Source: Streptomyces sp. DSM 15324
GTDB lineage: Bacteria > Actinomycetota > Actinomycetes > Streptomycetales > Streptomycetaceae
DNA: 64,000 nucleotides
Reading direction: 5' to 3'
NCBI RefSeq assembly: GCF_001514285.1
Contig: NZ_KQ949025.1
Span: forward strand, 499,571-563,570
The translations under genes and the position numbers were made by a program. Numbering within the stretch: position 1 is the stretch's first letter; every line of letters starts with the position of its first letter. Below the pieces are notes generated by a model that ran no database searches, had not been told where the DNA came from, and saw only the letters and a program-made list of their open reading frames with translations. Positions 1 to 64,000 of this stretch are shown here, piece after piece.

Positions 1-684
1 CGGTTCAACCCGGAGGTCTCGGCCGAGGCGGTCTGGGAAGACTTCCAGCTGGAGATCGACCCGAAGGAGCGCGTCCTCGACGGCCTCCACAAGATCAAGT
101 GGGACCTGGACGGCACCCTGACGTTCCGCCGTTCCTGCGCCCACGGCATCTGCGGCTCGGACGCGATGCGGATCAACGGCAAGAACCGCCTCGCCTGCAA
201 GACGCTGATCAAGGACATCAACCCCGAGAAGCCGATCACGGTCGAGGCCATCAAGGGCCTGACGGTGCTCAAGGACCTCGTGGTCGACATGGACCCGTTC
301 TTCCAGGCGTACCGCGACGTCATGCCCTTCCTCATCACGAAGGACACGAACGAGCCGACCCGCGAACGCCTCCAGACGGCGGAGGACCGCGAGCGCTTCG
401 ACGACACCACGAAGTGCATCCTCTGCGCGGCCTGCACGTCCTCGTGCCCGGTCTTCTGGAACGACGGCCAGTACTTCGGCCCGGCGGCCATCGTCAACGC
501 GCACCGCTTCATCTTCGACTCGCGTGACGAGGCCGGCGAGCAGCGCCTGGAGATCCTGAACGACCGCGACGGCGTCTGGCGCTGCCGCACCACGTTCAAC
601 TGCACGGACGCCTGCCCGCGCGGCATCGAGGTCACCAAGGCGATCGCCGAGGTGAAGAAGGCGCTGATCACGCGTCGCTTCTGA
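1..684 (+). CDS. sdhB: Succinate dehydrogenase iron-sulfur subunit, 5' truncated
   Basis: The window opens inside the gene; 227 codons remain. This subunit passes electrons from the flavoprotein to membrane quinone in complex II. The 2Fe-2S region shows SCAHGICGSD at residues 45-54 of the visible part, with C46, C51, D54 and C66. Asp in place of the third Cys is normal, as in E. coli SdhB. The 4Fe-4S/3Fe-4S region shows CILCAACTSSCP and a later CTDACPRG. A strong hairpin follows the stop, so this should be the last gene of the sdh operon, whose other genes lie left of the window. Family assignment is certain; only the start is missing. Confidence 0.97.
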   Translation, partial: RFNPEVSAEAVWEDFQLEIDPKERVLDGLHKIKWDLDGTLTFRRSCAHGICGSDAMRINGKNRLACKTLIKDINPEKPITVEAIKGLTVLKDLVVDMDPFFQAYRDVMPFLITKDTNEPTRERLQTAEDRERFDDTTKCILCAACTSSCPVFWNDGQYFGPAAIVNAHRFIFDSRDEAGEQRLEILNDRDGVWRCRTTFNCTDACPRGIEVTKAIAEVKKALITRRF

Positions 685-705
685 CCCGCGTTCCCGTACG
701 TCCAC

Positions 706-748
706 GAGGGCCCCGTCTCCCGGTTTCATGACCGGGGGCGGGGCCCTC
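706..748 (+). terminator. Terminator after sdhB
   Basis: GAGGGCCCC at 706-714 pairs with GGGGCCCTC at 740-748, and further pairing (CCGGT with ACCGG) sits inside. It lies 22 bases after the sdhB stop. There is no U-tract, which is usual for Streptomyces. Confidence 0.75.
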
Positions 749-851
749 AGGCGTTCAAACGCCACGATCGGGTGAACGTGATCAAGAGGGACATCCAGAG
801 GGCGTCCGGCCTACGATGATGGCCTCGACACCAGCCCACAGGAGGCGCCAG

Positions 852-1451
852 ATGTCCTCAGCAGCTGTCGAGCGGCCCCGAGAGAACCGGCCGCTGATCG
901 CCGAGGCGAACCTCATCATGGAGAGTCTTCCTGGCCGCCGCGTCGAGATCATCGGAGGCCAGATCCTCGTGAGCCCAGCACCGGACGGCCCGCACTCCGA
1001 AGCCCTGATGCTGTTCGCCGCTCCTTTCCTGCAACTCGGTCTGGTGCGAGCGCTTCCGGGTATCGGCCTCTGGCTGCCGACAGGACCGGAGGACTATGTG
1101 ATCCCCGACCTGTCGGTGGTCGATGACGACTACCGCGACCACCGGGTCGAGAACAGTTGTTACGACCCGGCCTGCTTCCGACTCGTCATGGAAGTCACCT
1201 CCAGCAACTGGAAGACCGACCTCCGGACCAAGGTCACGTGCTACGCCAGGGCCGGGATCCCCGTGTACGTCATCATCGACCGTCGGCATCAGCGCCTTCA
1301 CGTCCTCACCGCCCCGGTCCGGGACAGCTACACGACCCACCACATCCACACCGCCGGCGAGTCGGTCACCTTGCCCGAATCCATCGGCGGCAAGGTCGTC
1401 CTGGACGTGAGCCGGCTGCTGGAGGCCGGACGCCCGGAGACAGAGGACTGA
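852..1451 (+). CDS. Uma2 family (DUF820) putative nuclease
   Basis: 199 residues. The PD-(D/E)xK-type core is visible as IPDLSVVDDD, then VMEVTSSNWKTDLRTKVTCYARAGIPVYVIID, read here in pieces: the E of MEVTSS, the K of RTKV, and the GIPVYVIID strand. Uma2 proteins are abundant in Streptomyces and resemble restriction endonucleases; their physiological role is unknown. ATG 852 is chosen over an in-frame ATG at 816 because AGGAGG lies just upstream at 839-844. A possible -10 TACGAT is at 812-817. The gene stands alone between the sdhB terminator and a convergent SUKH gene. Confidence 0.85.
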   Translation: MSSAAVERPRENRPLIAEANLIMESLPGRRVEIIGGQILVSPAPDGPHSEALMLFAAPFLQLGLVRALPGIGLWLPTGPEDYVIPDLSVVDDDYRDHRVENSCYDPACFRLVMEVTSSNWKTDLRTKVTCYARAGIPVYVIIDRRHQRLHVLTAPVRDSYTTHHIHTAGESVTLPESIGGKVVLDVSRLLEAGRPETED

Positions 1452-1457
1452 CCCCGA

Positions 1458-1916
1458 TCACCAGGACGCGTACCACTCCGGATCCCCGCTGCCCAGGCGG
1501 CGGCGCAGATAGTCCTCCAGATCGTTGGCCACCCAGCGGCGGCTGTCGCTCTCGTGCTCCCAGACGAAGATGTCCGGCCGCTCGGGCCTCACGACGAAGC
1601 CGAAGAGGTCGCCTCCCGCGCTCTCCCCGAAGAGCAGCAGCGGATCGAAGGGCATGTAGAGCTTCCGGAAGTCGGCCGCGCTCCTGAACTCCAGGTTCCG
1701 GTCCACGACTTCGGCGACGGAACAGACGATCCCGGTGCCGTACTTGTCCCGGGCCCCGTCCGCCGCCCTCCAGAACTCCTTCAGCGCCGCGGGCAGCGGG
1801 TGCCCCAGCACCACTTCCGCGACCCGCATCTGCTCCTCACAACCGGGACCGTCGGCGAGGTCCACGTCCGACGACAGCGAGGAGATGAGCTCGGTCCACA
1901 TACGGTGATCCTTCAT
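1458..1916 (-). CDS. SMI1/KNR4 (SUKH) family protein
   Basis: 152 residues. The SUKH signature appears as a polar N-terminus, HPLPAALKEFWRAADG near residue 39, and GESAGGDLFGF near residue 97, followed by a WEHESDSRRW segment. SUKH proteins are commonly immunity proteins against polymorphic nuclease toxins, and some are housekeeping. No toxin with a recognisable nuclease or deaminase tail lies next to it, so it is either orphan immunity or unrelated to conflict. It is 3 bases from the oxidoreductase stop upstream and may be cotranscribed with it. Confidence 0.85.
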   Translation of the reverse strand: MKDHRMWTELISSLSSDVDLADGPGCEEQMRVAEVVLGHPLPAALKEFWRAADGARDKYGTGIVCSVAEVVDRNLEFRSAADFRKLYMPFDPLLLFGESAGGDLFGFVVRPERPDIFVWEHESDSRRWVANDLEDYLRRRLGSGDPEWYASW

Positions 1917-1919
1917 GGT

Positions 1920-3404
1920 TCAGAAGACGCCCTGACCGGGAGTCAGGATTCCGTTCGGATCGTAACGGTGCTTCGCCCGCTCGAAGGCGGGCCAGGCGGC
2001 GCCGAAGTGGGTCCGCCAGTCGTCGCGGGTGAGCCGCATGCCGCCCACCGGGTAACGGGTGCCGCCGGCCGCGACGACGGTGTCGTAGGCGGCGCGGTTG
2101 GCCGCCAGGGCACGCTCGACGGCGGCCGTGTCGTCCGGCGGGACGGTGCGCAGGAAGTCGAAGAGGTGGAAGACGTCGTCGTCCGGGGTGCGCAGCAGCG
2201 GCGTCCTGAAGTGCTCGCGCAGGAGGGGGTAGAAGAGGACCACCCCGCCGGGTCCCAGGGTGTCGGGGGTGAGCGCGTCCAGGAGCGGGGCGGCGAGGGC
2301 GGCGGCGGACCGGCCGGGGAACATCAGGTCGAGCCAGGGGTGGGCGTACGCCCACAGGCCCGACTCCTTCAGCGCGGCGACGAAGGGCGCGATGCGGTCC
2401 AGGAAGTCGTAGTAGGTGCGGTCGGTGCGGCTGACGGTCGCCGGGTCGTGGCGCAGGCCCCGCAGCAGGACCGTGTCGTCGGGCGCGGGGCCGACCGGCG
2501 GGCCGTAGGCCGCGGCTTCGAGGACGTACACCCGGAACGCGCCCTCGGCGTCCGCGGAGACCTGGCCCTCCACATAGGCGAAGCGGCCCTCCCGCACCAG
2601 GAGGCGCTGGTCCTCCAGGAAGGTGTCCAGGTCGTCGTAGGTCAGCAGGTAGTGGCGTACGGTCGCGGGCGCGGGGACGAGCCGTACCGTCGCCTCGACG
2701 ATGACCGCGCACTGCCCGAGCCCCGCCAGCGCGGCGTGGAAGAGGTCGGGGCGGCGGGTCGGCGAGCAGCGGACCAGTTCGCCCGCGCCGGTGACGACCC
2801 GGAGCTGGGTGACGTTGTCGACCTGGGCGCCGTGCTGGTGGCCCTGGCCGCCGAGGCCGCCCACGGACAGGGTGCCGCCTACGGAGAGTTCGAGGTAGTC
2901 GGTGAAGACGGGCGGGGTGAGGCCGTGGGCGAGCGTGGCCCGGGCGACCTCGCTCCAGCGCGCGCCGGCGCCGACGGTGACCGTGGTGCTCGCGGAGTCC
3001 AGGGCGCCGATGTCCGCCAGGGTCGCGGTCTCGATGACCAGGCCGCCCCGTGTCTGCGCCTGCCCGAAGGCGGCGTGCCCCTGGCCGCGCGGGGCGACGG
3101 GCAGCCGGTGGGCGTTGCAGAACCGGATCATGGTGACGACGTCACGGACCGAGCCCGGGCGAAGGACGGCCACGGGGCGGTGGTGCACGAGGTGGCCGAA
3201 GTCGTCGGCCGCGGCGGTGAGCGAGGCGTCGTCCGTGACGAGGGTGCCGTCCAGCCGGGGGATCCTGGCGAGGCCGGCCGGCGGGGCGCCGGTCTCCGGC
3301 GAGGTCGCGGCCCAGCTCCGGGCGGTGGGGTCGAAGCCGACGACGGCGGCTCCGGCGAGTGTGACTCCGTGTAAGACGGTCCGCCGTGACGGGGTGCGGG
3401 ACAT
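1920..3404 (-). CDS. Tat-exported FAD-binding oxidoreductase, cytokinin-dehydrogenase-like
   Basis: 494 residues. The N-terminus SRTPSRRTVLHGVTLAGAAV is a twin-arginine signal with SRRTVL. An FAD-binding type 4 (PCMH) domain follows; GQGHAAFGQA matches the cytokinin dehydrogenase motif whose His carries covalent FAD. GGTLSVGGLGGQGHQHG and VTGAGE also resemble that family, as does the C-terminal YDPNGILTPGQG. ATG 3404 is preceded by GAGAGGTGG, which decides it over an in-frame start at 3440. Substrate is unknown: a plant-type cytokinin, another amine or a sugar are all possible. The family is secure, the substrate is not. Confidence 0.82.
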   Translation of the reverse strand: MSRTPSRRTVLHGVTLAGAAVVGFDPTARSWAATSPETGAPPAGLARIPRLDGTLVTDDASLTAAADDFGHLVHHRPVAVLRPGSVRDVVTMIRFCNAHRLPVAPRGQGHAAFGQAQTRGGLVIETATLADIGALDSASTTVTVGAGARWSEVARATLAHGLTPPVFTDYLELSVGGTLSVGGLGGQGHQHGAQVDNVTQLRVVTGAGELVRCSPTRRPDLFHAALAGLGQCAVIVEATVRLVPAPATVRHYLLTYDDLDTFLEDQRLLVREGRFAYVEGQVSADAEGAFRVYVLEAAAYGPPVGPAPDDTVLLRGLRHDPATVSRTDRTYYDFLDRIAPFVAALKESGLWAYAHPWLDLMFPGRSAAALAAPLLDALTPDTLGPGGVVLFYPLLREHFRTPLLRTPDDDVFHLFDFLRTVPPDDTAAVERALAANRAAYDTVVAAGGTRYPVGGMRLTRDDWRTHFGAAWPAFERAKHRYDPNGILTPGQGVF

Positions 3405-3511
3405 GCGGATGCCACCTCTCGAGCCGCGCGAAGTCCTCAAATCCGCGCCAGCCTAGGACAGTGCGCCGCTGTCGTGCGGGGTTTTCGCGCCCCGCGTCGC
3501 ACCGGGGGTAC

Positions 3512-3558
3512 GGCGAGGGCCCCGCTCCTGGAAGGACTCGCAGGAGGGGGCCCTCGCC
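3512..3558 (-). terminator. Terminator downstream of the first TM2 gene
   Basis: GGCGAGGGCCCCGCTCCTG at 3512-3530 pairs with CAGGAGGGGGCCCTCGCC at 3541-3558, an almost perfect 18-bp stem with a 10-base loop, 18 bases past the TM2 stop on the minus strand. Confidence 0.8.
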
Positions 3559-3576
3559 GTCAGGGGCGCCTCGGGC

Positions 3577-3840
3577 TCAGCCGCGCAGGACGCGGCCCTG
3601 GCTGTCGGTGCGGTCGTTGCTCGTGAGGAACAGGATGCCGTCGATCAGAGCCCAGAAGCCGAGGCCGCCGCAGGTCAGGAGCTGGGCGATGCCGACGCCG
3701 ACCGAACCGACGTAGAAGCGTCCGATGCCGAGGGTGCCCAGGAAGAGCTGGAGGATACCGGCGACGATCTTCGACTTGTCGGAGTACGGGCGGCCGAGCG
3801 GGTCGACGCCGTAGGGGGCCTCGGGGGTGGGGACGGTCAT
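3577..3840 (-). CDS. TM2 domain membrane protein
   Basis: 87 residues. A short cytoplasmic N-terminus with [15 protein letters not shown] leads into two membrane helices around a GRFYVG turn (about residues 27-75), which is the TM2 fold. The function of TM2 proteins is unknown. ATG 3840 has AGGAGC upstream; the reading frame stays open further up but that part has no family character. It is paralogous to the TM2 protein at 4536-4997: both share [13 protein letters not shown] and end in GRVLRG. Confidence 0.85.
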   Translation of the reverse strand: MTVPTPEAPYGVDPLGRPYSDKSKIVAGILQLFLGTLGIGRFYVGSVGVGIAQLLTCGGLGFWALIDGILFLTSNDRTDSQGRVLRG

Positions 3841-4141
3841 GAGAACTGCTCCTGGGGACGACTTCGGGTGACCGGAACCTGTGCCGGCTCCGGACTGCGG
3901 GGACTCCAGGAGGGATGCGACGTACTGCTCCTGCGCGTCGACGGACGTCGACGACCACGTCCGCGCACGGTGTCGACCGCGCCCGAACGTCCCCCTGGTT
4001 CGGTGAGAGTAAAGAGACCAGTGGGGCGAATGGGAGTAGCGGGGACTGATCGTTCCTGTTCCGTGATCAAAATCCGCCAACTCCGAGATATTTTCAGACG
4101 CCTGACGGGTGGCGAGTGGCCCCAAAGAGGTGGAAACAGGC
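3841..4141. other. Intergenic region upstream of the first TM2 gene
   Basis: 301 bases with no supportable gene. The part around 4000-4110 is AT-richer (GAGTAAAGAGACC, GATCAAAATCC, GATATTTTCAG on the plus strand) and probably holds the TM2 promoter, but I could not fix -10/-35 boxes. Confidence 0.4.
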
Positions 4142-4543
4142 CTAGAAGATGTTCCGGACGATCATCCAGGTCACCGCGACACCGAGCACCGCGGCCACCC
4201 CGCGGCCGCTGAGCCCCGGTCTCCAGCGGCGGCCGTGCAGGCCCTCCCAGGCCCAGCGGGCGAGCAGGGCGAGGGCGAAGGGCGAGGCCAGCAGCAGGAC
4301 CCGGTTGTCCAGCCAGGCCTGGTGGTAGTGACCGTGCATCAGGTCGTACACCATGCGGGTGCCGCCGCAGGCCGGGCAGAGCAGACCGGTGACCAGCCGG
4401 AACGGGCACTGCGGCAGCAGATGGCCCGGCTGGTGGGGGTCGGCGCCGTAGAGGTACGCGGAGCCCGCCGCGCCGGCGGCCAGCACCGCGAGGGGTGCGG
4501 CCGCGGGGTGGCGCAGCGCGGACGGGCGCTCCGCATCAGCCAC
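4142..4543 (-). CDS. DUF2752 domain membrane protein
   Basis: 133 residues. The DUF2752 hallmark [18 protein letters not shown] sits near residues 45-62, followed by [14 protein letters not shown]. Two to three hydrophobic helices flank it, one at the very C-terminus. Function unknown; the Cys/His motif suggests metal or redox binding. Its start overlaps the stop of the upstream TM2 gene by 8 bases, so the two are cotranscribed and translationally coupled. Confidence 0.87.
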
Positions 4544-4997
4544 GCAGGACCCGCCCGTTGCCGTCCGTGGTGTTGTTGCCCGTCAGGAGCATGATCCCGT
4601 CGACCAGCGCCCAGATGCCGAAGCCGCCGCAGGTGAACAGCTGGGCGAGGCCTATGCCGACGTGGCCGATGTAGAAGCGGCCCACGCCCAGGGTGCCCAG
4701 GGTCAGCTGGAGGACACCCGCGACGATCTTGGACTTGTCGGAGTAGGGGCGGCCGTAGGGGTCGTAGCCGTACGGCGCCTGGGGGTCGCCGGTGTAGGTG
4801 CCGGGCGGCACATAGCCGGGGGCGGGGTAACCGGCCTGCGGTGGGTAGCCGGGCTGGGCCTGGCCGGGCTGCGGGTAGCCGTAGGGGCCGGGCTGACCGC
4901 CGGGCTGGGCCGCGCCGTACGGGCCGGGGGCGCCGGCGTTCGGGTAGCCGTACCCGGGCTGGGGCGGCTGGTAGGGCTGCTGCGGCTGTTCGGACAA
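4536..4997 (-). CDS. TM2 domain membrane protein with Pro/Tyr/Gly-rich N-terminus
   Basis: 153 residues. About 80 residues of [17 protein letters not shown]-type repeats are followed by a TM2 domain of two helices with GRFYIG between them. TTG 4997 is chosen because GGGGAG lies 8 bases before it and the protein then opens [11 protein letters not shown]; an upstream in-frame start at 5042 lacks a ribosome site. It heads a two-gene operon with the DUF2752 gene and is a paralogue of the TM2 gene at 3577-3840. Confidence 0.82.
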
Positions 4998-5150
4998 GGC
5001 GAGTTCTCCCCGTGGTCGGATGAGCGGAACATCTGCGTGCAAGGTGGGTGCACGTCATCTTGCAGCAGAAAACAGGACCCGGAGAAGCCGGGGGTGGTCA
5101 AGAAGGGACACCGTCGAGCAGCAATCACCGATTCCCGGAACCCGGGCACC

Positions 5151-5165
5151 TATTCTGACGGTATG
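5151..5165 (+). promoter_or_regulatory. Possible leaderless promoter of the VOC gene
   Basis: TATTCT at 5151-5156 lies exactly 6 bases before ATG 5163, so transcription would start at the start codon. No Shine-Dalgarno sequence is visible and no good -35 box was found. Confidence 0.45.
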
Positions 5166-5573
5166 TCAGATGGAGAGTCCTACGAACTGCTCGGGTTCGA
5201 CAACGTCCTGCTGCCCGTCGGCGACATCGGCGAGGCCGTGCGGTTCTACGAGCGGGCCGGGTTCGCGGTGGCGTTCCGGTTCGACGAGGGCGGGATCGCG
5301 CTGCTGAAGGTCGGGGCGGAGACACCCGGGATCCTGCTGCGGCGGGAGGAGGCGCTGGGGCACCGGCCGCCGCCCTGGGCGGCGCCGCGCGTCTGGCTGG
5401 AGGTGCCGGACGCGCGCGTGGCGGCACGGCGGCTGGCCGACGCGGGGATCGCACCCCTCGATCCGCCGTTCTCCGTGGCGACGGGCTGGACCGTCGAGGT
5501 CGCCGACCCCTGGGGGAACGTCCTCGGGTTCGCCGACTACACCAAGCGGCCGGAACTGGGCCGGAGACAGTGA
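5163..5573 (+). CDS. VOC family (glyoxalase/bleomycin-resistance fold) protein
   Basis: 136 residues with one pair of beta-alpha-beta-beta-beta modules: NVLLPVGDIGEAVRFYERAGF at the N-terminus (seen in parts) and VEVADPWGNVLGFADY at the C-terminus. VOC proteins include metal-dependent lyases, dioxygenases and antibiotic-binding proteins. A full set of metal ligands is not evident, so binding or catalysis is unresolved. It stands alone, between the divergent TM2 operon and the TetR-linked operon. Confidence 0.85.
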   Translation: MSDGESYELLGFDNVLLPVGDIGEAVRFYERAGFAVAFRFDEGGIALLKVGAETPGILLRREEALGHRPPPWAAPRVWLEVPDARVAARRLADAGIAPLDPPFSVATGWTVEVADPWGNVLGFADYTKRPELGRRQ

Positions 5574-5611
5574 GGCCGTGAGGCCGTGACACAGGTCCCA
5601 CCCTCTACTGA

Positions 5612-5669
5612 TTGAACACGTTCAAAACTGGGCTACAGTCATCCCTGTCAGCGTTTTGAACGCGTTCAA
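5612..5669 (+). promoter_or_regulatory. Promoter with two TetR-type operators
   Basis: Two 14-bp dyads of the form TTGAAC-NN-GTTCAA lie at 5612-5625 and 5656-5669, 44 bp apart. TTGAAC of the first can serve as -35, with TACAGT at 5634-5639 as -10 (16-bp spacer); the second dyad lies just past the expected start site. Occupancy of both would block the promoter of the 5684-7400 genes, which end with a TetR-family gene. Autoregulation is an inference. Confidence 0.75.
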
Positions 5670-5683
5670 CAAAGAGGGACGCC

Positions 5684-6091
5684 ATGGATCGCACCGTCAT
5701 CGCCTACGTCATCTACCTGGCCGTCAGCATCGGTCTGACCGTCTGGGTGGCCCGCACCCTCAGCCAGAACGGAAGGGTCTTCCTCGCCGACGTCCTCAAG
5801 GGCGACGAGAAGCTCGCCGACGCCGTCAACCACCTCCTGGTGGTGGGCTTCTACCTCGTCAACCTCGGCTTCGTCGCCCTCTACCTGAGCGGCGACGAAG
5901 CCATCGAGGACACCCGCGGCGTCTTCGAGGCCCTGTCGACCAAGCTGGGCGTGGTGCTGCTGGTGCTCGGCGTGATGCACCTGGGCAACGTGTACGTACT
6001 CAACCGGATCCGGCGGCGGGGGGTCATGGAACGGGAGCAGTTCCCGCCGGTCGCCCCGCAGGACTGGACCCCCCGGCAGGCCGGGGCGTAA
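5684..6091 (+). CDS. Small integral membrane protein
   Basis: 135 residues, with hydrophobic segments near residues 5-22, 50-68 and 86-105. The tail REQFPPVAPQDWTPRQAGA is polar. I recognise no domain. The start ATG has GAGGGACGCC upstream. It is the first gene behind the double TTGAAC-NN-GTTCAA operator, followed by a DCC-family thiol protein and a TetR gene. Confidence 0.75.
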   Translation: MDRTVIAYVIYLAVSIGLTVWVARTLSQNGRVFLADVLKGDEKLADAVNHLLVVGFYLVNLGFVALYLSGDEAIEDTRGVFEALSTKLGVVLLVLGVMHLGNVYVLNRIRRRGVMEREQFPPVAPQDWTPRQAGA

Positions 6092-6096
6092 CGGCC

Positions 6097-6609
6097 GTGA
6101 GCACCACGGCCTCGCCCGCGGACCGGGACACCACGGGGGTCCCGGTCCGCCGGCTCACCGTCCTCTACGACGCCGACTGCTCCCTGTGCGCCTTCGTCCG
6201 CGACTGGCTGGTCCGGCAGCCGCAGCTCGTCCCGCTGGAGCCGGTCGTCGCGGCCGGATCCGCCGAGGCGGCCGCCCGCTTCCCCGGCCTCGACCACCGC
6301 GCCACCCTGGAGGAGATCACCGTCGTCGGCGACGGCGGCCAGGTCTACCGGGGCGCGGCCGCCTGGATCGTCACCCTGTGGGCGCTGCGCGAGCACCGGC
6401 CGCTCGCCCACCGGCTGAGCACCCCCGCGGGTGCGAAAGTCGCCAAGGCCGCGGTCCTGGCCGCCGCCAAGTGGCGCGGGGCGCGGCGCACGGAGGCCGG
6501 CTGGGGCGGCGGCGCCTACCCCAGGGCGGACGGCTGGTCCTTCGACCCCCGGCACGGCTGGACCTTCACCCCGCCCTCCTGTGCCGACGGCTCCTGCGCG
6601 ACTGACTAG
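6097..6609 (+). CDS. DCC (DUF393) thiol-disulfide oxidoreductase family protein
   Basis: 170 residues. VLYDADCSLCAFVRDWL near residue 25 carries the D-x-x-C-x-x-C signature of DUF393, and a central WALREHRPLAHRL helix follows. The C-terminus has two more cysteines (SCADGSCATD), which could relay disulfides. GTG 6097 begins 5 bases after the preceding stop, suggesting coupling. It probably acts in redox chemistry at the membrane with the protein upstream, but the partner is not shown by sequence. Confidence 0.85.
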   Translation: MSTTASPADRDTTGVPVRRLTVLYDADCSLCAFVRDWLVRQPQLVPLEPVVAAGSAEAAARFPGLDHRATLEEITVVGDGGQVYRGAAAWIVTLWALREHRPLAHRLSTPAGAKVAKAAVLAAAKWRGARRTEAGWGGGAYPRADGWSFDPRHGWTFTPPSCADGSCATD

Positions 6610-6620
6610 GCTCTCTGTCC

Positions 6621-7400
6621 GTGTCCGCCATGAACGAGCCCGCCGACGAGGGCCGCGCCGAGCCCGCTCCCCCGGCCGAGCCCCGTGAGCCGTCCCCCGC
6701 GACCGGCTCCAAGTCCGAGCAGACCCGCGCGCTGATCCTGGAGACGGCGATGCGGCTGTTCCAGGAGCGCGGCTACGACAAGACGACGATGCGGGCCATC
6801 GCCCAGGAGGCCGGGGTCTCGGTAGGGAACGCCTACTACTACTTCGCCGGCAAGGAGTGGCTGATCCAGGGCTTCTACGACCGTCTCGCGGCAGAGCACC
6901 GCGAGGCGGTCCGCGAGCTCCTGGCGACGGAGACCGCCCTGGAGGCCCGGATGGCGGGGGTGCTGCGCGTCTGGCTGGACGTGGCGACGCCGTACCACGA
7001 GTTCGCGGTGCAGTTCTTCAAGAACGCCGCCGACCCGGACAGCCCGCTCAGTCCCTTCTCCGCGGAGTCGGAGCACGCGCGCGTGGAGGCGATCGCCGTC
7101 CACAAGGAGGTCCTCGCCGGCTCGAAGACGAAGGTGCCCGAGGAACTGCGCGAGGTGCTGCCCGAGCTGATGTGGCTCGCGCAGATGGGCCTCGTCATGT
7201 ACTGGATCTACGACCGGACGGAGGGCCGCGAGCGCAGCTACCGGCTCGCGGAACGGGGCTCGCGCCTCACCGCGCGGGGTGTGGCGCTGGCCCGGTTCCG
7301 CGTCCTGCGGCCCCTCGTCCTGGAGATCCACGAACTGTTCACGGACTTCCTGCCCGGCATGACCAACGCCCTGCCGGACCCGCAGAAGAAGCGCGGCTGA
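6621..7400 (+). CDS. TetR/AcrR family regulator
   Basis: 259 residues. After a Pro/Glu-rich N-terminal stretch the helix-turn-helix runs from SKSEQTRALILETAMRLF to VGNAYYYFAGKEWL (about residues 30-80). The C-terminal ligand domain is helical. GTG 6621 or ATG 6630 are both possible; neither has a clear ribosome site. It is third in the 5684-7400 set and is the best candidate to bind the two TTGAAC-NN-GTTCAA dyads at 5612-5669. Its 3' end is 3 bases from the convergent MMPL gene, which it might also control. Confidence 0.88.
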   Translation: MSAMNEPADEGRAEPAPPAEPREPSPATGSKSEQTRALILETAMRLFQERGYDKTTMRAIAQEAGVSVGNAYYYFAGKEWLIQGFYDRLAAEHREAVRELLATETALEARMAGVLRVWLDVATPYHEFAVQFFKNAADPDSPLSPFSAESEHARVEAIAVHKEVLAGSKTKVPEELREVLPELMWLAQMGLVMYWIYDRTEGRERSYRLAERGSRLTARGVALARFRVLRPLVLEIHELFTDFLPGMTNALPDPQKKRG

Positions 7401-7403
7401 CCG

Positions 7404-9818
7404 CTAGTTGACCTCCGACATCTCGGCCAGTTCCACGTCGTACACCAGCGGCTCGTCGGCGACCGTCACCTGGCGGGCCTGGGTGGTGTACGACGCCGCC
7501 GTCGTCGACAGCAGATAGGTGCCCGGCTCCGGGACGGAGAGGATGTAGGAGCCGTCGGCCAGCGAGGTCACCCGGTCCAGCGGGCGGCCGCCCTTGGACA
7601 GCAGGGCCACCGTGGCGTGCTCCACCGGATCGCCGGAGACGTCGCGGACGAAGCCGTGGACGACCGTCGCGGGACCGTCCGACGGGCCGGCGGAGGCGGT
7701 GGCGTCCTCCTCCTTCGGCTCGACCGCGAGATGCGGCAGCCGCTTCTCCAGCCAGGCGGGCAGCCACCAGTTGGAGGCGCCCAGCAGGTGCATCGCGGCC
7801 GGCACCAGCGCCGTACGCAGGACGAACGCGTCGAGGGCGACGGCCGCGGCGAGGCCCACGCCGGCCATGGCCGCGCCCGAGTCCCCGCTGAGGACGAACG
7901 CGAGGAACACACAGACCATGATCAGGGCGGCGGAGTTGATGACCCGGCTGGTCTCGGCGAGGCCCACGCGCACCGCGCGCGCGTTGTCGCGCGTGTGCAC
8001 CCACTCCTCGTGCATCCGGCTGACCAGGAACACCTGGTAGTCCATCGACAGGCCGAACAGCAGGGACAGCATGATGACCGGCAGGAAGGCGTTGATCGGC
8101 CCCTCCTTGCCGAGCCCGAGCAGCTCCAGGCCCCAGCCCCACTGGAAGACGGCGACCAGGACGCCGAAGGAGGCGGCGGCCGCGATCAGGTTCATCAGGG
8201 CGGCGGTCAGCGGCACCACCAGGGAGCGGAAGGCGATCAGCAGGAGCAGGAAGCCCAGTCCGATGATCGTCCCGATGAAGAGCGGCAGCCGGTCGCCGGT
8301 GACGGTCGCGAAGTCCTTGGAGACCGCCGTGACCCCGCCGACATGCGCCTTCACCCCCGCCGCGGGGATGACGTCGTCGCGCAGCCGGTCGATGAGGGTG
8401 TCCGTCTCCCGCGACTGGGGCGAGGTCGCGGGGACGACCTGGATGACGGTGACGCCCCCCGCGGGCGGCAGCGCGGCCGCCTGCGCCACGCCCGGCGCGT
8501 CCTCGATGCCCCGGACGAGCGCGGTGGTGTCGGTGCCCTCCACGACGACCTGGAGCGGGCCGTTGAAGCCCGGTCCGAAGCCCTCGGCGAGCAGGTCGTA
8601 GGCCTTGCGGGTGGTGGTGGAGGTGTCGTTGTTGCCCTGGTCGGTGGCGCCGAGGTGCAGCGAGAGCACCGGCACCGCGAGGACGGCCATGACGACCAGC
8701 GCGAGCGCGGCGACCGTCCGGGGGCGGCGCTGCACCTGAGCCGACCAGCGGACCGCGGGGCCGCTCGTCCGCTCCTCCTCCGGGCCCTCGGCGGCGAGGC
8801 GCCGCCGCTGCTTACGGCTGAGCACCCGCGGGCCGAGGAAGCCGAGCAGGGCCGGCAGCAGGGTGGTGGCGGCGAGGACGCTGAGGACGACCGTCAGCGA
8901 GGTGCCGACGACCACGCCTTCCAGGAAGCGCAGGTCCGTCACCAGCATGCCGGCCAGGGCGATGCAGACCGTGCCGCCCGCGAACAGCACCGCGCGGCCG
9001 GAGGTGTTGAGGGCGGTGACCGCCGACTCCTCCGGTGCGACGCCGCGCAGGAGGCCCTTGCGGTGGCGGGTGACGATGAACAGCGCGTAGTCGATGCCGA
9101 CGCCGAGACCGATCAGGGACGACAGCAGCGGCGCCAGGTCGGGAATGTCGGTGACATGGCTGAGCAACTGGGTCGAGAACAGTCCGGTGCCCACGCCGAA
9201 GACCGCCACGGCGAGCGGCAGCAGCATCGCGAAGAGCGAGCCGAAGGCGAGGAACAGCACGATCGCCGCGGCGACCAGACCGACCATCTCGGCGAGGCCG
9301 GTGGGAGGTTCCTGGACGCGCTGGATGGCCTGACCGCCCAGTTCGACCTCCAGGCCGGCGCGCCCGGCGTCCCGCGCCGTGTCAACGACGTCCTGGACGA
9401 GTTCCTTGGGCACCGCGTTCGCCTGGTCGGCGAAGGTGATCTGGGCGTAGGCGATGCGGCCGTCCCGGCTGATCTGCCCCGCGCCCCGCTCACCGGCGTA
9501 GGGGCTGGTGACCCCGCCGACGCCCTTCATGTCCGCGATCCGCTCCAGCGCGGGCTGGATCCGGTCTCGCACGTCCCGGTCGCGGACGCTGCCCCCGTCG
9601 ACCTTCCAGACGACGGTGTCGGTGTCGCCCGCGCGCGCGGGGAACGCCTTCTCCATCAGGTCGTACGCCTTCTTGGAGTCCGTGTCGGGGAGGGAGAACA
9701 CGTTCGCGTAGTCCGTGCCCGCCGTCGTGGCCGAGAACCCCAGCCCGAACAACGTCCCCACCCACAGCAACAGGACCACCAGCCGATGCCGGTAGCACCA
9801 GCGTGCCAATGCCGCCAC
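7404..9818 (-). CDS. MMPL/RND family transporter with C-terminal carboxypeptidase-regulatory-like domain
   Basis: 804 residues. Two repeats of one plus five membrane helices around large extracytoplasmic loops fit MMPL; helix-4 type motifs include GLGVGIDYALFIVTRHR and LLFGLSMDYQVFLVSRMHEEW. After the last helix a cytosolic stretch leads to an about 85-residue domain, VHGFVRDVSGDPVEHATV to the end, with the beta-sandwich pattern of CarboxypepD_reg (DGSYILSVPEPGTYLL). Such a fusion is uncommon in MMPL proteins. GTG 9818 has TGAGGAG upstream. It likely exports a lipid or hydrophobic compound; the substrate is unknown. It is divergent from the two-component system at 9979. Confidence 0.9.
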   Translation of the reverse strand: MAALARWCYRHRLVVLLLWVGTLFGLGFSATTAGTDYANVFSLPDTDSKKAYDLMEKAFPARAGDTDTVVWKVDGGSVRDRDVRDRIQPALERIADMKGVGGVTSPYAGERGAGQISRDGRIAYAQITFADQANAVPKELVQDVVDTARDAGRAGLEVELGGQAIQRVQEPPTGLAEMVGLVAAAIVLFLAFGSLFAMLLPLAVAVFGVGTGLFSTQLLSHVTDIPDLAPLLSSLIGLGVGIDYALFIVTRHRKGLLRGVAPEESAVTALNTSGRAVLFAGGTVCIALAGMLVTDLRFLEGVVVGTSLTVVLSVLAATTLLPALLGFLGPRVLSRKQRRRLAAEGPEEERTSGPAVRWSAQVQRRPRTVAALALVVMAVLAVPVLSLHLGATDQGNNDTSTTTRKAYDLLAEGFGPGFNGPLQVVVEGTDTTALVRGIEDAPGVAQAAALPPAGGVTVIQVVPATSPQSRETDTLIDRLRDDVIPAAGVKAHVGGVTAVSKDFATVTGDRLPLFIGTIIGLGFLLLLIAFRSLVVPLTAALMNLIAAAASFGVLVAVFQWGWGLELLGLGKEGPINAFLPVIMLSLLFGLSMDYQVFLVSRMHEEWVHTRDNARAVRVGLAETSRVINSAALIMVCVFLAFVLSGDSGAAMAGVGLAAAVALDAFVLRTALVPAAMHLLGASNWWLPAWLEKRLPHLAVEPKEEDATASAGPSDGPATVVHGFVRDVSGDPVEHATVALLSKGGRPLDRVTSLADGSYILSVPEPGTYLLSTTAASYTTQARQVTVADEPLVYDVELAEMSEVN

Positions 9819-9966
9819 GATGCGCAACTCCTCACTCAACGGTCGACGGATCCCCCGGGTCCTGGACCCAAGCATCCGGTGCGGCGCGCACCCGGGGACA
9901 TCGCAGGCCCATGACTCTCAAGGAACTCCAAAGGGGGGAACCGGCCCGGTCGCCGCCGGGGCCACC

Positions 9967-9981
9967 GATACTGGGGGCATG
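9967..9981 (+). promoter_or_regulatory. Possible leaderless promoter of the response regulator
   Basis: GATACT at 9967-9972 is exactly 6 bases before ATG 9979, the spacing expected if transcription begins at the ATG. The run of G between them could instead be a poor ribosome site. Confidence 0.4.
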
Positions 9982-10668
9982 TCGACCGCCCCCGGCACCG
10001 TGCTGGTCGTGGAGGACGAGCCGAGCATCGCGGACGTCCTCGCCATCGCGCTGCGCTACCACCGCTTCGAGGTCATGACCGCGGGCACGGTCCGCGAGGC
10101 CCTCGCCCTCGCCGACCGCACCCGTCCCGACGTCGCGCTGCTCGACGTGATGCTGCCCGACGGCGACGGCCGGGCGCTCGGGCGGGAACTGCGCGGGCGG
10201 CGGCCGGATCTGGCACTGGTGTTCCTCACCGCGCGCGACGCACCGGCCGAGATCGTCGGCGCGCTCGGCTTCGGGGACGACTACGTCACCAAGCCGTTCG
10301 ACATCGACGTGGTGATCGCCAGGATCACCGCGGTACTGCGCCGCACCCGCCCGGCGGACGTCCTGCCGCAGCGCCCCCCGCTGCGCTACGGCGACCTGGA
10401 GCTGGACGAGACGACGTACAGCGTGCACCGCGCGGGCCGCTCGGTGGAGCTGACCCCGACGGAGTACGCGCTGCTGCGCTTCCTGGTGCGCAACGGCGGC
10501 CGGATCGTGCCCAAGGAGCAACTCCTGCGCCATGTCTGGCAGTACGAGCACACCCCGCCGGAGTCGACGGTGGTCGAGACGTACATCAGCTATCTGCGGC
10601 GCAAGCTGGACACGCTGGGCCCGCCGGTGATCACCACCCGGCGGGGCGTGGGGTACGGGCTGGCATGA
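9979..10668 (+). CDS. OmpR/PhoB family response regulator
   Basis: 229 residues. The receiver domain has the acidic pair in VVEDEPS, phosphoacceptor D56 in DVALLDVMLPDGDGR and the conserved Lys in YVTKPF. The winged-helix output domain (about 130-229) shows VELTPTEYALLRFL and YISYLRRKLD. It overlaps the kinase start by 4 bases (ATGA), a classic coupled two-component operon. Adjacent and divergent is the MMPL exporter, a plausible target. Confidence 0.95.
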   Translation: MSTAPGTVLVVEDEPSIADVLAIALRYHRFEVMTAGTVREALALADRTRPDVALLDVMLPDGDGRALGRELRGRRPDLALVFLTARDAPAEIVGALGFGDDYVTKPFDIDVVIARITAVLRRTRPADVLPQRPPLRYGDLELDETTYSVHRAGRSVELTPTEYALLRFLVRNGGRIVPKEQLLRHVWQYEHTPPESTVVETYISYLRRKLDTLGPPVITTRRGVGYGLA

Positions 10669-12122
10669 GGACGGCGCGGGCCCTGCGGTGCGGGCGGGGC
10701 ATGCACTCGCTGCGGGTGAAGCTGACGCTGGCGAACGTGGCGCTGCTGGCGATCGGGATCGTCACGGCGACCGCGGTGAGCCTGATGGGCATGCGGCACT
10801 ACCTGCTGGCCCAGGTCGACAGCGAGCTGGTCAAGACCCGGGACTCGATCGCCGGTACGGGGCTCACCCTGCGCGCGCTGGACTCGCTGTCGGCGCTGAG
10901 CTTCCTGCGCGACCGGATGGCGCCCGGGGAGGGCGGCGCGGAGTCCGCGGCGGACACCGTGTTCACCGCCGTGGACGCGACCGGCCGGGCCGTGTCGCTC
11001 TTCGGTGTGCCGCCCACCGCCGCCCAGAGCGATCTCGCCGAGGCGGTGCGCGACCCGCACGCGCTCACCGCGGCCCGCGACCCGGGCGACCTGAGCATGC
11101 GCGGTGCGTCGTACCGGGTCACGGCCACCCGGCTCGGGGACGGCACCTACGTCCTGATGGCGACCTCCACCGAGGCCCTCCACCAGGGCATCGCCAAGGC
11201 GCTCCGGCTCGATCTCACCGTCGGGACCCTGCTGCTGGCGCTCCTCGCCTGTCTGACGCTGTTCAGCGTGCGGCGGCGGATGCGGCCGCTGGAGGACATG
11301 GTGGAGACGTCGTCGGCGATCGCGGAGGGCGATCTGACCCGCCGGGTGCCCTCCAGCCGGGAGACCAGCCTGGAGGTGGAGCAGCTGCGGCTCGCCCTGA
11401 ACTCCATGCTCCAGCAGGTGGAGGCGGCGTACCTCACGCGCGAGCGCAGCGCGGGCCAGCTGCGCCGGTTCGTCGCCGACGCCTCGCACGAGCTGCGCAC
11501 CCCGCTGTCGGCGATCCGCGGCTATCTCCAGCTGTACGACCAGGGGATGCTGCGCGAGCCGGAGGAGCGCAGACGGGCCTGGGACCGGATGAACGGCGAG
11601 GTGGACCGGATGGGCCGGCTCGTCGACGAACTGCTCATGCTGGCCCGGCTGGACCAGCGGCCCGAGCTGCGGCTGCGGAACGTGGACGTGAGCCGGCTGG
11701 TGCGGGACGCGGCCGAGGACCTGCGGGCGCAGCAGCCCGACCGGCCCGTCACGGTCCACGCGGACGGCGCGCTGCTGGTGCGGGCCGACGAGTCGGGGCT
11801 GCGGCAGGTCCTGGGCAATCTGGTGGCCAACGTCCGCACGCACACGCCCGCGGAGGTCCCGGTGCGGCTCGGGGTGGAGCGCACGGACGGGATCGTACGG
11901 CTGTCGGTGCGGGACGAGGGACCGGGCCTCGCGGCGGAGGACGCGGCGCGGGTCTTCGACCGCTTCTTCCGGGCGGGCGGCGGCGCGGGCAGCGGCCTGG
12001 GCCTGGCGATCGTGCAGGGGCTGGTCCGGGCCCACGGCGGCGAGGTGAACATCCACACGGCACCGGGCGAGGGCCTCGACGTGACGGTGGAACTCCCGTC
12101 CCGCCCGATGACCTGCGTCTGA
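10665..12122 (+). CDS. Sensor histidine kinase
   Basis: 485 residues. A membrane helix near residues 22-44, an extracytoplasmic sensor region, a second helix near 185-203 and a HAMP region (RRRMRPLEDMVET onward) lead to the dimerisation domain with H275 in SHELRTPLSAIRGYL. The ATPase domain has the N box around NLVANVRTHTP, DEGPG, and a GSGLGLAIVQ G2 box. ATG 10665 overlaps the regulator stop; a second Met 12 codons on is possible. The signal is unknown. Confidence 0.95.
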   Translation: MRTARALRCGRGMHSLRVKLTLANVALLAIGIVTATAVSLMGMRHYLLAQVDSELVKTRDSIAGTGLTLRALDSLSALSFLRDRMAPGEGGAESAADTVFTAVDATGRAVSLFGVPPTAAQSDLAEAVRDPHALTAARDPGDLSMRGASYRVTATRLGDGTYVLMATSTEALHQGIAKALRLDLTVGTLLLALLACLTLFSVRRRMRPLEDMVETSSAIAEGDLTRRVPSSRETSLEVEQLRLALNSMLQQVEAAYLTRERSAGQLRRFVADASHELRTPLSAIRGYLQLYDQGMLREPEERRRAWDRMNGEVDRMGRLVDELLMLARLDQRPELRLRNVDVSRLVRDAAEDLRAQQPDRPVTVHADGALLVRADESGLRQVLGNLVANVRTHTPAEVPVRLGVERTDGIVRLSVRDEGPGLAAEDAARVFDRFFRAGGGAGSGLGLAIVQGLVRAHGGEVNIHTAPGEGLDVTVELPSRPMTCV

Positions 12123-12164
12123 CTGCCGGGGGCCGGGGTCCGGGGTCGGCCGGCGGGGGGCGGG

Positions 12165-12569
12165 TTAGGCGGTCGTCGCCAGGATCAGGGCCCATACCGT
12201 CTTGCCGTGGTGGCCTCTGCTCCATACGCCCCACGTGGTGGCGAGGTGTGCCACCAGGTGCAGGCCGCGGCCGTGTTCCTCCCACTCGCCGACCGCCCGG
12301 GGGCGGGGTTCCCGGCGGTCCTCGTCGGAGACCTCGATCAGACAGGAGCCGTCCGCGAGTGCGGTGACCGCCACCTCGAACTCCCGCTCGCGCAGGGGTC
12401 CGTGGCGGATGACGTTGGTGGCCAGCTCGGACACCACGAGGACCGCGTCGGTGACCGCCCGGTCGTCGGGGCCGTGCCCCCAGTCGGCCAGATGGTCCCG
12501 CACCCGGCGCCGGGCCAGCCCGACGGACGCCGGATGCCGGGGCAGCCGGAAGGAGTTGCGTCTCAGCAC
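12165..12569 (-). CDS. RsbW-like ATP-binding (anti-sigma kinase type) protein
   Basis: 134 residues of HATPase_c_2: SELATNVIRHG is the N box, VSDEDRREPRP the region of the G1 box, and EEHGRGLHLVAHLATTWGV the G2 box. Dozens of such stand-alone proteins exist in Streptomyces, some regulating sigma factors with anti-sigma antagonists, most unassigned. GTG 12569 has GAGGAG upstream. No sigma or antagonist gene is adjacent. Confidence 0.88.
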   Translation of the reverse strand: MLRRNSFRLPRHPASVGLARRRVRDHLADWGHGPDDRAVTDAVLVVSELATNVIRHGPLREREFEVAVTALADGSCLIEVSDEDRREPRPRAVGEWEEHGRGLHLVAHLATTWGVWSRGHHGKTVWALILATTA

Positions 12570-12782
12570 GTCTGCTCCTCACCCCGCGCGCGGCTCCGTC
12601 ACATCGCACCCCGACGGGTGACTGCCCGCGCGGGTGGGGACGCATGCCCGAACGGACCGGATCCGCGTGGCGGGACCGGCCCTCGGGCTACTGCTGCGTC
12701 GGGTGGGTCCGGGGGGTCAGATCCAGTCCAGGGACCACAGACGGAACACGCCATTGCCGTCGGCGAGGTAGCGGCCGCCGCC

Positions 12783-14267
12783 TCACGCCTGACGGGACGC
12801 CAGTTCGATCACCGTGATGTCCGAGGGCGCGCCCACGCGGGTGGGCGGCCCCCAGGCGCCGGCGCCCCGGGAGACGTAGAGCTGGGTGTCGCCGTAGCGG
12901 TCCAGGCCGGCCAGGGTCGGGTTCGCCGCCTCGGCGATCAGGTTGCCGGGGAAGAGCTGCCCGCCGTGGGTGTGGCCGGAGAGCTGGAGGTCGACGCCGT
13001 GGCGTGCGGCGTCGTGGATCTGGACGGGCTGGTGGGCCAGGAGCACGCACGCGCGTGTGGTGTCCCGGCCGCCGAGGGCCTTGCCGAAGTCGGGGCCCTG
13101 GCCCTCGCTCTGTCCCGCGATGTCGTTGACGCCGGCCAGGTCGAACCAGGGGAGTTCGGTGCGCTCGTTCTCCAGGGGGTCGATCCCGAGGCGGCGGACC
13201 TCCTCGACCCATTGGGCGGCGCCGGAGAAGTACTCGTGGTTGCCGGTGACGAAGAAGCTGCCGTGCCGGGCCCGCAGCCGGGCGAGCGGGGCGGCCGCCG
13301 GACCCAGGTCCTTCACACTGCCGTCGACGAGGTCGCCGACGACGGCGATCAGGTCGGGCTGGGTGCCGTTGATCGTGTCGACGACCTTCTGCGCGAAGCC
13401 CCGGCCGAGCACCGGTCCGAGGTGGATGTCGCTGACGACCGCGATCCGGTAGCCGTGGGCGGCGCGCGGAAGCTTGGCCAGCGGGACGGTGACCCGCTTC
13501 ACCTTCGGACCGCGCAGCACCCCGTAGGTACCGGCGCCGACGGTCCCCACCGCCACCGCGGCGGCCGCGCCGCCGACCACCCGCGAGACGAACAGCCGCC
13601 GCGAGGGGCCACGGGTTTCGTCCCCTCCGACACCGGAACGCGACTTCGCCGCCTCCACCCGACCACCGGGCGCACCCGCCTGCCCGTCCGGCGCACCCGC
13701 AAGCCCGGCCGCCGCGTCAGGCCGCCCCGCTTCGGCGTCCGTCCGGTCGGCCGGTGTGTCGCCCTGTACGGCACGTGAGCCCTGGGCGGCGCGTGAGCCC
13801 TGGGCGGCCGGGGCCGGCCGGTCGGCTTGTGGGCCCTGGGCGGCCGGGTCCGCATCCTGCTCCGGGACCGCTTCCTGCTCCGGCTCCCCTTCCCGCTCCT
13901 GCTCCGGCTCGCGCGTCGGCCCCGGCGTCGGCCGCCCCGTGTGGGCCCGTCGGTCCAGGAAGCGGCGCAGCAGCGGTCGTACGAACTCGCCCGCGACGAC
14001 CCCCAGCAGCAGGTAGATCGACAGGGCGAGCCACAGGAAGCCCGGCCAGGCCAGGGTGCGCTGGAGCCAGAAGGGGGCGCCGGTGCGCTCCGCGACGAGG
14101 GCGCCGATCGCCAGGGCCCAGCCGCCCGCGATCAGTACGGCGCCGCCGCGGCGCACCCGGCCGGGGCCGCGGGTGGTGTCCCGGAAGAGCCTGCGCCACA
14201 GGTACCAGTTGGCGCCGACGACGACCGCGAGGACGAGCAGCGCGAGCAGCGCGAAGAGGATCACCAT
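12783..14267 (-). CDS. Membrane-anchored metallophosphoesterase
   Basis: 494 residues. Three hydrophobic helices (about 2-25, 43-62, 72-95) are followed by a long Gln/Ala/Pro/Glu-rich linker, then RRLFVSRVVGGAAAAVAVGTVG, another possible membrane segment, and a calcineurin-like domain. Metal-binding motifs are visible: VVSDIHLG, VVGDLVDG, GNHEYF, LLAHQP and LSGHTHGGQLFPG. YaeI-like enzymes of this layout act on phospholipid or UDP-sugar headgroups outside the membrane; the substrate here is unknown. It lies 3 bases downstream of the SCO4848-family gene and is cotranscribed with it. Confidence 0.9.
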   Translation of the reverse strand: MVILFALLALLVLAVVVGANWYLWRRLFRDTTRGPGRVRRGGAVLIAGGWALAIGALVAERTGAPFWLQRTLAWPGFLWLALSIYLLLGVVAGEFVRPLLRRFLDRRAHTGRPTPGPTREPEQEREGEPEQEAVPEQDADPAAQGPQADRPAPAAQGSRAAQGSRAVQGDTPADRTDAEAGRPDAAAGLAGAPDGQAGAPGGRVEAAKSRSGVGGDETRGPSRRLFVSRVVGGAAAAVAVGTVGAGTYGVLRGPKVKRVTVPLAKLPRAAHGYRIAVVSDIHLGPVLGRGFAQKVVDTINGTQPDLIAVVGDLVDGSVKDLGPAAAPLARLRARHGSFFVTGNHEYFSGAAQWVEEVRRLGIDPLENERTELPWFDLAGVNDIAGQSEGQGPDFGKALGGRDTTRACVLLAHQPVQIHDAARHGVDLQLSGHTHGGQLFPGNLIAEAANPTLAGLDRYGDTQLYVSRGAGAWGPPTRVGAPSDITVIELASRQA

Positions 14268-14270
14268 CGG

Positions 14271-14510
14271 CTATGACGTCCGGCGCAGTGCGCGCAGACC
14301 GCGCAACCCGATGACACCGATGGCCGTCCCCAATACGAAGGAGACGACGGCGAGCGTCAGGTGCACCCAGAAGTAGGCGGTGGGGTGCCCGTCGTCGAAG
14401 GCGAGACCACTGCCGTCCTTGACCAGATTCTTGACGAAAGTGACCCAGATGAACCAGCTCCACACCCCGAAGGCGAGCAGGAACCAGGACACGGGGCGGC
14501 TGAGCTTCAT
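14271..14510 (-). CDS. SCO4848 family membrane protein
   Basis: 79 residues with two membrane helices (about 6-24 and 47-67) and WSWFIWVTFVKNLVKDG between them. This matches the small conserved actinobacterial family named after S. coelicolor SCO4848; function unknown. No ribosome site precedes ATG 14510; instead a -10-like GATACT lies exactly 6 bases upstream on the minus strand (14517-14522), so the message may be leaderless. It leads into the metallophosphoesterase. Confidence 0.88.
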   Translation of the reverse strand: MKLSRPVSWFLLAFGVWSWFIWVTFVKNLVKDGSGLAFDDGHPTAYFWVHLTLAVVSFVLGTAIGVIGLRGLRALRRTS

Positions 14511-14516
14511 GGGTTC

Positions 14517-14522
14517 AGTATC
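14517..14522 (-). promoter_or_regulatory. Possible leaderless -10 of the SCO4848-family gene
   Basis: GATACT on the minus strand followed by 6 bases (GAACCC) and ATG. The same hexamer and spacing occur before the response regulator at 9979. Confidence 0.45.
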
Positions 14523-14601
14523 GCCGTCGGGTGTCCGGTTCGATGACCGGGGTGGGGAGGGTGGCGGGACTTCCCGGCGCCCGACCGGTACGTTCTCCGT
14601 C

Positions 14602-15903
14602 GTGCCCGCACCCATGAAGCAGACCGTCAGGCGATCCCTGCTGGTCACCGCAGCGTCCCTCACCTCCCTCGCGCTTTCCGCGCCCGTCTCCCCCGCCGCG
14701 CCGAAACCGTCCCCCGCCACGAGCCCGTCCCCCTCGGCCACTCCCCCGGCGACCATGTCCACGGTCGGCGGCGCCCGGCTCGGGCAGGCCGGGACGCAGG
14801 TGGCGCTCGCCGGGGGCGCGCCGGTGGTGCCGAAGGACCTCACCGCGCGGTCGTGGATCGTCGCTGACGCCGAGTCGGGCGAGGTGCTGGCGGCGCACAA
14901 CGCGCACTGGCGGCTGCCCCCGGCGAGCACGATGAAGATGCTGTTCGCGGACACCGTGCTGCCGAAGTTCCCGAGGACCACCCAGCACAAGGTGGTGCCG
15001 AAGGACCTGGAGGGCATCGGGGCGGGCTCCAGCCTGGTGGGGATAAAGGAGAACGAGACGTACTCGGTGCACGATCTGTGGCTGGGCGTGTTCCTGCGCT
15101 CCGGCAACGACGCCGTGCACGTGCTGTCGTCGATGAACGGCGGGGTCGCGGGCACGGTCAAGGAGATGAACGGGCACGCCGAGGAGCTCCAGGCCCTCGA
15201 CACGCACGTGGTCTCCCCCGACGGCTACGACGCGCCCGGTCAGGTGTCCTCCGCGTACGACCTGACGCTGATCGCGCGGTCGGGGCTGCAGAAGAAGGAC
15301 TTCCGGGAGTACTGCTCGACCGTCTCGGCCAAGTTCCCCGGCGAGACGAAGAAGAACAAGAAGGGCAAGAAGGTCCGGGGGACCTTCGAGATCCAGAACA
15401 CCAACCGGCTGCTGGCCGGCGACTACGACATCGCGCAGTACCCGGGCATCGCGGGGGTGAAGAACGGCAACACGACCAACGCGGGCGCGACCTTCACGGG
15501 GGTGGCCGAGCGGAACGGGCGGGTGCTCCTCGTCACCGTGATGAACCCGGAGAAGAGCGACCACAACGAGGTCTACAAGGAGACGGCCAAGCTGTTCGAC
15601 TGGGGTTTCGCGGCGGCCGGGAAGGTGACGCCGGTGGGCGAGCTGGTCCCGCCGCGGGGGGCGGCTCCCAGCGCGCAGGCCAGTGCGCAGCCGGGCGCGA
15701 ACCCGTCCGCCGGCGCCTCCTCGGGCGCCTCCCGGGGCGGCACCTCGCAGCAGCCGGTGGCGAGCGCGGTGGCCGACGACGGCGCGCGCGGCATGTGGAC
15801 CGCGCTGGGCATCACCGGCGGGGCGCTGGTGCTGCTGGCCGCCGGGGCCTACGTCGTCAACCGCCGCTGGCCCCTCCCGGATCTGGTACGCCGTCGCCGC
15901 TGA
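14602..15903 (+). CDS. D-alanyl-D-alanine carboxypeptidase (SxxK, peptidase S11)
   Basis: 433 residues. A signal peptide (MPAPMKQTVRRSLLVTAAS...ALSAPVSPAA region) is followed by a Ser/Pro-rich stretch and the catalytic domain. S109-T-M-K112 is the nucleophile box, RSGND the SxN box and VKNGNTTN the third box, with KNG where KTG is usual. A Ser/Ala/Gly linker and one C-terminal helix with RRRR at the end anchor it to the membrane. It trims peptidoglycan pentapeptides outside the cell. GTG 14602 or ATG 14614 are possible starts. Its last 47 bases overlap the convergent YihY gene. Confidence 0.92.
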   Translation: MPAPMKQTVRRSLLVTAASLTSLALSAPVSPAAPKPSPATSPSPSATPPATMSTVGGARLGQAGTQVALAGGAPVVPKDLTARSWIVADAESGEVLAAHNAHWRLPPASTMKMLFADTVLPKFPRTTQHKVVPKDLEGIGAGSSLVGIKENETYSVHDLWLGVFLRSGNDAVHVLSSMNGGVAGTVKEMNGHAEELQALDTHVVSPDGYDAPGQVSSAYDLTLIARSGLQKKDFREYCSTVSAKFPGETKKNKKGKKVRGTFEIQNTNRLLAGDYDIAQYPGIAGVKNGNTTNAGATFTGVAERNGRVLLVTVMNPEKSDHNEVYKETAKLFDWGFAAAGKVTPVGELVPPRGAAPSAQASAQPGANPSAGASSGASRGGTSQQPVASAVADDGARGMWTALGITGGALVLLAAGAYVVNRRWPLPDLVRRRR

Positions 15904-16774
15904 CGTCTTCGTCGAACGCACTGTCGGGTGCGCTGCCCGTGGCGGTCCAGGCGGCGCTGTACAGGACCAGTTTCGAGGTGAGGTTGATCCACAGGAGCAG
16001 GGCGATGGGGACGCCGAAGGCGCCGTACATGCTCTTGCCCGCCACGTTCTGCAGATAGCCGCTGAGCAGCAGTTTGAGCAGTTCGAAGCCGACCGCGCCG
16101 ATCAGCGCGGCGACGATCAGGCGGCGGCGGGTGGGCTCGACGCCCGGCAGCAGGGTGAGGACGTAGAGGAGGAGCAGGAAGTCGGCGAGGACGGCGATGG
16201 TGAAGGCGGCGATCCGCAGCAGGATGCCGTCCCAGCCCGCCTTGTCGATGCCGAGCGCGTCGGTGATCCGGCCGACCAGGGCGGAGGCCACGGTGGAGAT
16301 GGCGAGGGTGACCAGGACCGCGCCGCCGAGCCCGACCAGGATGCCCGCGTCCTTGCCCTTGCTCAGGATCGGGTTCTCCTCCTGGTCGGGCAGCTCCCAC
16401 ACCGCCCGCAGACAGTCCCGCATCTGACCGACCCAGCCGATGCCCGTGAGCAGCAGCAGGGCGCCGGCGATGAGGCCGACCGTGCCGGAGTTCTGCACGA
16501 GGTCGTGGATGTCGAGCTGGTCGGAGATGCCGGGGACCTGGTCGGCGATCTTGTTCTGGAGTTCCTGCTGCCGGGACTCGCTGAGGGTGGCGGCAGCGAT
16601 CGCGGCGGCCAGGGTGAGCAGCGGGAACAGCGCGACGAAGCTGATGAACGTCATGGCGGCGGCGAGCCGGGTCCATTTCACCCGGTCCAGACGTTCGTAC
16701 GACCGCCACGCGTGCGTGGCCATGAGGCGGGTGACCCACGGCCCGATGCCGGGAAGCTGCTTCAGCCAGTCCAT
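15857..16774 (-). CDS. YihY/BrkB family inner-membrane protein
   Basis: 305 residues with six predicted helices: one near 40-65 (AAAMTFISFVALFPLLTLAAA), then pairs covering GLIAGALLLLTGIGWVGQ, GILVGLGGAVLVTLAIS, and the C-terminal YGAFGVPIALLLWINLTSKLVLYSAAW signature read in parts. Once misnamed ribonuclease BN; it is a membrane protein of unknown role. ATG 16774 follows GGAG; upstream in-frame codons are Arg-rich and unlike the family. It overlaps the convergent carboxypeptidase gene tail to tail. Confidence 0.9.
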   Translation of the reverse strand: MDWLKQLPGIGPWVTRLMATHAWRSYERLDRVKWTRLAAAMTFISFVALFPLLTLAAAIAAATLSESRQQELQNKIADQVPGISDQLDIHDLVQNSGTVGLIAGALLLLTGIGWVGQMRDCLRAVWELPDQEENPILSKGKDAGILVGLGGAVLVTLAISTVASALVGRITDALGIDKAGWDGILLRIAAFTIAVLADFLLLLYVLTLLPGVEPTRRRLIVAALIGAVGFELLKLLLSGYLQNVAGKSMYGAFGVPIALLLWINLTSKLVLYSAAWTATGSAPDSAFDEDVSGDGVPDPGGASGG

Positions 16775-16896
16775 GCTCCGACTCTGCCCTGCCCGGCGGG
16801 AATGACGCGAAGGGCCGCGGGGGCGGGTACCCCGGATGCCCTGGGCCATTTCAGGTAGAAAAGGGATGTTTCCCCTCTGAAGCCCCAGGAGTTGCC

Positions 16897-17652
16897 GTGC
16901 AGGACGCCTTCGGTCTCCCCCAGTCCCTCCTCGTCCTCGGCGGTACGTCGGAGATCGCGCTGGCGACCGCGCGCCGGCTGATCGCCCGCCGCACCCGCAC
17001 GGTGTGGCTGGCCGGACGTCCCTCCCCCGCCCTGGAGTCGGCCGCCGCCGGCCTGCGCGCGCTCGGCGCCGACGTCCGTACGGTCGCCTTCGACGCCCTC
17101 GACCCCGACCGCCACGAGACCGTCCTCGGCGAGGTGTTCGCCGCGGGCGACATCGATCTCGTGCTGCTGGCCTTCGGGGTCCTCGGCGACCAGGCGCACG
17201 ACGAGCGCGCCCCCGCGGCGGCGGTGCGGGTCGCGCAGACCAACTACACCGGCGCGGTGTCGGCCGGCCTGGTGAGCGCCCACGCGCTCCAGGCGCAGGG
17301 GCACGGGGCGCTCGTCGTGCTCTCCTCCGTCGCCGCGGAGCGGGCCCGCCGCTCGGACTTCATCTACGGCTCCAGCAAGGCCGGCCTGGACGCGTTCGCG
17401 CAGGGGCTCGGGGACGCGTTGCAGGGGACCGGCGTGCACGTCATGGTCGTACGGCCCGGCTTCGTGCGGACGCGCAGCACGGCGGGGCTGCCGCAGGCGC
17501 CGCTCGCGACCACGCCCGGGCAGGTGGCGGCGGCGGTGGAGCTGGGGCTGCGGCGGCACTCGGAGGTGGTGTGGGTGCCGGGGGTGCTGAGGGTGGTCAT
17601 GGCGGGGCTGCGGCACGTCCCTCGGGGGGTCTTCCGACGGCTGCCCGTCTGA
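16897..17652 (+). CDS. SDR family oxidoreductase, DprE2-like
   Basis: 251 residues. The Rossmann motif is VLGGTSEIALATA, the catalytic residues are in VVLSSVAAERARRSDFIYGSSKAG (Ser and Y-x3-K), and VRPGFVRT follows. GGTSEI and the overall length match decaprenylphosphoryl-2-keto-erythro-pentose reductase (DprE2), the second half of the arabinose-donor epimerase. No DprE1-like FAD partner is adjacent, so the exact reaction is inferred. GTG 16897 has AGGAG upstream at 16885-16891. Confidence 0.82.
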   Translation: MQDAFGLPQSLLVLGGTSEIALATARRLIARRTRTVWLAGRPSPALESAAAGLRALGADVRTVAFDALDPDRHETVLGEVFAAGDIDLVLLAFGVLGDQAHDERAPAAAVRVAQTNYTGAVSAGLVSAHALQAQGHGALVVLSSVAAERARRSDFIYGSSKAGLDAFAQGLGDALQGTGVHVMVVRPGFVRTRSTAGLPQAPLATTPGQVAAAVELGLRRHSEVVWVPGVLRVVMAGLRHVPRGVFRRLPV

Positions 17653-17655
17653 GCC

Positions 17656-18234
17656 TCAGCGGGTCGGCAGGGTGCCCCGGTCCGCGTGTGCCGTCTGCGG
17701 CGGGATCATCGGGCCGCCGAAGGGGTAGGCGCGCAGTTGCCGCCAGACCCCGTCGGACCCCTGTTCGTGCAGGGCGAAGCCGGTGCAGGACCATGCGGCC
17801 TCGTAGCCGGAGAGGTCCTCGAAGGCCCGGTCCATGGCCTCCTCGTCGATGCCGTGCGCCACGGTGACATGCGGGTGGTACGGGAACAGCAGCTCGCGCA
17901 CGAGCGGACCGGAGGGGTCCCGGACGAGCTGCTGGAGCCGGGCGCAGACCTCGGCGCCCTCGACGACCTTCAGGTAGACCACCGGCGACAGCGGGCGGAA
18001 GGTGCCGGTGCCGCACAGACGCATCGGGAAGGGGCGGCCGGTCGCGGCGACCTCGCCGAGGTGGGCGTCCACGGCCGGCAGGTCGGCCGCCTCGATCTCC
18101 GTCGGCGGCAGCAGCGTGACATGCGTGGGGATGCCGTGAGCAGCGGCGTCGCCGAAGCCCGTGCGCCGCTCCTGGAGCAGGCTGCCGTGAGGCTCCGGGA
18201 CCGCGATCGACACGCCGATCGTTACGGTCCCCAC
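17656..18234 (-). CDS. 2'-5' RNA ligase-like 2H phosphoesterase
   Basis: 192 residues with two HxT motifs: THVTLLPP near residue 38 and HPHVTVAHG near residue 118. 2H enzymes process 2',3'-cyclic phosphates on RNA or nucleotides. GTG 18234 is preceded by AGGAG with a 5-base spacer, which decides it over an in-frame start at 18252. It is convergent with the DprE2-like gene, leaving 3 bases between stops, and upstream of trpS on the opposite side. Confidence 0.86.
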   Translation of the reverse strand: MGTVTIGVSIAVPEPHGSLLQERRTGFGDAAAHGIPTHVTLLPPTEIEAADLPAVDAHLGEVAATGRPFPMRLCGTGTFRPLSPVVYLKVVEGAEVCARLQQLVRDPSGPLVRELLFPYHPHVTVAHGIDEEAMDRAFEDLSGYEAAWSCTGFALHEQGSDGVWRQLRAYPFGGPMIPPQTAHADRGTLPTR

Positions 18235-18415
18235 GTCGTCTCCTGTCGTCAAACCGGTGGTGGTGTCGTGCCGGGTTCGTACTCAGTCGTCTCGGTCGTA
18301 CGGCTATCGACTGTACGGCCACGGCTGTGCTCTGGGCAGGCGCAGAGGAAGTGATGTGCAGCGCTCTGCCCGGAGGAACGGGGGTGCGGTGCGCCCCGGG
18401 TGCCCCCGAGCGCCG

Positions 18416-19567
<1,152 letters not shown>

Positions 19568-21022
19568 TCAGCCGAGGTCGATCTCCGGGTACAGCGGGAA
19601 GCCCGCGACCAGGTCCGTCGCCCGCTGGGAGATCTCGTCCGCCACCTTCGCGTCCAGGACGTGGGTCGCCTTGCTCGGCGCGCCGGACTTCGTCGTGCCC
19701 TGCTCGGTGGTGGTGAGGACGCGGTCGATCAGGCCCGCGACCTCGTCCATCTCCGCCGTGCCGAGGCCGCGGGTGGTCAGGGCGGGGGTGCCGATGCGGA
19801 TGCCGGAGGTGTACCAGGCGCCGTTCGGGTCGGCGGGGATCGCGTTGCGGTTGGTGACGATGCCCGAGTCGAGGAGGGCGGCCTCGGCCTGGCGGCCGGT
19901 GAGGCCGTAGGAGGAGGCGACGTCGATCAGGTTGAGGTGGTTGTCGGTGCCGCCGGTGACCAGGGTGGCGCCCCGGCGCGCCAGGCCCTCGGCCAGGGCG
20001 CGGGAGTTGTCGACGATCCGCTGGGCGTAGTCCTGGAACGCGGGCTGCCGGGCCTCGGCCAGGGCGACGGCCTTGGCGGCCATCACGTGCGGGAGCGGGC
20101 CGCCGAGGACCATCGGGCAGCCGCGGTCGACCTGGTCCTTGAGGGAGTCGTCGCACAGGACCATGCCGCCGCGCGGGCCGCGCAGGGACTTGTGGGTGGT
20201 CGTGGTGACGATCTGGGCGTGCGGGACCGGGTCGAAGTCGCCGGTCAGGACCTTGCCGGCGACCAGGCCCGCGAAGTGCGCCATGTCGACCATGAGGGTC
20301 GCGCCGACCTCGTCGGCGATCTCGCGCATGATCCGGAAGTTCACCAGACGCGGGTAGGCGGAGTAGCCGGCGACCACGATCAGCGGCTTGAACTCCCGGG
20401 CCTGGGCACGCAGGGCGTCGTAGTCGATGAGGCCGGTCGCCGGGTCGGTGCCGTAGGAGCGCTGGTCGAACATCTTGCCGCTGATGTTCGGGCGGAAGCC
20501 GTGGGTGAGGTGGCCGCCCGCGTCCAGGGACATGCCGAGCATGCGCTGGTTGCCGAAGGCCTGGCGCAGCTCCGCCCAGTCGGCCTCGGTCAGGTCGTTG
20601 ACCTGGCGGGCGCCGGTCTTCTCCAGGAAGGGGACCTCGACGCGGTCGGCGAGGACGGCCCAGAAGGCGACCAGGTTGGCGTCGATGCCGGAGTGCGGCT
20701 GGACGTAGGCGTGGCGGGCGCCGAAGAGTTCGCGGGCGTGCTCGGCTGCGAGCGCCTCGACCGTGTCGACGTTGCGGCAGCCGGCGTAGAAGCGGCGGCC
20801 GACGGTGCCCTCGGCGTACTTGTCGCTGAACCAGTTGCCCATCGCGAGGAGGGTGGCCGGGGAGGCGTAGTTCTCGGAGGCGATCAGCTTGAGCATCTCG
20901 CGCTGGTCCTGGACCTCCTGGCCGATGGCGTCGGCGACGCGCGGCTCGACGGCGCGGATCACGTCGAGGGCGGCGCGGAAGGCGGTGGACTCGGTGGACA
21001 GGCGTGCGGAATCGGCAGACAT
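19568..21022 (-). CDS. glyA: Serine hydroxymethyltransferase (long form)
   Basis: 484 residues. PLP-binding Lys lies in [39 protein letters not shown] and [12 protein letters not shown] are further signatures. It interconverts serine and glycine while forming 5,10-methylene-tetrahydrofolate. It is about 65 residues longer than the E. coli enzyme because of insertions in the first half, typical of one actinobacterial clade. A ZTP riboswitch lies just upstream, linking expression to one-carbon and purine status. Confidence 0.97.
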
Positions 21023-21054
21023 TCGGGACCTCCGGACATGCGTTCGGCGTTCAC

Positions 21055-21143
21055 GGTTCGGCCCAGGCGCACGGCACTCTGCTGCTCACGGGCCGCTCCC
21101 CGATGGTCCGTCCCATCCCAGCGCGCCAGTCACGACCCGCCGT
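21055..21143 (-). ncRNA. ZTP (pfl) riboswitch upstream of glyA
   Basis: On the minus strand GGGTCGTGACTGGCGCGC (21121-21138) is followed by GGACCATCGGGGAGCGGCC and GCCGTGCGCCTGGGCCG (21059-21075). These are the conserved blocks of the pfl RNA, which senses ZTP/ZMP when 10-formyl-THF runs short. A -10 TAGGCT at 21145-21150 puts the start near 21138, at the beginning of the aptamer. The distance to glyA ATG (21022) leaves room for an expression platform. The associated gene is a classic target of this class. Confidence 0.88.
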
Positions 21144-21239
21144 CAGCCTACCCGGCACGGGTGGCCGGGAAGGCGCCGCGTCCACCATGCGAGCGACCCC
21201 CGCGAGGGGGCGCGGGCAGTCGGCAGCGGTACCGCGGGG

Positions 21240-22427
21240 CTAGAGGATCACGTGTGGGAGGAAGCGGGCGTACTCGTCGGTGATCAGGCCCGAGGACTCC
21301 CGGATGCCGAGGCCGGCCGACTGCCCCGCCACGACCCAGGCACCGAGGACGACGTGCTGGCCGTCGAAGGCGGGGAGCGGGGCGAGCGCCTGGTAGCAGC
21401 AGGGTTCGTCGGTGCGTACGACGGGGTCGGCGCCCTTCTCGTGGATCGTGACGCCGGCCCCCTCCCGGCCGAGCAGGGGCTTGGCCACGTACCCGGTGGT
21501 GGCGGCCAGCTCACGGGGGCCGTCGAGATGGGCGGGCAGGAGGTTGGGGTGGTCCGGGTACAGCTCCCACAGGACGGCGAGCAGGGCCTTGTTGCTGAGC
21601 AGCATCTTCCAGGCGGGCTCGATCCACAGGGTGCTGCCGGTGCCGCCGCCGTTGTCGAGGGTGTCGAGGACATGCGGGGCGAAGCGGTCGGTGGTGAGCC
21701 ACTCCCAGGGGTAGAGCTTGAAGCAGCTGCGGATGAACCGGAGCCGGTGGTCGACGAACCGGCCGGAGAGCCGGTCGAAGCCGATGTCCTCGACGGGGAT
21801 GAACGCCGTGTCGAGCCCCGCCTGTTCGGCGGTCTCCTTCAGGTAGGCGACCGTCATCAGGTCCTCGCCGAGTTCGTCGGCGGTGGAGTGCGCGAAGTAG
21901 AGCGGACCGCCGGGCGGCAGGAGCGGGGCCTGCGCGCGCCAGGCCTCGACCAGGCGTTCGTGCAGGGAGTTCCACTGGTCGGCGCCCGGGAAGCGCTCCT
22001 CCATCCAGAACCACTGCGGGGAGGCCGCCTCCACGAGCGAGGTCGGGGTGTCGGCGTTGTACTCCAGCAGCTTCGCCGGGCCGGTGCCGTCGTAGCGCAG
22101 GTCGAACCGGCCGTAGAGGGACGGGAGTTCGGCACGCCGGTGCCAGGCCTCGGTGACGGCGGCGGCCACGCGCGGGTCGGTGATGCCGAGGTCGGCGAGG
22201 CGGCCGGCGGCGACCAGGTGGTCCGCCGCCGCCAGGCACATCCGGTGCAGTTCCTCGACGGTCTCCTCCAGGGCCTCGACCTCGTCGAGGGTGAAGGCGT
22301 AGTACGCGCTCTCGTCCCAGTACGGGCGCAGGCTGCCGTCGGGGTGGCGGGTGAGGGGGTAGACGAGCCCCTGCTCCTCGACCGTCCGCTGCCAGCCGGG
22401 TCGGGGTTCGATGGTGTGGCGCTGCAT
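21240..22427 (-). CDS. Glutathionylspermidine synthase family ATP-grasp protein
   Basis: 395 residues of GSP_synth type: LLEYNADTPTSLVEAA, WFWMEERFPGADQWNSLHE and KPLLGREGAGV are typical ATP-grasp signatures of this family. Enzymes of the family ligate amines to carboxylates; since Streptomyces lacks glutathione, the substrate must differ and is unknown. It starts 13 bases after the lipoprotein gene stop, so the two form an operon. A non-coding stretch of about 217 bases to glyA holds the ZTP riboswitch. Confidence 0.88.
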   Translation of the reverse strand: MQRHTIEPRPGWQRTVEEQGLVYPLTRHPDGSLRPYWDESAYYAFTLDEVEALEETVEELHRMCLAAADHLVAAGRLADLGITDPRVAAAVTEAWHRRAELPSLYGRFDLRYDGTGPAKLLEYNADTPTSLVEAASPQWFWMEERFPGADQWNSLHERLVEAWRAQAPLLPPGGPLYFAHSTADELGEDLMTVAYLKETAEQAGLDTAFIPVEDIGFDRLSGRFVDHRLRFIRSCFKLYPWEWLTTDRFAPHVLDTLDNGGGTGSTLWIEPAWKMLLSNKALLAVLWELYPDHPNLLPAHLDGPRELAATTGYVAKPLLGREGAGVTIHEKGADPVVRTDEPCCYQALAPLPAFDGQHVVLGAWVVAGQSAGLGIRESSGLITDEYARFLPHVIL

Positions 22428-22440
22428 GGCGTACGGCCGC

Positions 22441-22833
22441 TCAGCCGCCGCTGCTGCCGGAGCCGGAGCAGCCGAAGCCGCCCCGGTCGACGGCCTCGCT
22501 CTTGCTGAAGGTGCCGTAGTCGGCCCAGCCGGCGTCGACGTCGGCGTCGTAGTACCAGGCGGCGTCGCTCGTGCGCGCCGTGCCGGAGGTCTTCCTGCCC
22601 TTGCCGGACGAGAAGCCGGAGGAGCCCGCGGAGGAGGAACCGGAGGAGGCGGCGGCGGAGGACGAGCAGTTCTTGTCGGCGACGACCTTGTAGCCGTAGA
22701 GCGAGTCGTAGCTGTCGCGGTCGACGCAGCGGCGGTCCGGGTCGGAGCCGCAGGAGGTGAGGGCGGCGGCGACCACGCCCATGCCGCCGAGTACGACCGT
22801 GCTGGACCGCAGGCGCCTGCGTGCTTCCGCCAT
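22441..22833 (-). CDS. Small lipoprotein, Ser/Gly-rich
   Basis: 130 residues. The signal peptide ends in a lipobox, ALTSC at residues 24-28. The mature part has paired cysteines, DRDSYDSLYGYKVVADKNCSS, then a Ser-rich spacer and WYYDADVDAGWADYGTF, ending in GFGCSGSGSSGG. No domain recognised. It precedes the glutathionylspermidine-synthase-like gene in one operon; homologous pairs in other bacteria are often found together and annotated only as hypothetical. Confidence 0.78.
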   Translation of the reverse strand: MAEARRRLRSSTVVLGGMGVVAAALTSCGSDPDRRCVDRDSYDSLYGYKVVADKNCSSSAAASSGSSSAGSSGFSSGKGRKTSGTARTSDAAWYYDADVDAGWADYGTFSKSEAVDRGGFGCSGSGSSGG

Positions 22834-22947
22834 GTCCTTGTCTCCCCCTTGCCGTCTTTACCTCGCCCTTATGGCGCTTCCCGGGTCGCCAGCCTAGAGA
22901 TCGGTGAGAGCGCGGGCACACCGGCCCCCCGCGGGGTGCCGGTCGCC

Positions 22948-22962
22948 TACAGTCCGTTCGTG
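22948..22962 (+). promoter_or_regulatory. Possible leaderless promoter of the DMT transporter
   Basis: TACAGT at 22948-22953 is 6 bases before GTG 22960, with no Shine-Dalgarno sequence in between. Confidence 0.45.
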
Positions 22963-23823
22963 CTGTTCGGAATGGTGTGCGCGCTCGGCGCGGCGGTCTG
23001 CTTCGGTGCGGCGACGGTGCTACAGGCGATGGCCGCGCGCGCCGCGTCCGGCGGGAGCGGCGGGGAGGCGGCGCTGCTGCTGCGGGCGCTGCGGCAGTGG
23101 CGGTACGTGGCGGGTCTGGGGCTGGACGGGCTGGGGTTCGTCCTCCAGATCGCCGCGCTGCGGTCGCTCCCGATCTACGCGGTGGCGGCCGCGCTGGCGT
23201 CGAGCCTCGCGGTGACGGCGGTGGTGGCGGCCCGGTTGCTGCGGGTGCGGCTGAGCCGGGGCGAGTGGGGTGCGGTGGCCGTGGTGTGCGCGGGGCTCGC
23301 CATGCTGGGGCTCGCCTCGGGCGCGGAGGGCGGGGAGAGCGGGCCGGCGGCACTGGTGTGGGTCATGCTCGGTACGGCGGTGGGGGTGCTGCTGCTGGGC
23401 GTCGCCGGGGGGCGGCTGCCGGCGCGGGGGCGGGCGCTGGTGCTGGGCGTGGGGGCCGGCTTCGGGTTCGGGGTCGTCGAGGTGTCGGTACGGCTGATCG
23501 ACGCGCCGTCCCCCGCGGACCTCGTCACCGATCCGGCGGTGTACGCGCTGCTGCTGGGCGGTGGGGCCGCGTTCCTGTCGCTGACCTCCGCGCTCCAGCG
23601 GGGCTCGCCGACGACGGCGACCGCCGGGATGGTGATCGGCGAGACGCTCGGGCCCGCGCTGGTGGGGGTGGTGTGGCTGGGCGACCGCACCCGTGAGGGC
23701 CTGGCGTGGCTCGCGGTGCTGGGGTTCCTGGTCGCGGTGGCGGGCGCCCTGGCCCTGGCCCGCTTCGGGGAGGCCCCGGAGGAGCCCCGGGCCGAGGAGC
23801 TCTCCCCGGGGGGCGCCCTCTAG
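22960..23823 (+). CDS. DMT (EamA-like) superfamily membrane transporter
   Basis: 287 residues, about ten hydrophobic helices in two related halves. The first half opens GMVCALGAAVCFGAATVLQA and the second contains YALLLGGGAAFLSLTSALQRGSPTTATAGMVIGETLGPALVG, in which the repeated SxxTA/TAGMV pattern fits DMT carriers. GTG 22960 begins the first helix. Substrate unknown. It marks the left boundary of the biosynthetic cluster, and its 3' end is 33 bases from the convergent DUF3050 gene. Confidence 0.83.
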   Translation: MLFGMVCALGAAVCFGAATVLQAMAARAASGGSGGEAALLLRALRQWRYVAGLGLDGLGFVLQIAALRSLPIYAVAAALASSLAVTAVVAARLLRVRLSRGEWGAVAVVCAGLAMLGLASGAEGGESGPAALVWVMLGTAVGVLLLGVAGGRLPARGRALVLGVGAGFGFGVVEVSVRLIDAPSPADLVTDPAVYALLLGGGAAFLSLTSALQRGSPTTATAGMVIGETLGPALVGVVWLGDRTREGLAWLAVLGFLVAVAGALALARFGEAPEEPRAEELSPGGAL

Positions 23824-23856
23824 GCGTCCGCGAGGTGCGGGCGCGTCGGCGGTGGG

Positions 23857-24645
23857 TCAGGTCATCGCCGCGGTGATGCCGTCCCACAGGCGGGACCTGG
23901 CCTCCAGGGCGACGGTGACGGCCTCCACCGCCTCCTGCCAGCGGCTGTCGTCGGTGCCGCAGAGGTCGCCGACCATCTGGAGGGCCATGGGGGTGTGTTC
24001 CTCGCCGTCGACCTCGATGTGCCGGGCGAGGTAGTCGCGGAAGAGGGGGAAGCGGTCCGTGCCCTCCTCCTTGACGACCTGGTCGAACATGTCCGGGATC
24101 AGGTCCTCGCGGGAGAAGGCGAACACGGCGGCCCGGCAGTGCAGCGGGCTGTGGGCGATGATCTCGAAGGTCGTCGTGACGAACTCCGCCGCCGCGGCGG
24201 GCACCCGTGCGACGCGCAGGGCCGCCGGCAGAGCGTGCCCCTCGCCGATGAGACCGAGGAAGGTGTCGACGCGGGTGGTGTCGGCCCCGGCCTCGGCCAT
24301 GGCGGCCCGGTACAGCTCGAAGTGGCTGGTGAAGCCGCCGTTCAGCTCGTCGCTCTCCTCGACCAGCACGATGTCGTTGATGAGCCGGCGGGCCACCGCC
24401 GAGCCGCGGGGCACCCAGGGCACGTCCACGCAGGTCAGCTCGCGCTGGAGCGACGTGAGCAGGGACATGAAGTCCCACACCGCGAAGACGTGGTGGGCCA
24501 TGAACGTCCTGAGGTGGTCCGGCCCGGATATCCGCCGGTAAATGGGGTGGGCTGTTACTTCTTTTCTGGCGGATTCCAGCACGGAGCGAGCCCGTTCGAT
24601 TCCCTCTTGTCCCCCGGCGGTCAATTTCCAGTCGTACCTGGACAT
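23857..24645 (-). CDS. DUF3050 protein, heme-oxygenase-like fold
   Basis: 262 residues. The DUF3050 pattern is clear: [48 protein letters not shown] and [20 protein letters not shown]. The family belongs to the heme-oxygenase-like/TenA-like superfamily, several members of which are diiron oxygenases (for example CADD, which makes PABA in Chlamydia, and N-oxygenases). Potential metal ligands are in MAHHVF, EESDE, SHFELY and [12 protein letters not shown] 24645 has AAGGAGAT upstream. It diverges from the PABA-type operon, which suggests a tailoring oxidation there. Its own activity is not established. Confidence 0.85.
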
Positions 24646-24877
24646 GAAGATCTCCTTCGATCTCGGACCGCGATCGTCCAACCATCCGAGCGTCGACGGC
24701 AAGCACTTTCCTGAATTCAGTGGAAGTTGCTCTCGACAGGGACCGACAGATGGCGGCAAGGAGCCTGAAACACCGTCAAAGAGCCGCGATCCGGACAATC
24801 ACGGGACGGACACAGGACGGACACAAAAATTCATTGAATCTTTGAACGCGACCGCTCCAGGGTGCGTACTCCACCCC
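24646..24877. promoter_or_regulatory. Divergent promoter region of the biosynthetic cluster
   Basis: 232 bases between the DUF3050 gene and the ABM-led operon, clearly AT-richer than its surroundings (for example ACACAAAAATTCATTGAATC). It contains the perfect 10-bp palindrome CTGAATTCAG at 24711-24720. Promoter boxes could not be assigned with confidence. Confidence 0.5.
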
Positions 24878-25474
24878 GTGAGCAGTAATCCCGTCACCGT
24901 GACCGTGGCTTATCACGTGGTGCCGGGCCGTGAGGCCGACTTCCACACCTGGGGGTGGGCGATGCTGGGCGCGAGTGCCCGCCAGCCGGGTTTCCTCGGG
25001 GGTGGCGTCCTTGTCGATCAGGAGGCGGAGTGGCACGTCGTCTATCGCTTCGCCACCGAGGAAACGGCTCTGGCCTGGGAGGTCTCGTCCGACCGGGTCC
25101 AGTGGGACGTCCGCACCCACGGCATCGCCGAACGAGCGGGCCGCCGTAGCGTGCAGGGGTCGAAGCAGTGGTTCGACACCCAGGGACCCCCGCCCCCGCC
25201 CCCGGCCCCACCTGCTCCGCCGGCCCCGCCGGCGAAATGGAAACTGTGGTTCGTGAATATGAGCGCGGTGTTTCCGCCGGTGCTCCTGTTCAATCTGATC
25301 GCGCTGCCCTATCTCGGCGGCCTCAATCCCTTCATTCGGACGCTGTTGCTCTGCCTGTGTGTGACGGCTCTCGTCACCTGGATTCTCATGCCGCGCCTTC
25401 AGCGTTTCTTCAAGAAATGGCTGTACCCACCGCTCCAGGCGCTGCGTGGGCGGCACAAACGACGGACCGTATAG
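24878..25474 (+). CDS. Membrane-anchored ABM (antibiotic biosynthesis monooxygenase) domain protein
   Basis: 198 residues. Residues 4-98 form an ABM/dimeric alpha-beta barrel (VTVAYHVVPGREADFHTW, WHVVYRFATEETALAWE). A Pro/Ala linker (104-118) leads to two membrane helices (about 124-146 and 153-172) and a basic tail. ABM proteins with this two-helix tail are known as a distinct architecture; the catalytic role is unclear because ABM enzymes work without cofactors on quinone-like or phenolic substrates. GTG 24878 is the best start, with a weak ribosome site. First gene of the plus-strand operon; 28 bases before the PABA synthase. Confidence 0.8.
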   Translation: MSSNPVTVTVAYHVVPGREADFHTWGWAMLGASARQPGFLGGGVLVDQEAEWHVVYRFATEETALAWEVSSDRVQWDVRTHGIAERAGRRSVQGSKQWFDTQGPPPPPPAPPAPPAPPAKWKLWFVNMSAVFPPVLLFNLIALPYLGGLNPFIRTLLLCLCVTALVTWILMPRLQRFFKKWLYPPLQALRGRHKRRTV

Positions 25475-25502
25475 GTTCGTGAACGACGAAGGAGGTGGGC
25501 GG

Positions 25503-27650
25503 GTGAAGACCCTGCTCATCGACAATTACGACTCGTACACGTACAACCTGTTCCAGCTGATCGCCGAGGTCAACGGCGAGGAGCCGGTGGTGATCCACAA
25601 TGACGCCGGCGGTGCCGACGGGATGGATGCGTTAGACGTTCTCGGCGGTTTCGACAATGTCGTGGTCTCGCCCGGTCCGGGGCATCCGGGAGCGCCCCGT
25701 GACTTCGGCATCAGCGCCCGGGTGCTCGCCGAGGCGACCGTGCCCGTGCTCGGTGTCTGCCTCGGCCACCAGGGCATCGCGCTCGGGGAGCGGGGCCGGG
25801 TGGCGCCCGCCCCGCAGCCCCGGCACGGGCATCTGACCCAGGTGCGCCACGACGGCCGGGACCTGTTCCAGGGGCTGCCCCAGCAGTTCACCGCGGTCCG
25901 CTACCACTCCCTCGCGGTGCACGAGCCGCTGCCCGCCGCCCTGGAGGCCACCGCCTGGGCCGAGGACGGCGTCCTCATGGGCATCCGGCACCGCGAGCGG
26001 CCGGTGTGGGGCGTGCAGTTCCACCCGGAGTCGGTGCTCACCGAGTACGGCCACCGCATGCTGGTGAACTTCCGCAACCTCACCGCCGAGCGGGCCCGCC
26101 GCCCCCGCACCAAGAACACCGCCGTTCCCCCGGCCTCGATCACCTGGCCGGCGATCCCCCGCCCCCGGCAGGGCAACCTGCCCGCCTACCGGCTGCACAC
26201 CCGCCGGATCGCCGGAGCGGTCGACACCGAGGCCGCCTTCAGCCGGCTGTTCGCCGGCTCGGCGCGCTCGTTCTGGCTGGACAGCTCCCGCGTGGAGAAG
26301 GGCCTCGCGCGCTTCTCCTTCCTCGGCGACGACAGCGGCCCGCTCGCCGAGTTCGTCCGCTACGACGTCGAGGCCGGCCGGTGCGAGATCGAACGGACCG
26401 GACGGCCCCCGCGCAAGGTCGCCGCGAGCGTCTTCGACTACCTCAAGCGGCAGCTGGCCAACCGCCGGGTCGACGCCACCGGCCTCCCCTTCGACTTCAC
26501 CGGCGGGTACGTCGGCTACTTCGGCTACGAGACCAAGGCCGACTGCGGCGCGCCGGGCCGCCACCGCGCCGAGACCCCGGACGCGGCCTGGCTGTTCGCC
26601 GACCGGCTGATCGCGGTGGACCACGAGGAGGACTTCACCTACGCGGTCTGCCTCGCCGAGGACACCCCGCAGGCCGCCCGCGAGGCCGCCGACTGGCTGG
26701 AGGACACCGTCGCCCAGCTCACCTTCGTCGCGCCCGACGGCCACCGGCCGCCGCCCGCCCCGGCCCGGCCCGACCTCGCCGCCGCCGAACCCTGGCTGAC
26801 GCGCGACCGGACGACGTACCTCTCCGACATCGAGGCCTGCCAACGGGAGCTGCGGGCCGGCACCAGCTACGAGATCTGCCTCACCGACGCGGCCCGGCTG
26901 CCCGCCCCGCCCGAGGCGTACGCCTTCTACCGGGAGCTGCGCCGCGTCAACCCGGCGCCGTACGCGGCCTTCCTGCGGTTCGGCGACCTCGACGTGGCCG
27001 GCGCCTCGCCGGAGCGGTTCCTGCGGATCACCCGGGACGGTGTCGCCGCCACCAAGCCGATCAAGGGCACCGCGCCGCGCGGCGCCGATCCGCTGGAGGA
27101 CGCCCGGCTCCGGGACGCGCTGGCGGCGGACGCCAAGACCCGCGCCGAGAACCTGATGATCGTCGACCTGCTCCGCAACGACCTCGGGCGGGTCTGCCGG
27201 ACCGGGACCGTGCGGGTGTCCCGGCTGATGGCCGTCGAGACGTACGCGACCGTGCACCAGCTCGTCTCCACCGTCGAGGGCAGGCTGCGCGAGGGCACCG
27301 ACGCCGTGGACTGCGTGCGCGCCTGTTTCCCCGGCGGCTCCATGACCGGCGCGCCGAAGCTGCGCACGATGGAGATCATCGACGGGATCGAGACCGAGGC
27401 GCGCGGCGTGTACTCCGGCGCCCTCGGCTACCTGGGGTGCAGCGGCGGCGCCGACCTCAACATCGTCATCCGCACCGCCGTGCTCTCCGACGGCCGGATG
27501 CACCTCGGCGCGGGCGGCGCGATCGTCCTCGACTCCGACCCGGTCGCCGAGTACGACGAGATGCTGCTGAAGACGGCCGCGCAGATGCGGGCCTACACGG
27601 GCGCCGTCCCGCTGACCGCCCCGGACGCCCTGGAAGAGGGCGCCCGATGA
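25503..27650 (+). CDS. pabAB: Fused aminodeoxychorismate synthase (glutaminase PabA + PabB)
   Basis: 715 residues. The N-terminal class I amidotransferase starts KTLLIDNYDSYTYN and has nucleophile C86 in VLGVCLGHQG and the His/Glu of VQFHPES. The C-terminal chorismate domain ends with GGSMTGAPK, MEIIDGIE and GAGGAIVLDSDP. K521 in PIKGT marks aminodeoxychorismate synthase; anthranilate synthases have Ala there. So it should make ADC for p-aminobenzoate from chorismate and glutamine. GTG 25503 has AAGGAGG 7 bases upstream. Codon 44 (25632-25634) is TTA, so translation should depend on the bldA tRNA. Fused forms are typical of antibiotic pathways such as chloramphenicol or candicidin. Confidence 0.92.
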   Translation: MKTLLIDNYDSYTYNLFQLIAEVNGEEPVVIHNDAGGADGMDALDVLGGFDNVVVSPGPGHPGAPRDFGISARVLAEATVPVLGVCLGHQGIALGERGRVAPAPQPRHGHLTQVRHDGRDLFQGLPQQFTAVRYHSLAVHEPLPAALEATAWAEDGVLMGIRHRERPVWGVQFHPESVLTEYGHRMLVNFRNLTAERARRPRTKNTAVPPASITWPAIPRPRQGNLPAYRLHTRRIAGAVDTEAAFSRLFAGSARSFWLDSSRVEKGLARFSFLGDDSGPLAEFVRYDVEAGRCEIERTGRPPRKVAASVFDYLKRQLANRRVDATGLPFDFTGGYVGYFGYETKADCGAPGRHRAETPDAAWLFADRLIAVDHEEDFTYAVCLAEDTPQAAREAADWLEDTVAQLTFVAPDGHRPPPAPARPDLAAAEPWLTRDRTTYLSDIEACQRELRAGTSYEICLTDAARLPAPPEAYAFYRELRRVNPAPYAAFLRFGDLDVAGASPERFLRITRDGVAATKPIKGTAPRGADPLEDARLRDALAADAKTRAENLMIVDLLRNDLGRVCRTGTVRVSRLMAVETYATVHQLVSTVEGRLREGTDAVDCVRACFPGGSMTGAPKLRTMEIIDGIETEARGVYSGALGYLGCSGGADLNIVIRTAVLSDGRMHLGAGGAIVLDSDPVAEYDEMLLKTAAQMRAYTGAVPLTAPDALEEGAR

Positions 27651-29197
27651 CACCGCCCCGGCTCGTCCCGGCCCCCCTCGCCACCCCGTCCGAGCCGTCC
27701 GAGCCGTCCGCCGACGCCAACCTCGCCGTCCGGCTCGCCCGGCTGGCGGAGCGGGAGGGGTGGGGCGGGCGGGCCGCGTTCCACCAGGGGCACCGGACCT
27801 GGACGCACGGGGAGGTGCACGGGCTCGCGGCGCGGGCGGCCGGAGTGCTCGCCGCTCACGGCGTGCGGGCCGGGGACCGGGTGCTGCTCGCGCTGCCCGA
27901 CTCGATCGTCTGGGTGGCGGCCTTCCTCGGCGTCGCCCGGCTCGGCGCGGTGGCCGTCCTGGTCAACCCCGAACTGCCCGCAGCCGACCACGCGTTCATG
28001 GCCGCGGACACCGGTGCGGTGCTGTGCGTGACGGGGCCGGGGCCGGAGGACGACCGGTTCGCCGGGCGCGCCTGTCTCGGCGCCGACCAGCTGCTCGCGC
28101 TCGCCGCCACCGCACCGGCCGCCGACGCCCGTCCGGTCGGCCCCGGCAGCCCGCTCTACCTCCAGTACACGTCCGGTACGACCGGTCGGCCCAAGGGGGT
28201 GGTGCACACCCACGCCGACCCGGTGGCGTACCACGAACTCATCGGCCGGCCGCTGCTGGACATCACCCCGGACGACGTCGCCCTGTCGGTGTCGAAGCTG
28301 TTCTTCGCCTACGGCTTCGGCAACGCGTTCGTCTTCCCCCTGCTGTCCGGCTCCTCGGCCGTCCTGGTGGACCGGCGCCCCACCCCGGCCGCCGTGGACG
28401 AGCTGGTCGCCCGGCACCGGGTGACCCTGCTCTACTCCGTGCCGTCCGCGTACGCGGCGCTGGTCGCCGACCGGGGCAGCGGCCACGAGGCCCGCTTCGC
28501 CTCCGTACGGGCCGCCGTGTCGGCCGGCGAGGGCATGCCGGACGGGCTCGGCGGGCGCGTCGCCGACCTGCTCGGCGCGCCGGTCCTGGAGCAGATCGGC
28601 TCCACCGAGGCCGGACACGCCTTCTGCGCCAACAGCCTCGGCCACAACCACCCGGGCACCGTCGGCCGCCCCGTGCCCGGCTTCGAGGTGGAGCTGCGCG
28701 ACCAGGCCGGGCGCCCGGTCCCGGACGGCGCGGAGGGCGAGCTGTGGGTCCACGGGCCGACGGTCACCCCCGGCTATCTCCACCGGCCCGAGGAGAACGC
28801 CCGCACGCTCGTCGACGGCTGGCTCAACACCCACGACCGGGCGCGCCGCGAACCGGACGGGACGTACACACACCTCGGCCGCACCGACGACATGGAGATG
28901 GTCGGCGGCATCACCGTCTCCCCGCTGGAGGTGGAGGCCGTACTGCGCACCCATCCGGCGGTGCACGAGGTCGCGGTCGCGGCCGTCACCGACGCGGGCG
29001 GGGCGGGCCGGCTGCGCGCCTTCGTCGTCCCGGCGCGGACCCCGGCGCCGCCGGGCCTGCGGGAGGACCTGCTGCGGCTGGCCCGGGAACGGCTCGCCGC
29101 CTTCAAGGTCCCCCGCAGCGTCAGCCTCGTCCCCTCCCTCCCCCGCACCCCCACCGGCAAGCTCCGCCGCCATCTGGTCCGCCAAGGGGCCTGGTGA
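27647..29197 (+). CDS. Benzoate-CoA ligase-type aryl-CoA synthetase
   Basis: 516 residues. Adenylation motifs are YTSGTTGRPKGVVHTH (A3), SKLFFAYGFGNAFVFPL, which is characteristic of benzoate- and aminobenzoate-CoA ligases, IGSTEAGHAF (A5), and the catalytic Lys in PRTPTGKLRR. It probably turns an aminobenzoate or hydroxybenzoate into its CoA ester via the acyl-AMP. ATG 27647 overlaps the pabAB stop (ATGA), so the two are coupled and the natural substrate is the PABA made next door. Confidence 0.88.
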   Translation: MTPPRLVPAPLATPSEPSEPSADANLAVRLARLAEREGWGGRAAFHQGHRTWTHGEVHGLAARAAGVLAAHGVRAGDRVLLALPDSIVWVAAFLGVARLGAVAVLVNPELPAADHAFMAADTGAVLCVTGPGPEDDRFAGRACLGADQLLALAATAPAADARPVGPGSPLYLQYTSGTTGRPKGVVHTHADPVAYHELIGRPLLDITPDDVALSVSKLFFAYGFGNAFVFPLLSGSSAVLVDRRPTPAAVDELVARHRVTLLYSVPSAYAALVADRGSGHEARFASVRAAVSAGEGMPDGLGGRVADLLGAPVLEQIGSTEAGHAFCANSLGHNHPGTVGRPVPGFEVELRDQAGRPVPDGAEGELWVHGPTVTPGYLHRPEENARTLVDGWLNTHDRARREPDGTYTHLGRTDDMEMVGGITVSPLEVEAVLRTHPAVHEVAVAAVTDAGGAGRLRAFVVPARTPAPPGLREDLLRLARERLAAFKVPRSVSLVPSLPRTPTGKLRRHLVRQGAW

Positions 29198-29229
29198 CCG
29201 GGCCCGGCACCGCAGAGAGGAACCGTCAC

Positions 29230-30804
29230 ATGCCTCAGCAGCCCCTTCTCGCCGACCGCGGGTTCTACCTGGGCCCGATGCTGCGCCGGGCCGCCGAGCG
29301 GCACGGCCCCGTGTTCGTCACCCTGGACCGCCCGCTGGACACCCACCCCGGCCTCGGCACGGCCCTCAGCTACACGACCCTGGCCGAGGTGGTCGAGGAG
29401 TTGTCGGGGTGGCTGTGGGAGGCGGGCGTGCGGCCCTCCGAGCAGGTCGTCGTCCACAAGACGGACAACGTCGACATCGTGCTGCTGACCTGCGCGCTCT
29501 CCCGGATCGGCGCGGTGCCGGTGCTGCTGTCGCCGGGGCTTTCCGGCGAGGTGGTGGGCAAGCTGCTCGGCCGGCTCCGGCGGCCGTGGCTGGTCACCGA
29601 CGGGACGAAGCTGGACGGCGCCCTGTCGGGCCTGGACCTCGACGCCCTGGTACGGCGCACGCTCACCGTGGCCGACACGCCCGGCGCGGAGTCGCTCAGG
29701 AAGTACGCCGGCGCGCCGACGCCCCGGCCGGTGCGGCTGCACCCCCGGGAGCCCGCCCTGATCACCCACAGCTCGGGCACCACGGGTGTGCCCAAGCTGG
29801 CCGTGCACTGCGCGAACACCATGTGGAACCGGCTCGTGCCGCAGAAGGCGATGGGCTGGCCCACCCGCGGGGAGGTGGCGGCGCTGCACCTGTCGTTCGT
29901 GCACTCGCGCTTCTACCATCTGCTCGGCGTCCTGCTGCACTTCGGCAGCCCGCTGCTGCTGATCACCGACCCGGACCCGGCGTCCGTGGGTCCGCTGCTC
30001 GTCCGCCACCGCCCGGGGATCGTCGAGACGCACCCCAACACGTTCGTCCTGTGGGAGGAGCTGGCCGACGCGCCGGGCGCCCCGCTGTCGCGGGTGAGGT
30101 CGTACGGCTCGACGTTCGACGCGATCCATCCGCGCACGGTGCGGCGGCTGCTCGACGCCTCCGGGCGCCGCTCGCCCTGGCTGATCCAGCTGTACGGGCA
30201 GAGCGAGAGCGGTCCGGTGGCGTTCCAGTGGTTCACCCGGCGTTCGGTGGCGCGGGCGGACGGCCGCCGGGTCGGCACCGGCATCCCCGGCTTCACCCGG
30301 GTCCGGGTGACCGGCCCGGACGGCGAGCGGCTGCGGCCCGGCACGCCCGGCCGGATCGAGGCCCGCACCCGGGGCCGCATCCTCACCTATCTGGGCATGC
30401 AGGAGCAGTACGACCGTCAGCTCACCGACGGCTGGTGGCAGATGGGCGACATGGGTTACCGCAGCCGGCTGGGCGCGCTGTACCTGATGGACCGCGAGGT
30501 CGACCGGATCGACTCCGTGCACAGCAACCTGGAGGTCGAGGACACCCTGATGGACCGCCTGGAGGAGCTGCGTGAAGTGGTCATCGTGCCGGGCGCGGAC
30601 CGTGAGCCGGTGCCGGTGGTGTGCGTACGCGGGGAGCGGCCGCTGGACCCGGAGCGCTGGCGGGAGGCCACGGCCGATCTGCCGAAGATGGCCGAGCCGA
30701 GGCAGTGGCGGTTCGAGGAACTGCCGATGACGGCCACCTGGAAGGTGAAGCGGCTGGAGATCACCCGCAGGCTGGCCGAGGAGCGCGAGACGGTGCGTGC
30801 GTGA
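29230..30804 (+). CDS. Second AMP-forming ligase (ANL superfamily)
   Basis: 524 residues. ITHSSGTTGVPKLAVH is the phosphate loop, QLYGQSESGPVAFQ the A5 region, YLGMQEQYDRQLTDGWWQMGDMG the hinge region (read in parts), and K in MTATWKVKRLEI the likely A10 lysine. It is not closely like the first ligase, so it may activate a different acid, a later intermediate, or act as an amide-forming synthetase. ATG 29230 has GAGAGGAA upstream, 32 bases after the first ligase. It overlaps the monooxygenase start by 4 bases. Confidence 0.85.
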   Translation: MPQQPLLADRGFYLGPMLRRAAERHGPVFVTLDRPLDTHPGLGTALSYTTLAEVVEELSGWLWEAGVRPSEQVVVHKTDNVDIVLLTCALSRIGAVPVLLSPGLSGEVVGKLLGRLRRPWLVTDGTKLDGALSGLDLDALVRRTLTVADTPGAESLRKYAGAPTPRPVRLHPREPALITHSSGTTGVPKLAVHCANTMWNRLVPQKAMGWPTRGEVAALHLSFVHSRFYHLLGVLLHFGSPLLLITDPDPASVGPLLVRHRPGIVETHPNTFVLWEELADAPGAPLSRVRSYGSTFDAIHPRTVRRLLDASGRRSPWLIQLYGQSESGPVAFQWFTRRSVARADGRRVGTGIPGFTRVRVTGPDGERLRPGTPGRIEARTRGRILTYLGMQEQYDRQLTDGWWQMGDMGYRSRLGALYLMDREVDRIDSVHSNLEVEDTLMDRLEELREVVIVPGADREPVPVVCVRGERPLDPERWREATADLPKMAEPRQWRFEELPMTATWKVKRLEITRRLAEERETVRA

Positions 30805-31988
30805 CCGCGGCGGAGCCGGTGATCGTGGTGGGCGCGGGTCCGGTCGGCCTGTCGGCCGCGCTGGGCCTGCGGGCACGCGGGCTGCCCGTCACCCTGCTGG
30901 AGGCGGACCCCGAGGACCGTGCGCGGCCGGGCAGCCGGGCCCTGTTCGTGCACCGCGAGACGCTGCGGCTGCTGGACGGCATGTCCCCGGGCCTGGCCGC
31001 CGAGATCACGGAGTACGGCCGTACCTGGCACACCCGCCGCACCCTGTACCGGGGCCGCGAGGTGTACGCGCGCACCTTCCCGCCCCCGTCCGGGCTGCCG
31101 CCGTTCACCAGCCTGCGCCAGGTGGACACCGAGCGCTTCCTGCGCGGGGCGTGCGAGCGGGCGGGCGTGGAGTTCGTCTGGGGGACGCGGATCACGGGTG
31201 TCTCCGCCTCGGCCCGGGGTGTCGTCCTGACCGGCGAGGACGGGCGCGTGTGGAGCGCCGGGTACGCCGTCGCCGCCGACGGGGCGCGCTCGGCGGTGCG
31301 GCACGCGCTGGGCATCGCGATGGAGGGCACCCGGGGCGAGGGCTTCCACGTGGTGGTGGACGTCGCGGACGTGCCGGGCGCCGAGCTGCCGCTGGAGCGG
31401 GTCTTCCACTACGAGCATCCGGGGGTCGGCGGCCGCAGTGTGATGCGGGTGCCGTTCACCGGCGGCTTCCAGGTGGACCTCCAGTGCTTCGACGACGACC
31501 GGGAGGAGGAGTACGGCACGGAGGACGCCGTACGCCGCTGGCTCCCCTCGGTCGTGGGCGAGGGGTACGACGGGCGCGTCCTGTGGGTGTCGGCGTACCG
31601 CTTCCTGCGCATGGTCGCGGCCTCGTTCACCGACCCGCACCGGCGGGTGCTGCTGGCGGGGGAGGCGGCGCATCTGTTCCCGCCGTTCGGGGCACGCGGG
31701 ATGAACAGCGGGATCGCCGACGCGGCGGCCGCGGCGGAGGCGGTCGCCGCCGGGACCGTCGCCGCCGTGGACGGCTTCGCGGAGGTACGGCGGGCCGCCG
31801 GGCTGTTCAACAGCGAGGCGGCCGGGATCGCGCTCGGCCAACTGCGTCCGCACCGGCGGATCGTCCGGCTGCGGCAGCGCGTGGCGGCGGCGCTCGCGCC
31901 CGTGCTGCCCTCGTGCGGATCATGGCTGGAACACGCCCCGTACGGTCCCCGGCACGGGGGGCCCGCGGGGGCGGGCGGCAAGTACTGA
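30801..31988 (+). CDS. Class A FAD-dependent aromatic monooxygenase
   Basis: 395 residues. The dinucleotide motif is VVGAGPVGLSAALGL, the DG motif AADGARSAVRHALG, and the second FAD motif reads LLAGEAAHLFPPFGARGMNSGI, with GE where GD is usual. PFAM-type FAD_binding_3 enzymes hydroxylate phenols or anilines, sometimes with loss of the carboxylate. In this cluster it could hydroxylate p-aminobenzoate or its CoA ester; that is inference. GTG 30801 overlaps the preceding stop (GTGA). No C-terminal thioredoxin-like domain is present. Confidence 0.88.
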   Translation: MTAAEPVIVVGAGPVGLSAALGLRARGLPVTLLEADPEDRARPGSRALFVHRETLRLLDGMSPGLAAEITEYGRTWHTRRTLYRGREVYARTFPPPSGLPPFTSLRQVDTERFLRGACERAGVEFVWGTRITGVSASARGVVLTGEDGRVWSAGYAVAADGARSAVRHALGIAMEGTRGEGFHVVVDVADVPGAELPLERVFHYEHPGVGGRSVMRVPFTGGFQVDLQCFDDDREEEYGTEDAVRRWLPSVVGEGYDGRVLWVSAYRFLRMVAASFTDPHRRVLLAGEAAHLFPPFGARGMNSGIADAAAAAEAVAAGTVAAVDGFAEVRRAAGLFNSEAAGIALGQLRPHRRIVRLRQRVAAALAPVLPSCGSWLEHAPYGPRHGGPAGAGGKY

Positions 31989-31998
31989 GGAGGTCGGG

Positions 31999-32781
31999 AT
32001 GAGTGCGTCAGGACTGCTGAGCTGGTCGCCGGGCGGCGGGCTGACACCGGTCGCGGCGGCCGGGGGCCCGCTGCTCGCCGCGGACTCGTGGCTGGTGCGG
32101 GAGGGCCGGGTCCGGGCGTACGACCGTCACCGGGAGCGTTTCCTGCGGGCCTGCGCGGAGTGCGGCGGGCCCGGGCCGCGCCCGCTGGTGGAGTTCTGGC
32201 GGGAGGTGACGGCCGCGCTGCCGCGCACGGGCGAGTGGTTCCCCCGGGTCGAACTCACGGCGGGGTCGAGGGAGTTGCGGTTGCTGCTGCGGCACGCGCC
32301 GCCGCTGGGCGCGGAGATCCGGCTGTGGGCCGTGGGCCAGGAGGACCCGCGCACCGCGCCCCGGCGCAAGGGCCCCGATCTCGACGTGCTGGCCGAGGTG
32401 CGGGCGCGCGCGGCCGCCGCGGGCGCCCAGGAGGCGGTGCTGGTCGGGCCGTCCGGGGTGGTGCGGGAGTCGCCGACGGCCGGGGTGCTGTGGTGGGAGG
32501 GGGACACCCTGTGCCTGCCGCCGTCGCGGCTGCCGCTGCTGCCCTCGGTGACGACGGCGCTGGTCCTGGAGCGGGCCGTGCGCGAGGGCTTCCGCGTCGA
32601 CCGCCGGGAGCGGACGGTGGCCGAGCTGGACGGGCGCGAGGTGTGGACGGTGAACGCCCTGCACGGCCTCCGCCCGGTGACGGGCTGGGCGGGGGCGGAC
32701 ATCGAGGCCGGCCCGGCGGCACGGGCGGCGGAATTCCGGGAATGGCTGGAGGGTGTGCGGGAGCCGCTGCCGGGAGCGTGA
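31999..32781 (+). CDS. PLP class IV aminotransferase, aminodeoxychorismate-lyase-like
   Basis: 260 residues. K124 in RRKGPDLDVLAEVR is the expected PLP lysine, followed by GAQEAVLVGPSGVVRES and SVTTALVLERAVREGF, in the order of fold-type IV enzymes. Next to a PabAB it should release pyruvate from ADC to give p-aminobenzoate. ATG 31999 has AGGAGG just upstream, 10 bases after the monooxygenase stop. It ends the cluster. A second PabC elsewhere in the genome would be expected for folate. Confidence 0.85.
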   Translation: MSASGLLSWSPGGGLTPVAAAGGPLLAADSWLVREGRVRAYDRHRERFLRACAECGGPGPRPLVEFWREVTAALPRTGEWFPRVELTAGSRELRLLLRHAPPLGAEIRLWAVGQEDPRTAPRRKGPDLDVLAEVRARAAAAGAQEAVLVGPSGVVRESPTAGVLWWEGDTLCLPPSRLPLLPSVTTALVLERAVREGFRVDRRERTVAELDGREVWTVNALHGLRPVTGWAGADIEAGPAARAAEFREWLEGVREPLPGA

Positions 32782-32800
32782 ACACGGAAAAAGCATCGGA

Positions 32801-32821
32801 CATCGACGCGGGAAGTCGATG
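32801..32821 (+). terminator. Weak hairpin after the biosynthetic cluster
   Basis: CATCGAC at 32801-32807 pairs with GTCGATG at 32815-32821 around a GC-rich loop; a short run of T (CCTTTTC) follows 18 bases later. It may end the operon or be a regulatory dyad. Confidence 0.45.
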
Positions 32822-32852
32822 CCCGAATTACGTGCGCCTTTTCGGTGATTAA

Positions 32853-32876
32853 TTCTTCACTTCTTCACTTCTTCAC
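32853..32876. repeat. Three tandem TTCTTCAC units
   Basis: Exact 8-bp unit repeated three times. On the minus strand the first GTGAAGAA provides the last codons of the AhpD-like gene and the next supplies its TGA stop, so slippage by one unit would change the C-terminus. Confidence 0.9.
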
Positions 32877-33350
32877 GGGCTGATAAGACCCCGGTACCAT
32901 CCGCGTGGCGATCGCGATGCGGTTGTACGCGTTGATGACGGTGGCCGCCCAGATCAACGCCGCGAGCTGCGCCTCGTCGAAGACCTCGGCCGCCTCGGCG
33001 TAGACGTCCTCCGGCACGTGTCCGTCGGCGACGAAGGTCACGGCCTCGGTCAACGCCAGCGCGGCGCGCTCCCGTCCGCTGAAGAAGGGGGTCTCCCGCC
33101 AGGCGCTCAGGGCGTAGATCCGCTGCTCGGTCTCGTCGGCGGCGCGGGCGTCCTTGGTGTGCATGTCGAGGCAGAAGGCGCAGCCGTTGAGCTGTGAGGC
33201 GCGAATCCTGAGCAGTTCCAGGATCTCCGGTTCGACTTTCGCGTCCTGTGCCGCGGCGACGGCGGCGGCGTGCAGGGAACCCATCGCCGCGGAGACGTCG
33301 GGGGTGATTTTCTTCAGGGCCACACGAGATATCCGGTCAGGGTTGCTCAT
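32865..33350 (-). CDS. AhpD-like carboxymuconolactone decarboxylase family protein
   Basis: 161 residues. LNGCAFCLDMHTKDAR near residue 55 is the CxxC-x3-H active site of AhpD-type alkylhydroperoxidases; INAYNRIAIATRM closes the domain. It reduces peroxides with a thiol partner. -10-like TATAGT (33358-33363 on the minus strand) lies 7 bases before ATG 33350 with no ribosome site, so it may be leaderless. It lies between the biosynthetic cluster and mdh; there is no evidence that it belongs to the cluster. Confidence 0.88.
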   Translation of the reverse strand: MSNPDRISRVALKKITPDVSAAMGSLHAAAVAAAQDAKVEPEILELLRIRASQLNGCAFCLDMHTKDARAADETEQRIYALSAWRETPFFSGRERAALALTEAVTFVADGHVPEDVYAEAAEVFDEAQLAALIWAATVINAYNRIAIATRMVPGSYQPVKK

Positions 33351-33415
33351 GAGCTCGACTATATCCGTGAATTCGCATTCCGGGGCCGCTTCGGATAGCC
33401 CTCCCCCAACAGGCG

Positions 33416-33447
33416 CGGGCCCCGCTCCGCAACCGGAACGGGGCCCG
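33416..33447 (-). terminator. Terminator after mdh
   Basis: CGGGCCCCG at 33416-33424 pairs with CGGGGCCCG at 33439-33447, with extra pairs (CTCCG with CGGAA partly) in the loop, 19 bases after the mdh stop. Confidence 0.75.
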
Positions 33448-33465
33448 TGGCCGTCACAGAACCGC

Positions 33466-34766
<1,301 letters not shown>

Positions 34767-35672
34767 CTACCGGGTGCACCCCTGCGCCCCCGAGGCCAGC
34801 ACCGCACAGGCCTTCGCGTCCTCGGGATCGCGTACGGCGATCATCGGGGTGTACGCGATCGTCTCGCCGGTGCCGGTGATGGTCCCGGTCTCCTCGTGCG
34901 AGCCGACGGTCACCCGGACCACGTCCCCCGGTACCGCCCGGGTGATCCGCCCCCAGGCCGCGCCGCACATCTTGCTGTAGCGGACCTCGGCCACGGCCGT
35001 CCCGACCACCGCACTGCTCGCGGTGGTCACGAGGTCACCGGTGCACCCCATCCGTTCGGCGTCCTTGCCGGTGCAGCCGGCGCCCGCGCAGCGGACCCCC
35101 GGCGGCAAGGCCGGGCTCGTCCGGGCCGACGGCGAGGGCGGGCCGGGGGCACCGGCCGTCCGCCCCGGGAGCACGGCGTGGGTCAGCAGGAACGCGCCCG
35201 CGGCGAGGACCAGCACCCCGGCGGCCACGGCGAGGTACCGCACCGGCCGCCGTGTACGCGCCCGCCCGGCTCCCCCGGCCGCAGGTGCCGGCCCGGGCGG
35301 CGGGCCGGCGCCCGCGGCCGGCCGGGGCGGCGGTCCGAACGCCCCCGCGGCCCGGGCCCGGACGACGCGCGCATCGTCCACGGTCCGTTCCTGCCGCAGC
35401 CGCGCCGTGCTCCAGGCCCGTTCGGCCGACGTCCAGACCGCGACGAGATCGGCCGACGGGGTGCCGGTGGCCTCGGCCAGGGCGACGACCGCGCCCCTGG
35501 GCGCGAGCAGCCGGCCGTCGAGGTACTTCTCCCACGCGGTCCTGCTGTACCCGGTCCGGTCCGCGACCGCGCCGACCCCCAGCCCCGCGCGGTCCACCAC
35601 CCGGCGCAGCAGTTCGGCGAACTCCCTCATCTGTGGGTCGAGTTCGTCCGGCAGGTCCCGCCAGCGAGCCAT
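34767..35672 (-). CDS. XRE-type HTH protein with extracytoplasmic DUF2690 domain
   Basis: 301 residues. An N-terminal helix-turn-helix (about 10-70: LLRRVVDRAGLGVGAVADRTGYSRTAWEKYLDG in parts) is followed by a Pro/Ala-rich linker, one membrane helix near 147-168, and a C-terminal DUF2690 region with six cysteines, including CAGAGCTGKDAERMGC and YSKMCGAAWGRI. This is a membrane-tethered DNA-binding layout common in Streptomyces; function unknown. ATG 35672 has GGGAGGGGG upstream. Confidence 0.85.
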   Translation of the reverse strand: MARWRDLPDELDPQMREFAELLRRVVDRAGLGVGAVADRTGYSRTAWEKYLDGRLLAPRGAVVALAEATGTPSADLVAVWTSAERAWSTARLRQERTVDDARVVRARAAGAFGPPPRPAAGAGPPPGPAPAAGGAGRARTRRPVRYLAVAAGVLVLAAGAFLLTHAVLPGRTAGAPGPPSPSARTSPALPPGVRCAGAGCTGKDAERMGCTGDLVTTASSAVVGTAVAEVRYSKMCGAAWGRITRAVPGDVVRVTVGSHEETGTITGTGETIAYTPMIAVRDPEDAKACAVLASGAQGCTR

Positions 35673-35789
35673 GGAGCCCCCTCCCTCCGCCCGGCGCCCT
35701 TTCGGTCACGTTAGCCCCGATGTCCAGACGATTCGGGACACAAACCCGAACGGCCGACGTATCGGCACGAGAGCTGCACGGGACGCTTC

Positions 35790-36242
35790 TCAGCCGAAGG
35801 CCACGGCCCCGCCGACCACGGCCAGCAGCAGGGCGAGCAGCAGCAGGACAGCGAGGAGCAGGAGCCGTCCGGCGGGGCGGGCCGGCCCGGGTGGCTCGTC
35901 CAGCCGCTCCCACCAGGGAACGGTGGGGTCGTCCTCGTACGCCTCACCGGGGTTCGCCGGGGCCGGGCGCGGCCAGGCCTCCACGGCCAGTTCCCAGCGC
36001 ACGACGTGCCGTTCGGCGTCCGCGCCGGTCACTCCGGCGACCTGGCACAGCGCGGCGACGGCCTGCCGGGGCGGCGGCTGGACGGCGTTGAGATAGCGCT
36101 GCCAGGACGACTTGCTGTAAGCGGTGCGGGCGCCGAGCGCGGCGAGGCTCAGGCCGGTGCCGTCCTTGAGCTGCCGCAGCAGCTCCACGAAGTGCCGTAC
36201 CTCCGGCGGCAGCCCGTCCGGCAGCGGCTGCCAGGCGCCCAT
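35790..36242 (-). CDS. XRE-type HTH protein with C-terminal membrane anchor
   Basis: 150 residues. HTH region about 18-65 (LSLAALGARTAYSKSSWQRYLN in parts), then an acidic/Trp linker and a terminal hydrophobic helix LLLLAVLLLLALLLAVVGGAVAFG. It resembles the N-terminal part of the DUF2690 protein next door but lacks the outer domain, so the pair looks like a duplication with domain loss. ATG 36242 has GGAGG 8 bases upstream; a GTG at 36251 is too close to that site. Confidence 0.82.
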   Translation of the reverse strand: MGAWQPLPDGLPPEVRHFVELLRQLKDGTGLSLAALGARTAYSKSSWQRYLNAVQPPPRQAVAALCQVAGVTGADAERHVVRWELAVEAWPRPAPANPGEAYEDDPTVPWWERLDEPPGPARPAGRLLLLAVLLLLALLLAVVGGAVAFG

Positions 36243-36474
36243 CCCGCCCACCTCCTCCTCGGTCCCCTGGACGGGACGACACCGGACGCCCGCCCGGTTC
36301 CCGCCCGCCCGGTTCCCGCCCCGGCCGTCGGGCGCGGCCCAGCCACGGAACGGTCACCTCCGTGCCACAGCCCACGGCACCCTGTTGAACGGCCGCTGCC
36401 CGCTGGGGCAGCGTGGAGACGCACCGCGGCCCGTCCTTCTCGGGGGAGAGGACGGGCCGCGTGAGGTCTCGGGA

Positions 36475-36948
36475 TCAGCTGCTGACGGTGAAGTGCAGCG
36501 TGTCCTTCAGAAAGGGGATCTGGAGCCAGGGATCCGGCTGGGCCATCAACGCCAGCAGCACGATCACCGCCCCCAGTACCCCGTACGTGGCGATGTCGGT
36601 GAACCGCGACCGCACCGCCAGCATGCCCACCCCGGGCAGCAGCCACCGCAGCACCGCCCCGGTCAGCAGACCGACGCCGATCATGATCGTGCCCGCCCGG
36701 AACTGGTCGAGCGCGGTCACCAGGAGACCGACGGCGATCAGGGCCAGCACGGCGATGATCGGCCACTGCCGTGCGGCCAGCGCGTCGCCGGCCGCGGCCC
36801 GCCCCGCGCCCTCGGGGCGCGCGGTGTCCTTGGTGAACAGCGGGAAGCGCCGGGTGTGCCGGCGGGGCACGCCGTCCGCGTCCGGCGCGCTGACCGGGTC
36901 CCGCACCTCGATGTCCTCGGCCTCGCCGGGGGTGTCCTCAGCCGGCAC
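36475..36948 (-). CDS. DUF3017 membrane protein
   Basis: 157 residues. A charged N-terminus is followed by three hydrophobic helices (about 62-80, 85-104, 116-134), the usual DUF3017 layout. It is almost always next to folD in actinobacteria; function unknown. GTG 36948 lies inside the end of folD (11-base overlap) with GGAG 4 bases upstream, so the two are coupled. Confidence 0.82.
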
Positions 36949-37792
36949 TGCGCTCCGCCGCCTCGACCACGTTGACGAGCAGCTGGGCACGGGTCATCGG
37001 GCCGACGCCCCCGGGGTTGGGGGAGATCCAGGCGGCGACCTCGCGGACGTCGGGGTGGACGTCGCCCTTGATCCTGCCCTCGGCGTCGCGCGAGACGCCG
37101 ACGTCGAGGACGGCCGCGCCCGGCTTGATGTCCTCGGCGCGGATCAGATGGGCGCTGCCCGCGGCGGCCACGACGATGTCCGCGCGCTTGAGGTGCGCGG
37201 CGAGGTCACGGGTGCCGGTGTGGCACTGGGTCACGGTCGCGTTCTCGCTGCGGCGGGTGAGCAGCAGCGGCATCGGACGGCCGATCGTGACCCCGCGGCC
37301 GACGACCACCACCTCCGCGCCCTTGATCTCGACGCCGTAGCGCCGCAGCAGGGTGAGGACGCCGTTCGGGGTGCAGGGCAGCGGGGCGGGCTCGTTGAGG
37401 ACGAGGCGGCCGAGGTTCATGGGGTGCAGACCGTCGGCGTCCTTGGCCGGGTCCATCAGCTCCAGGATGCGGTTCTCGTCGATGCCGCGGGGCAGCGGGA
37501 GCTGGACGATGTACCCGGTGCAGGCGGGGTCGTCGTTGAGCTCGCGGACGACCGCCTCGATCTCCTCCTGCGTGGCCGTGGCGGGCAGTTCACGCTGGAT
37601 GGAGGCGATGCCGACCTCCGCGCAGTCGCGGTGCTTGCCGGCGACGTACTTCTGGCTGCCGGGGTCCTCCCCGACCAGGATCGTGCCGAGGCCGGGCGTC
37701 ACACCCTTCTCCTTCAGCGCCGCCACACGGGCGGCCAGTTCTGACTTGATCTCGGCCGCGGTGGCCTTGCCATCGAGAATCTGGGCGGTCAT
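36938..37792 (-). CDS. folD: Methylenetetrahydrofolate dehydrogenase/cyclohydrolase
   Basis: 284 residues. Signatures: [23 protein letters not shown] with the catalytic Lys, [33 protein letters not shown] and the C-terminal [17 protein letters not shown]. It converts 5,10-methylene-THF to 10-formyl-THF with NADP. ATG 37792 has GGGAGGATGGGGTC upstream. Its product feeds PurN and PurH, encoded 0.9 kb away in the same orientation but in a separate unit. Confidence 0.97.
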
Positions 37793-38024
37793 GACCCCAT
37801 CCTCCCGGATGACGGGCTCCCTGTTCCAATCCGGCCCCGCCCGGCCACGGCCCGCCGCGCGCGAGCGGCGGGACAAGTAACTGGACAAGAAACCGGCCAT
37901 TGCTCAACGATTGAGGTCACAGTGCCGCGGGCAGTACCGGGGGGACGCACCGCATCTCTGATCTTCCTCCGCAGTGCGCCGCCCGCCGTCCCTGGACTCG
38001 ACGACCTACGGAGGAAGAAGCGCC

Positions 38025-38624
38025 ATGAGTTTCGGCGACCCGAACAACCCCTACGGCCCGCCCCAGCAACCGCCGCAGCAGCCCGGCTACCCGTCCTACC
38101 CCACCGCTCCCCAGCCCGGGTACGGCTAACCGACCGCTCCCCAGCCCGGCCAGGGCTACCCGCAGGCGCCGCCGGTGCCGCAGGGCTACGGCTACCCCGC
38201 CCAGATGCCGATGCAGATGCCGGGGCTCGTCACGACCGCCCGGGTGCTGCTGTTCATCCTGTCGGGCTTCCAGTTCCTGGCCGCGGTGATCTTCGGCATC
38301 CTCGTCGCGGTGGCGAGCAACGCGGAGAACGACACGGGCCTGGTGGCCGGGGTGGTCGCCGCGGTCGCGGTGCTGATGCTGGCGCTCGGCGGCCTGTCGG
38401 TCTTCCTGGGCGTGAAGATGCGCAACGGCCGCGGCGGCATCCGCGTCGGCACGATGATCTACGCGTCGCTGATGATCCTGGGCAGCCTCGTCAACATCGG
38501 ACAGGGCCTCTCGCAGACGGCCGCCGCGGGCGCCCTCGGCGGAATCATCTCGCTCGCCTTCGGCATCACGATCCTGGTGGCCATGATCAAGGGCGGCGCC
38601 TGGTTCAACCGTCCGCGGTACTGA
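38025..38624 (+). pseudogene. Membrane protein gene with an in-frame TAA at codon 35
   Basis: ATG 38025 has GGAGGAAG upstream and starts a Pro/Gln/Tyr-rich region (SFGDPNNPYGPPQQPP, then PGYPSYPTAPQPGYG). Codon 35 (38127-38129) is TAA. The same frame then continues PTAPQPGQGYPQAP, repeating the pattern, and runs 165 more codons through four membrane helices to a natural stop. A TAC-to-TAA change (GGCTACCCG to GGCTAACCG) explains it. It may be a real nonsense mutation, a sequencing error, or be rescued by initiation at GTG 38175. Function of the intact protein unknown. Confidence 0.85.
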
Positions 38625-38627
38625 GCC

Positions 38628-38680
38628 GTACACGGAGGCGGGCGGCCCGGCAGCATGCCGGACCGCCCGCCTCCGTGTAC
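38628..38680. terminator. Bidirectional terminator between the 38025 gene and purH
   Basis: Arms 38628-38651 and 38657-38680 are complementary over 24 bases with one C/A mismatch and a 5-base loop, starting 4 bases after the stop of the plus-strand gene and ending 8 bases from the purH stop. Confidence 0.9.
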
Positions 38681-38687
38681 GCGCCGG

Positions 38688-40265
38688 TCAGTGGAAGAAG
38701 TGCCGCGTCCCGGTGAAGTACATGGTGATGCCCGCCTTCTGTGCGGCCTCGACCACCAGCTCGTCGCGGACCGAACCGCCGGGCTGCACGATGGCCTTGA
38801 CCCCGGCGGCGCCCAGCACGTCGATGTTGTCCGGGAACGGGAAGAACGCGTCCGAGGCGACGTACGCCCCGCGCGCCCGCTCCTCGCCGGCCCGCTCGAC
38901 GGCGAGCTTGCAGGAGTCGACCCGGTTGACCTGGCCCATGCCGACGCCGACCGAGGCACCGTCCTTGGCGAGCAGGATGGCGTTGGACTTCACCGCCCGG
39001 CAGGCCCGCCAGGCGAACGCCAGCTCGGCCAGTTCCTCGGCGCCGAGCGCCTCGCCGGTCGCGAGGGTCCACTGGGCCGGGTCGTCGCCGTCGGCCTGGA
39101 GGCGGTCGGTGACCTGGAGCAGGACACCGCCGTCGACGGGCTTGACCTCGACCGGGGCGGCGGGGGCGCCCGGCGCCTTCAGCACCCGGATGTTCTTCTT
39201 CTTGGCGAGGGCCTCGAGCGCCCCCTCCTCGTAGTCGGGCGCGACGATGACCTCGGTGAAGATCTCGGCGACCTGCTCGGCCATCTCCTTGCTGACGGGC
39301 CGGTTGACGGCGATGACCCCGCCGAAGGCCGACAGCGGGTCACAGGCGTGGGCCTTGCGGTGTGCCTCGGCGACATCCGCCCCGATCGCGATGCCGCACG
39401 GGTTGGCGTGCTTGATGATCGCGACGCACGGCTCGTCGTGGTCGTACGCGGCCCGGCGCGCGGCGTCGGTGTCCGTGTAGTTGTTGTACGACATCTCCTT
39501 GCCGTGCAGCTGCTCGGCCTTGGCGAGGCCGGCACCGCTGCCGTCGACGTAGAGCGCGGCGGCCTGGTGCGGGTTCTCGCCGTAGCGCAGGGTGTTCTCC
39601 CGCGCCCAGGTGGCGCCGAGGAAGTCGGGGAAGCGCGACTCGTCGACGGGGGCGTAGGAGGAGGCGAACCAGGAGGCGACCGCCACGTCGTAGGCGGCGG
39701 TGTGCTGGAAGGCCTCGGCGGCGAGCCGCTTGCGGGCGGCGAGGTCGAAGCCGCCGCCCTGCACCGCGGCGAGGACGTCGCCGTAGCGGGCGGGGCTGGT
39801 GACGACGGCGACGGACGGGTGGTTCTTGGCCGCCGCGCGGACCATCGACGGGCCGCCGATGTCGATCTGCTCCACGCACTCGTCGTCGGAGGCGCCGGAG
39901 GCGACGGTCTCGCGGAACGGGTAGAGGTTGACGACGACCAGGTCGAACGGCTCGACACCCAGCTCGGCGAGCTGTTCGCGGTGGCTGTCGAGGCGCAGGT
40001 CGGCGAGGATGCCCGCGTGGACCTTGGGGTGCAGCGTCTTGACGCGGCCGTCCAGGCACTCGGGGAAGCCGGTCAGCTCCTCGACCTTGGTGACGGGGAC
40101 GCCGGCGGCGGCGATCCGGGAGGCGGTGGAGCCGGTCGAGACCAGCTCGACACCGGCCTCGTGCAGCCCACGGGCCAGCTCCTCGAGTCCGGTCTTGTCG
40201 TACACGCTGACGAGCGCGCGCCGGATCGCCCGCTGGGAGCTGCTCTCTGCGGTCTGGGCGGTCAC
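38688..40265 (-). CDS. purH: Bifunctional AICAR formyltransferase/IMP cyclohydrolase
   Basis: 525 residues. The N-terminal cyclohydrolase domain starts [17 protein letters not shown] and has [12 protein letters not shown]; the formyltransferase part shows [36 protein letters not shown] and ends [19 protein letters not shown] and TRHFFH. It completes IMP synthesis using 10-formyl-THF. GTG 40265 overlaps the purN stop (GTGA), so the two are coupled. Confidence 0.97.
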
Positions 40266-40894
40266 TGGATAACTACCTTTCGTCCCTCAATGCGATAGCC
40301 GTTGCGGGCGAGCCGCCCCACGACCTCGACGAGCAGCTTTCGCTCGACGTCCTTGATGCGCTCGTGCAGAGCGCTCTCGTCGTCCTCGTCCCGGACCTCG
40401 ACCACGCCCTGGGCGATGATCGGTCCGGTGTCGACACCGTCGTCGACGAAGTGGACGGTGCAGCCGGTGACCCGGGCCCCGTACGCCAGCGCGTCACGCA
40501 CACCGTGCGCGCCGGGGAAGCTGGGCAGCAGCGCGGGGTGCGTGTTGACGAACCGCCCCCCGTACCGGGCCAGGAACTCCTTCCCCACGATCTTCATGAA
40601 CCCGGCGGAGACGACGAGGTCGGGCTGGTGCGCGGCGACGGCCCGGGTGAGGGCGGCGTCCCACTCCTCCCGGCTGCCGTGGTCCTTGACCTTCGTCACG
40701 AAGGTGGGCAGGCCGGCGCGCTCGGCGCGGGCGAGCCCCTCGATCCCGTCCCGGTCGGCTCCGACGGCGACGATCTCGGCCCCGTAGGCCTCGGCGCCGG
40801 TGGCGGCGATCTCGTCGAGGAGTGCCTGCAGATTCGTACCGGATCCGGAGACCAGCACGACGAGGCGCTTGGCCACGGACGGCTTGGCGGCCAC
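40262..40894 (-). CDS. purN: Phosphoribosylglycinamide formyltransferase
   Basis: 210 residues. [14 protein letters not shown] is the nucleotide-binding start; [29 protein letters not shown] (Asn, His) and [12 protein letters not shown] (Asp) give the active site. It formylates GAR in the third step of purine synthesis. GTG 40894 is chosen because the fold begins at once; the frame stays open further up in non-conserved sequence. First gene of purN-purH. Confidence 0.96.
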
Positions 40895-41200
40895 GGGGAG
40901 AACCCTTTCTCGGGGAAGCAGCTGCGCACGGCCGGCGACGCCAGTCGGTTCGACCTGCGACTTGTACGTTCGTACGAATGCATCGCGCCCCCCGATACGG
41001 GGAAGCCTACGAAGCAGCCGACCGTCAGCAACGATACCGGCACACGAGGCCGCCCCCACGGGACGGGGGCGTGGCCGGAAGGTAGCGTCTGCGGGGAGCG
41101 GGACCGGGAACGCGGTGCCCGTGCGGTGCGTTCCCACTCCGAGAGCTCACCGAAAGCCGAAGCTGGACCGTCGTATCACCTAGGGGAAGACGCACACTTG
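40895..41200. other. Divergent intergenic region before purN
   Basis: 306 bases. Holds the 10-bp palindrome TTCGTACGAA at 40969-40978 and probably both promoters. A ZTP aptamer was looked for and not found. Confidence 0.45.
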
Positions 41201-41980
41201 ATGCCGGACCGCAGCCTGCGACTCCACCCGCTCCCCCCGCAGCCCGTGCCGGGAGAGCGCGGCGCCCTGCTGCGCGAGCGCCCGTCATCACCTCCCGAGT
41301 CCGACAAGCCCCAGGACGCCCCCGGGGCCGACGAGGACAACCCCTTCGCTCCTCCGCCCGAAGGCACCCCCGACCGCCCCTGGCAGCCCCGCCGTCCGGC
41401 GAACGGCGGCGGCGAGAACCCCACCCCCTGGGGCCCGCCGCCGGCCGGGGGCGGCTCCCCCGACGGCGGCCGCTCCCCCTGGGGCGGCCACTGGAGCGAC
41501 CAGCAGCCCGGCCGCTCCGACGGCGGCTTCGGCGAGCGCCCGGGCGGCGGCCCGGAGGGCCCGACGCCCCCGCCCAACCCCCGCTGGGACCCCACCGACC
41601 CGGCCCAGCGCCGCGCCCGTTACGCGCTGCTGTCGGGCATGTGGGCCTTCTTCTTCGCCCTCTTCGGCTGGCCGTACGTGGCCCTGCTGCTCGGCGCCCT
41701 CGCCCTGAACTGGGGCATCAGCGCCCTGCGGACCAAGCCCCGCACCCCCGACCCCGACACCCCGGCCGCCCCCACGGGCCGCCCGCAGACGACCGCCGCC
41801 ATCAGCGGCCTGGTCACCGCCTCCCTGGCCCTCGCCCTGGTGGCCACGACCTTCACCGCGCAGCTCGTCTACCGCGACTACTACACCTGCACCAAGGACG
41901 CCCTCACCAGCGAGGCACGGCAGTCCTGCAGCGACCTCCTCCCGAAGGAACTGAAGGGCATCCTGGGCGCGAACGCGTAG
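41201..41980 (+). CDS. Proline-rich DUF4190-like membrane protein
   Basis: 259 residues. Residues 1-130 are Pro/Gly/Asp-rich and disordered; then two helix pairs (about 143-167 and 195-218: [28 protein letters not shown], and [23 protein letters not shown], read in parts) and a short outer tail with two cysteines ([21 protein letters not shown]). ATG 41201 or the adjacent TTG 41198 follow AGGGGAAG. I do not recognise a function. Confidence 0.75.
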
Positions 41981-42014
41981 GGCGGCGCCGCCAGGCGCGG
42001 GCGCCGGTCCGGTC

Positions 42015-42057
42015 CGTGCGGTCCGTCCGGCCCGTGCGGTCCGTCCGGCCCGTGCGG
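42015..42057. repeat. 18-bp tandem repeat
   Basis: CGTGCGGTCCGTCCGGCC occurs twice in tandem (42015-42032, 42033-42050) and starts a third copy. It lies between the stops of two convergent genes. Confidence 0.85.
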
Positions 42058-42100
42058 CGTGCGCAGACGAGGCGCGTCCGAGGACCAGGCCCGGGCCCGG

Positions 42101-43897
42101 TCAGGGCCGCTCGGGAGTTCGGGCGGCGGATCCCCCTCCCGGCGGAGGCGGGACAAGCGGGGTGGGCGGGGCAGACGGCGGCGGCGGGGCAAGCGACTTG
42201 GGCGGCGCAGACGGCGCTGGCGGGGCAAGCGACGTGGGCGGGACAAGTGGGGCGGGCGGGGCAGACGGCGGCGGGGGGGCAAGCGACGTGGGCGGGACAA
42301 GCGGGGCGGGCGGGGCAAGCGACGCCGGCGGGGCAAGCGACGTGGGCGGGGCGGCCGGCTCCTCCTCGCCCGCCGCGTCCCGCAGCGCGGCCCACCGCGC
42401 CGCCCGGGCTTCCTTGCCCTGCCATTCCGGCTCCTCCCCGCCCGCCTCCACCGCATCGAAGTCGTACGGTTCCGCCGCGGGCTCCGCCCCCGGACCAGGC
42501 TGACCCGCCACCGCTTCCCGTGCCTCGCCATGCCCCTCCTCCCGGACGACCGCAGCCGCCATCCCCGCGCCGGTCCAGGAAAACTCCCTGACCCCCCGCC
42601 CCCGCCATCTGCGCACCCACAGCCCCACCGGCACCCCCACCCCCACCACCCACGCCGCGGCCGCCGCCCCCACCTGCCAGCCGACCGGCCCGAACCGGGC
42701 CATCGCCCCCACCCCCAGCGGCCCACCGGCCAACGTCCCGAGCACCCCCACCACCACGGCGCACCCCACGCCCGCCGAGGCCACGGCCCCGGCGGTCCGC
42801 CACCGCGACCACGCCTCCACCGGCGCCTCGGCCACCCCGCCGCTGGAGCCGGCCCCCGCGGTCCCCACGCACACCCCCACCACCACCCCGGCCAGCACCG
42901 GCACCACCCCGGCCGCCCAGTTCCACGCCGTCCCCGGCCCCGCCTCCGGCACCGCCGCCAGCAGCGGAAACGGCGGCAGCAAGGGCGCCGGATCCGACCC
43001 CAGCGGCGACACCACGTGCCCCACGCCCAGCACATATCCGGGGCCCACCGCGTAGGCCGCCCCCCACACCGCCGCGTTCGGCACCAGCGCCAGACACAGC
43101 AGCAGCACCGCGAACCGCCCCGACCACCCCTCCGTCAGCTGGAGGAAGGCCCCCCGGGCGGCGCCCGCGTGCCAGACCGACGACACCGCCACCAGCGACG
43201 CCCCGCCCCCCACCAGGGCCACGGCGCCGGCCTGTGCCGCCCGCGCCGCCACCGCGATCCACCGCGGCCCCTCCCGCCGGGGCACCACCCGCCCCAGCGG
43301 CTCCAGGGGCCTCCCGCACGCCGACCACACCCCCGCCCCCGCCGCGACCACGGCCACCGCCGGCACGCCCGCCGCGGTCCACCCCCACGAGGGCCGCAGC
43401 GCACCGCCGGCCGCGTACCAGGCCGCTCCCAGCCCCACCACGAGATAACCGGCCACGACCCCCACCCAGGCGGTCCGCGGATCGACCGGCCCGCGCCTGA
43501 CCCCGTCCACGCCCCCGCTCCCCCCGTCCCCGTCCCCTTCTTCCTCTGCGTCCCCGTCCCCCTCGACCGCGTCCCGAGCGGCCCGGTGCACCAACCACAC
43601 CGGAAGCACCAGCAGCAGCAACGGGGTCACCCCGACCGGCGCGGGCACCCCGGACAGCGTGTCGGTGCGCACGAGTTCCGCCCCGTGCGCCAGCAGCCAC
43701 AGCGCGGCGGCGACATGCAGCGCCCCGCCCGGTCCGCTGTCCGGATACGGCGAGCTGATCCACAGCACCATCACCAGCACGGCGAACACCGCGAGCCCCA
43801 GTCCGGCGGCCAGCACCCCGCCGAGTACGGAGACCACGAGCCCCGGCGAGCGATCACGCATACGGGAGGAGAGCGAAGGCGGCGTCACGCCCGCCAT
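42101..43897 (-). CDS. DUF6350 polytopic membrane protein with proline-rich repeat tail
   Basis: 598 residues. About eleven to twelve hydrophobic helices fill residues 20-450 (for example [26 protein letters not shown] in parts and [21 protein letters not shown]). The last 75 residues repeat SLAPPAP/PLVPPTS/SAPPAP units. DUF6350 proteins are found in actinobacteria before the sucCD-purHN region; function unknown. ATG 43897 gives the family-like start; an upstream in-frame Met at 43951 adds an Arg-rich stretch. Confidence 0.82.
42140..42352. repeat. Low-complexity repeat encoding the proline-rich tail
   Basis: GGGCGGGGCAAGCGACGT- and GGGCGGGACAAGCGG-type units of about 15 bp recur along the 3' part of the DUF6350 gene. 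Such DNA is prone to length change. Confidence 0.75.
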
Positions 43898-44020
43898 GGT
43901 CCCAACGACACGCGCTTTACGGGCGTAACGGGCGAACCTTCGCCGTGTCACTCAATATACGTTTATGTTCTTTTTCGTACGGAGCAGCTCCCGGCGCCGC
44001 CGCAAGCCCGAGGCGTACGC

Positions 44021-44848
44021 GTGAAGAACCCGACTCCACCCCTCACCCTCCGGCTGACGCCCGCTCAGGCCTTCGACGCCCTGTACGCGTTCTGCGCCCC
44101 GGCCCTCGTCCGCCAGAGCTACCTCCTCTGCGGCCGCCGCGAACTCGCCCGTGAATCCGTCGAACGGGCCTTTCAACTCGCCTGGCAGCGCTGGCCCGAG
44201 GTGGCGGTCGACCGTGACCCGGCCGGCTGGGTCCGGGCCGCCGCGCACGAGTACGCGCTCTCCCCCTGGCACCGGTTCCGCCTCGGCTTCCGGCACCCCG
44301 AACCCCCGCCAGCCGACGCCGCCGACCGCGCCCTGCTCGCCGTACTCCTCGCGCTCCCGCCGTCGTACCGCCGGACGGTCCTCCTCTACGACGGTGTCGG
44401 CCTCGATCTGCCGGAGACGGCGGCGGAGACGGAGGCGAGCACACCGGCGACCGCGCACCGCCTGCTGCACGCGCGCGAGGCCCTCGCCGCGTCGCTGCCC
44501 CAGCTGGCCGATCCGGCCGCGCTGCACACGCGCCTCGCCGAGCTGGCCTCGGCGGAACGTCTGCGCGCGGCCCGCCCCTCGACCGTCCGGGCGGGCGGCG
44601 AGGCCCGCGCCCGTTTCTGGACCCGGGCGGCGATCGCCTTCACGGTGGCGATCATCGGCGCGACGGCGCTGACCGTGCACTCGGCGCCCACGCGCTACGA
44701 CCCGCCGGTCCCCCCGGGCGCAACGGTCCGGGGAGTCCCCCCGGAGGCGGCCCCGGGGACCCTGTCGAAGAAGCAGACGGCGCTGCGGAAGAAGCTCCGT
44801 TCGAACCCGGCGTACGGCCCCGAACGCCTCGCCCCCCAACCGCGCTGA
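44021..44848 (+). CDS. Sigma-factor-like protein with C-terminal membrane anchor
   Basis: 275 residues. The N-terminal part (AFDALYAFCAPALVRQSYLLCG, RESVERAFQLAWQRWPEVAVDRDPAGWVRAAAHEYAL in parts) follows sigma-70 region 2 of ECF/SigE-like proteins, and LLALPPSYRRTVLLYDGVGLDLPETAAETEASTPATAHRLLHAREAL (in parts) follows region 4. A single helix near 208-226 anchors it, and an outer basic tail follows. The promoter-binding residues look weak, so it may be a regulator rather than a true sigma. GTG 44021 has GAGG upstream. Upstream DNA is AT-rich (TCAATATACGTTTATGTTC). Confidence 0.75.
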   Translation: MKNPTPPLTLRLTPAQAFDALYAFCAPALVRQSYLLCGRRELARESVERAFQLAWQRWPEVAVDRDPAGWVRAAAHEYALSPWHRFRLGFRHPEPPPADAADRALLAVLLALPPSYRRTVLLYDGVGLDLPETAAETEASTPATAHRLLHAREALAASLPQLADPAALHTRLAELASAERLRAARPSTVRAGGEARARFWTRAAIAFTVAIIGATALTVHSAPTRYDPPVPPGATVRGVPPEAAPGTLSKKQTALRKKLRSNPAYGPERLAPQPR

Positions 44849-44866
44849 CGGCCCCGGGAAAACGCG

Positions 44867-44900
44867 GTGGGCCCGCCCCCATCAGGGGGAACGGGCCCAC
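44867..44900. terminator. Terminator after sucD
   Basis: GTGGGCCCG at 44867-44875 pairs with CGGGCCCAC at 44892-44900; the loop can pair CCCCC with GGGGG as well. It serves sucCD and probably the convergent gene at 44021. Confidence 0.85.
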
Positions 44901-44922
44901 GAACGTCCGGCTGCGAGGCCGT

Positions 44923-45807
44923 TCAGCCGGCGAGGATCTCGCGCGCCAGCTTCGCCGTCTCGGTCGGCGTCTTGCCCACCTTGACGCCGGCGGCCTCGAG
45001 GGCCTCCTTCTTCGCGGCGGCCGTACCGGAGGAGCCGGAGACGATGGCGCCGGCGTGGCCCATGGTCTTGCCCTCGGGCGCGGTGAAGCCCGCGACGTAG
45101 CCGACGACCGGCTTCTTCACGTTGTCCTTGATGAAGGCCGCGGCACGCTCCTCGGCGTCGCCGCCGATCTCACCGATCATCACGATCAGGTCGGTGTCGG
45201 GGTCGGCCTCGAACGCGGCGAGCGCGTCGATGTGGGTCGTACCGATGACGGGGTCGCCACCGATGCCCACCGCCGACGAGAAGCCGATGTCCCGCAGCTC
45301 GTACATCATCTGGTACGTCAGCGTGCCGGACTTCGAGACCAGGCCGATACGGCCCGGCTTGGTGATGTCGCCCGGGATGATGCCGGCGTTCGACTGACCG
45401 GGGGTGATCAGACCCGGGCAGTTCGGGCCGATGATCCGGGTCTTGTCGCCCTTGGACACGGCGTACGCGTAGAACGCGGCCGAGTCGTGGACGGCGATGC
45501 CCTCGGTGATGACGACCGCGAGCGGGATCTCGGCGTCGATGGCCTCGACGACGGCGGCCTTGGCGAAGGCCGGCGGCACGAAGAGCACGGACACGTTGGC
45601 GCCCGTCTTCTCGATGGCCTCGGCGACGGTGCCGAAGACCGGGATCTCGGTGCCGTCGATGTCGACGGACGTGCCGGCCTTGCGGGGGTTCACGCCACCG
45701 ACGATGTTCGTGCCGTCGGCCAGCATGAGCTTGGTGTGCTTCATGCCCGTGGCACCGGTCATGCCCTGGACGATGACCTTGCTGTCCTTGTTGAGGAAGA
45801 TAGCCAT
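44923..45807 (-). CDS. sucD: Succinyl-CoA synthetase alpha subunit
   Basis: 294 residues. [17 protein letters not shown] is the CoA-binding start; [26 protein letters not shown], and the active-site His in [21 protein letters not shown] are visible. It forms succinyl phosphate-His and releases ATP or GTP with SucC in the TCA cycle. ATG 45807 follows GGGACACC, 21 bases after the sucC stop. Confidence 0.97.
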
Positions 45808-45828
45808 GGCTGTGGTGTCCCTCGTCCC

Positions 45829-47007
45829 TTACTTCGCAGCCGCGAGCTCGGCGGCCTTGTCGGCCGCGCCGTCCATGGTGTCCACGCGCTGCACCAGCGG
45901 GTGGTTGGCGTCGGAGAGGATCTGACGACCCAGCTCGGCGTTGTTGCCGTCCAGACGCACGACGAGCGGCTTGGTGACGTTCTCGCCGCGGTCCTCCAGG
46001 AGCTTCAGCGCCTGGACGATGCCGTTGGCGACCTCGTCGCACGCGGTGATGCCGCCGAAGACGTTGACGAAGACGGACTTGACGTCCGGGTCGCCGAGGA
46101 TGATCTCCAGGCCGTTCGCCATGACGGCAGCGGAGGCGCCGCCGCCGATGTCGAGGAAGTTGGCGGGCTTGACGCCCCCGTGGTTCTCACCGGCGTACGC
46201 GACCACGTCGAGGGTGCTCATGACGAGACCCGCGCCGTTGCCGATGATGCCGACCTCGCCGTCGAGCTTGACGTAGTTGAGGTTCTTGGCCTTGGCGGCG
46301 GCCTCCAGCGGGTTCGCGGAGTCCTTGTCCTGGAGCGCCTCGTGCTCGGGCTGGCGGAACTCGGCGTTCTCGTCCAGGGAGACCTTGCCGTCCAGGGCGA
46401 TGACGTCACCGGAGGCGACCTTGGCCAGCGGGTTGACCTCGACGAGGAGCGCGTCCTCGGCGACGAAGGTCTTCCACAGCGTGACCAGGACGTCGGCGAC
46501 CTTGTCGGCGACCTCGGCCGGGAACTTGGCGGCCGCGACGATCTCGCGGGCCTTCTCCGGGGTGACGCCCTCGTTGGCGTCGATCGGCGTCTTGGCGACG
46601 GCCTCCGGACGGGTGGCCGCCACCTCCTCGATCTCCATGCCGCCCTCGACGGACGCGATGGAGAGGAAGGTGCGGTTGGCACGGTCGAGGAGGAAGGAGA
46701 CGTAGTACTCCTCCACGATCTCCGGAGCCGTCTCGGCGATCATCACCTTGTGGACCGTGTGGCCCTTGATGTCCATGCCGAGGATGTTGGTCGCGTGCTC
46801 GACCGCCTCGTCGGCGGAAGCGGCGAGCTTGACGCCGCCGGCCTTGCCACGGCCGCCGACCTTCACCTGGGCCTTGACGACGGACTTGCCACCGAGACGC
46901 TCGGTGGCTGCGCGGGCCGCCTCAGGCGTGTCGATGACTTCACCGGCCAGCACCGGTACATCGTGCTTGGCGAAGAGGTCCCTCGCCTGGTACTCGAACA
47001 GGTCCAC
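45829..47007 (-). CDS. sucC: Succinyl-CoA synthetase beta subunit
   Basis: 392 residues with the ATP-grasp domain: [41 protein letters not shown], and the C-terminal [30 protein letters not shown]. It activates nucleotide and CoA for the SucD reaction. GTG 47007 has GGAAG upstream. First gene of sucC-sucD; a Crp-like site lies about 190 bases upstream. Confidence 0.97.
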
Positions 47008-47189
47008 GCGCTTCCGTCCCTATCAGTGATCTCGCGGTTCGTTGGATGCGTGGGCGTGCCGCGATGGGCAACGTGACGTCCGCATGTGTCACAGGGGAGG
47101 CGCACACGGTGTCCGAGCGCGCGGCATGTCCGTCTCGCAGGTTATCGCTGCTTGCGGGGGGCCTCTAAATCGCGGGTCACACCTGAGCG

Positions 47190-47203
47190 GTGATACCTGT
47201 CAC
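47190..47203. promoter_or_regulatory. Crp-like site upstream of sucC
   Basis: GTGATACCTGTCAC fits GTG-N6-GNCAC, the motif reported for Streptomyces Crp. The half sites GTGA and TCAC are symmetric. Regulation of sucCD by Crp is an inference. Confidence 0.45.
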
Positions 47204-47241
47204 ATGATGTCGCGTTCACTGGCACGCAGTGTCGCGCGGGC

Positions 47242-47279
47242 GGGGCCTCACCGGGTGGGGGTCGACCCGGTGAGGCCCC
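47242..47279. terminator. Hairpin terminator between sucC and the 47434 gene
   Basis: GGGGCCTCACCGGGT at 47242-47256 pairs perfectly with ACCCGGTGAGGCCCC at 47265-47279. It lies 155 bases past the stop of the minus-strand gene at 47434 and would insulate the sucCD promoter. Confidence 0.85.
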
Positions 47280-47433
47280 TTGACCAGCCCTTTCAAGGGC
47301 CGCGGGCGAGCGATCCCCGCCCCGACGGGGACCTCTCACCCTCCTCCGCGAGGCGCGAACCGGACAGTCCGACGGCTTTCGGCCATCCGGGCCGTCACCT
47401 CACGCAGTACTTTCGGGGAGCGCGGGAAGGCGC

Positions 47434-47856
47434 TCAGGCTCCGTACGCCGGATCGACCGACTGTCCGGTCAGGCCGTGCGCGCACCGCTCTCCGGCAGCG
47501 ACGCCTCCCTCGGCGTACGGCCGCACCTGCTCGACCACGCCGTACGCCGTTCCGTCGGTGTCGCTGGGGGCGAGGGGGGCGGCGTGAACCGCCGGAACGG
47601 CGGGGGCGGCGGGCGCGGCGGGCGCGCCGAGGGCGGTGAGGGCGGCAGCCCTGGAGGCGAAGGAGGAGGCGGGCCGGTGGCCGGCCGCCCGCAGCGCCTG
47701 GTCGGCGCGGGCAGCCCGGGCGCCCAGGATGACCTGGACGGCACCGCTCCTCGCCCTGGCCGCGGCCCGGGACCGGATGTGGGTGACGGTGGCGGTGTCC
47801 GGGACCGTCGAGGTCATGTCGGCGGCGGCCGGGAAACGGCGGATGTTCTTGTCCAT
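47434..47856 (-). CDS. Hypothetical protein, Ala-rich
   Basis: 140 residues. It begins MDKNIRRFPAAADMTST, continues RAAARARSGAVQVILGARAARADQALRAAGHR (in parts), then a stretch of APAAPAVPAVHAAP and a C-terminus with GERCAHGLTGQSVDPAYGA. No domain or signal peptide recognised. ATG 47856 has AAGGAT upstream. The strong compositional bias calls for caution, but codon use and start site support a gene. Confidence 0.55.
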   Translation of the reverse strand: MDKNIRRFPAAADMTSTVPDTATVTHIRSRAAARARSGAVQVILGARAARADQALRAAGHRPASSFASRAAALTALGAPAAPAAPAVPAVHAAPLAPSDTDGTAYGVVEQVRPYAEGGVAAGERCAHGLTGQSVDPAYGA

Positions 47857-48004
47857 GCGTACGTCAGATCCTTATGGGGGTTCCGAGAACTCGGAAGGCT
47901 GAGGGACGTTCCGGCGCCCGGGCGCGACGGCTCGGGGCACGGGTGGGCAGACCTGTTCCACCCCCGCGCGGCAGGTCTGCGACGAGGGAAAGGGCCGCCC
48001 GGAC

Positions 48005-48982
48005 CTAGCCGGGGAAGACCGGAACGTCCTGGTGCCTGTCCCGGGTCCCGGCCGCGTCCGACCGCACGACGACGCCCGACACCTGCGGCACCGGCATCCG
48101 GTGGGACACCGTCACGGCGTGGGCGTCGGCGTGCCGCGACGCGCCGCCGCCGAGCGCGGAGGAACCGCCCAGCAGACCGCTCGGCTCACCGCCCGGGACC
48201 CGGTGCGCGGGAGCCTGCCCGGCGCGGGCGGGCGCCGGGTCGTGGTGCGAGGCCGCGCGCAGGCCGCCCCCGTCGCCGAGGACGGCGGGGACGGCGGGCA
48301 GCACGAGGCCGTACGACGCCGTGGCCGCGTCGGCCGCCCCGTGCCGCGGGGAGACATGCCGGGACCGGTGTCCGTCGGGCGACGAGGTCACCGGAGAATC
48401 CTGCGTGGGTGCCTGGATCACCGGCACCGGAAGCGGAAGCGGAAGCGGCTGCGCCGGGAGGGAGGGCGGTTCGGAGGCGTCCGGCAGCTCCGCCGGATCC
48501 GGCAGTCGTCCCAGGTCGGTGAGGACCGGCAGCTCCACCGGGAGGGGCAGCGCCGCGGAGACCTGCGCCACCTGCCCCGTCACCGCCGTCACGACGTCCT
48601 GCACCGGCCGCAGGACCCGCTCGACCTGCACCACCGGGAGCGGGAGCGAGAGCGAGACCGGGAGCGGGAGCACCACTGGTGCCGGAGTCGTGTGCGGTGC
48701 CGGGGCCGTGTGCGGTGCCGGGGCCGTAGGCGGTGCCGGAGTCGTGGTCGGTGCCGGAGTCGTGGTCGGTGCCGGAGCCTGAGCCGGTGCCTGAGCCGAC
48801 GGGGTGGCCGTCGCCCTCGTCGCGGACGTCGGTGTCCCTTCCGCCGCCTGCGCCCACCCTCCGCAGAGGAGGCCGAACGCAAGCAACCCGCCCACCAGCA
48901 GCGCCAGTTGCAGCGCACGCCGCCCGGCCATCCCGCGCAGAACGCGCGGAGCGACAGCGGGCAGGGCGGTGGGCGAGGTCAA
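48005..48982 (-). CDS. Secreted or membrane-anchored proline-rich hypothetical protein
   Basis: 325 residues. A hydrophobic segment (about residues 22-45, RALQLALLVGGLLAFGLLCGGWAQA in parts) acts as a signal peptide with AQA cleavage. The mature part is TPAPTTTPAP-type repeats, then LPLPVSLSLPLPVVQVERVLRPVQDVV and a His/Ala-rich end. TTG 48982 is the longest start; ATG at codon 18 just before the signal segment is equally good. Function unknown; probably cell-wall associated. Confidence 0.6.
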   Translation of the reverse strand: MTSPTALPAVAPRVLRGMAGRRALQLALLVGGLLAFGLLCGGWAQAAEGTPTSATRATATPSAQAPAQAPAPTTTPAPTTTPAPPTAPAPHTAPAPHTTPAPVVLPLPVSLSLPLPVVQVERVLRPVQDVVTAVTGQVAQVSAALPLPVELPVLTDLGRLPDPAELPDASEPPSLPAQPLPLPLPVPVIQAPTQDSPVTSSPDGHRSRHVSPRHGAADAATASYGLVLPAVPAVLGDGGGLRAASHHDPAPARAGQAPAHRVPGGEPSGLLGGSSALGGGASRHADAHAVTVSHRMPVPQVSGVVVRSDAAGTRDRHQDVPVFPG

Positions 48983-49123
48983 GAAGGGAGGGTCCTTGCG
49001 TGTGCGAGGGAATGTGCGCCGATCCTTGCACGCGGGTGCCGTGGTGACGCAAGCCCGCTGTTACCGATGGCTGGTCATGTCATCCATGTCCTTTTTGCGC
49101 TGCCCCTTGTGCGGACGCGGACG

Positions 49124-50287
49124 TCACACGGTGTCCGGCACGGGCAGCGGACGCTTCTCGATCGCCGCCGCCATCACCTCCGGGAACAGGTCCGGGGTGC
49201 AGGCGAACGCCGGTACGCCCAGGGCCGAGAGCGCGGCGGCGTGCTCCCGGTCGTAGGCGGGGGCCCCCTCGTCCGAGAGCGCGAGCAGCGCCACGAACTG
49301 CACGCCCGACGCCTTCATCGCCGCGACCCGCTTCAGCATCTCGTCGCGTATGCCGCCCTCGTACAGGTCGCTGATCAGCACGACGACCGTCTCGGCGGGC
49401 CGGGTGATCCGCGACTGGCAGTAGGCGAGCGCCCGATTGATGTCCGTACCGCCGCCGAGGCGGGTGCCGAAGAGGACGTCGACCGGGTCGGCCAGCCGGT
49501 CGGTGAGGTCGACGACCGCCGTGTCGAAGACGACGAGCCGGGTGTCGAGGGACCGCAGGGAGGCGAGCACCGCCCCGAACACGGAGGCGTGGACCACCGA
49601 GGCCGCCATCGACCCGGACTGGTCGACGCAGAGGACGACGTCCTTCCTGAGGGACCGTGCCGCCCGCCCGTGTCCGACCAGCCGCTCCGGCACGACCGTC
49701 CCGTGCTCGGGCAGGTAGTGCTTGAGGTTGGCGGCGATGGTGCGGTTCCAGTCGATGTCGTGGTGGCGTGGCCGGTGGACGCGGGCCCCCCGGTCGAGGG
49801 CGCCGGTGAGAGTGGCCCGGGTCCGGGTCGCGAGCCGCCGCTCCAGGTCCTCGACCACCTTGCGGACGACGGCCCGTGCCGTCTCCTTCACCGTCTCCGG
49901 CATCGCCTGGCTGAGCGAGAGCAGCGTGCCGACGAGATGGACGTCGGCCTCGACCGCCTCCAGCATCTCCGGCTCCAGCAGCAGCGCCGACAGCCCGAGC
50001 CGGTCGATGGCGTCACGCTGCATCACCTGGACGACGGAGGTCGGGAAGTACGTCCGGATGTCCCCGAGCCAGCGCGCCACGGACGGCGCCGACACCCCGA
50101 GCCCCGCCGAACGGTCCCGTCCCGCCGCAGGCCGCTCCGCCTTTCCGTAGAGCGCGGTGAGCGCCCCGTCCATCGCGGCGTCCCGCCCGGACAGCTGCCG
50201 CCCGGTGCCGTCCGCCGCGTCCCCGCCGAGCACCAGCCGCCATCGCCGCAGCCGCTCCTGAGCCGTGTCGCCCGCCTCGACCGTCAT
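49124..50287 (-). CDS. VWA domain protein (CoxE-like, MoxR-associated)
   Basis: 387 residues. The helical N-terminal half is followed by a von Willebrand A domain with the metal site D222-x-S224-x-S226 (VDQSGSM), FDTAVVDLTD, GGGTDINRAL and VVLISDLYEGG. VWA proteins paired with MoxR AAA+ ATPases act as substrate adaptors or metal-cofactor chaperones. It overlaps the DUF5682 stop by 4 bases (ATGA) and closes the minus-strand operon of MoxR, small ORF, DUF5682, VWA. Confidence 0.92.
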   Translation of the reverse strand: MTVEAGDTAQERLRRWRLVLGGDAADGTGRQLSGRDAAMDGALTALYGKAERPAAGRDRSAGLGVSAPSVARWLGDIRTYFPTSVVQVMQRDAIDRLGLSALLLEPEMLEAVEADVHLVGTLLSLSQAMPETVKETARAVVRKVVEDLERRLATRTRATLTGALDRGARVHRPRHHDIDWNRTIAANLKHYLPEHGTVVPERLVGHGRAARSLRKDVVLCVDQSGSMAASVVHASVFGAVLASLRSLDTRLVVFDTAVVDLTDRLADPVDVLFGTRLGGGTDINRALAYCQSRITRPAETVVVLISDLYEGGIRDEMLKRVAAMKASGVQFVALLALSDEGAPAYDREHAAALSALGVPAFACTPDLFPEVMAAAIEKRPLPVPDTV

Positions 50288-52812
50288 CTGCCCACCCCCG
50301 CCAAGTCGCCGTCCATGCCGCCGTCAGCGCCGGTGTGGAAGCCGCCGCCCAACCCACCGTCCGAGCCGCCGCCCAACCCGCCGCCACCGCCGGGGTCGAA
50401 GCCGCCGCCCGAGCCGCCGTCAGGGTCGGAGTCGAAGCCGCCGTCCAGCCCCAGCAGCAGCCGTACCACCGGCAGCACCGCGCCCGCGCGCTCCTCGTCG
50501 AGGCCTGCCGCGAACCCGGGCACGCCCGCCCCCGGCCGCAACGCGCCCGCCCGCTCCCCGGGCCCCCGCCGGACCAGTTCGCCGAGCGTTCTGCGCACCC
50601 CCGGCTCGTAGGCCGAGAACGTCCGCCGCAGCAGCGGCAGCACATCCGTGAACGCCTCGGCCGGCACCCCCGTGAGCCAGCCGTCGACCAGCGCGAGCAG
50701 CCGCTCGTCGTGCACGAGGAGCAGTCCTCCCCCCGCACCGCCGCCGACGAAGCCCTCGATCCACGCGGCCGCGTCCCGGGGCGCCGTCCGGGGCGACAGC
50801 GCGAGCCCCATGAGCCGGGCCGCCTCCTCCTGCCCCACCGCCCCGTCGTCGAGCAGCAGCCGCACCGCCCGCCCCCGTACGACGCCCGCGACCCGGTCCC
50901 GCCCCGACAGCGCCCGCAGCACGGCTCGCCAGCGCGCCCGCAGCGCACCGCGACGCGCGAGCGGGCCGTCCGTCGCCGGAGCAGTCCCGTCGTCGCCCGG
51001 GGCCGCCGTCTCCTCCAGCAGCCCCACCGACCCCTGCACCGCGTCCACGTGCCGCCGCATCTCCTCCGCCGCGTCGGCGTCCAGACCGGTGCAGGCCGGG
51101 GGCAGCCCGACGAAGATCCGTTCCGCGAGGCCGGTGGCGACCTCCGCGAGCGCTCCGGTGTCGGTACCACGTACGTCGCCGTAGCGCAGGGAGCGGACCA
51201 GGGCGGGCAGCGCCTCGGCGAGGCGGCCGACGTCCGTGTCCAGCGCCGCCCGGTCGGCGAGGACCCGCATCACGACCGTCAGCGCGTCGGGGAGAGCGGC
51301 CGCCAGACAGTGTTCGGCGAGGGCGGTCACCTCGGCGAGGTCGCGCGCGCACACGGCGTCCGCCTCGGCCTTGGCGGTCGCCGCGGCGCGTACGGTCGTC
51401 CCCCACACGCCGGCCTCGGCGACCCGCACGGACAGTTCCGGTTCCCAGCGCAGCCGCCAGGTCTCCCGGAAGGTCCCCGTACTGCCCCGCGACGCCACCG
51501 GCTCGCCCCAGGCGACGCCCAGCAGCCGCAGCCGGTGCAGGAGTCTGCTGCGCCCGGCGTCGGTGTCCTTGCGCAGATCGAGTTCCGCCTCCCGCTCCGC
51601 CGCCTCCGGTTTCAGCCGCAGCCGGCGCTGGGCCCGGTCGAGGTCCCGTTGCAGGGGCACGGCCGGCGCGCCGGGGGGCACCTCCCCGAGCACGTCCCCG
51701 ATCACGAGCCGGTCCCGCACCAGCGCCAGCGGTACGTCCGACCCGTCGCCCAGCACGGCCCGAACCGCGTCGGTGGTCTCCCCCAGACCGGGCAGCGGCC
51801 GGCCGCGCAGCGCGGCGAGCGTCTCGGCGAGCCGGACCGCCTCGATGACATCAGCAGGGGACACGATCCGGTCCTCCGCGCGCAGCAGCCCGGCCACCTT
51901 GGCCAGCCATCGCTCGACCGGCCGGTCGGGCGCACCGAACAGGTGCGCGTACCAGCCGGGCGAGTCGATGCCCGCCCCGTACCCCCCGTCCCGGGCCAGC
52001 CTGCGGTGGGTCCACGGCACCCAGGTCAGCTCGGCCCTGACCTTGGCGAGCCCTTTCAGCAGGGCCCGGTCGTCGGCGACGGCCGCCTTGCGGCGCAGGG
52101 CCGGCACATGCCAGGCCCCGCACACCACGGCCACCCCGCCGTCTCCGCACTCCCTTTGTGCCGACCGCACCTGGAGCCGCATGTGCGCTTCCCGTACGAG
52201 GTCGCGGTTCCCCTCCGTGCCCTCGTACGTCTCCCGTACCGCCGTCATCGCCTCCTCGACGGCGGCGAAGGGAGCGAGCGGGTCGCCTCCGCCCGCTCCC
52301 CGATGCTCGACGACGTCCTCCCACCAGCGTTCGGCGTCGTCGTACCCCGCGGCCTCGGCGAGCGCGCCGAGCGGGTCGATGCGCAGTGCGCCGCCCGGCG
52401 TGCCGCTCCGTTCCTCCACGGCCGGTCCGTCCTCGGCCTCCGCCCGGCCTTCCCAGGCCAGGGTGTGGGCGGCGGGGAGGTCGATGAAGCGGGCCGGAAC
52501 GCCCTGCTCCAGCGCCCAGCGCAGCGCCACCCACTCGGGGGAGAACTCGGCCATCGGCCAGAACGCGGAGCGTCCCGGCTCGTCGACGGCGTGGGCGAGC
52601 AGCGCGACCGGCGGCCGCATGTCCCGCCCGGCGGCGAGAGGGATCAGCGGGTCGGCCTCGGGCGGGCCTTCGATCAGCACGGTCCGGGGCCGGGCGGCCT
52701 CCAGCGCCGCCCGCACCGCCCGCGCCGATCCGGGGCCGTGATGCCGCACCCCGAGCAGCAGCGGCCACCGCACGTCCTCGCCCGACCGCCCGTTCCCCTG
52801 AATCCCCGTCAT
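50284..52812 (-). CDS. DUF5682 family protein
   Basis: 842 residues. It starts WPLLLGVRHHGPGSARAVRAAL and contains VLIEGPPEADPLIPLA, FIDLPAAH, and VVCGAWHVPAL, which have the look of TraB/ChaN-like folds with conserved His/Glu (RHHGPGS, EGPPE, GAWH). The middle and C-terminus are helical repeats. The last 50 residues are Gly/Asp/Phe-rich repeats (GGGFDPGGGGGLGGG). Family always linked to MoxR and VWA genes; activity unknown. ATG 52812 has a G-rich ribosome site; it is separated from the small ORF upstream by a tandem repeat array. Confidence 0.87.
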   Translation of the reverse strand: MTGIQGNGRSGEDVRWPLLLGVRHHGPGSARAVRAALEAARPRTVLIEGPPEADPLIPLAAGRDMRPPVALLAHAVDEPGRSAFWPMAEFSPEWVALRWALEQGVPARFIDLPAAHTLAWEGRAEAEDGPAVEERSGTPGGALRIDPLGALAEAAGYDDAERWWEDVVEHRGAGGGDPLAPFAAVEEAMTAVRETYEGTEGNRDLVREAHMRLQVRSAQRECGDGGVAVVCGAWHVPALRRKAAVADDRALLKGLAKVRAELTWVPWTHRRLARDGGYGAGIDSPGWYAHLFGAPDRPVERWLAKVAGLLRAEDRIVSPADVIEAVRLAETLAALRGRPLPGLGETTDAVRAVLGDGSDVPLALVRDRLVIGDVLGEVPPGAPAVPLQRDLDRAQRRLRLKPEAAEREAELDLRKDTDAGRSRLLHRLRLLGVAWGEPVASRGSTGTFRETWRLRWEPELSVRVAEAGVWGTTVRAAATAKAEADAVCARDLAEVTALAEHCLAAALPDALTVVMRVLADRAALDTDVGRLAEALPALVRSLRYGDVRGTDTGALAEVATGLAERIFVGLPPACTGLDADAAEEMRRHVDAVQGSVGLLEETAAPGDDGTAPATDGPLARRGALRARWRAVLRALSGRDRVAGVVRGRAVRLLLDDGAVGQEEAARLMGLALSPRTAPRDAAAWIEGFVGGGAGGGLLLVHDERLLALVDGWLTGVPAEAFTDVLPLLRRTFSAYEPGVRRTLGELVRRGPGERAGALRPGAGVPGFAAGLDEERAGAVLPVVRLLLGLDGGFDSDPDGGSGGGFDPGGGGGLGGGSDGGLGGGFHTGADGGMDGDLAGVGR

Positions 52813-52847
52813 CCGCTTGCCCCCCCTGTCATCCCGTCGCACCGCCA

Positions 52848-53056
52848 GATCCGCGCCTTCAGATCCGGGTCGTCAGATCCGCACCTTCAGATCCACGTCG
52901 TCAGACCCGGGTCGTCAGATCCGCACCTTCAGATCCACGTCGTCAGACCCGGGCCACCAGACCAAGGCCACAGCCCTGGGCCACCAGCCCCGGGCCCCCA
53001 CACCTGGACCATCAGTTCCGGCCCTTCAGCCCTGGGCCATCAGATCCGGGCCACCA
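52848..53056. repeat. Array of fifteen imperfect 14-bp tandem repeats
   Basis: Read on the minus strand, units such as TGGTGGCCCGGATC, TGATGGCCCAGGGC, TGACGACGTGGATC and TGAAGGTGCGGATC follow head to tail from 53056 to 52848. Fourteen are 14 bp and one is 13 bp. Within it a 42-bp block is repeated exactly (52867-52908 and 52909-52950). It fills most of the gap before the DUF5682 gene. Confidence 0.92.
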
Positions 53057-53080
53057 GCTGCGGGATCACCGCACCCGTCG

Positions 53081-53194
53081 TCACACGCGCGGCCAGCGCG
53101 AGTCCTTGTCGTCGTTCACGCGGTTCATGTGCTCACCCCCCTTCCGTGCCGGTCGCAGCCGCGGCCACCTCGAGTCCTCGTCGTTCCGGTTCAC
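53081..53194 (-). CDS. Small ORF of 37 residues with a duplicated motif, coupled to moxR
   Basis: GTG 53194 overlaps the MoxR stop (GTGA), with GAGG 7 bases upstream inside moxR. The peptide contains NRNDEDSRWPRL near its start and NRVNDDKDSRWPRV at its end, joined by a basic linker RPARKGGEH, so one acidic-Trp motif occurs twice. An internal ATG at 53128 with GGAAGGGGGG upstream could start the second half alone. I recognise no family. The coupling and internal repeat argue that it is a real gene rather than chance. Confidence 0.6.
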   Translation of the reverse strand: MNRNDEDSRWPRLRPARKGGEHMNRVNDDKDSRWPRV

Positions 53195-54321
53195 GCACTC
53201 ACCTCCCTGCAGGCGCGGTAGAAGTCGCCCCAGCCGTCGCGTTCGCGGAGCACCGTCTCCAGGTACTCCTGCCAGACGACCCGGTCGGCGGCCGGATCGC
53301 GGACGACAGCGCCGAGGATTCCCGCGGCGAGGTCGCCGGGCCGCAGCACACCGTCGCCGAAGTGGGCGGCCAGGGCGAGGCCGCCGGTGACGACGGAGAT
53401 GGCTTCGGCGGTGGACAACGTGCCGCTGGGAGACTTCAGCTTGGTTCGGCCGTCGCCGGTGATGCCGTCCCGCAGTTCACGGAAGACGGTCACCACGCGA
53501 CGGATCTCGTCGACCCCGTGCGGTACGGCCGGCAGCTCGAGGGAGCGGCCGATCTGGTCGACACGCCGCGCCACGATGTCGACTTCGGCGTCGACGCTCG
53601 CCGGCAGCGGCAGCACCACCGTGTTGAAACGGCGGCGCAGGGCGCTGGACAGTTCATTGACCCCGCGGTCCCGATCGTTGGCAGTGGCGATCAGGTTGAA
53701 GCCGCGAACCGCCTGAACCTCCTGCCCCAGTTCAGGTATCGGCAGCGTCTTCTCCGACAGGATGGTGATGAGTGTGTCCTGAACGTCGGCGGGGACGCGA
53801 GTCAATTCCTCGACGCGGACCGTCGCCCCCTCCCCCATGGCGCGCATGACGGGACTGGGCACGAGGGCGTCCGGGCTCGGGCCGTGCGCCAGCAGCTGCG
53901 CGTAGTTCCAGCCGTAGCGGATGGCCTCCTCCGGGGTGCCCGCCGTGCCCTGCACCAGCAGGGTCGAGTCACCGCTGACCGCCGCGGCCAGGTGCTCGGA
54001 CACCCAGGTCTTGGCGGTTCCGGGCACGCCGAGCAGGAGCAGGGCGCGGTCGGTGGCGAGCGTGCTGACGGCCACCTCGACGATGCGGCGCGGGCCCACG
54101 TACTTCGGTGTGATCGCCGTGCCGTCGGGCAGGGTGCCGCCGAGGAGATAGGTGGCGACGGCCCACGGCGACAGCTTCCAGCGGGCCGGCCGCGGCCGGT
54201 CGTCCTGGGCGGCGAGCGCGGCGAGTTCATCGGCGAAGGCGTCTTCGGCATGCGGCCGCAACGCCTGCGCGGGCTGGGTCTGACCGGGTTTCACGAACGT
54301 CGGGTCTACGGACACGGACAT
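53191..54321 (-). CDS. MoxR family AAA+ ATPase
   Basis: 376 residues. Walker A G98-V-P-G-T-A-K-T105, Walker B in ATVRVEELTRVP, sensor 1 in FNLIATANDRDRGVNELS, and an arginine finger region SSALRRRFN. MoxR ATPases remodel or mature protein complexes together with VWA partners. ATG 54321 has GGAGGGGA upstream; an in-frame Met at 54387 is not preferred. It leads the minus-strand operon and has a damage-type promoter upstream (54365-54387). Confidence 0.94.
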   Translation of the reverse strand: MSVSVDPTFVKPGQTQPAQALRPHAEDAFADELAALAAQDDRPRPARWKLSPWAVATYLLGGTLPDGTAITPKYVGPRRIVEVAVSTLATDRALLLLGVPGTAKTWVSEHLAAAVSGDSTLLVQGTAGTPEEAIRYGWNYAQLLAHGPSPDALVPSPVMRAMGEGATVRVEELTRVPADVQDTLITILSEKTLPIPELGQEVQAVRGFNLIATANDRDRGVNELSSALRRRFNTVVLPLPASVDAEVDIVARRVDQIGRSLELPAVPHGVDEIRRVVTVFRELRDGITGDGRTKLKSPSGTLSTAEAISVVTGGLALAAHFGDGVLRPGDLAAGILGAVVRDPAADRVVWQEYLETVLRERDGWGDFYRACREVSA

Positions 54322-54364
54322 GGCTGAGGTCCCCTCCAGCTCGGCCGGTTCGGGTCTGGTGTCC

Positions 54365-54387
54365 ACCGTGCACCACCCCACTGACAA
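54365..54387 (-). promoter_or_regulatory. PafBC/RecA-NDp-type promoter of the moxR operon
   Basis: On the minus strand TTGTCAGTG, 8 bases (GGGTGGTG), then CACGGT. This fits tTGTCRgtg-N8-TAnnnT except that the first T of the -10 is C. The expected start lies about 37 bases before moxR ATG. It faces an identical element for the SWIM gene. Confidence 0.7.
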
Positions 54388-54458
54388 TCCGTTGTGACCT
54401 GCGAAAACGCCGCGGATCGAGGATGCGGCGGCCCCGCGCGGGGCCGATTGTCAGTGGG
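54377..54458. repeat. 13-bp inverted repeat between moxR and the SWIM gene
   Basis: CCCACTGACAATC at 54377-54389 and GATTGTCAGTGGG at 54446-54458 are perfect inverted copies. They are the upstream halves of the two divergent damage-type promoters. Confidence 0.92.
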
Positions 54459-54470
54459 AGGGCCTACCGT
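54448..54470 (+). promoter_or_regulatory. PafBC/RecA-NDp-type promoter of the SWIM-DUF5691 operon
   Basis: TTGTCAGTG at 54448-54456, 8 bases (GGAGGGCC), TACCGT at 54465-54470: a full match to the mycobacterial and streptomycete RecA-independent damage promoter. The start would be at or next to ATG 54478, giving a leaderless message. Confidence 0.82.
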
Positions 54471-54477
54471 CGACGAC

Positions 54478-55839
54478 ATGACTCAGCAGGAGGTGCGCTG
54501 GACCGCGGACCGGGTGCTGGCACTGGCGCCTGATTCCGCGTCACGCAAAGCGGGCAGCAAACTCGGCGTGGCCGCGGCGTGGTCCGGGACGGGCAGGTCG
54601 CGGGAGGGGACGGTGTGGGGGGTGTGCGGCGGCAGCGGCGGCGTGCCGTATCGCGCGGTCGTCGACACCGCTGCCGCGCCCGGCACCCCCGGACCGTGGT
54701 GCGCGTGCACGTGCCCGAGCCGCAAGTCCCCGTGCGAGCACGCCCTCGGTCTGCTGCTGCTCCGGTCGGCCGGGGAGGTGGCCGTCCCGGTGGGGCCGGC
54801 GCCGGACTGGGCCGAGAAGTGGATCGCGCGACGGCAGGGGCCTACGCAGGAGAAGGGGGAGGTGGGCGCGGCGGGTCCCGGCTCCGGACCGGCCGATCCG
54901 GAGGCGGCGCGCCGGAGGGCGGAGCGGCGCGCCGAGCGGATCACCGCGGGGGCGACGGAGCTGGAGCAACGGCTGGCCGATCTCCTGCGCTCCGGCCTCG
55001 CCACGGCCGAGCAGGCGGGGTACGGGCTGTGGGAGGAGACGGCGGCCCGCATGGTCGACGCCCAGGCCCCCGGACTGGCGGCGCGCGTGCGGGAGTTGGG
55101 GGCGATACCGGGGTCCGGACCCGACTGGCCGGTCCGGCTGCTGGAGGAGTGCGCCCTGCTCCACCTCCTCGACCAGGGCTGGCTGCACCGCGAGCGGCTC
55201 CCGGAGACCCTGGCCGCCACGGTCCGCTCCCGTGTCGGCCTGACCGCCCGGCCGGCCGGCCCGCCGCTGCGCGACCACTGGCTGGTCCTCGCCCAGCACG
55301 ACACGCCGGACCCGAAACTGACGACCCGCCGGATCTGGCTGCACGGCATCGCCTCGGGCCGCACGGTCCTCGTTCTGTCCTACGGCGCCGCGGGCCGCGC
55401 CCCCGACCTCGCCCTGCCGGTCGGGCTGGCCCTGGACGCCGAGCTGTCCGTCCATCCGGGCAGCGGGCGGCGACGGGCGGCGCTGGGCGAGCAGTTCGCG
55501 CCACCGGCACCGACCACGGCCCGCCCGCCGGGCCTGACGACGGCCGCGGCGGCCGCGCACTACGGCGCGTCGCTGCGCGACGACCCCTGGCAGGAGTCCG
55601 TGCCGGTGACCCTGGACGGCGTCGTCCCGACCCCTGACGGCCCGTCCTGGCAGCTGGCCGACGCCGACGGGGACACGGCCCTGCCGCTCACCCCGGCGGC
55701 CGCCGCCCGTCCGGGCCTGTGGCGGCTGGTCGCGCTCTCGGGCGGCGCCCCGGTGACGGTGTTCGGCGAGTGCGGCCACCGGGGTTTCACCCCGCTGACC
55801 GCCTGGCCGCCCGGCCCGGGAGAGGCGGTACCGCTGTGA
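54478..55839 (+). CDS. SWIM zinc-finger protein
   Basis: 453 residues. The SWIM finger CxCxnCxH is seen as PWCACTCPSRKSPCEHALGL (C77/C79 with C86 and H88; C75 also present). A helical region and a C-terminal beta-rich part follow (WRLVALSGGAPVTVFGECGHRGFTPL in parts). SWIM domains bind DNA or protein and occur in repair-related proteins. ATG 54478 fits the leaderless promoter above. It overlaps the DUF5691 start (GTGA). Confidence 0.88.
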   Translation: MTQQEVRWTADRVLALAPDSASRKAGSKLGVAAAWSGTGRSREGTVWGVCGGSGGVPYRAVVDTAAAPGTPGPWCACTCPSRKSPCEHALGLLLLRSAGEVAVPVGPAPDWAEKWIARRQGPTQEKGEVGAAGPGSGPADPEAARRRAERRAERITAGATELEQRLADLLRSGLATAEQAGYGLWEETAARMVDAQAPGLAARVRELGAIPGSGPDWPVRLLEECALLHLLDQGWLHRERLPETLAATVRSRVGLTARPAGPPLRDHWLVLAQHDTPDPKLTTRRIWLHGIASGRTVLVLSYGAAGRAPDLALPVGLALDAELSVHPGSGRRRAALGEQFAPPAPTTARPPGLTTAAAAAHYGASLRDDPWQESVPVTLDGVVPTPDGPSWQLADADGDTALPLTPAAAARPGLWRLVALSGGAPVTVFGECGHRGFTPLTAWPPGPGEAVPL

Positions 55840-57533
55840 CCGAGACTGAAGGGACACCCCTGCACGCGCACGCCACGCCGACCCCCATCGCCACGTCGAC
55901 CTCCGTCGCCGCGCCCGTCCCCACGCCCCTCTCGGACACGGCCCCCGCCTGGGAGGACCTGGTCACCGCCGCCCTCCTGGGCACGGATCGCCGTCCGCCC
56001 CCCGGGTCCGTCACCGGCCGTCCGGCGCCGTCCGCGCTGCTGGACGCGGCGGCGGCCGAGACCGTACGGCGCCGGGCGGGGCTGCGTCCGGGACGGGCCG
56101 CGACCCGCCCCGAACCGGCCCCCGCCGACCCGCGCCCCACCCTGCCCGCTCCCGCGGCCCGCAGACTCGCCCTGCTGCTCGCCGACCGCGCCGGCACCGG
56201 CGGAACGGGGCGCAGGGGGACCGCACCGGACCTCGTGGAGCTGCTGCCCCAGTGGCTGGCGGCGGCGAACGCGCACGGGTACGCCCCGCCCGCCGAGGCC
56301 CTGCCCGCGCTGCTCGACGCGGCACGCGGGCGTACCGACCTGCGGCCGGCGGCGCTGAGGTTCGCGGGCCCGCGCGCGCTGTGGCTGGCCCGGCTGAACC
56401 CGGAGTGGCGGTTCGCGCTGCGCGCCGCGCCCGGCGGGGACGCCGCGCTGCCGCGCCCGGAGGAGACCGGGCGGATCGAGAAACTGTGGCAGGAGGGCCT
56501 GTTCGCCGAGCGGGTCGCCCTCCTCGCCTCGCTGCGCTCCCGCGCCCCCGACACGGCCCGCGCCCTGCTGGAGTCGACCTGGTCCACGGAGCGCGCGGAG
56601 GACCGGCTGATGTTCCTCGACTCGCTGCGCGCGGGCCTCGGTGAGCGGGACGAGCCGTTCCTGGAGGCGGCGCTGACGGACCGCAGCCGCAATGTACGGG
56701 CGACGGCGGCCGAGTTGCTGTCGGCGCTGCCGGGTTCGGCGCTCGCCGCGCGGATGGCGGTGCGGGCGGGCGCGTGCGTGGCCGTCGACCACACCGGCGA
56801 CACGCCGACGCTCGTCGTCGAGGCGCCCCATGTGTGCGACGCGGAGATGGAGCGCGACGGCGTCGCCCCCAAGGCCCCGTCGGGCCGGGGTGAGCGGTCG
56901 TGGTGGCTCGGCCAGCTGGTGGAGGCGGCCCCGCTCACCGCCTGGCCGGCCCGGCTGGGCGGGCGGACACCGGAGCGGATCGTCGCACTCCCGGTGGCCG
57001 ACGACTGGCTGGGCGAGCTGCACGCGGCCTGGTGCCGGGCCGCCGTACGGCAGCGGGACGCGGCCTGGTCGCGGGCGCTGCTCGGACCGCCGTCCGCGCC
57101 CGGGGCGGGCGGTCCTGGCGCGGTGTCCCTGGCCGAGCGGGCCAAGCTGCTGGCCACCCTGCCGGTGGGCGAACGGGCGGAGTGGGTGGCCGGTTTCATC
57201 GCGGCGCACGGGCTGTCGGAGGCGTTCCAGCTGCTCGGCGTCTGCGCGGTGCCGTGGGCCGCGCCGCTCGGGCGGGCGGTGGTCGACGCCCTCAACATCG
57301 CGCGCGACGCGGGAAGTTACCCGTGGAGTTTCAGCGGGGTGATGGGTCTCGCCGAACGCTGTCTGGACCCCTCGGAGGCCTCCCGGCTGGACGCGCTGCT
57401 CGCCGTACCCGACGAACCGGAGGACGCGTCCCCCGGGGCCGGGGGCTACTGGGCCGAGGCCTTCCAGCGCCTGGGGAGGACCCTGCGGCTGAGAGCGGTG
57501 ATGGCACGGGAACTGGGTGGCGGGCCGTCGTGA
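55836..57533 (+). CDS. DUF5691 family protein
   Basis: 565 residues. WEDLVTAALLGTDRRPPP near residue 31 and a long run of helical, HEAT-like repeats (RAEDRLMFLDSLRAGLGERDEPFLEAAL, DRSRNVRATAAELLSAL, in parts) fit DUF5691, a family always found with SWIM, MoxR and VWA genes. GTG 55836 overlaps the SWIM stop. It is probably a scaffold in the same process; no catalytic motif is evident. Confidence 0.87.
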   Translation: MTETEGTPLHAHATPTPIATSTSVAAPVPTPLSDTAPAWEDLVTAALLGTDRRPPPGSVTGRPAPSALLDAAAAETVRRRAGLRPGRAATRPEPAPADPRPTLPAPAARRLALLLADRAGTGGTGRRGTAPDLVELLPQWLAAANAHGYAPPAEALPALLDAARGRTDLRPAALRFAGPRALWLARLNPEWRFALRAAPGGDAALPRPEETGRIEKLWQEGLFAERVALLASLRSRAPDTARALLESTWSTERAEDRLMFLDSLRAGLGERDEPFLEAALTDRSRNVRATAAELLSALPGSALAARMAVRAGACVAVDHTGDTPTLVVEAPHVCDAEMERDGVAPKAPSGRGERSWWLGQLVEAAPLTAWPARLGGRTPERIVALPVADDWLGELHAAWCRAAVRQRDAAWSRALLGPPSAPGAGGPGAVSLAERAKLLATLPVGERAEWVAGFIAAHGLSEAFQLLGVCAVPWAAPLGRAVVDALNIARDAGSYPWSFSGVMGLAERCLDPSEASRLDALLAVPDEPEDASPGAGGYWAEAFQRLGRTLRLRAVMARELGGGPS

Positions 57534-57568
57534 GGGCGCCGCCGGCCGACCGTCGCCGGGACCGGCCA

Positions 57569-57634
57569 GGATTCCCGGTCTGGAGTTCCGGCCTGGATTC
57601 CCCCGGATTCCCGGTTCCCCTGGATTCCCGGCCT
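57569..57634. repeat. About 13-bp tandem repeat before icmB 3' end
   Basis: GGATTCCCGGTCT, GGAGTTCCGGCCT, GGATTCCCCC, GGATTCCCGGTTCCCCT and GGATTCCCGGCCT run head to tail and stop directly at the icmB stop codon. Confidence 0.85.
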
Positions 57635-58049
57635 AGATCTCGGTCGGCTGTCCGACGTTCTCCCGGACCCAGTCCACGATCGTCGCCATGGTCGTCCCGG
57701 GAGTGAAGATCGCCGCGACGCCCTTCTCCTTCAGCGGGGCGATGTCCGCCTCGGGGATGATCCCCCCGCCGAAGACCAGGATGTCCGCGGCGTCCCGCTC
57801 GCGGAGCAGTTCGATCACCGCGGCGAAGAGCGTGTCGTGCGCGCCGGACAGGATGGACAGCCCGATCGCGTCGGCGTCCTCCTGGATCGCCGTGTCGACG
57901 ATCTGCTCGGGGGTCTGGTGGAGCCCGGTGTAGACGACCTCCATGCCGGCGTCGCGCAGTGCCCGGGCGATCACCTTGGCGCCGCGGTCGTGGCCGTCGA
58001 GTCCCGGCTTGGCCACCACCACGCGGATCGGGCCGGATGCCACACCCAT
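57633..58049 (-). CDS. icmB: Isobutyryl-CoA mutase small (cobalamin-binding) subunit
   Basis: 138 residues, the length of Streptomyces Icm[25 protein letters not shown] contains D18-x-H20-x-x-G23, where His is the lower ligand of adenosylcobalamin; SGAHDTL and [12 protein letters not shown] follow. With IcmA (encoded elsewhere) it interconverts isobutyryl- and butyryl-CoA. ATG 58049 has GGGAGG upstream; longer frames to 58166 are not conserved. Confidence 0.9.
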
Positions 58050-58402
58050 GACTGCCTCCCAGAAGCGACTCCGCCCGCTCTCGACGGCTCGGACACCCCG
58101 TGCCACACACCGGGGAAGTGAACGAACGTTACCGCCAGCATCCCGCACCCGGCCGTTTCGTGGCATGGGCCAACGGGGAAATCACACCATGGGACAGTCA
58201 TGGGAGCCGCACACGAGGTCGCCGTACCGCCGCGCCGCAGACCGCGCGCCGCGGCGGTACGGCGCATCGGGTACAGGCGCGACGGACCCCCGGGGCCAAG
58301 GACCCCGCCCGCCGCGCGGCAGCCGACCTCCTCCGCCACGGCTTCCACGAGGGCACACGGGGGACAGAGACGTCCTCGGCGTGTGCCGACAGGAGGTCGG
58401 CG
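58050..58402. other. Intergenic region between icmB and the lipase gene
   Basis: 353 bases. Promoters of both divergent genes must lie here, but I could not identify boxes, dyads or a small gene. Confidence 0.4.
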
Positions 58403-59317
58403 ATGCAGGTCACCAGGGTGCTGCAGCCCTTTCTTCCGCTCTACCGGCGTCTGCTGCCGGACCTTCCGAGCCTGCCGAACATCCCCGGCCGGCTGGCCGG
58501 GCTCTCCACGGCCCTGCTGAAGGCCACCGTCCTCGACCTCGCGATCCTCGCCGGCCACCTGCTGCTCTACCCCTCCGGCATCACCCCGGAGCGGCGTCCC
58601 GCCGCGCTTCCGCCCGGAGAGAACACCGCATCGAAAAAAAATGGCACCGCGTGCCCCACCCCGCTGCCCACGCCGGCCCCGCCCCCGGTCGTCCTGCTGC
58701 ACGGCTTCATCGACAACCGCTCGGTCTTCGTCCTGTTGCGCCGCAGCCTCGCCCAGCACGGCAGGCATCGCGTGGAGTCGCTGAACTACTCGCCCCTGAC
58801 CTGCGACATCCGTACGGCGGCCGAGCTGCTCGGGCGGCACATCGAGGAGATTTGCGAGCGCACCGGCAGCACCCGGGTCGATGTGGTGGGGCACAGCCTG
58901 GGCGGTCTGATCGCGCGCTACTACGTGCAGCGACTGGGCGGTGACGTCCGGATCCGCACGCTCGTCACGCTGGGGACCCCGCACACGGGCACCAAGGCGG
59001 TGCCACTGGCGAACGCGCACCCGATCGTGCGCCAGATGCGCCCCGGCTCCGAGGTCATCGAGGAGCTGTCCCGGCCCGCGCCCGGCTGCCGTACGCACTT
59101 CGTCAGCTTCTGGAGCGACCTCGACCACCTGATGGACCCGCTGGAGACGGCCCGGATCGACCACCCCGACCTGCTCGCACAGAACGTCCGGGTGACGGGA
59201 ATCGGCCACCTCGCCCTGCCCGTGCATCCGGCGGTCGCGACCGGCATACGGCAGGCCCTCGACACCGCGGAGACGGCGACGGCCGGCCCGCGCACCGGAG
59301 GCCTGACGGTGGCGTGA
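58403..59317 (+). CDS. Alpha/beta-hydrolase (lipase/triacylglycerol esterase-like)
   Basis: 304 residues. An N-terminal hydrophobic segment (LSTALLKATVLDLAILAGHLLLY, about 36-58) anchors or exports the enzyme. VVLLHGFIDNRSVF is the oxyanion region, GHSLGGLIARYYV the nucleophile elbow, VTLGTPHTGT follows, and the C-terminal GIGHLAL supplies His. ATG 58403 has AGGAGG upstream, which excludes longer forms. Likely acts on lipids at the cell surface. Confidence 0.88.
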   Translation: MQVTRVLQPFLPLYRRLLPDLPSLPNIPGRLAGLSTALLKATVLDLAILAGHLLLYPSGITPERRPAALPPGENTASKKNGTACPTPLPTPAPPPVVLLHGFIDNRSVFVLLRRSLAQHGRHRVESLNYSPLTCDIRTAAELLGRHIEEICERTGSTRVDVVGHSLGGLIARYYVQRLGGDVRIRTLVTLGTPHTGTKAVPLANAHPIVRQMRPGSEVIEELSRPAPGCRTHFVSFWSDLDHLMDPLETARIDHPDLLAQNVRVTGIGHLALPVHPAVATGIRQALDTAETATAGPRTGGLTVA

Positions 59318-59547
59318 GACCGGCCCGGCAACCGCTCACGGGGATTCGATAGCTGTTTGAGACCCGCCTCGCCTCGAACATTCTTCGAACATAAGGCCAA
59401 ACCCGCGTCCGCCGTCCCCCGAAACACGGCCGATTGCCCCTTTCCTTCGAGCACGAAACCAACGGAAGATTGTCGCGCCCGCATACCGACGGGTACAGTC
59501 GCCGCACTGCTCTGGCAGCCCCTGTTGTCGAGGCGAGAGAGAAGTTG

Positions 59548-61095
59548 GTGAACGACCGTCACCCGTCGGGGAGCATGACCACCCCGGCTCCGGCTTCCGA
59601 CGCCGACTCCGCGCCCTACGCGTCGTACGGCACCCAGGAAGCCTCGTACGACGGCTTCTCCCAGTACCACGGCTATGACACCGGCGCCCAGCACACCGGC
59701 CACTTCGCGGCCGACCCCTACGGCGGGCTCCCCGGCGACGGCACGGGCGCGGGCCTCGGCGACAGCTCCTACGGCACCGGGCAGTGGAACCTCGGCGCCC
59801 AGCCGACCATGGTCGACACCGGCGGCCACCAGCTCCACGACACGAGCGGCCACCAGGTCCTGAACTACGACCCGTACGCGGCCCAGCACCACGCCGCCTA
59901 CGACTCGGGCGCCTACGACACCACCGGCTGGCCGACCGACCACCAGCAGCTCCCGCTCGTCCCGCCGCAGACCTCGGCGTCCGACGCCAGCGGCCAGTGG
60001 GACGCGAACGCCTGGCTCCAGCCGGACCAGTCCGGCAACCCCGCCGACCAGACCCAGCACTGGGAATGGGGCACCCAGACCTTCGAGACCGGTACCTACG
60101 ACGCCACGCAGTGGAACTCCGACGGCGACGGCGGGACCGGCGCCGCCTCCGACGCGTACGAGCAGTCGGCCGAAGTCCCCTTCGACCAGCAGCCCACCGC
60201 GACCTTCGAGTCGATCACCCCGGACGAACAAGGCGCTGACGGCGGCGAGTTGTCCGCCACCGGTGAGCTGCCCGCCGTGTCCGAGCACCCCCTCCTGGAC
60301 GACCAGGAGGAGATCGAGCCGGCGCCCGCCACCCGCGCGGCCGCCCGCAACGCGAGCCGTTCCCGCCGCCGTACGCCCCCGAAGCGCTCCGCGCTGCTGA
60401 CCGTGGCCGTGCCCTCGGCGTGTGTGATGGGGGTCGCCGGGATCGCGGCCGCCTCCCTGGGCACGCTGACCGGCGGCGACGACAAGGACACCACGGCCTC
60501 CGCCTCCGACGCGCAGCCGGTGAAACCGTCCGCCGCCAACAACAAGCTGGACGCCCAGCTCGCGACGCTCAGCGCCGAGGCCGACAACTTCGCCGACCGG
60601 GCCAGCCGGACGCAGGAACGCATCGACCTCAAGGAACAGCAGGCCGCCGAGAAGAAGAAGGCGGCGGCGGAGGCGGCCCGCAAGGAGCGGCTGCGCCCGA
60701 AGTACGCCCTCCCGGTCGCTCAGCGCGGACTGAGCGCCTACTTCGGCCAGGCCGGCGTCAACTGGATGTCCCAGCACACCGGCATCGACTTCCCCGTCTC
60801 CTACGGCACGACGGTGATGGCCGTGACCGACGGCACCGTACGGACGCAGTGGAACAGCGCCTACGGCAACATGCTGATCGTGACGGCGAAGGACGGCACG
60901 GAGACCTGGTACTGCCACCTCTCCACCTACCGTGTCGCCTCCGGATCGACGGTGAAGGCCGGCGACCCGATCGCGTACTCCGGGAACTCGGGCAACTCCA
61001 CCGGTCCGCACCTGCACCTCGAGGTGCGCCCGGCCGGCGGTTCGCCCATAGACCCGCTGCCGTGGCTGCGCAGCCACGGGCTGGACCCGACGTAG
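59548..61095 (+). CDS. M23 family peptidoglycan endopeptidase, membrane-anchored
   Basis: 515 residues. A 270-residue acidic, Gln/Tyr/Thr/Asp-rich N-terminus is followed by RSRRR and one membrane helix (about 286-305), a coiled coil (LDAQLATLSAEADNFADRASRTQERIDLKEQQAAEKKK in parts), and an M23 domain with HTGIDFP, and HLHLEV. It should cut peptide cross-links outside the cell. GTG 59548 (MNDRHPSG) follows GAGGCGAGAGAGAAG. A -10 TACAGT lies near 59496. Pcra is convergent. Confidence 0.9.
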   Translation: MNDRHPSGSMTTPAPASDADSAPYASYGTQEASYDGFSQYHGYDTGAQHTGHFAADPYGGLPGDGTGAGLGDSSYGTGQWNLGAQPTMVDTGGHQLHDTSGHQVLNYDPYAAQHHAAYDSGAYDTTGWPTDHQQLPLVPPQTSASDASGQWDANAWLQPDQSGNPADQTQHWEWGTQTFETGTYDATQWNSDGDGGTGAASDAYEQSAEVPFDQQPTATFESITPDEQGADGGELSATGELPAVSEHPLLDDQEEIEPAPATRAAARNASRSRRRTPPKRSALLTVAVPSACVMGVAGIAAASLGTLTGGDDKDTTASASDAQPVKPSAANNKLDAQLATLSAEADNFADRASRTQERIDLKEQQAAEKKKAAAEAARKERLRPKYALPVAQRGLSAYFGQAGVNWMSQHTGIDFPVSYGTTVMAVTDGTVRTQWNSAYGNMLIVTAKDGTETWYCHLSTYRVASGSTVKAGDPIAYSGNSGNSTGPHLHLEVRPAGGSPIDPLPWLRSHGLDPT

Positions 61096-61122
61096 CACCC
61101 CGGGACTCCTCACGTGAGCCCC

Positions 61123-61149
61123 GAGCCCCCGCCCCGTCGGCGGGGGCTC
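61123..61149. terminator. Bidirectional terminator between the M23 gene and pcrA
   Basis: GAGCCCCCGCC at 61123-61133 pairs with GGCGGGGGCTC at 61139-61149 around a 5-base loop. Confidence 0.85.
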
Positions 61150-61213
61150 ACTCGTGTGCGCCGCCTGCCTCCGCCACCGCGAGCCCCTACAGCGAGCCCC
61201 GACAGCGGGAGCC

Positions 61214-63709
61214 CTACAGCTTCTCGACCGGCGCGTACCGCAGCAGCAGCCGCTTCGGCTTGCTGTCGCCGAAGTCGATGGTCGCCTCCGCGTTCCCGCC
61301 CGTGCCCTTCACGCCCACGACCGTGCCCAGCCCGAACTGGTCGTGGGTGACGCGGTCGCCGACGGCCAGCGCGACCACCGGCTTCTCCGTCGCGCCCCGG
61401 CGGGTCGCGAAGCCGGAGGCGCCGGCCGCCGAGGACCGCGAGCGGGACGAGGACAGCGAGGCCGCCACACCGAAGACCGGACCGGAGGACACGGGCGCGC
61501 TCGCCCCCTTCCGCTTCCAGTCCACATGGGTCGCCGGGATCTCCTCCAGGAACCGGGAGGGCGGGTTGTACGACGGCTGGCCCCAGGCGCTGCGCAGCGA
61601 GGACCGCGTGAGGTAGAGCCGCTCCCGCGCGCGCGTGATGCCGACGTAGGCCAGCCGGCGCTCCTCCTCGAGCTCCTTGGCCTGGCCGAGGGCGCGCATG
61701 TGCGGGAACACGCCGTCCTCCATGCCGGTGAGGAAGACGACCGGGAACTCCAGCCCCTTGGCGGTGTGCAGGGTCATCAGGGTGATGACCCCGGAGCCGT
61801 CCTCGTCCTCGTCGGGGATCTGGTCGGAGTCGGCGACGAGCGCGACCCGCTCCAGGAAGGCGGCGAGACCACCGGTGGCCGCGCCCTCCCCCTCGGCCTG
61901 CTCCTGCTCGAACTCCAGGGCCACGGCGGCGAGTTCCTGGAGGTTCTCGATGCGGGTCTCGTCCTGCGGGTCGGTGGAGGCCTGCAACTCGGCCAGATAG
62001 CCGGTGCGTTCGAGCACGGCCTCGAGGACGGTCGCGGGGCCCGCGCCGGACTCGACGATCGTCCGCAGCTCCTCCATCAGCACGTTGAACCGCTTCACCG
62101 CGTTCGTGGAGCGCGCGGCCATGCCGTACGCCTCGTCGACGCGCTTGAGGGCCTGCGGGAAGCTGATCTTCTCGCGCTGGGAGAGGGCGTCGATCATCGC
62201 CTCGGCGCGGTCGCCGATGCCGCGCTTGGGGACGTTGAGGATCCGGCGCAGCGGGACGGAGTCCTCCGGGTTGGCGAGGACGCGCAGGTAGGCCAGGACG
62301 TCCCGGACCTCCTTGCGCTCGTAGAAGCGGACACCGCCGACGACCTTGTAGGGCAGGCCGACGCGGATGAAGACCTCTTCGAAGACCCGGGACTGGGCGT
62401 TGGTGCGGTAGAAGACGGCGACATCGCCGGCCTTGGCGTCGCCCGCGTCGGTGAGGCGGTCTATCTCGTCGGCGACGAACTGCGCCTCGTCGTGCTCGGT
62501 GTCGGCGACATAGCCGGTGATGCGCGCGCCCGCGCCCGCGTTGGTCCACAGGTTCTTCGGGCGGCGGGACTCGTTGCGCTCGATGACGGCGTTGGCGGCG
62601 GACAGGATCGTCTGCGTGGAGCGGTAGTTCTGTTCGAGCAGGATCGTCGTCGCGTCCGGGTAGTCCTCCTCGAACTGGAGGATGTTGCGGATCGTCGCAC
62701 CGCGGAAGGCGTAGATCGACTGGTCGGCGTCACCGACGACGCACAGTTCGGCGGGCGGGACGTCGTACTCGTTGGGCGGGACGTCGACGGGGTGTTCAAA
62801 GGTGCCGACCAGCTCCCTGACCAGGGCGTACTGGGCGTGGTTGGTGTCCTGGTACTCGTCGACGAGGACATGACGGAAGCGGCGGCGGTAGTGCTCGGCG
62901 ACGTCGGGGAAGGCACGCAGCAGATTGACCGTCGTCATGATCAGGTCGTCGAAGTCGAGCGCGTTGGCCTCGCGGAGCCGGGACTGGTACATCGCGTAGG
63001 CCTGGGCGAGGGTCTTCTCGAAGCCGTCGGCGGCCTGGGCGGCGAAGTCCTCCTCGTCGATCAGTTCGTTCTTCAGGTTGCTGATCTTGGCGCTGAAGGA
63101 CTTGGGCGGGTAGCGCTTGGGGTCCAGGTCCAGATCGCGGCAGACCAGGGCCATCAGCCGCTTGGAGTCCGCGGCGTCGTAGATGGAGAAGGAGGACGTG
63201 AAGCCGAGCTTCTTCGACTCGCGGCGCAGGATCCGCACGCACGCGCTGTGGAAGGTCATCACCCACATCGCGTTCGCGCGCGGGCCGACGAGCTGCTCGA
63301 CGCGCTCCTTCATCTCACCCGCGGCCTTGTTGGTGAAGGTGATCGCGAGGATCTGGCCCGGGTGGACGCCGCGCTCGGCAAGGAGGTGGGCGATGCGGTG
63401 GGTGAGCACACGGGTCTTGCCCGAGCCGGCGCCCGCGACGATGAGCAGGGGGGTGCCGGCGTGGACGACGGCCGCGCGCTGGTTGTCGTTGAGCCCCTCC
63501 AGGAGGGCGGCCGCGTCGATCGCCGGACGCGGGGCGCCGTCGCGGTAGTACGCGTCCCGGTCCGGGGGTGCGTCGAACTTCCCGCCGAACAGATCGTCCG
63601 GAAGCGACTCCGGACCGTGATCGTCCTCGGGCGGCGGCGGGGGTTCCTCCTCGTGGCCCGCGGGGGCCTGGAGGTTCGCCAGGAAGCTGTCGTCAAAGAG
63701 GCTGCTCAT
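61214..63709 (-). CDS. pcrA: ATP-dependent DNA helicase PcrA (UvrD superfamily)
   Basis: 831 residues. Superfamily 1 motifs in order: GAGSGKTRVLTHR (I), FTNKAAGEM (Ia), DEYQDTNHAQY (II), GDADQSIYAFRGA (III), LEQNYRST (IV), LMTLHTAKGLEFPVVFLTG (V) and YVGITRARERLYL (VI). A C-terminal Tudor-like tail ends in GVKGTGGNAEATIDFGDSKPKRLLLRYAPVEKL (in parts). It unwinds 3'-5' in repair and at stalled forks. ATG 63709 is preceded by a full damage-type promoter match. Confidence 0.97.
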   Translation of the reverse strand: MSSLFDDSFLANLQAPAGHEEEPPPPPEDDHGPESLPDDLFGGKFDAPPDRDAYYRDGAPRPAIDAAALLEGLNDNQRAAVVHAGTPLLIVAGAGSGKTRVLTHRIAHLLAERGVHPGQILAITFTNKAAGEMKERVEQLVGPRANAMWVMTFHSACVRILRRESKKLGFTSSFSIYDAADSKRLMALVCRDLDLDPKRYPPKSFSAKISNLKNELIDEEDFAAQAADGFEKTLAQAYAMYQSRLREANALDFDDLIMTTVNLLRAFPDVAEHYRRRFRHVLVDEYQDTNHAQYALVRELVGTFEHPVDVPPNEYDVPPAELCVVGDADQSIYAFRGATIRNILQFEEDYPDATTILLEQNYRSTQTILSAANAVIERNESRRPKNLWTNAGAGARITGYVADTEHDEAQFVADEIDRLTDAGDAKAGDVAVFYRTNAQSRVFEEVFIRVGLPYKVVGGVRFYERKEVRDVLAYLRVLANPEDSVPLRRILNVPKRGIGDRAEAMIDALSQREKISFPQALKRVDEAYGMAARSTNAVKRFNVLMEELRTIVESGAGPATVLEAVLERTGYLAELQASTDPQDETRIENLQELAAVALEFEQEQAEGEGAATGGLAAFLERVALVADSDQIPDEDEDGSGVITLMTLHTAKGLEFPVVFLTGMEDGVFPHMRALGQAKELEEERRLAYVGITRARERLYLTRSSLRSAWGQPSYNPPSRFLEEIPATHVDWKRKGASAPVSSGPVFGVAASLSSSRSRSSAAGASGFATRRGATEKPVVALAVGDRVTHDQFGLGTVVGVKGTGGNAEATIDFGDSKPKRLLLRYAPVEKL

Positions 63710-63718
63710 CGCTCTCCG

Positions 63719-63741
63719 AGTCTAGGGTGCCCCACCGACAA
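63719..63741 (-). promoter_or_regulatory. PafBC/RecA-NDp-type promoter of pcrA
   Basis: Minus strand: TTGTCGGTG (63741-63733), 8 bases (GGGCACCC), TAGACT (63724-63719), a full match to tTGTCRgtg-N8-TAnnnT. The -10 ends 9 bases before the pcrA ATG, so the leader is only a few bases. Confidence 0.82.
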
Positions 63742-63829
63742 CGCGTGGCCCTCCCCCGAACATCCCCACCCTCACCTTCCGAGGCGGCGATATCACAGCA
63801 CGTGATCCCACGTCCCAGGTTTGAGGAAG

Positions 63830-64000
63830 ATAACGAAAACGTATCGGGCATATCGCCCGGCAACCTTCACAGAAGCCACACGAGTTGGCTACCGTGCCGG
63901 GCAGGCCACACGGATCCCACCGGCGAACCTCGCCGGGCCGTACTGCCTCCGCCGAGCCCGGCGCGCCCCCTGTGCGGCAGCCGGAGCCGGGGACCACCGG
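63830..64000 (+). ncRNA. Possible c-di-AMP (ydaO) riboswitch, cut by the window edge
   Basis: Upstream of whatever gene follows on the plus strand. GCAGCCGGAGCCGGGGACCA near the edge resembles the conserved core of the ydaO RNA, which in Streptomyces precedes cell-wall hydrolase genes, and TATCGCCCGGCAACC lies earlier. The distal conserved part would be outside the window, so this is only a suggestion. Confidence 0.4.

Follow-up and report, generated by a model that had tools for sequence, protein, structure and literature searches.

The analysed window, a 64,000-nucleotide stretch of the genome of Streptomyces sp. DSM 15324, contains two divergently oriented gene runs, each of which is predicted to form a single operon. 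On the plus strand, a SWIM zinc-finger protein gene (54478–55839) is followed by a DUF5691 gene (55836–57533; Pfam DUF5691, E 1.7e-174), whose predicted GTG start overlaps the SWIM stop codon. The Pfam SWIM score is 18.1 bits against a cut-off of 19.6, and the CxC...CxH signature is present in the translation. The minus-strand run begins with a MoxR-type AAA+ ATPase gene (53191–54321; Pfam AAA_5, E 6.2e-37), which has an inferred ATG at 54321 after a GGAGGGG stretch and a Pfam bpMoxR score of 23 against a cut-off of 27. It continues with a DUF5682 gene (50284–52809, start inferred; Pfam DUF5682, E 1.3e-293) and a gene for a CoxE-like von Willebrand factor A (vWA) protein (49124–50287; Pfam VWA_CoxE, E 5e-59). 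Tandem repeats of about 14, 28 and 42 bp occupy positions 52838–53058, between moxR and the DUF5682 gene, and the gap between these two genes is much shorter in some relatives (e.g., locus L034). Assignment to a known defence system was set aside, as none of the five proteins had a PADLOC match at E 0.001. No literature on the five-gene set was found among papers judged by their titles and the beginnings of their abstracts.

Two promoter-like sites lie back to back between the gene runs. The plus-strand site (54448–54470) reads TTGTCAGTG-GGAGGGCC-TACCGT and matches TTGTCRGTG-N8-TAnnnT without mismatch; its −26 element, TTGTCAGTG, is located at 54448–54456 and its −10 element, TACCGT, at 54465–54470, with the N8 spacing. 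The minus-strand site (54387–54365) reads TTGTCAGTG-GGGTGGTG-CACGGT, with an exact −26 element at 54379–54387 and a −10 element at 54365–54370, in which C replaces the first T and accounts for the single mismatch. Both −26 elements are kept in relatives, where the −10 element before moxR has the form CAnnnT. A TGGTGCA stretch (54369–54375, minus strand) runs from the spacer end into this −10 element. The −26 elements are embedded in an inverted repeat with a left arm, CCCACTGACAATC, at 54377–54389 and a right arm, GATTGTCAGTGGG, at 54446–54458, which are exact reverse complements separated by 56 bp. The sites, the perfect 13-bp repeat and its 56-bp gap are therefore positioned as originally predicted; the plus site fits the class consensus exactly, and the minus site departs from it at the first −10 base. 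The SWIM ATG is found 7 nt downstream of the plus-site −10 element, and the SWIM transcript is therefore probably leaderless.

The consensus in question, tTGTCRgtg-8 nt-TannnT, is that of a known damage-inducible promoter (PMC5656591). In Streptomyces, the UV-inducible recA promoter of S. rimosus, TTGTCAGTGGC-N6-TAGggT (Ahel 2002, quoted in PMC2375139), agrees with the plus site in its words and their distance, although the gene that it serves is recA. A 2008 comparison reported related motifs before 67 S. coelicolor genes, including repair genes (PMC2375139), a set that may include the present operons. The S. coelicolor macrodomain gene SCO6735 has a promoter of the same RecA-NDp class and is 5-fold up after UV; the available passages give no regulator for it, and the word PafBC is absent from that paper (PMC5087735). 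A macro-domain gene of the DSM 15324 genome also has a class site (L002).

Within the window, six matches with at most two mismatches were found, against a mean of 1.13 in shuffled sequences, and none of 100 shuffles reached six. One is a third good site, an exact match, TTGTCGGTG-N8-TAGACT (63741–63719, minus strand), 9 nt upstream of the start codon of the DNA helicase gene pcrA (61214–63709, minus strand; NCBIfam pcrA, 1107 bits, cut-off 911). The matches at 19941, 20190 and 32839, with two mismatches each and no evident role, are probably due to chance. The region between the operons has no outstanding LexA box. Within positions 54281–54500, the best match to tCGAAC-N4-GNNCGa (PMC9380542) is located in moxR and deviates at two positions, a level of similarity reached 172 times in the window; LexA control through a promoter-near box was accordingly rejected.

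Both promoters are conserved in the Streptomyces loci compared. SWIM matches were obtained in 34 of 37 Streptomyces genomes, and 33 loci were compared after one genome (G027), in which the match begins at residue 129, was left out. The SWIM promoter is exact in 31/33 loci, and in the other two its first T is replaced by C, so that the −26 element has the form [T/C]TGTC[A/G]GTG in all 33; the moxR promoter, scored with CAnnnT, is exact in 32/33 and has one mismatch in 1/33. The core words vary little or not at all, in contrast to most of the SWIM spacer, and positions T1, A2 and T6 of the SWIM −10 element are unchanged in all 33 loci. The SWIM −10 element is separated from the start codon by 7 nt in 32 loci and by 6 nt in one. 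The moxR promoter retains its TGGTGCA stretch, which is invariant or nearly so across the 33 loci. The two cores are 26 to 719 bp apart, with more than 600 bp between them in six loci. In a second Streptomyces set, the best-scoring 80 of 514 relatives and hence closely related to one another, the SWIM promoter was found in 79 loci and the moxR promoter in all 80; the exception (L175) lacks one base of the SWIM −26 word. Since the first −10 base of the moxR promoter is C in 33/33 and 80/80 loci, this promoter is not a textbook site. In the 79 close relatives with both sites (within L114–L193), the gaps cluster at 36–38, 48–49 and 60–61 bp, which may be explained by relatedness.

Outside Streptomyces, the gene set is arranged differently. 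In a sister family within the same taxonomic order (12 loci, all that matched), the SWIM, DUF5691, MoxR, DUF5682 and vWA genes are co-directional as far as each stretch reaches. By a promoter pattern written after these loci had been seen, 11/12 have a SWIM promoter whose −26 word is altered at no more than two bases, and the twelfth (L078) has CTGTCGGAG-N8-TAGGGT at the SWIM start by a looser pattern. A second promoter, TTGTCAGTG-N8-CAnnAT, precedes DUF5691 in 8/12 loci, where it also contains the TGGTGCA stretch, and is missing in the other four (L105, L111, L112 and L113). The five genes likewise form a single co-directional run in 20 loci of four further families, taken out of 36 non-Streptomyces genomes of the class with DUF5691. 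In 17/20 of these loci, an in-frame SWIM start follows a degenerate motif, xTGTCnnnG-N8-[TC]AnnnT, at a distance of 5 to 9 nt, a descriptive figure because this looser pattern was written after the sequences had been seen. By family, the motif is kept in 15/15, 2/2, 0/2 and 0/1 loci, those without it being L220, L224 and L233. The same test applied to every ATG or GTG of the 20 loci succeeded at 30 of 18,077, SWIM starts included.

The exact motif occurs at 31 sites in the 9.38-Mb source genome, whereas a backwards control pattern has none. Thirty of the sites were taken as loci, and a downstream gene was chosen for 28 by reading frame and third-position G+C; for the identical copies L020 and L021, no downstream gene was found. 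The resulting set resembles a regulon. Thirteen of the 28 sites precede repair, recombination, replication or dTMP-synthesis genes, namely those for an ogt-type methyltransferase, UvrB, a DinG/YoaA-like helicase, RecA, a UvrD-like helicase, XseA, PcrA, a RarA-like ATPase, RuvC, a RecD2-domain protein, DnaX, uracil-DNA glycosylase and ThyX (the DinG-, UvrD- and RarA-like names reflect NCBIfam matches under the curated cut-offs). Other exact sites precede genes without an evident tie to damage, such as moaA and the gene for a SUKH-4 protein, and Pfam gave nothing at E 0.0001 for the downstream genes of L014, L018, L019, L022, L023 and L030. The reading frame of the thyX gene with the class site (L028) also contains matches to intein-splicing and HNH models. 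At 10 of the 31 exact sites, an RTG codon occurs exactly 7 nt past the −10 element, and leaderless starts therefore seem, from this spacing, to be common in the promoter class.

The CAnnnT form seen before moxR has 21 sites in the source genome, against two for the backwards pattern; from this enrichment, CAnnnT may be an accepted −10 variant of the class. Twenty of these sites were taken as loci, and the genes downstream of them, read by eye from the frames, include parC, lhr, ligA, dinB and tex. Three of the sites (L085, L092 and L100) are probably chance occurrences because long opposite-strand reading frames cover them. A gene for a sigma-70 family (TIGR02960) factor is preceded by two tandem sites of the class (L090 and L011; contig C3, 454009 and 454220), spaced by about 200 bp. 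The composite word TTGTCAGTGGNNTGGTGCANNNT is present in 110/150 Streptomyces genomes, no backwards match being among the results listed, and occurs at two places in the source genome, one of which precedes the gene read by eye as dinB; this gene has the TGGTGCA stretch in common with moxR.

Exact sites are not peculiar to this strain. Each of the 28 Streptomyces genomes in the class sample carries 9 to 52 of them, and backwards matches number four in all. Stratton 2022 noted that an initial search suggested non-conservation of the M. smegmatis motif in S. venezuelae, and did not settle the existence of a damage response independent of RecA/LexA in Streptomyces (PMC9380542). Absence of the motif across the genus is unlikely, since all 28 sampled genomes carry sites, and the non-conservation remark looks doubtful if extended to the genus.

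A further protein family is connected to the promoter class. The one DUF4132 gene found in the source genome (L027/L235) has an exact class promoter upstream. DUF4132 was found in 30/61 Streptomyces genomes with one locus each, and 11 further matches gave no locus. Counting C for the first T, a class site lies upstream in 24 of these 30 loci: all 12 long forms (L265–L276), for which extra upstream DNA was searched, L249, and 11 of the 14 loci comprising L235 and L250–L262. One locus (L264) has a further motif variant, and L248, L253, L255, L262 and L263 have no site in the upstream stretch examined. One of the two long DUF4132 proteins scanned contains a WGR domain; such domains are found in PARP enzymes and attach to broken DNA. 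In eight loci (L269–L276), a leaderless class site precedes a small frame of about 110 to 130 codons, and in the three that were looked at (L269, L272 and L275) a long frame follows it. The small frame of L275 had no Pfam match.

In mycobacteria, the same consensus marks the PafBC regulon, which has recA as a common target and in which pafBC is tied to the Pup-proteasome locus (PMC5656591, PMC11804915, PMC8223512). There, the PafB helix-turn-helix engages the −26 motif in a process of sigma adaptation with single-stranded DNA as the signal; association of PafBC with promoter DNA was observed only when RNA polymerase and single-stranded DNA were present (PMC11804915). The available portions of these three sources name no MoxR-SWIM set in the mycobacterial regulon; the MoxR1 and MoxR2 genes (MSMEG_3147 and 3148) were lower in the pafBC mutant. 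In the DSM 15324 genome, pafB and pafC, with HTH_PafC, WYL and WCX domains, adjoin pafA and tatC. The original prediction had presented PafBC as the activator of the damage promoter of mycobacteria and of Streptomyces recA. PafBC dependence has been demonstrated in mycobacteria; in Streptomyces, the sites point to PafBC by their likeness to the mycobacterial consensus.

The two sites are very probably independent, divergent promoters of the RecA-NDp (PafBC) class that would be activated through PafBC upon DNA damage. This agrees with the back-to-back damage-promoter arrangement first proposed, which is supported by cores that are kept at any distance from each other, a motif that marks repair genes, the presence of pafBC and the want of an outstanding LexA box. 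Damage would lead to a build-up of single-stranded DNA, whereupon PafBC, acting with the housekeeping RNA polymerase, would bind TTGTCAGTG at −26, and transcription would proceed from both promoters. Transcription from the plus promoter would begin at the SWIM start codon or right beside it and take in the SWIM and DUF5691 genes; the minus transcript, with moxR and the DUF5682 and vWA genes, would carry a ribosome-binding site within a leader of about 35 nt.

A damage promoter of the same class could also answer to a different activator in Streptomyces, for instance ClgR or a WYL-domain protein other than PafBC. In mycobacteria, recognition of the RecA-independent promoter by ClgR has been reported (cited in PMC5656591), and SiwR, another WYL protein, is said to bind a −26 region (PMC10693628). 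HTH_PafC scored above its cut-off in 286 of 296 genomes of the class, and nine genomes had no match; four of these nine nevertheless have exact sites (six in G294 and one each in G110, G117 and G120), three of the four being 76 to 81% complete. With PafC this widespread, presence and absence could not tie the motif to the regulator, and the pattern neither supports nor breaks the link. Against another activator, the motif agrees with the consensus later assigned to PafBC (PMC11804915, PMC8223512), and pafB and pafC adjoin pafA in the source genome, so that a different activator is judged unlikely. That the promoters are ordinary housekeeping or developmentally controlled ones, with a −26 likeness that plays no part in damage, might be argued from class sites before genes such as moaA, but it is very unlikely: TTGTCAGTG hardly changes, if at all, in contrast to most of the SWIM spacer, and the same word marks recA, uvrB, ruvC and pcrA.

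The perfect complementarity of the arms in the source genome, and the clustered gap lengths of its close relatives, would suit a single palindromic operator through which a dimeric regulator controls both operons. This reading is scarcely credible and was rejected: over the 33 loci, both cores persist although their separation lies anywhere between 26 and 719 bp and is above 600 bp in six. Each core, moreover, has its own −10 element at a fixed distance, and in other families the core stands at the SWIM start without a divergent partner. The inverted repeat thus arises from the divergent placement of the two promoters, and conservation does not extend to the repeat as such.

With two independent damage-class promoters as the preferred reading, the relationships of the five genes can be considered. 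The MoxR, DUF5682 and vWA proteins are homologous to YehL, YehM and YehP of the E. coli yehI-yehK-yehL-yehM-yehP-yehQ cluster, with identities of 41% (YehL), 29% over 569 columns (YehM) and 38% (YehP). The E. coli cluster likewise includes a SWIM protein (YehQ) and a DUF4132 protein (YehI). BLASTP revealed no kinship between the SWIM protein of the window and YehQ, the zinc-finger type alone being common to both. BLASTP likewise showed no homology of the short DUF4132 protein of the source genome to YehI, although Pfam DUF4132 matches both. DUF5691 was found in 1/14 control genomes, that of Deinobacterium chartae, and is therefore absent from E. coli, which was among the 14. The MoxR-vWA ternary conflict systems also pair MoxR with a vWA partner, as here, but have partners of their own (VMAP, iSTAND, FtsH or beta-propeller, and variable effectors), and the word SWIM is absent from the available text describing them (PMC7159879).

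The promoter class itself was already known, and the interest of the present locus is that it would place an uncharacterised gene set in the damage response. Since relatives keep both promoters, the five genes under their control are probably part of the response to damaged DNA. Tentatively, and with somewhat less than even confidence, the SWIM, DUF5691, MoxR, DUF5682 and vWA proteins may constitute one actinobacterial DNA-damage machine built on the core of the uncharacterised E. coli yehLMP genes, which the DUF4132 proteins, including one that has a WGR domain, would join through the same promoter; after a split and inversion in Streptomyces, both halves would have kept or gained a class promoter. 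The 9 to 52 sites in each of the 28 Streptomyces genomes, together with the repair genes marked here, make the question left by Stratton 2022 directly testable. For a gene set of unknown function, whose core is common to E. coli, the two promoters would provide a first testable role.
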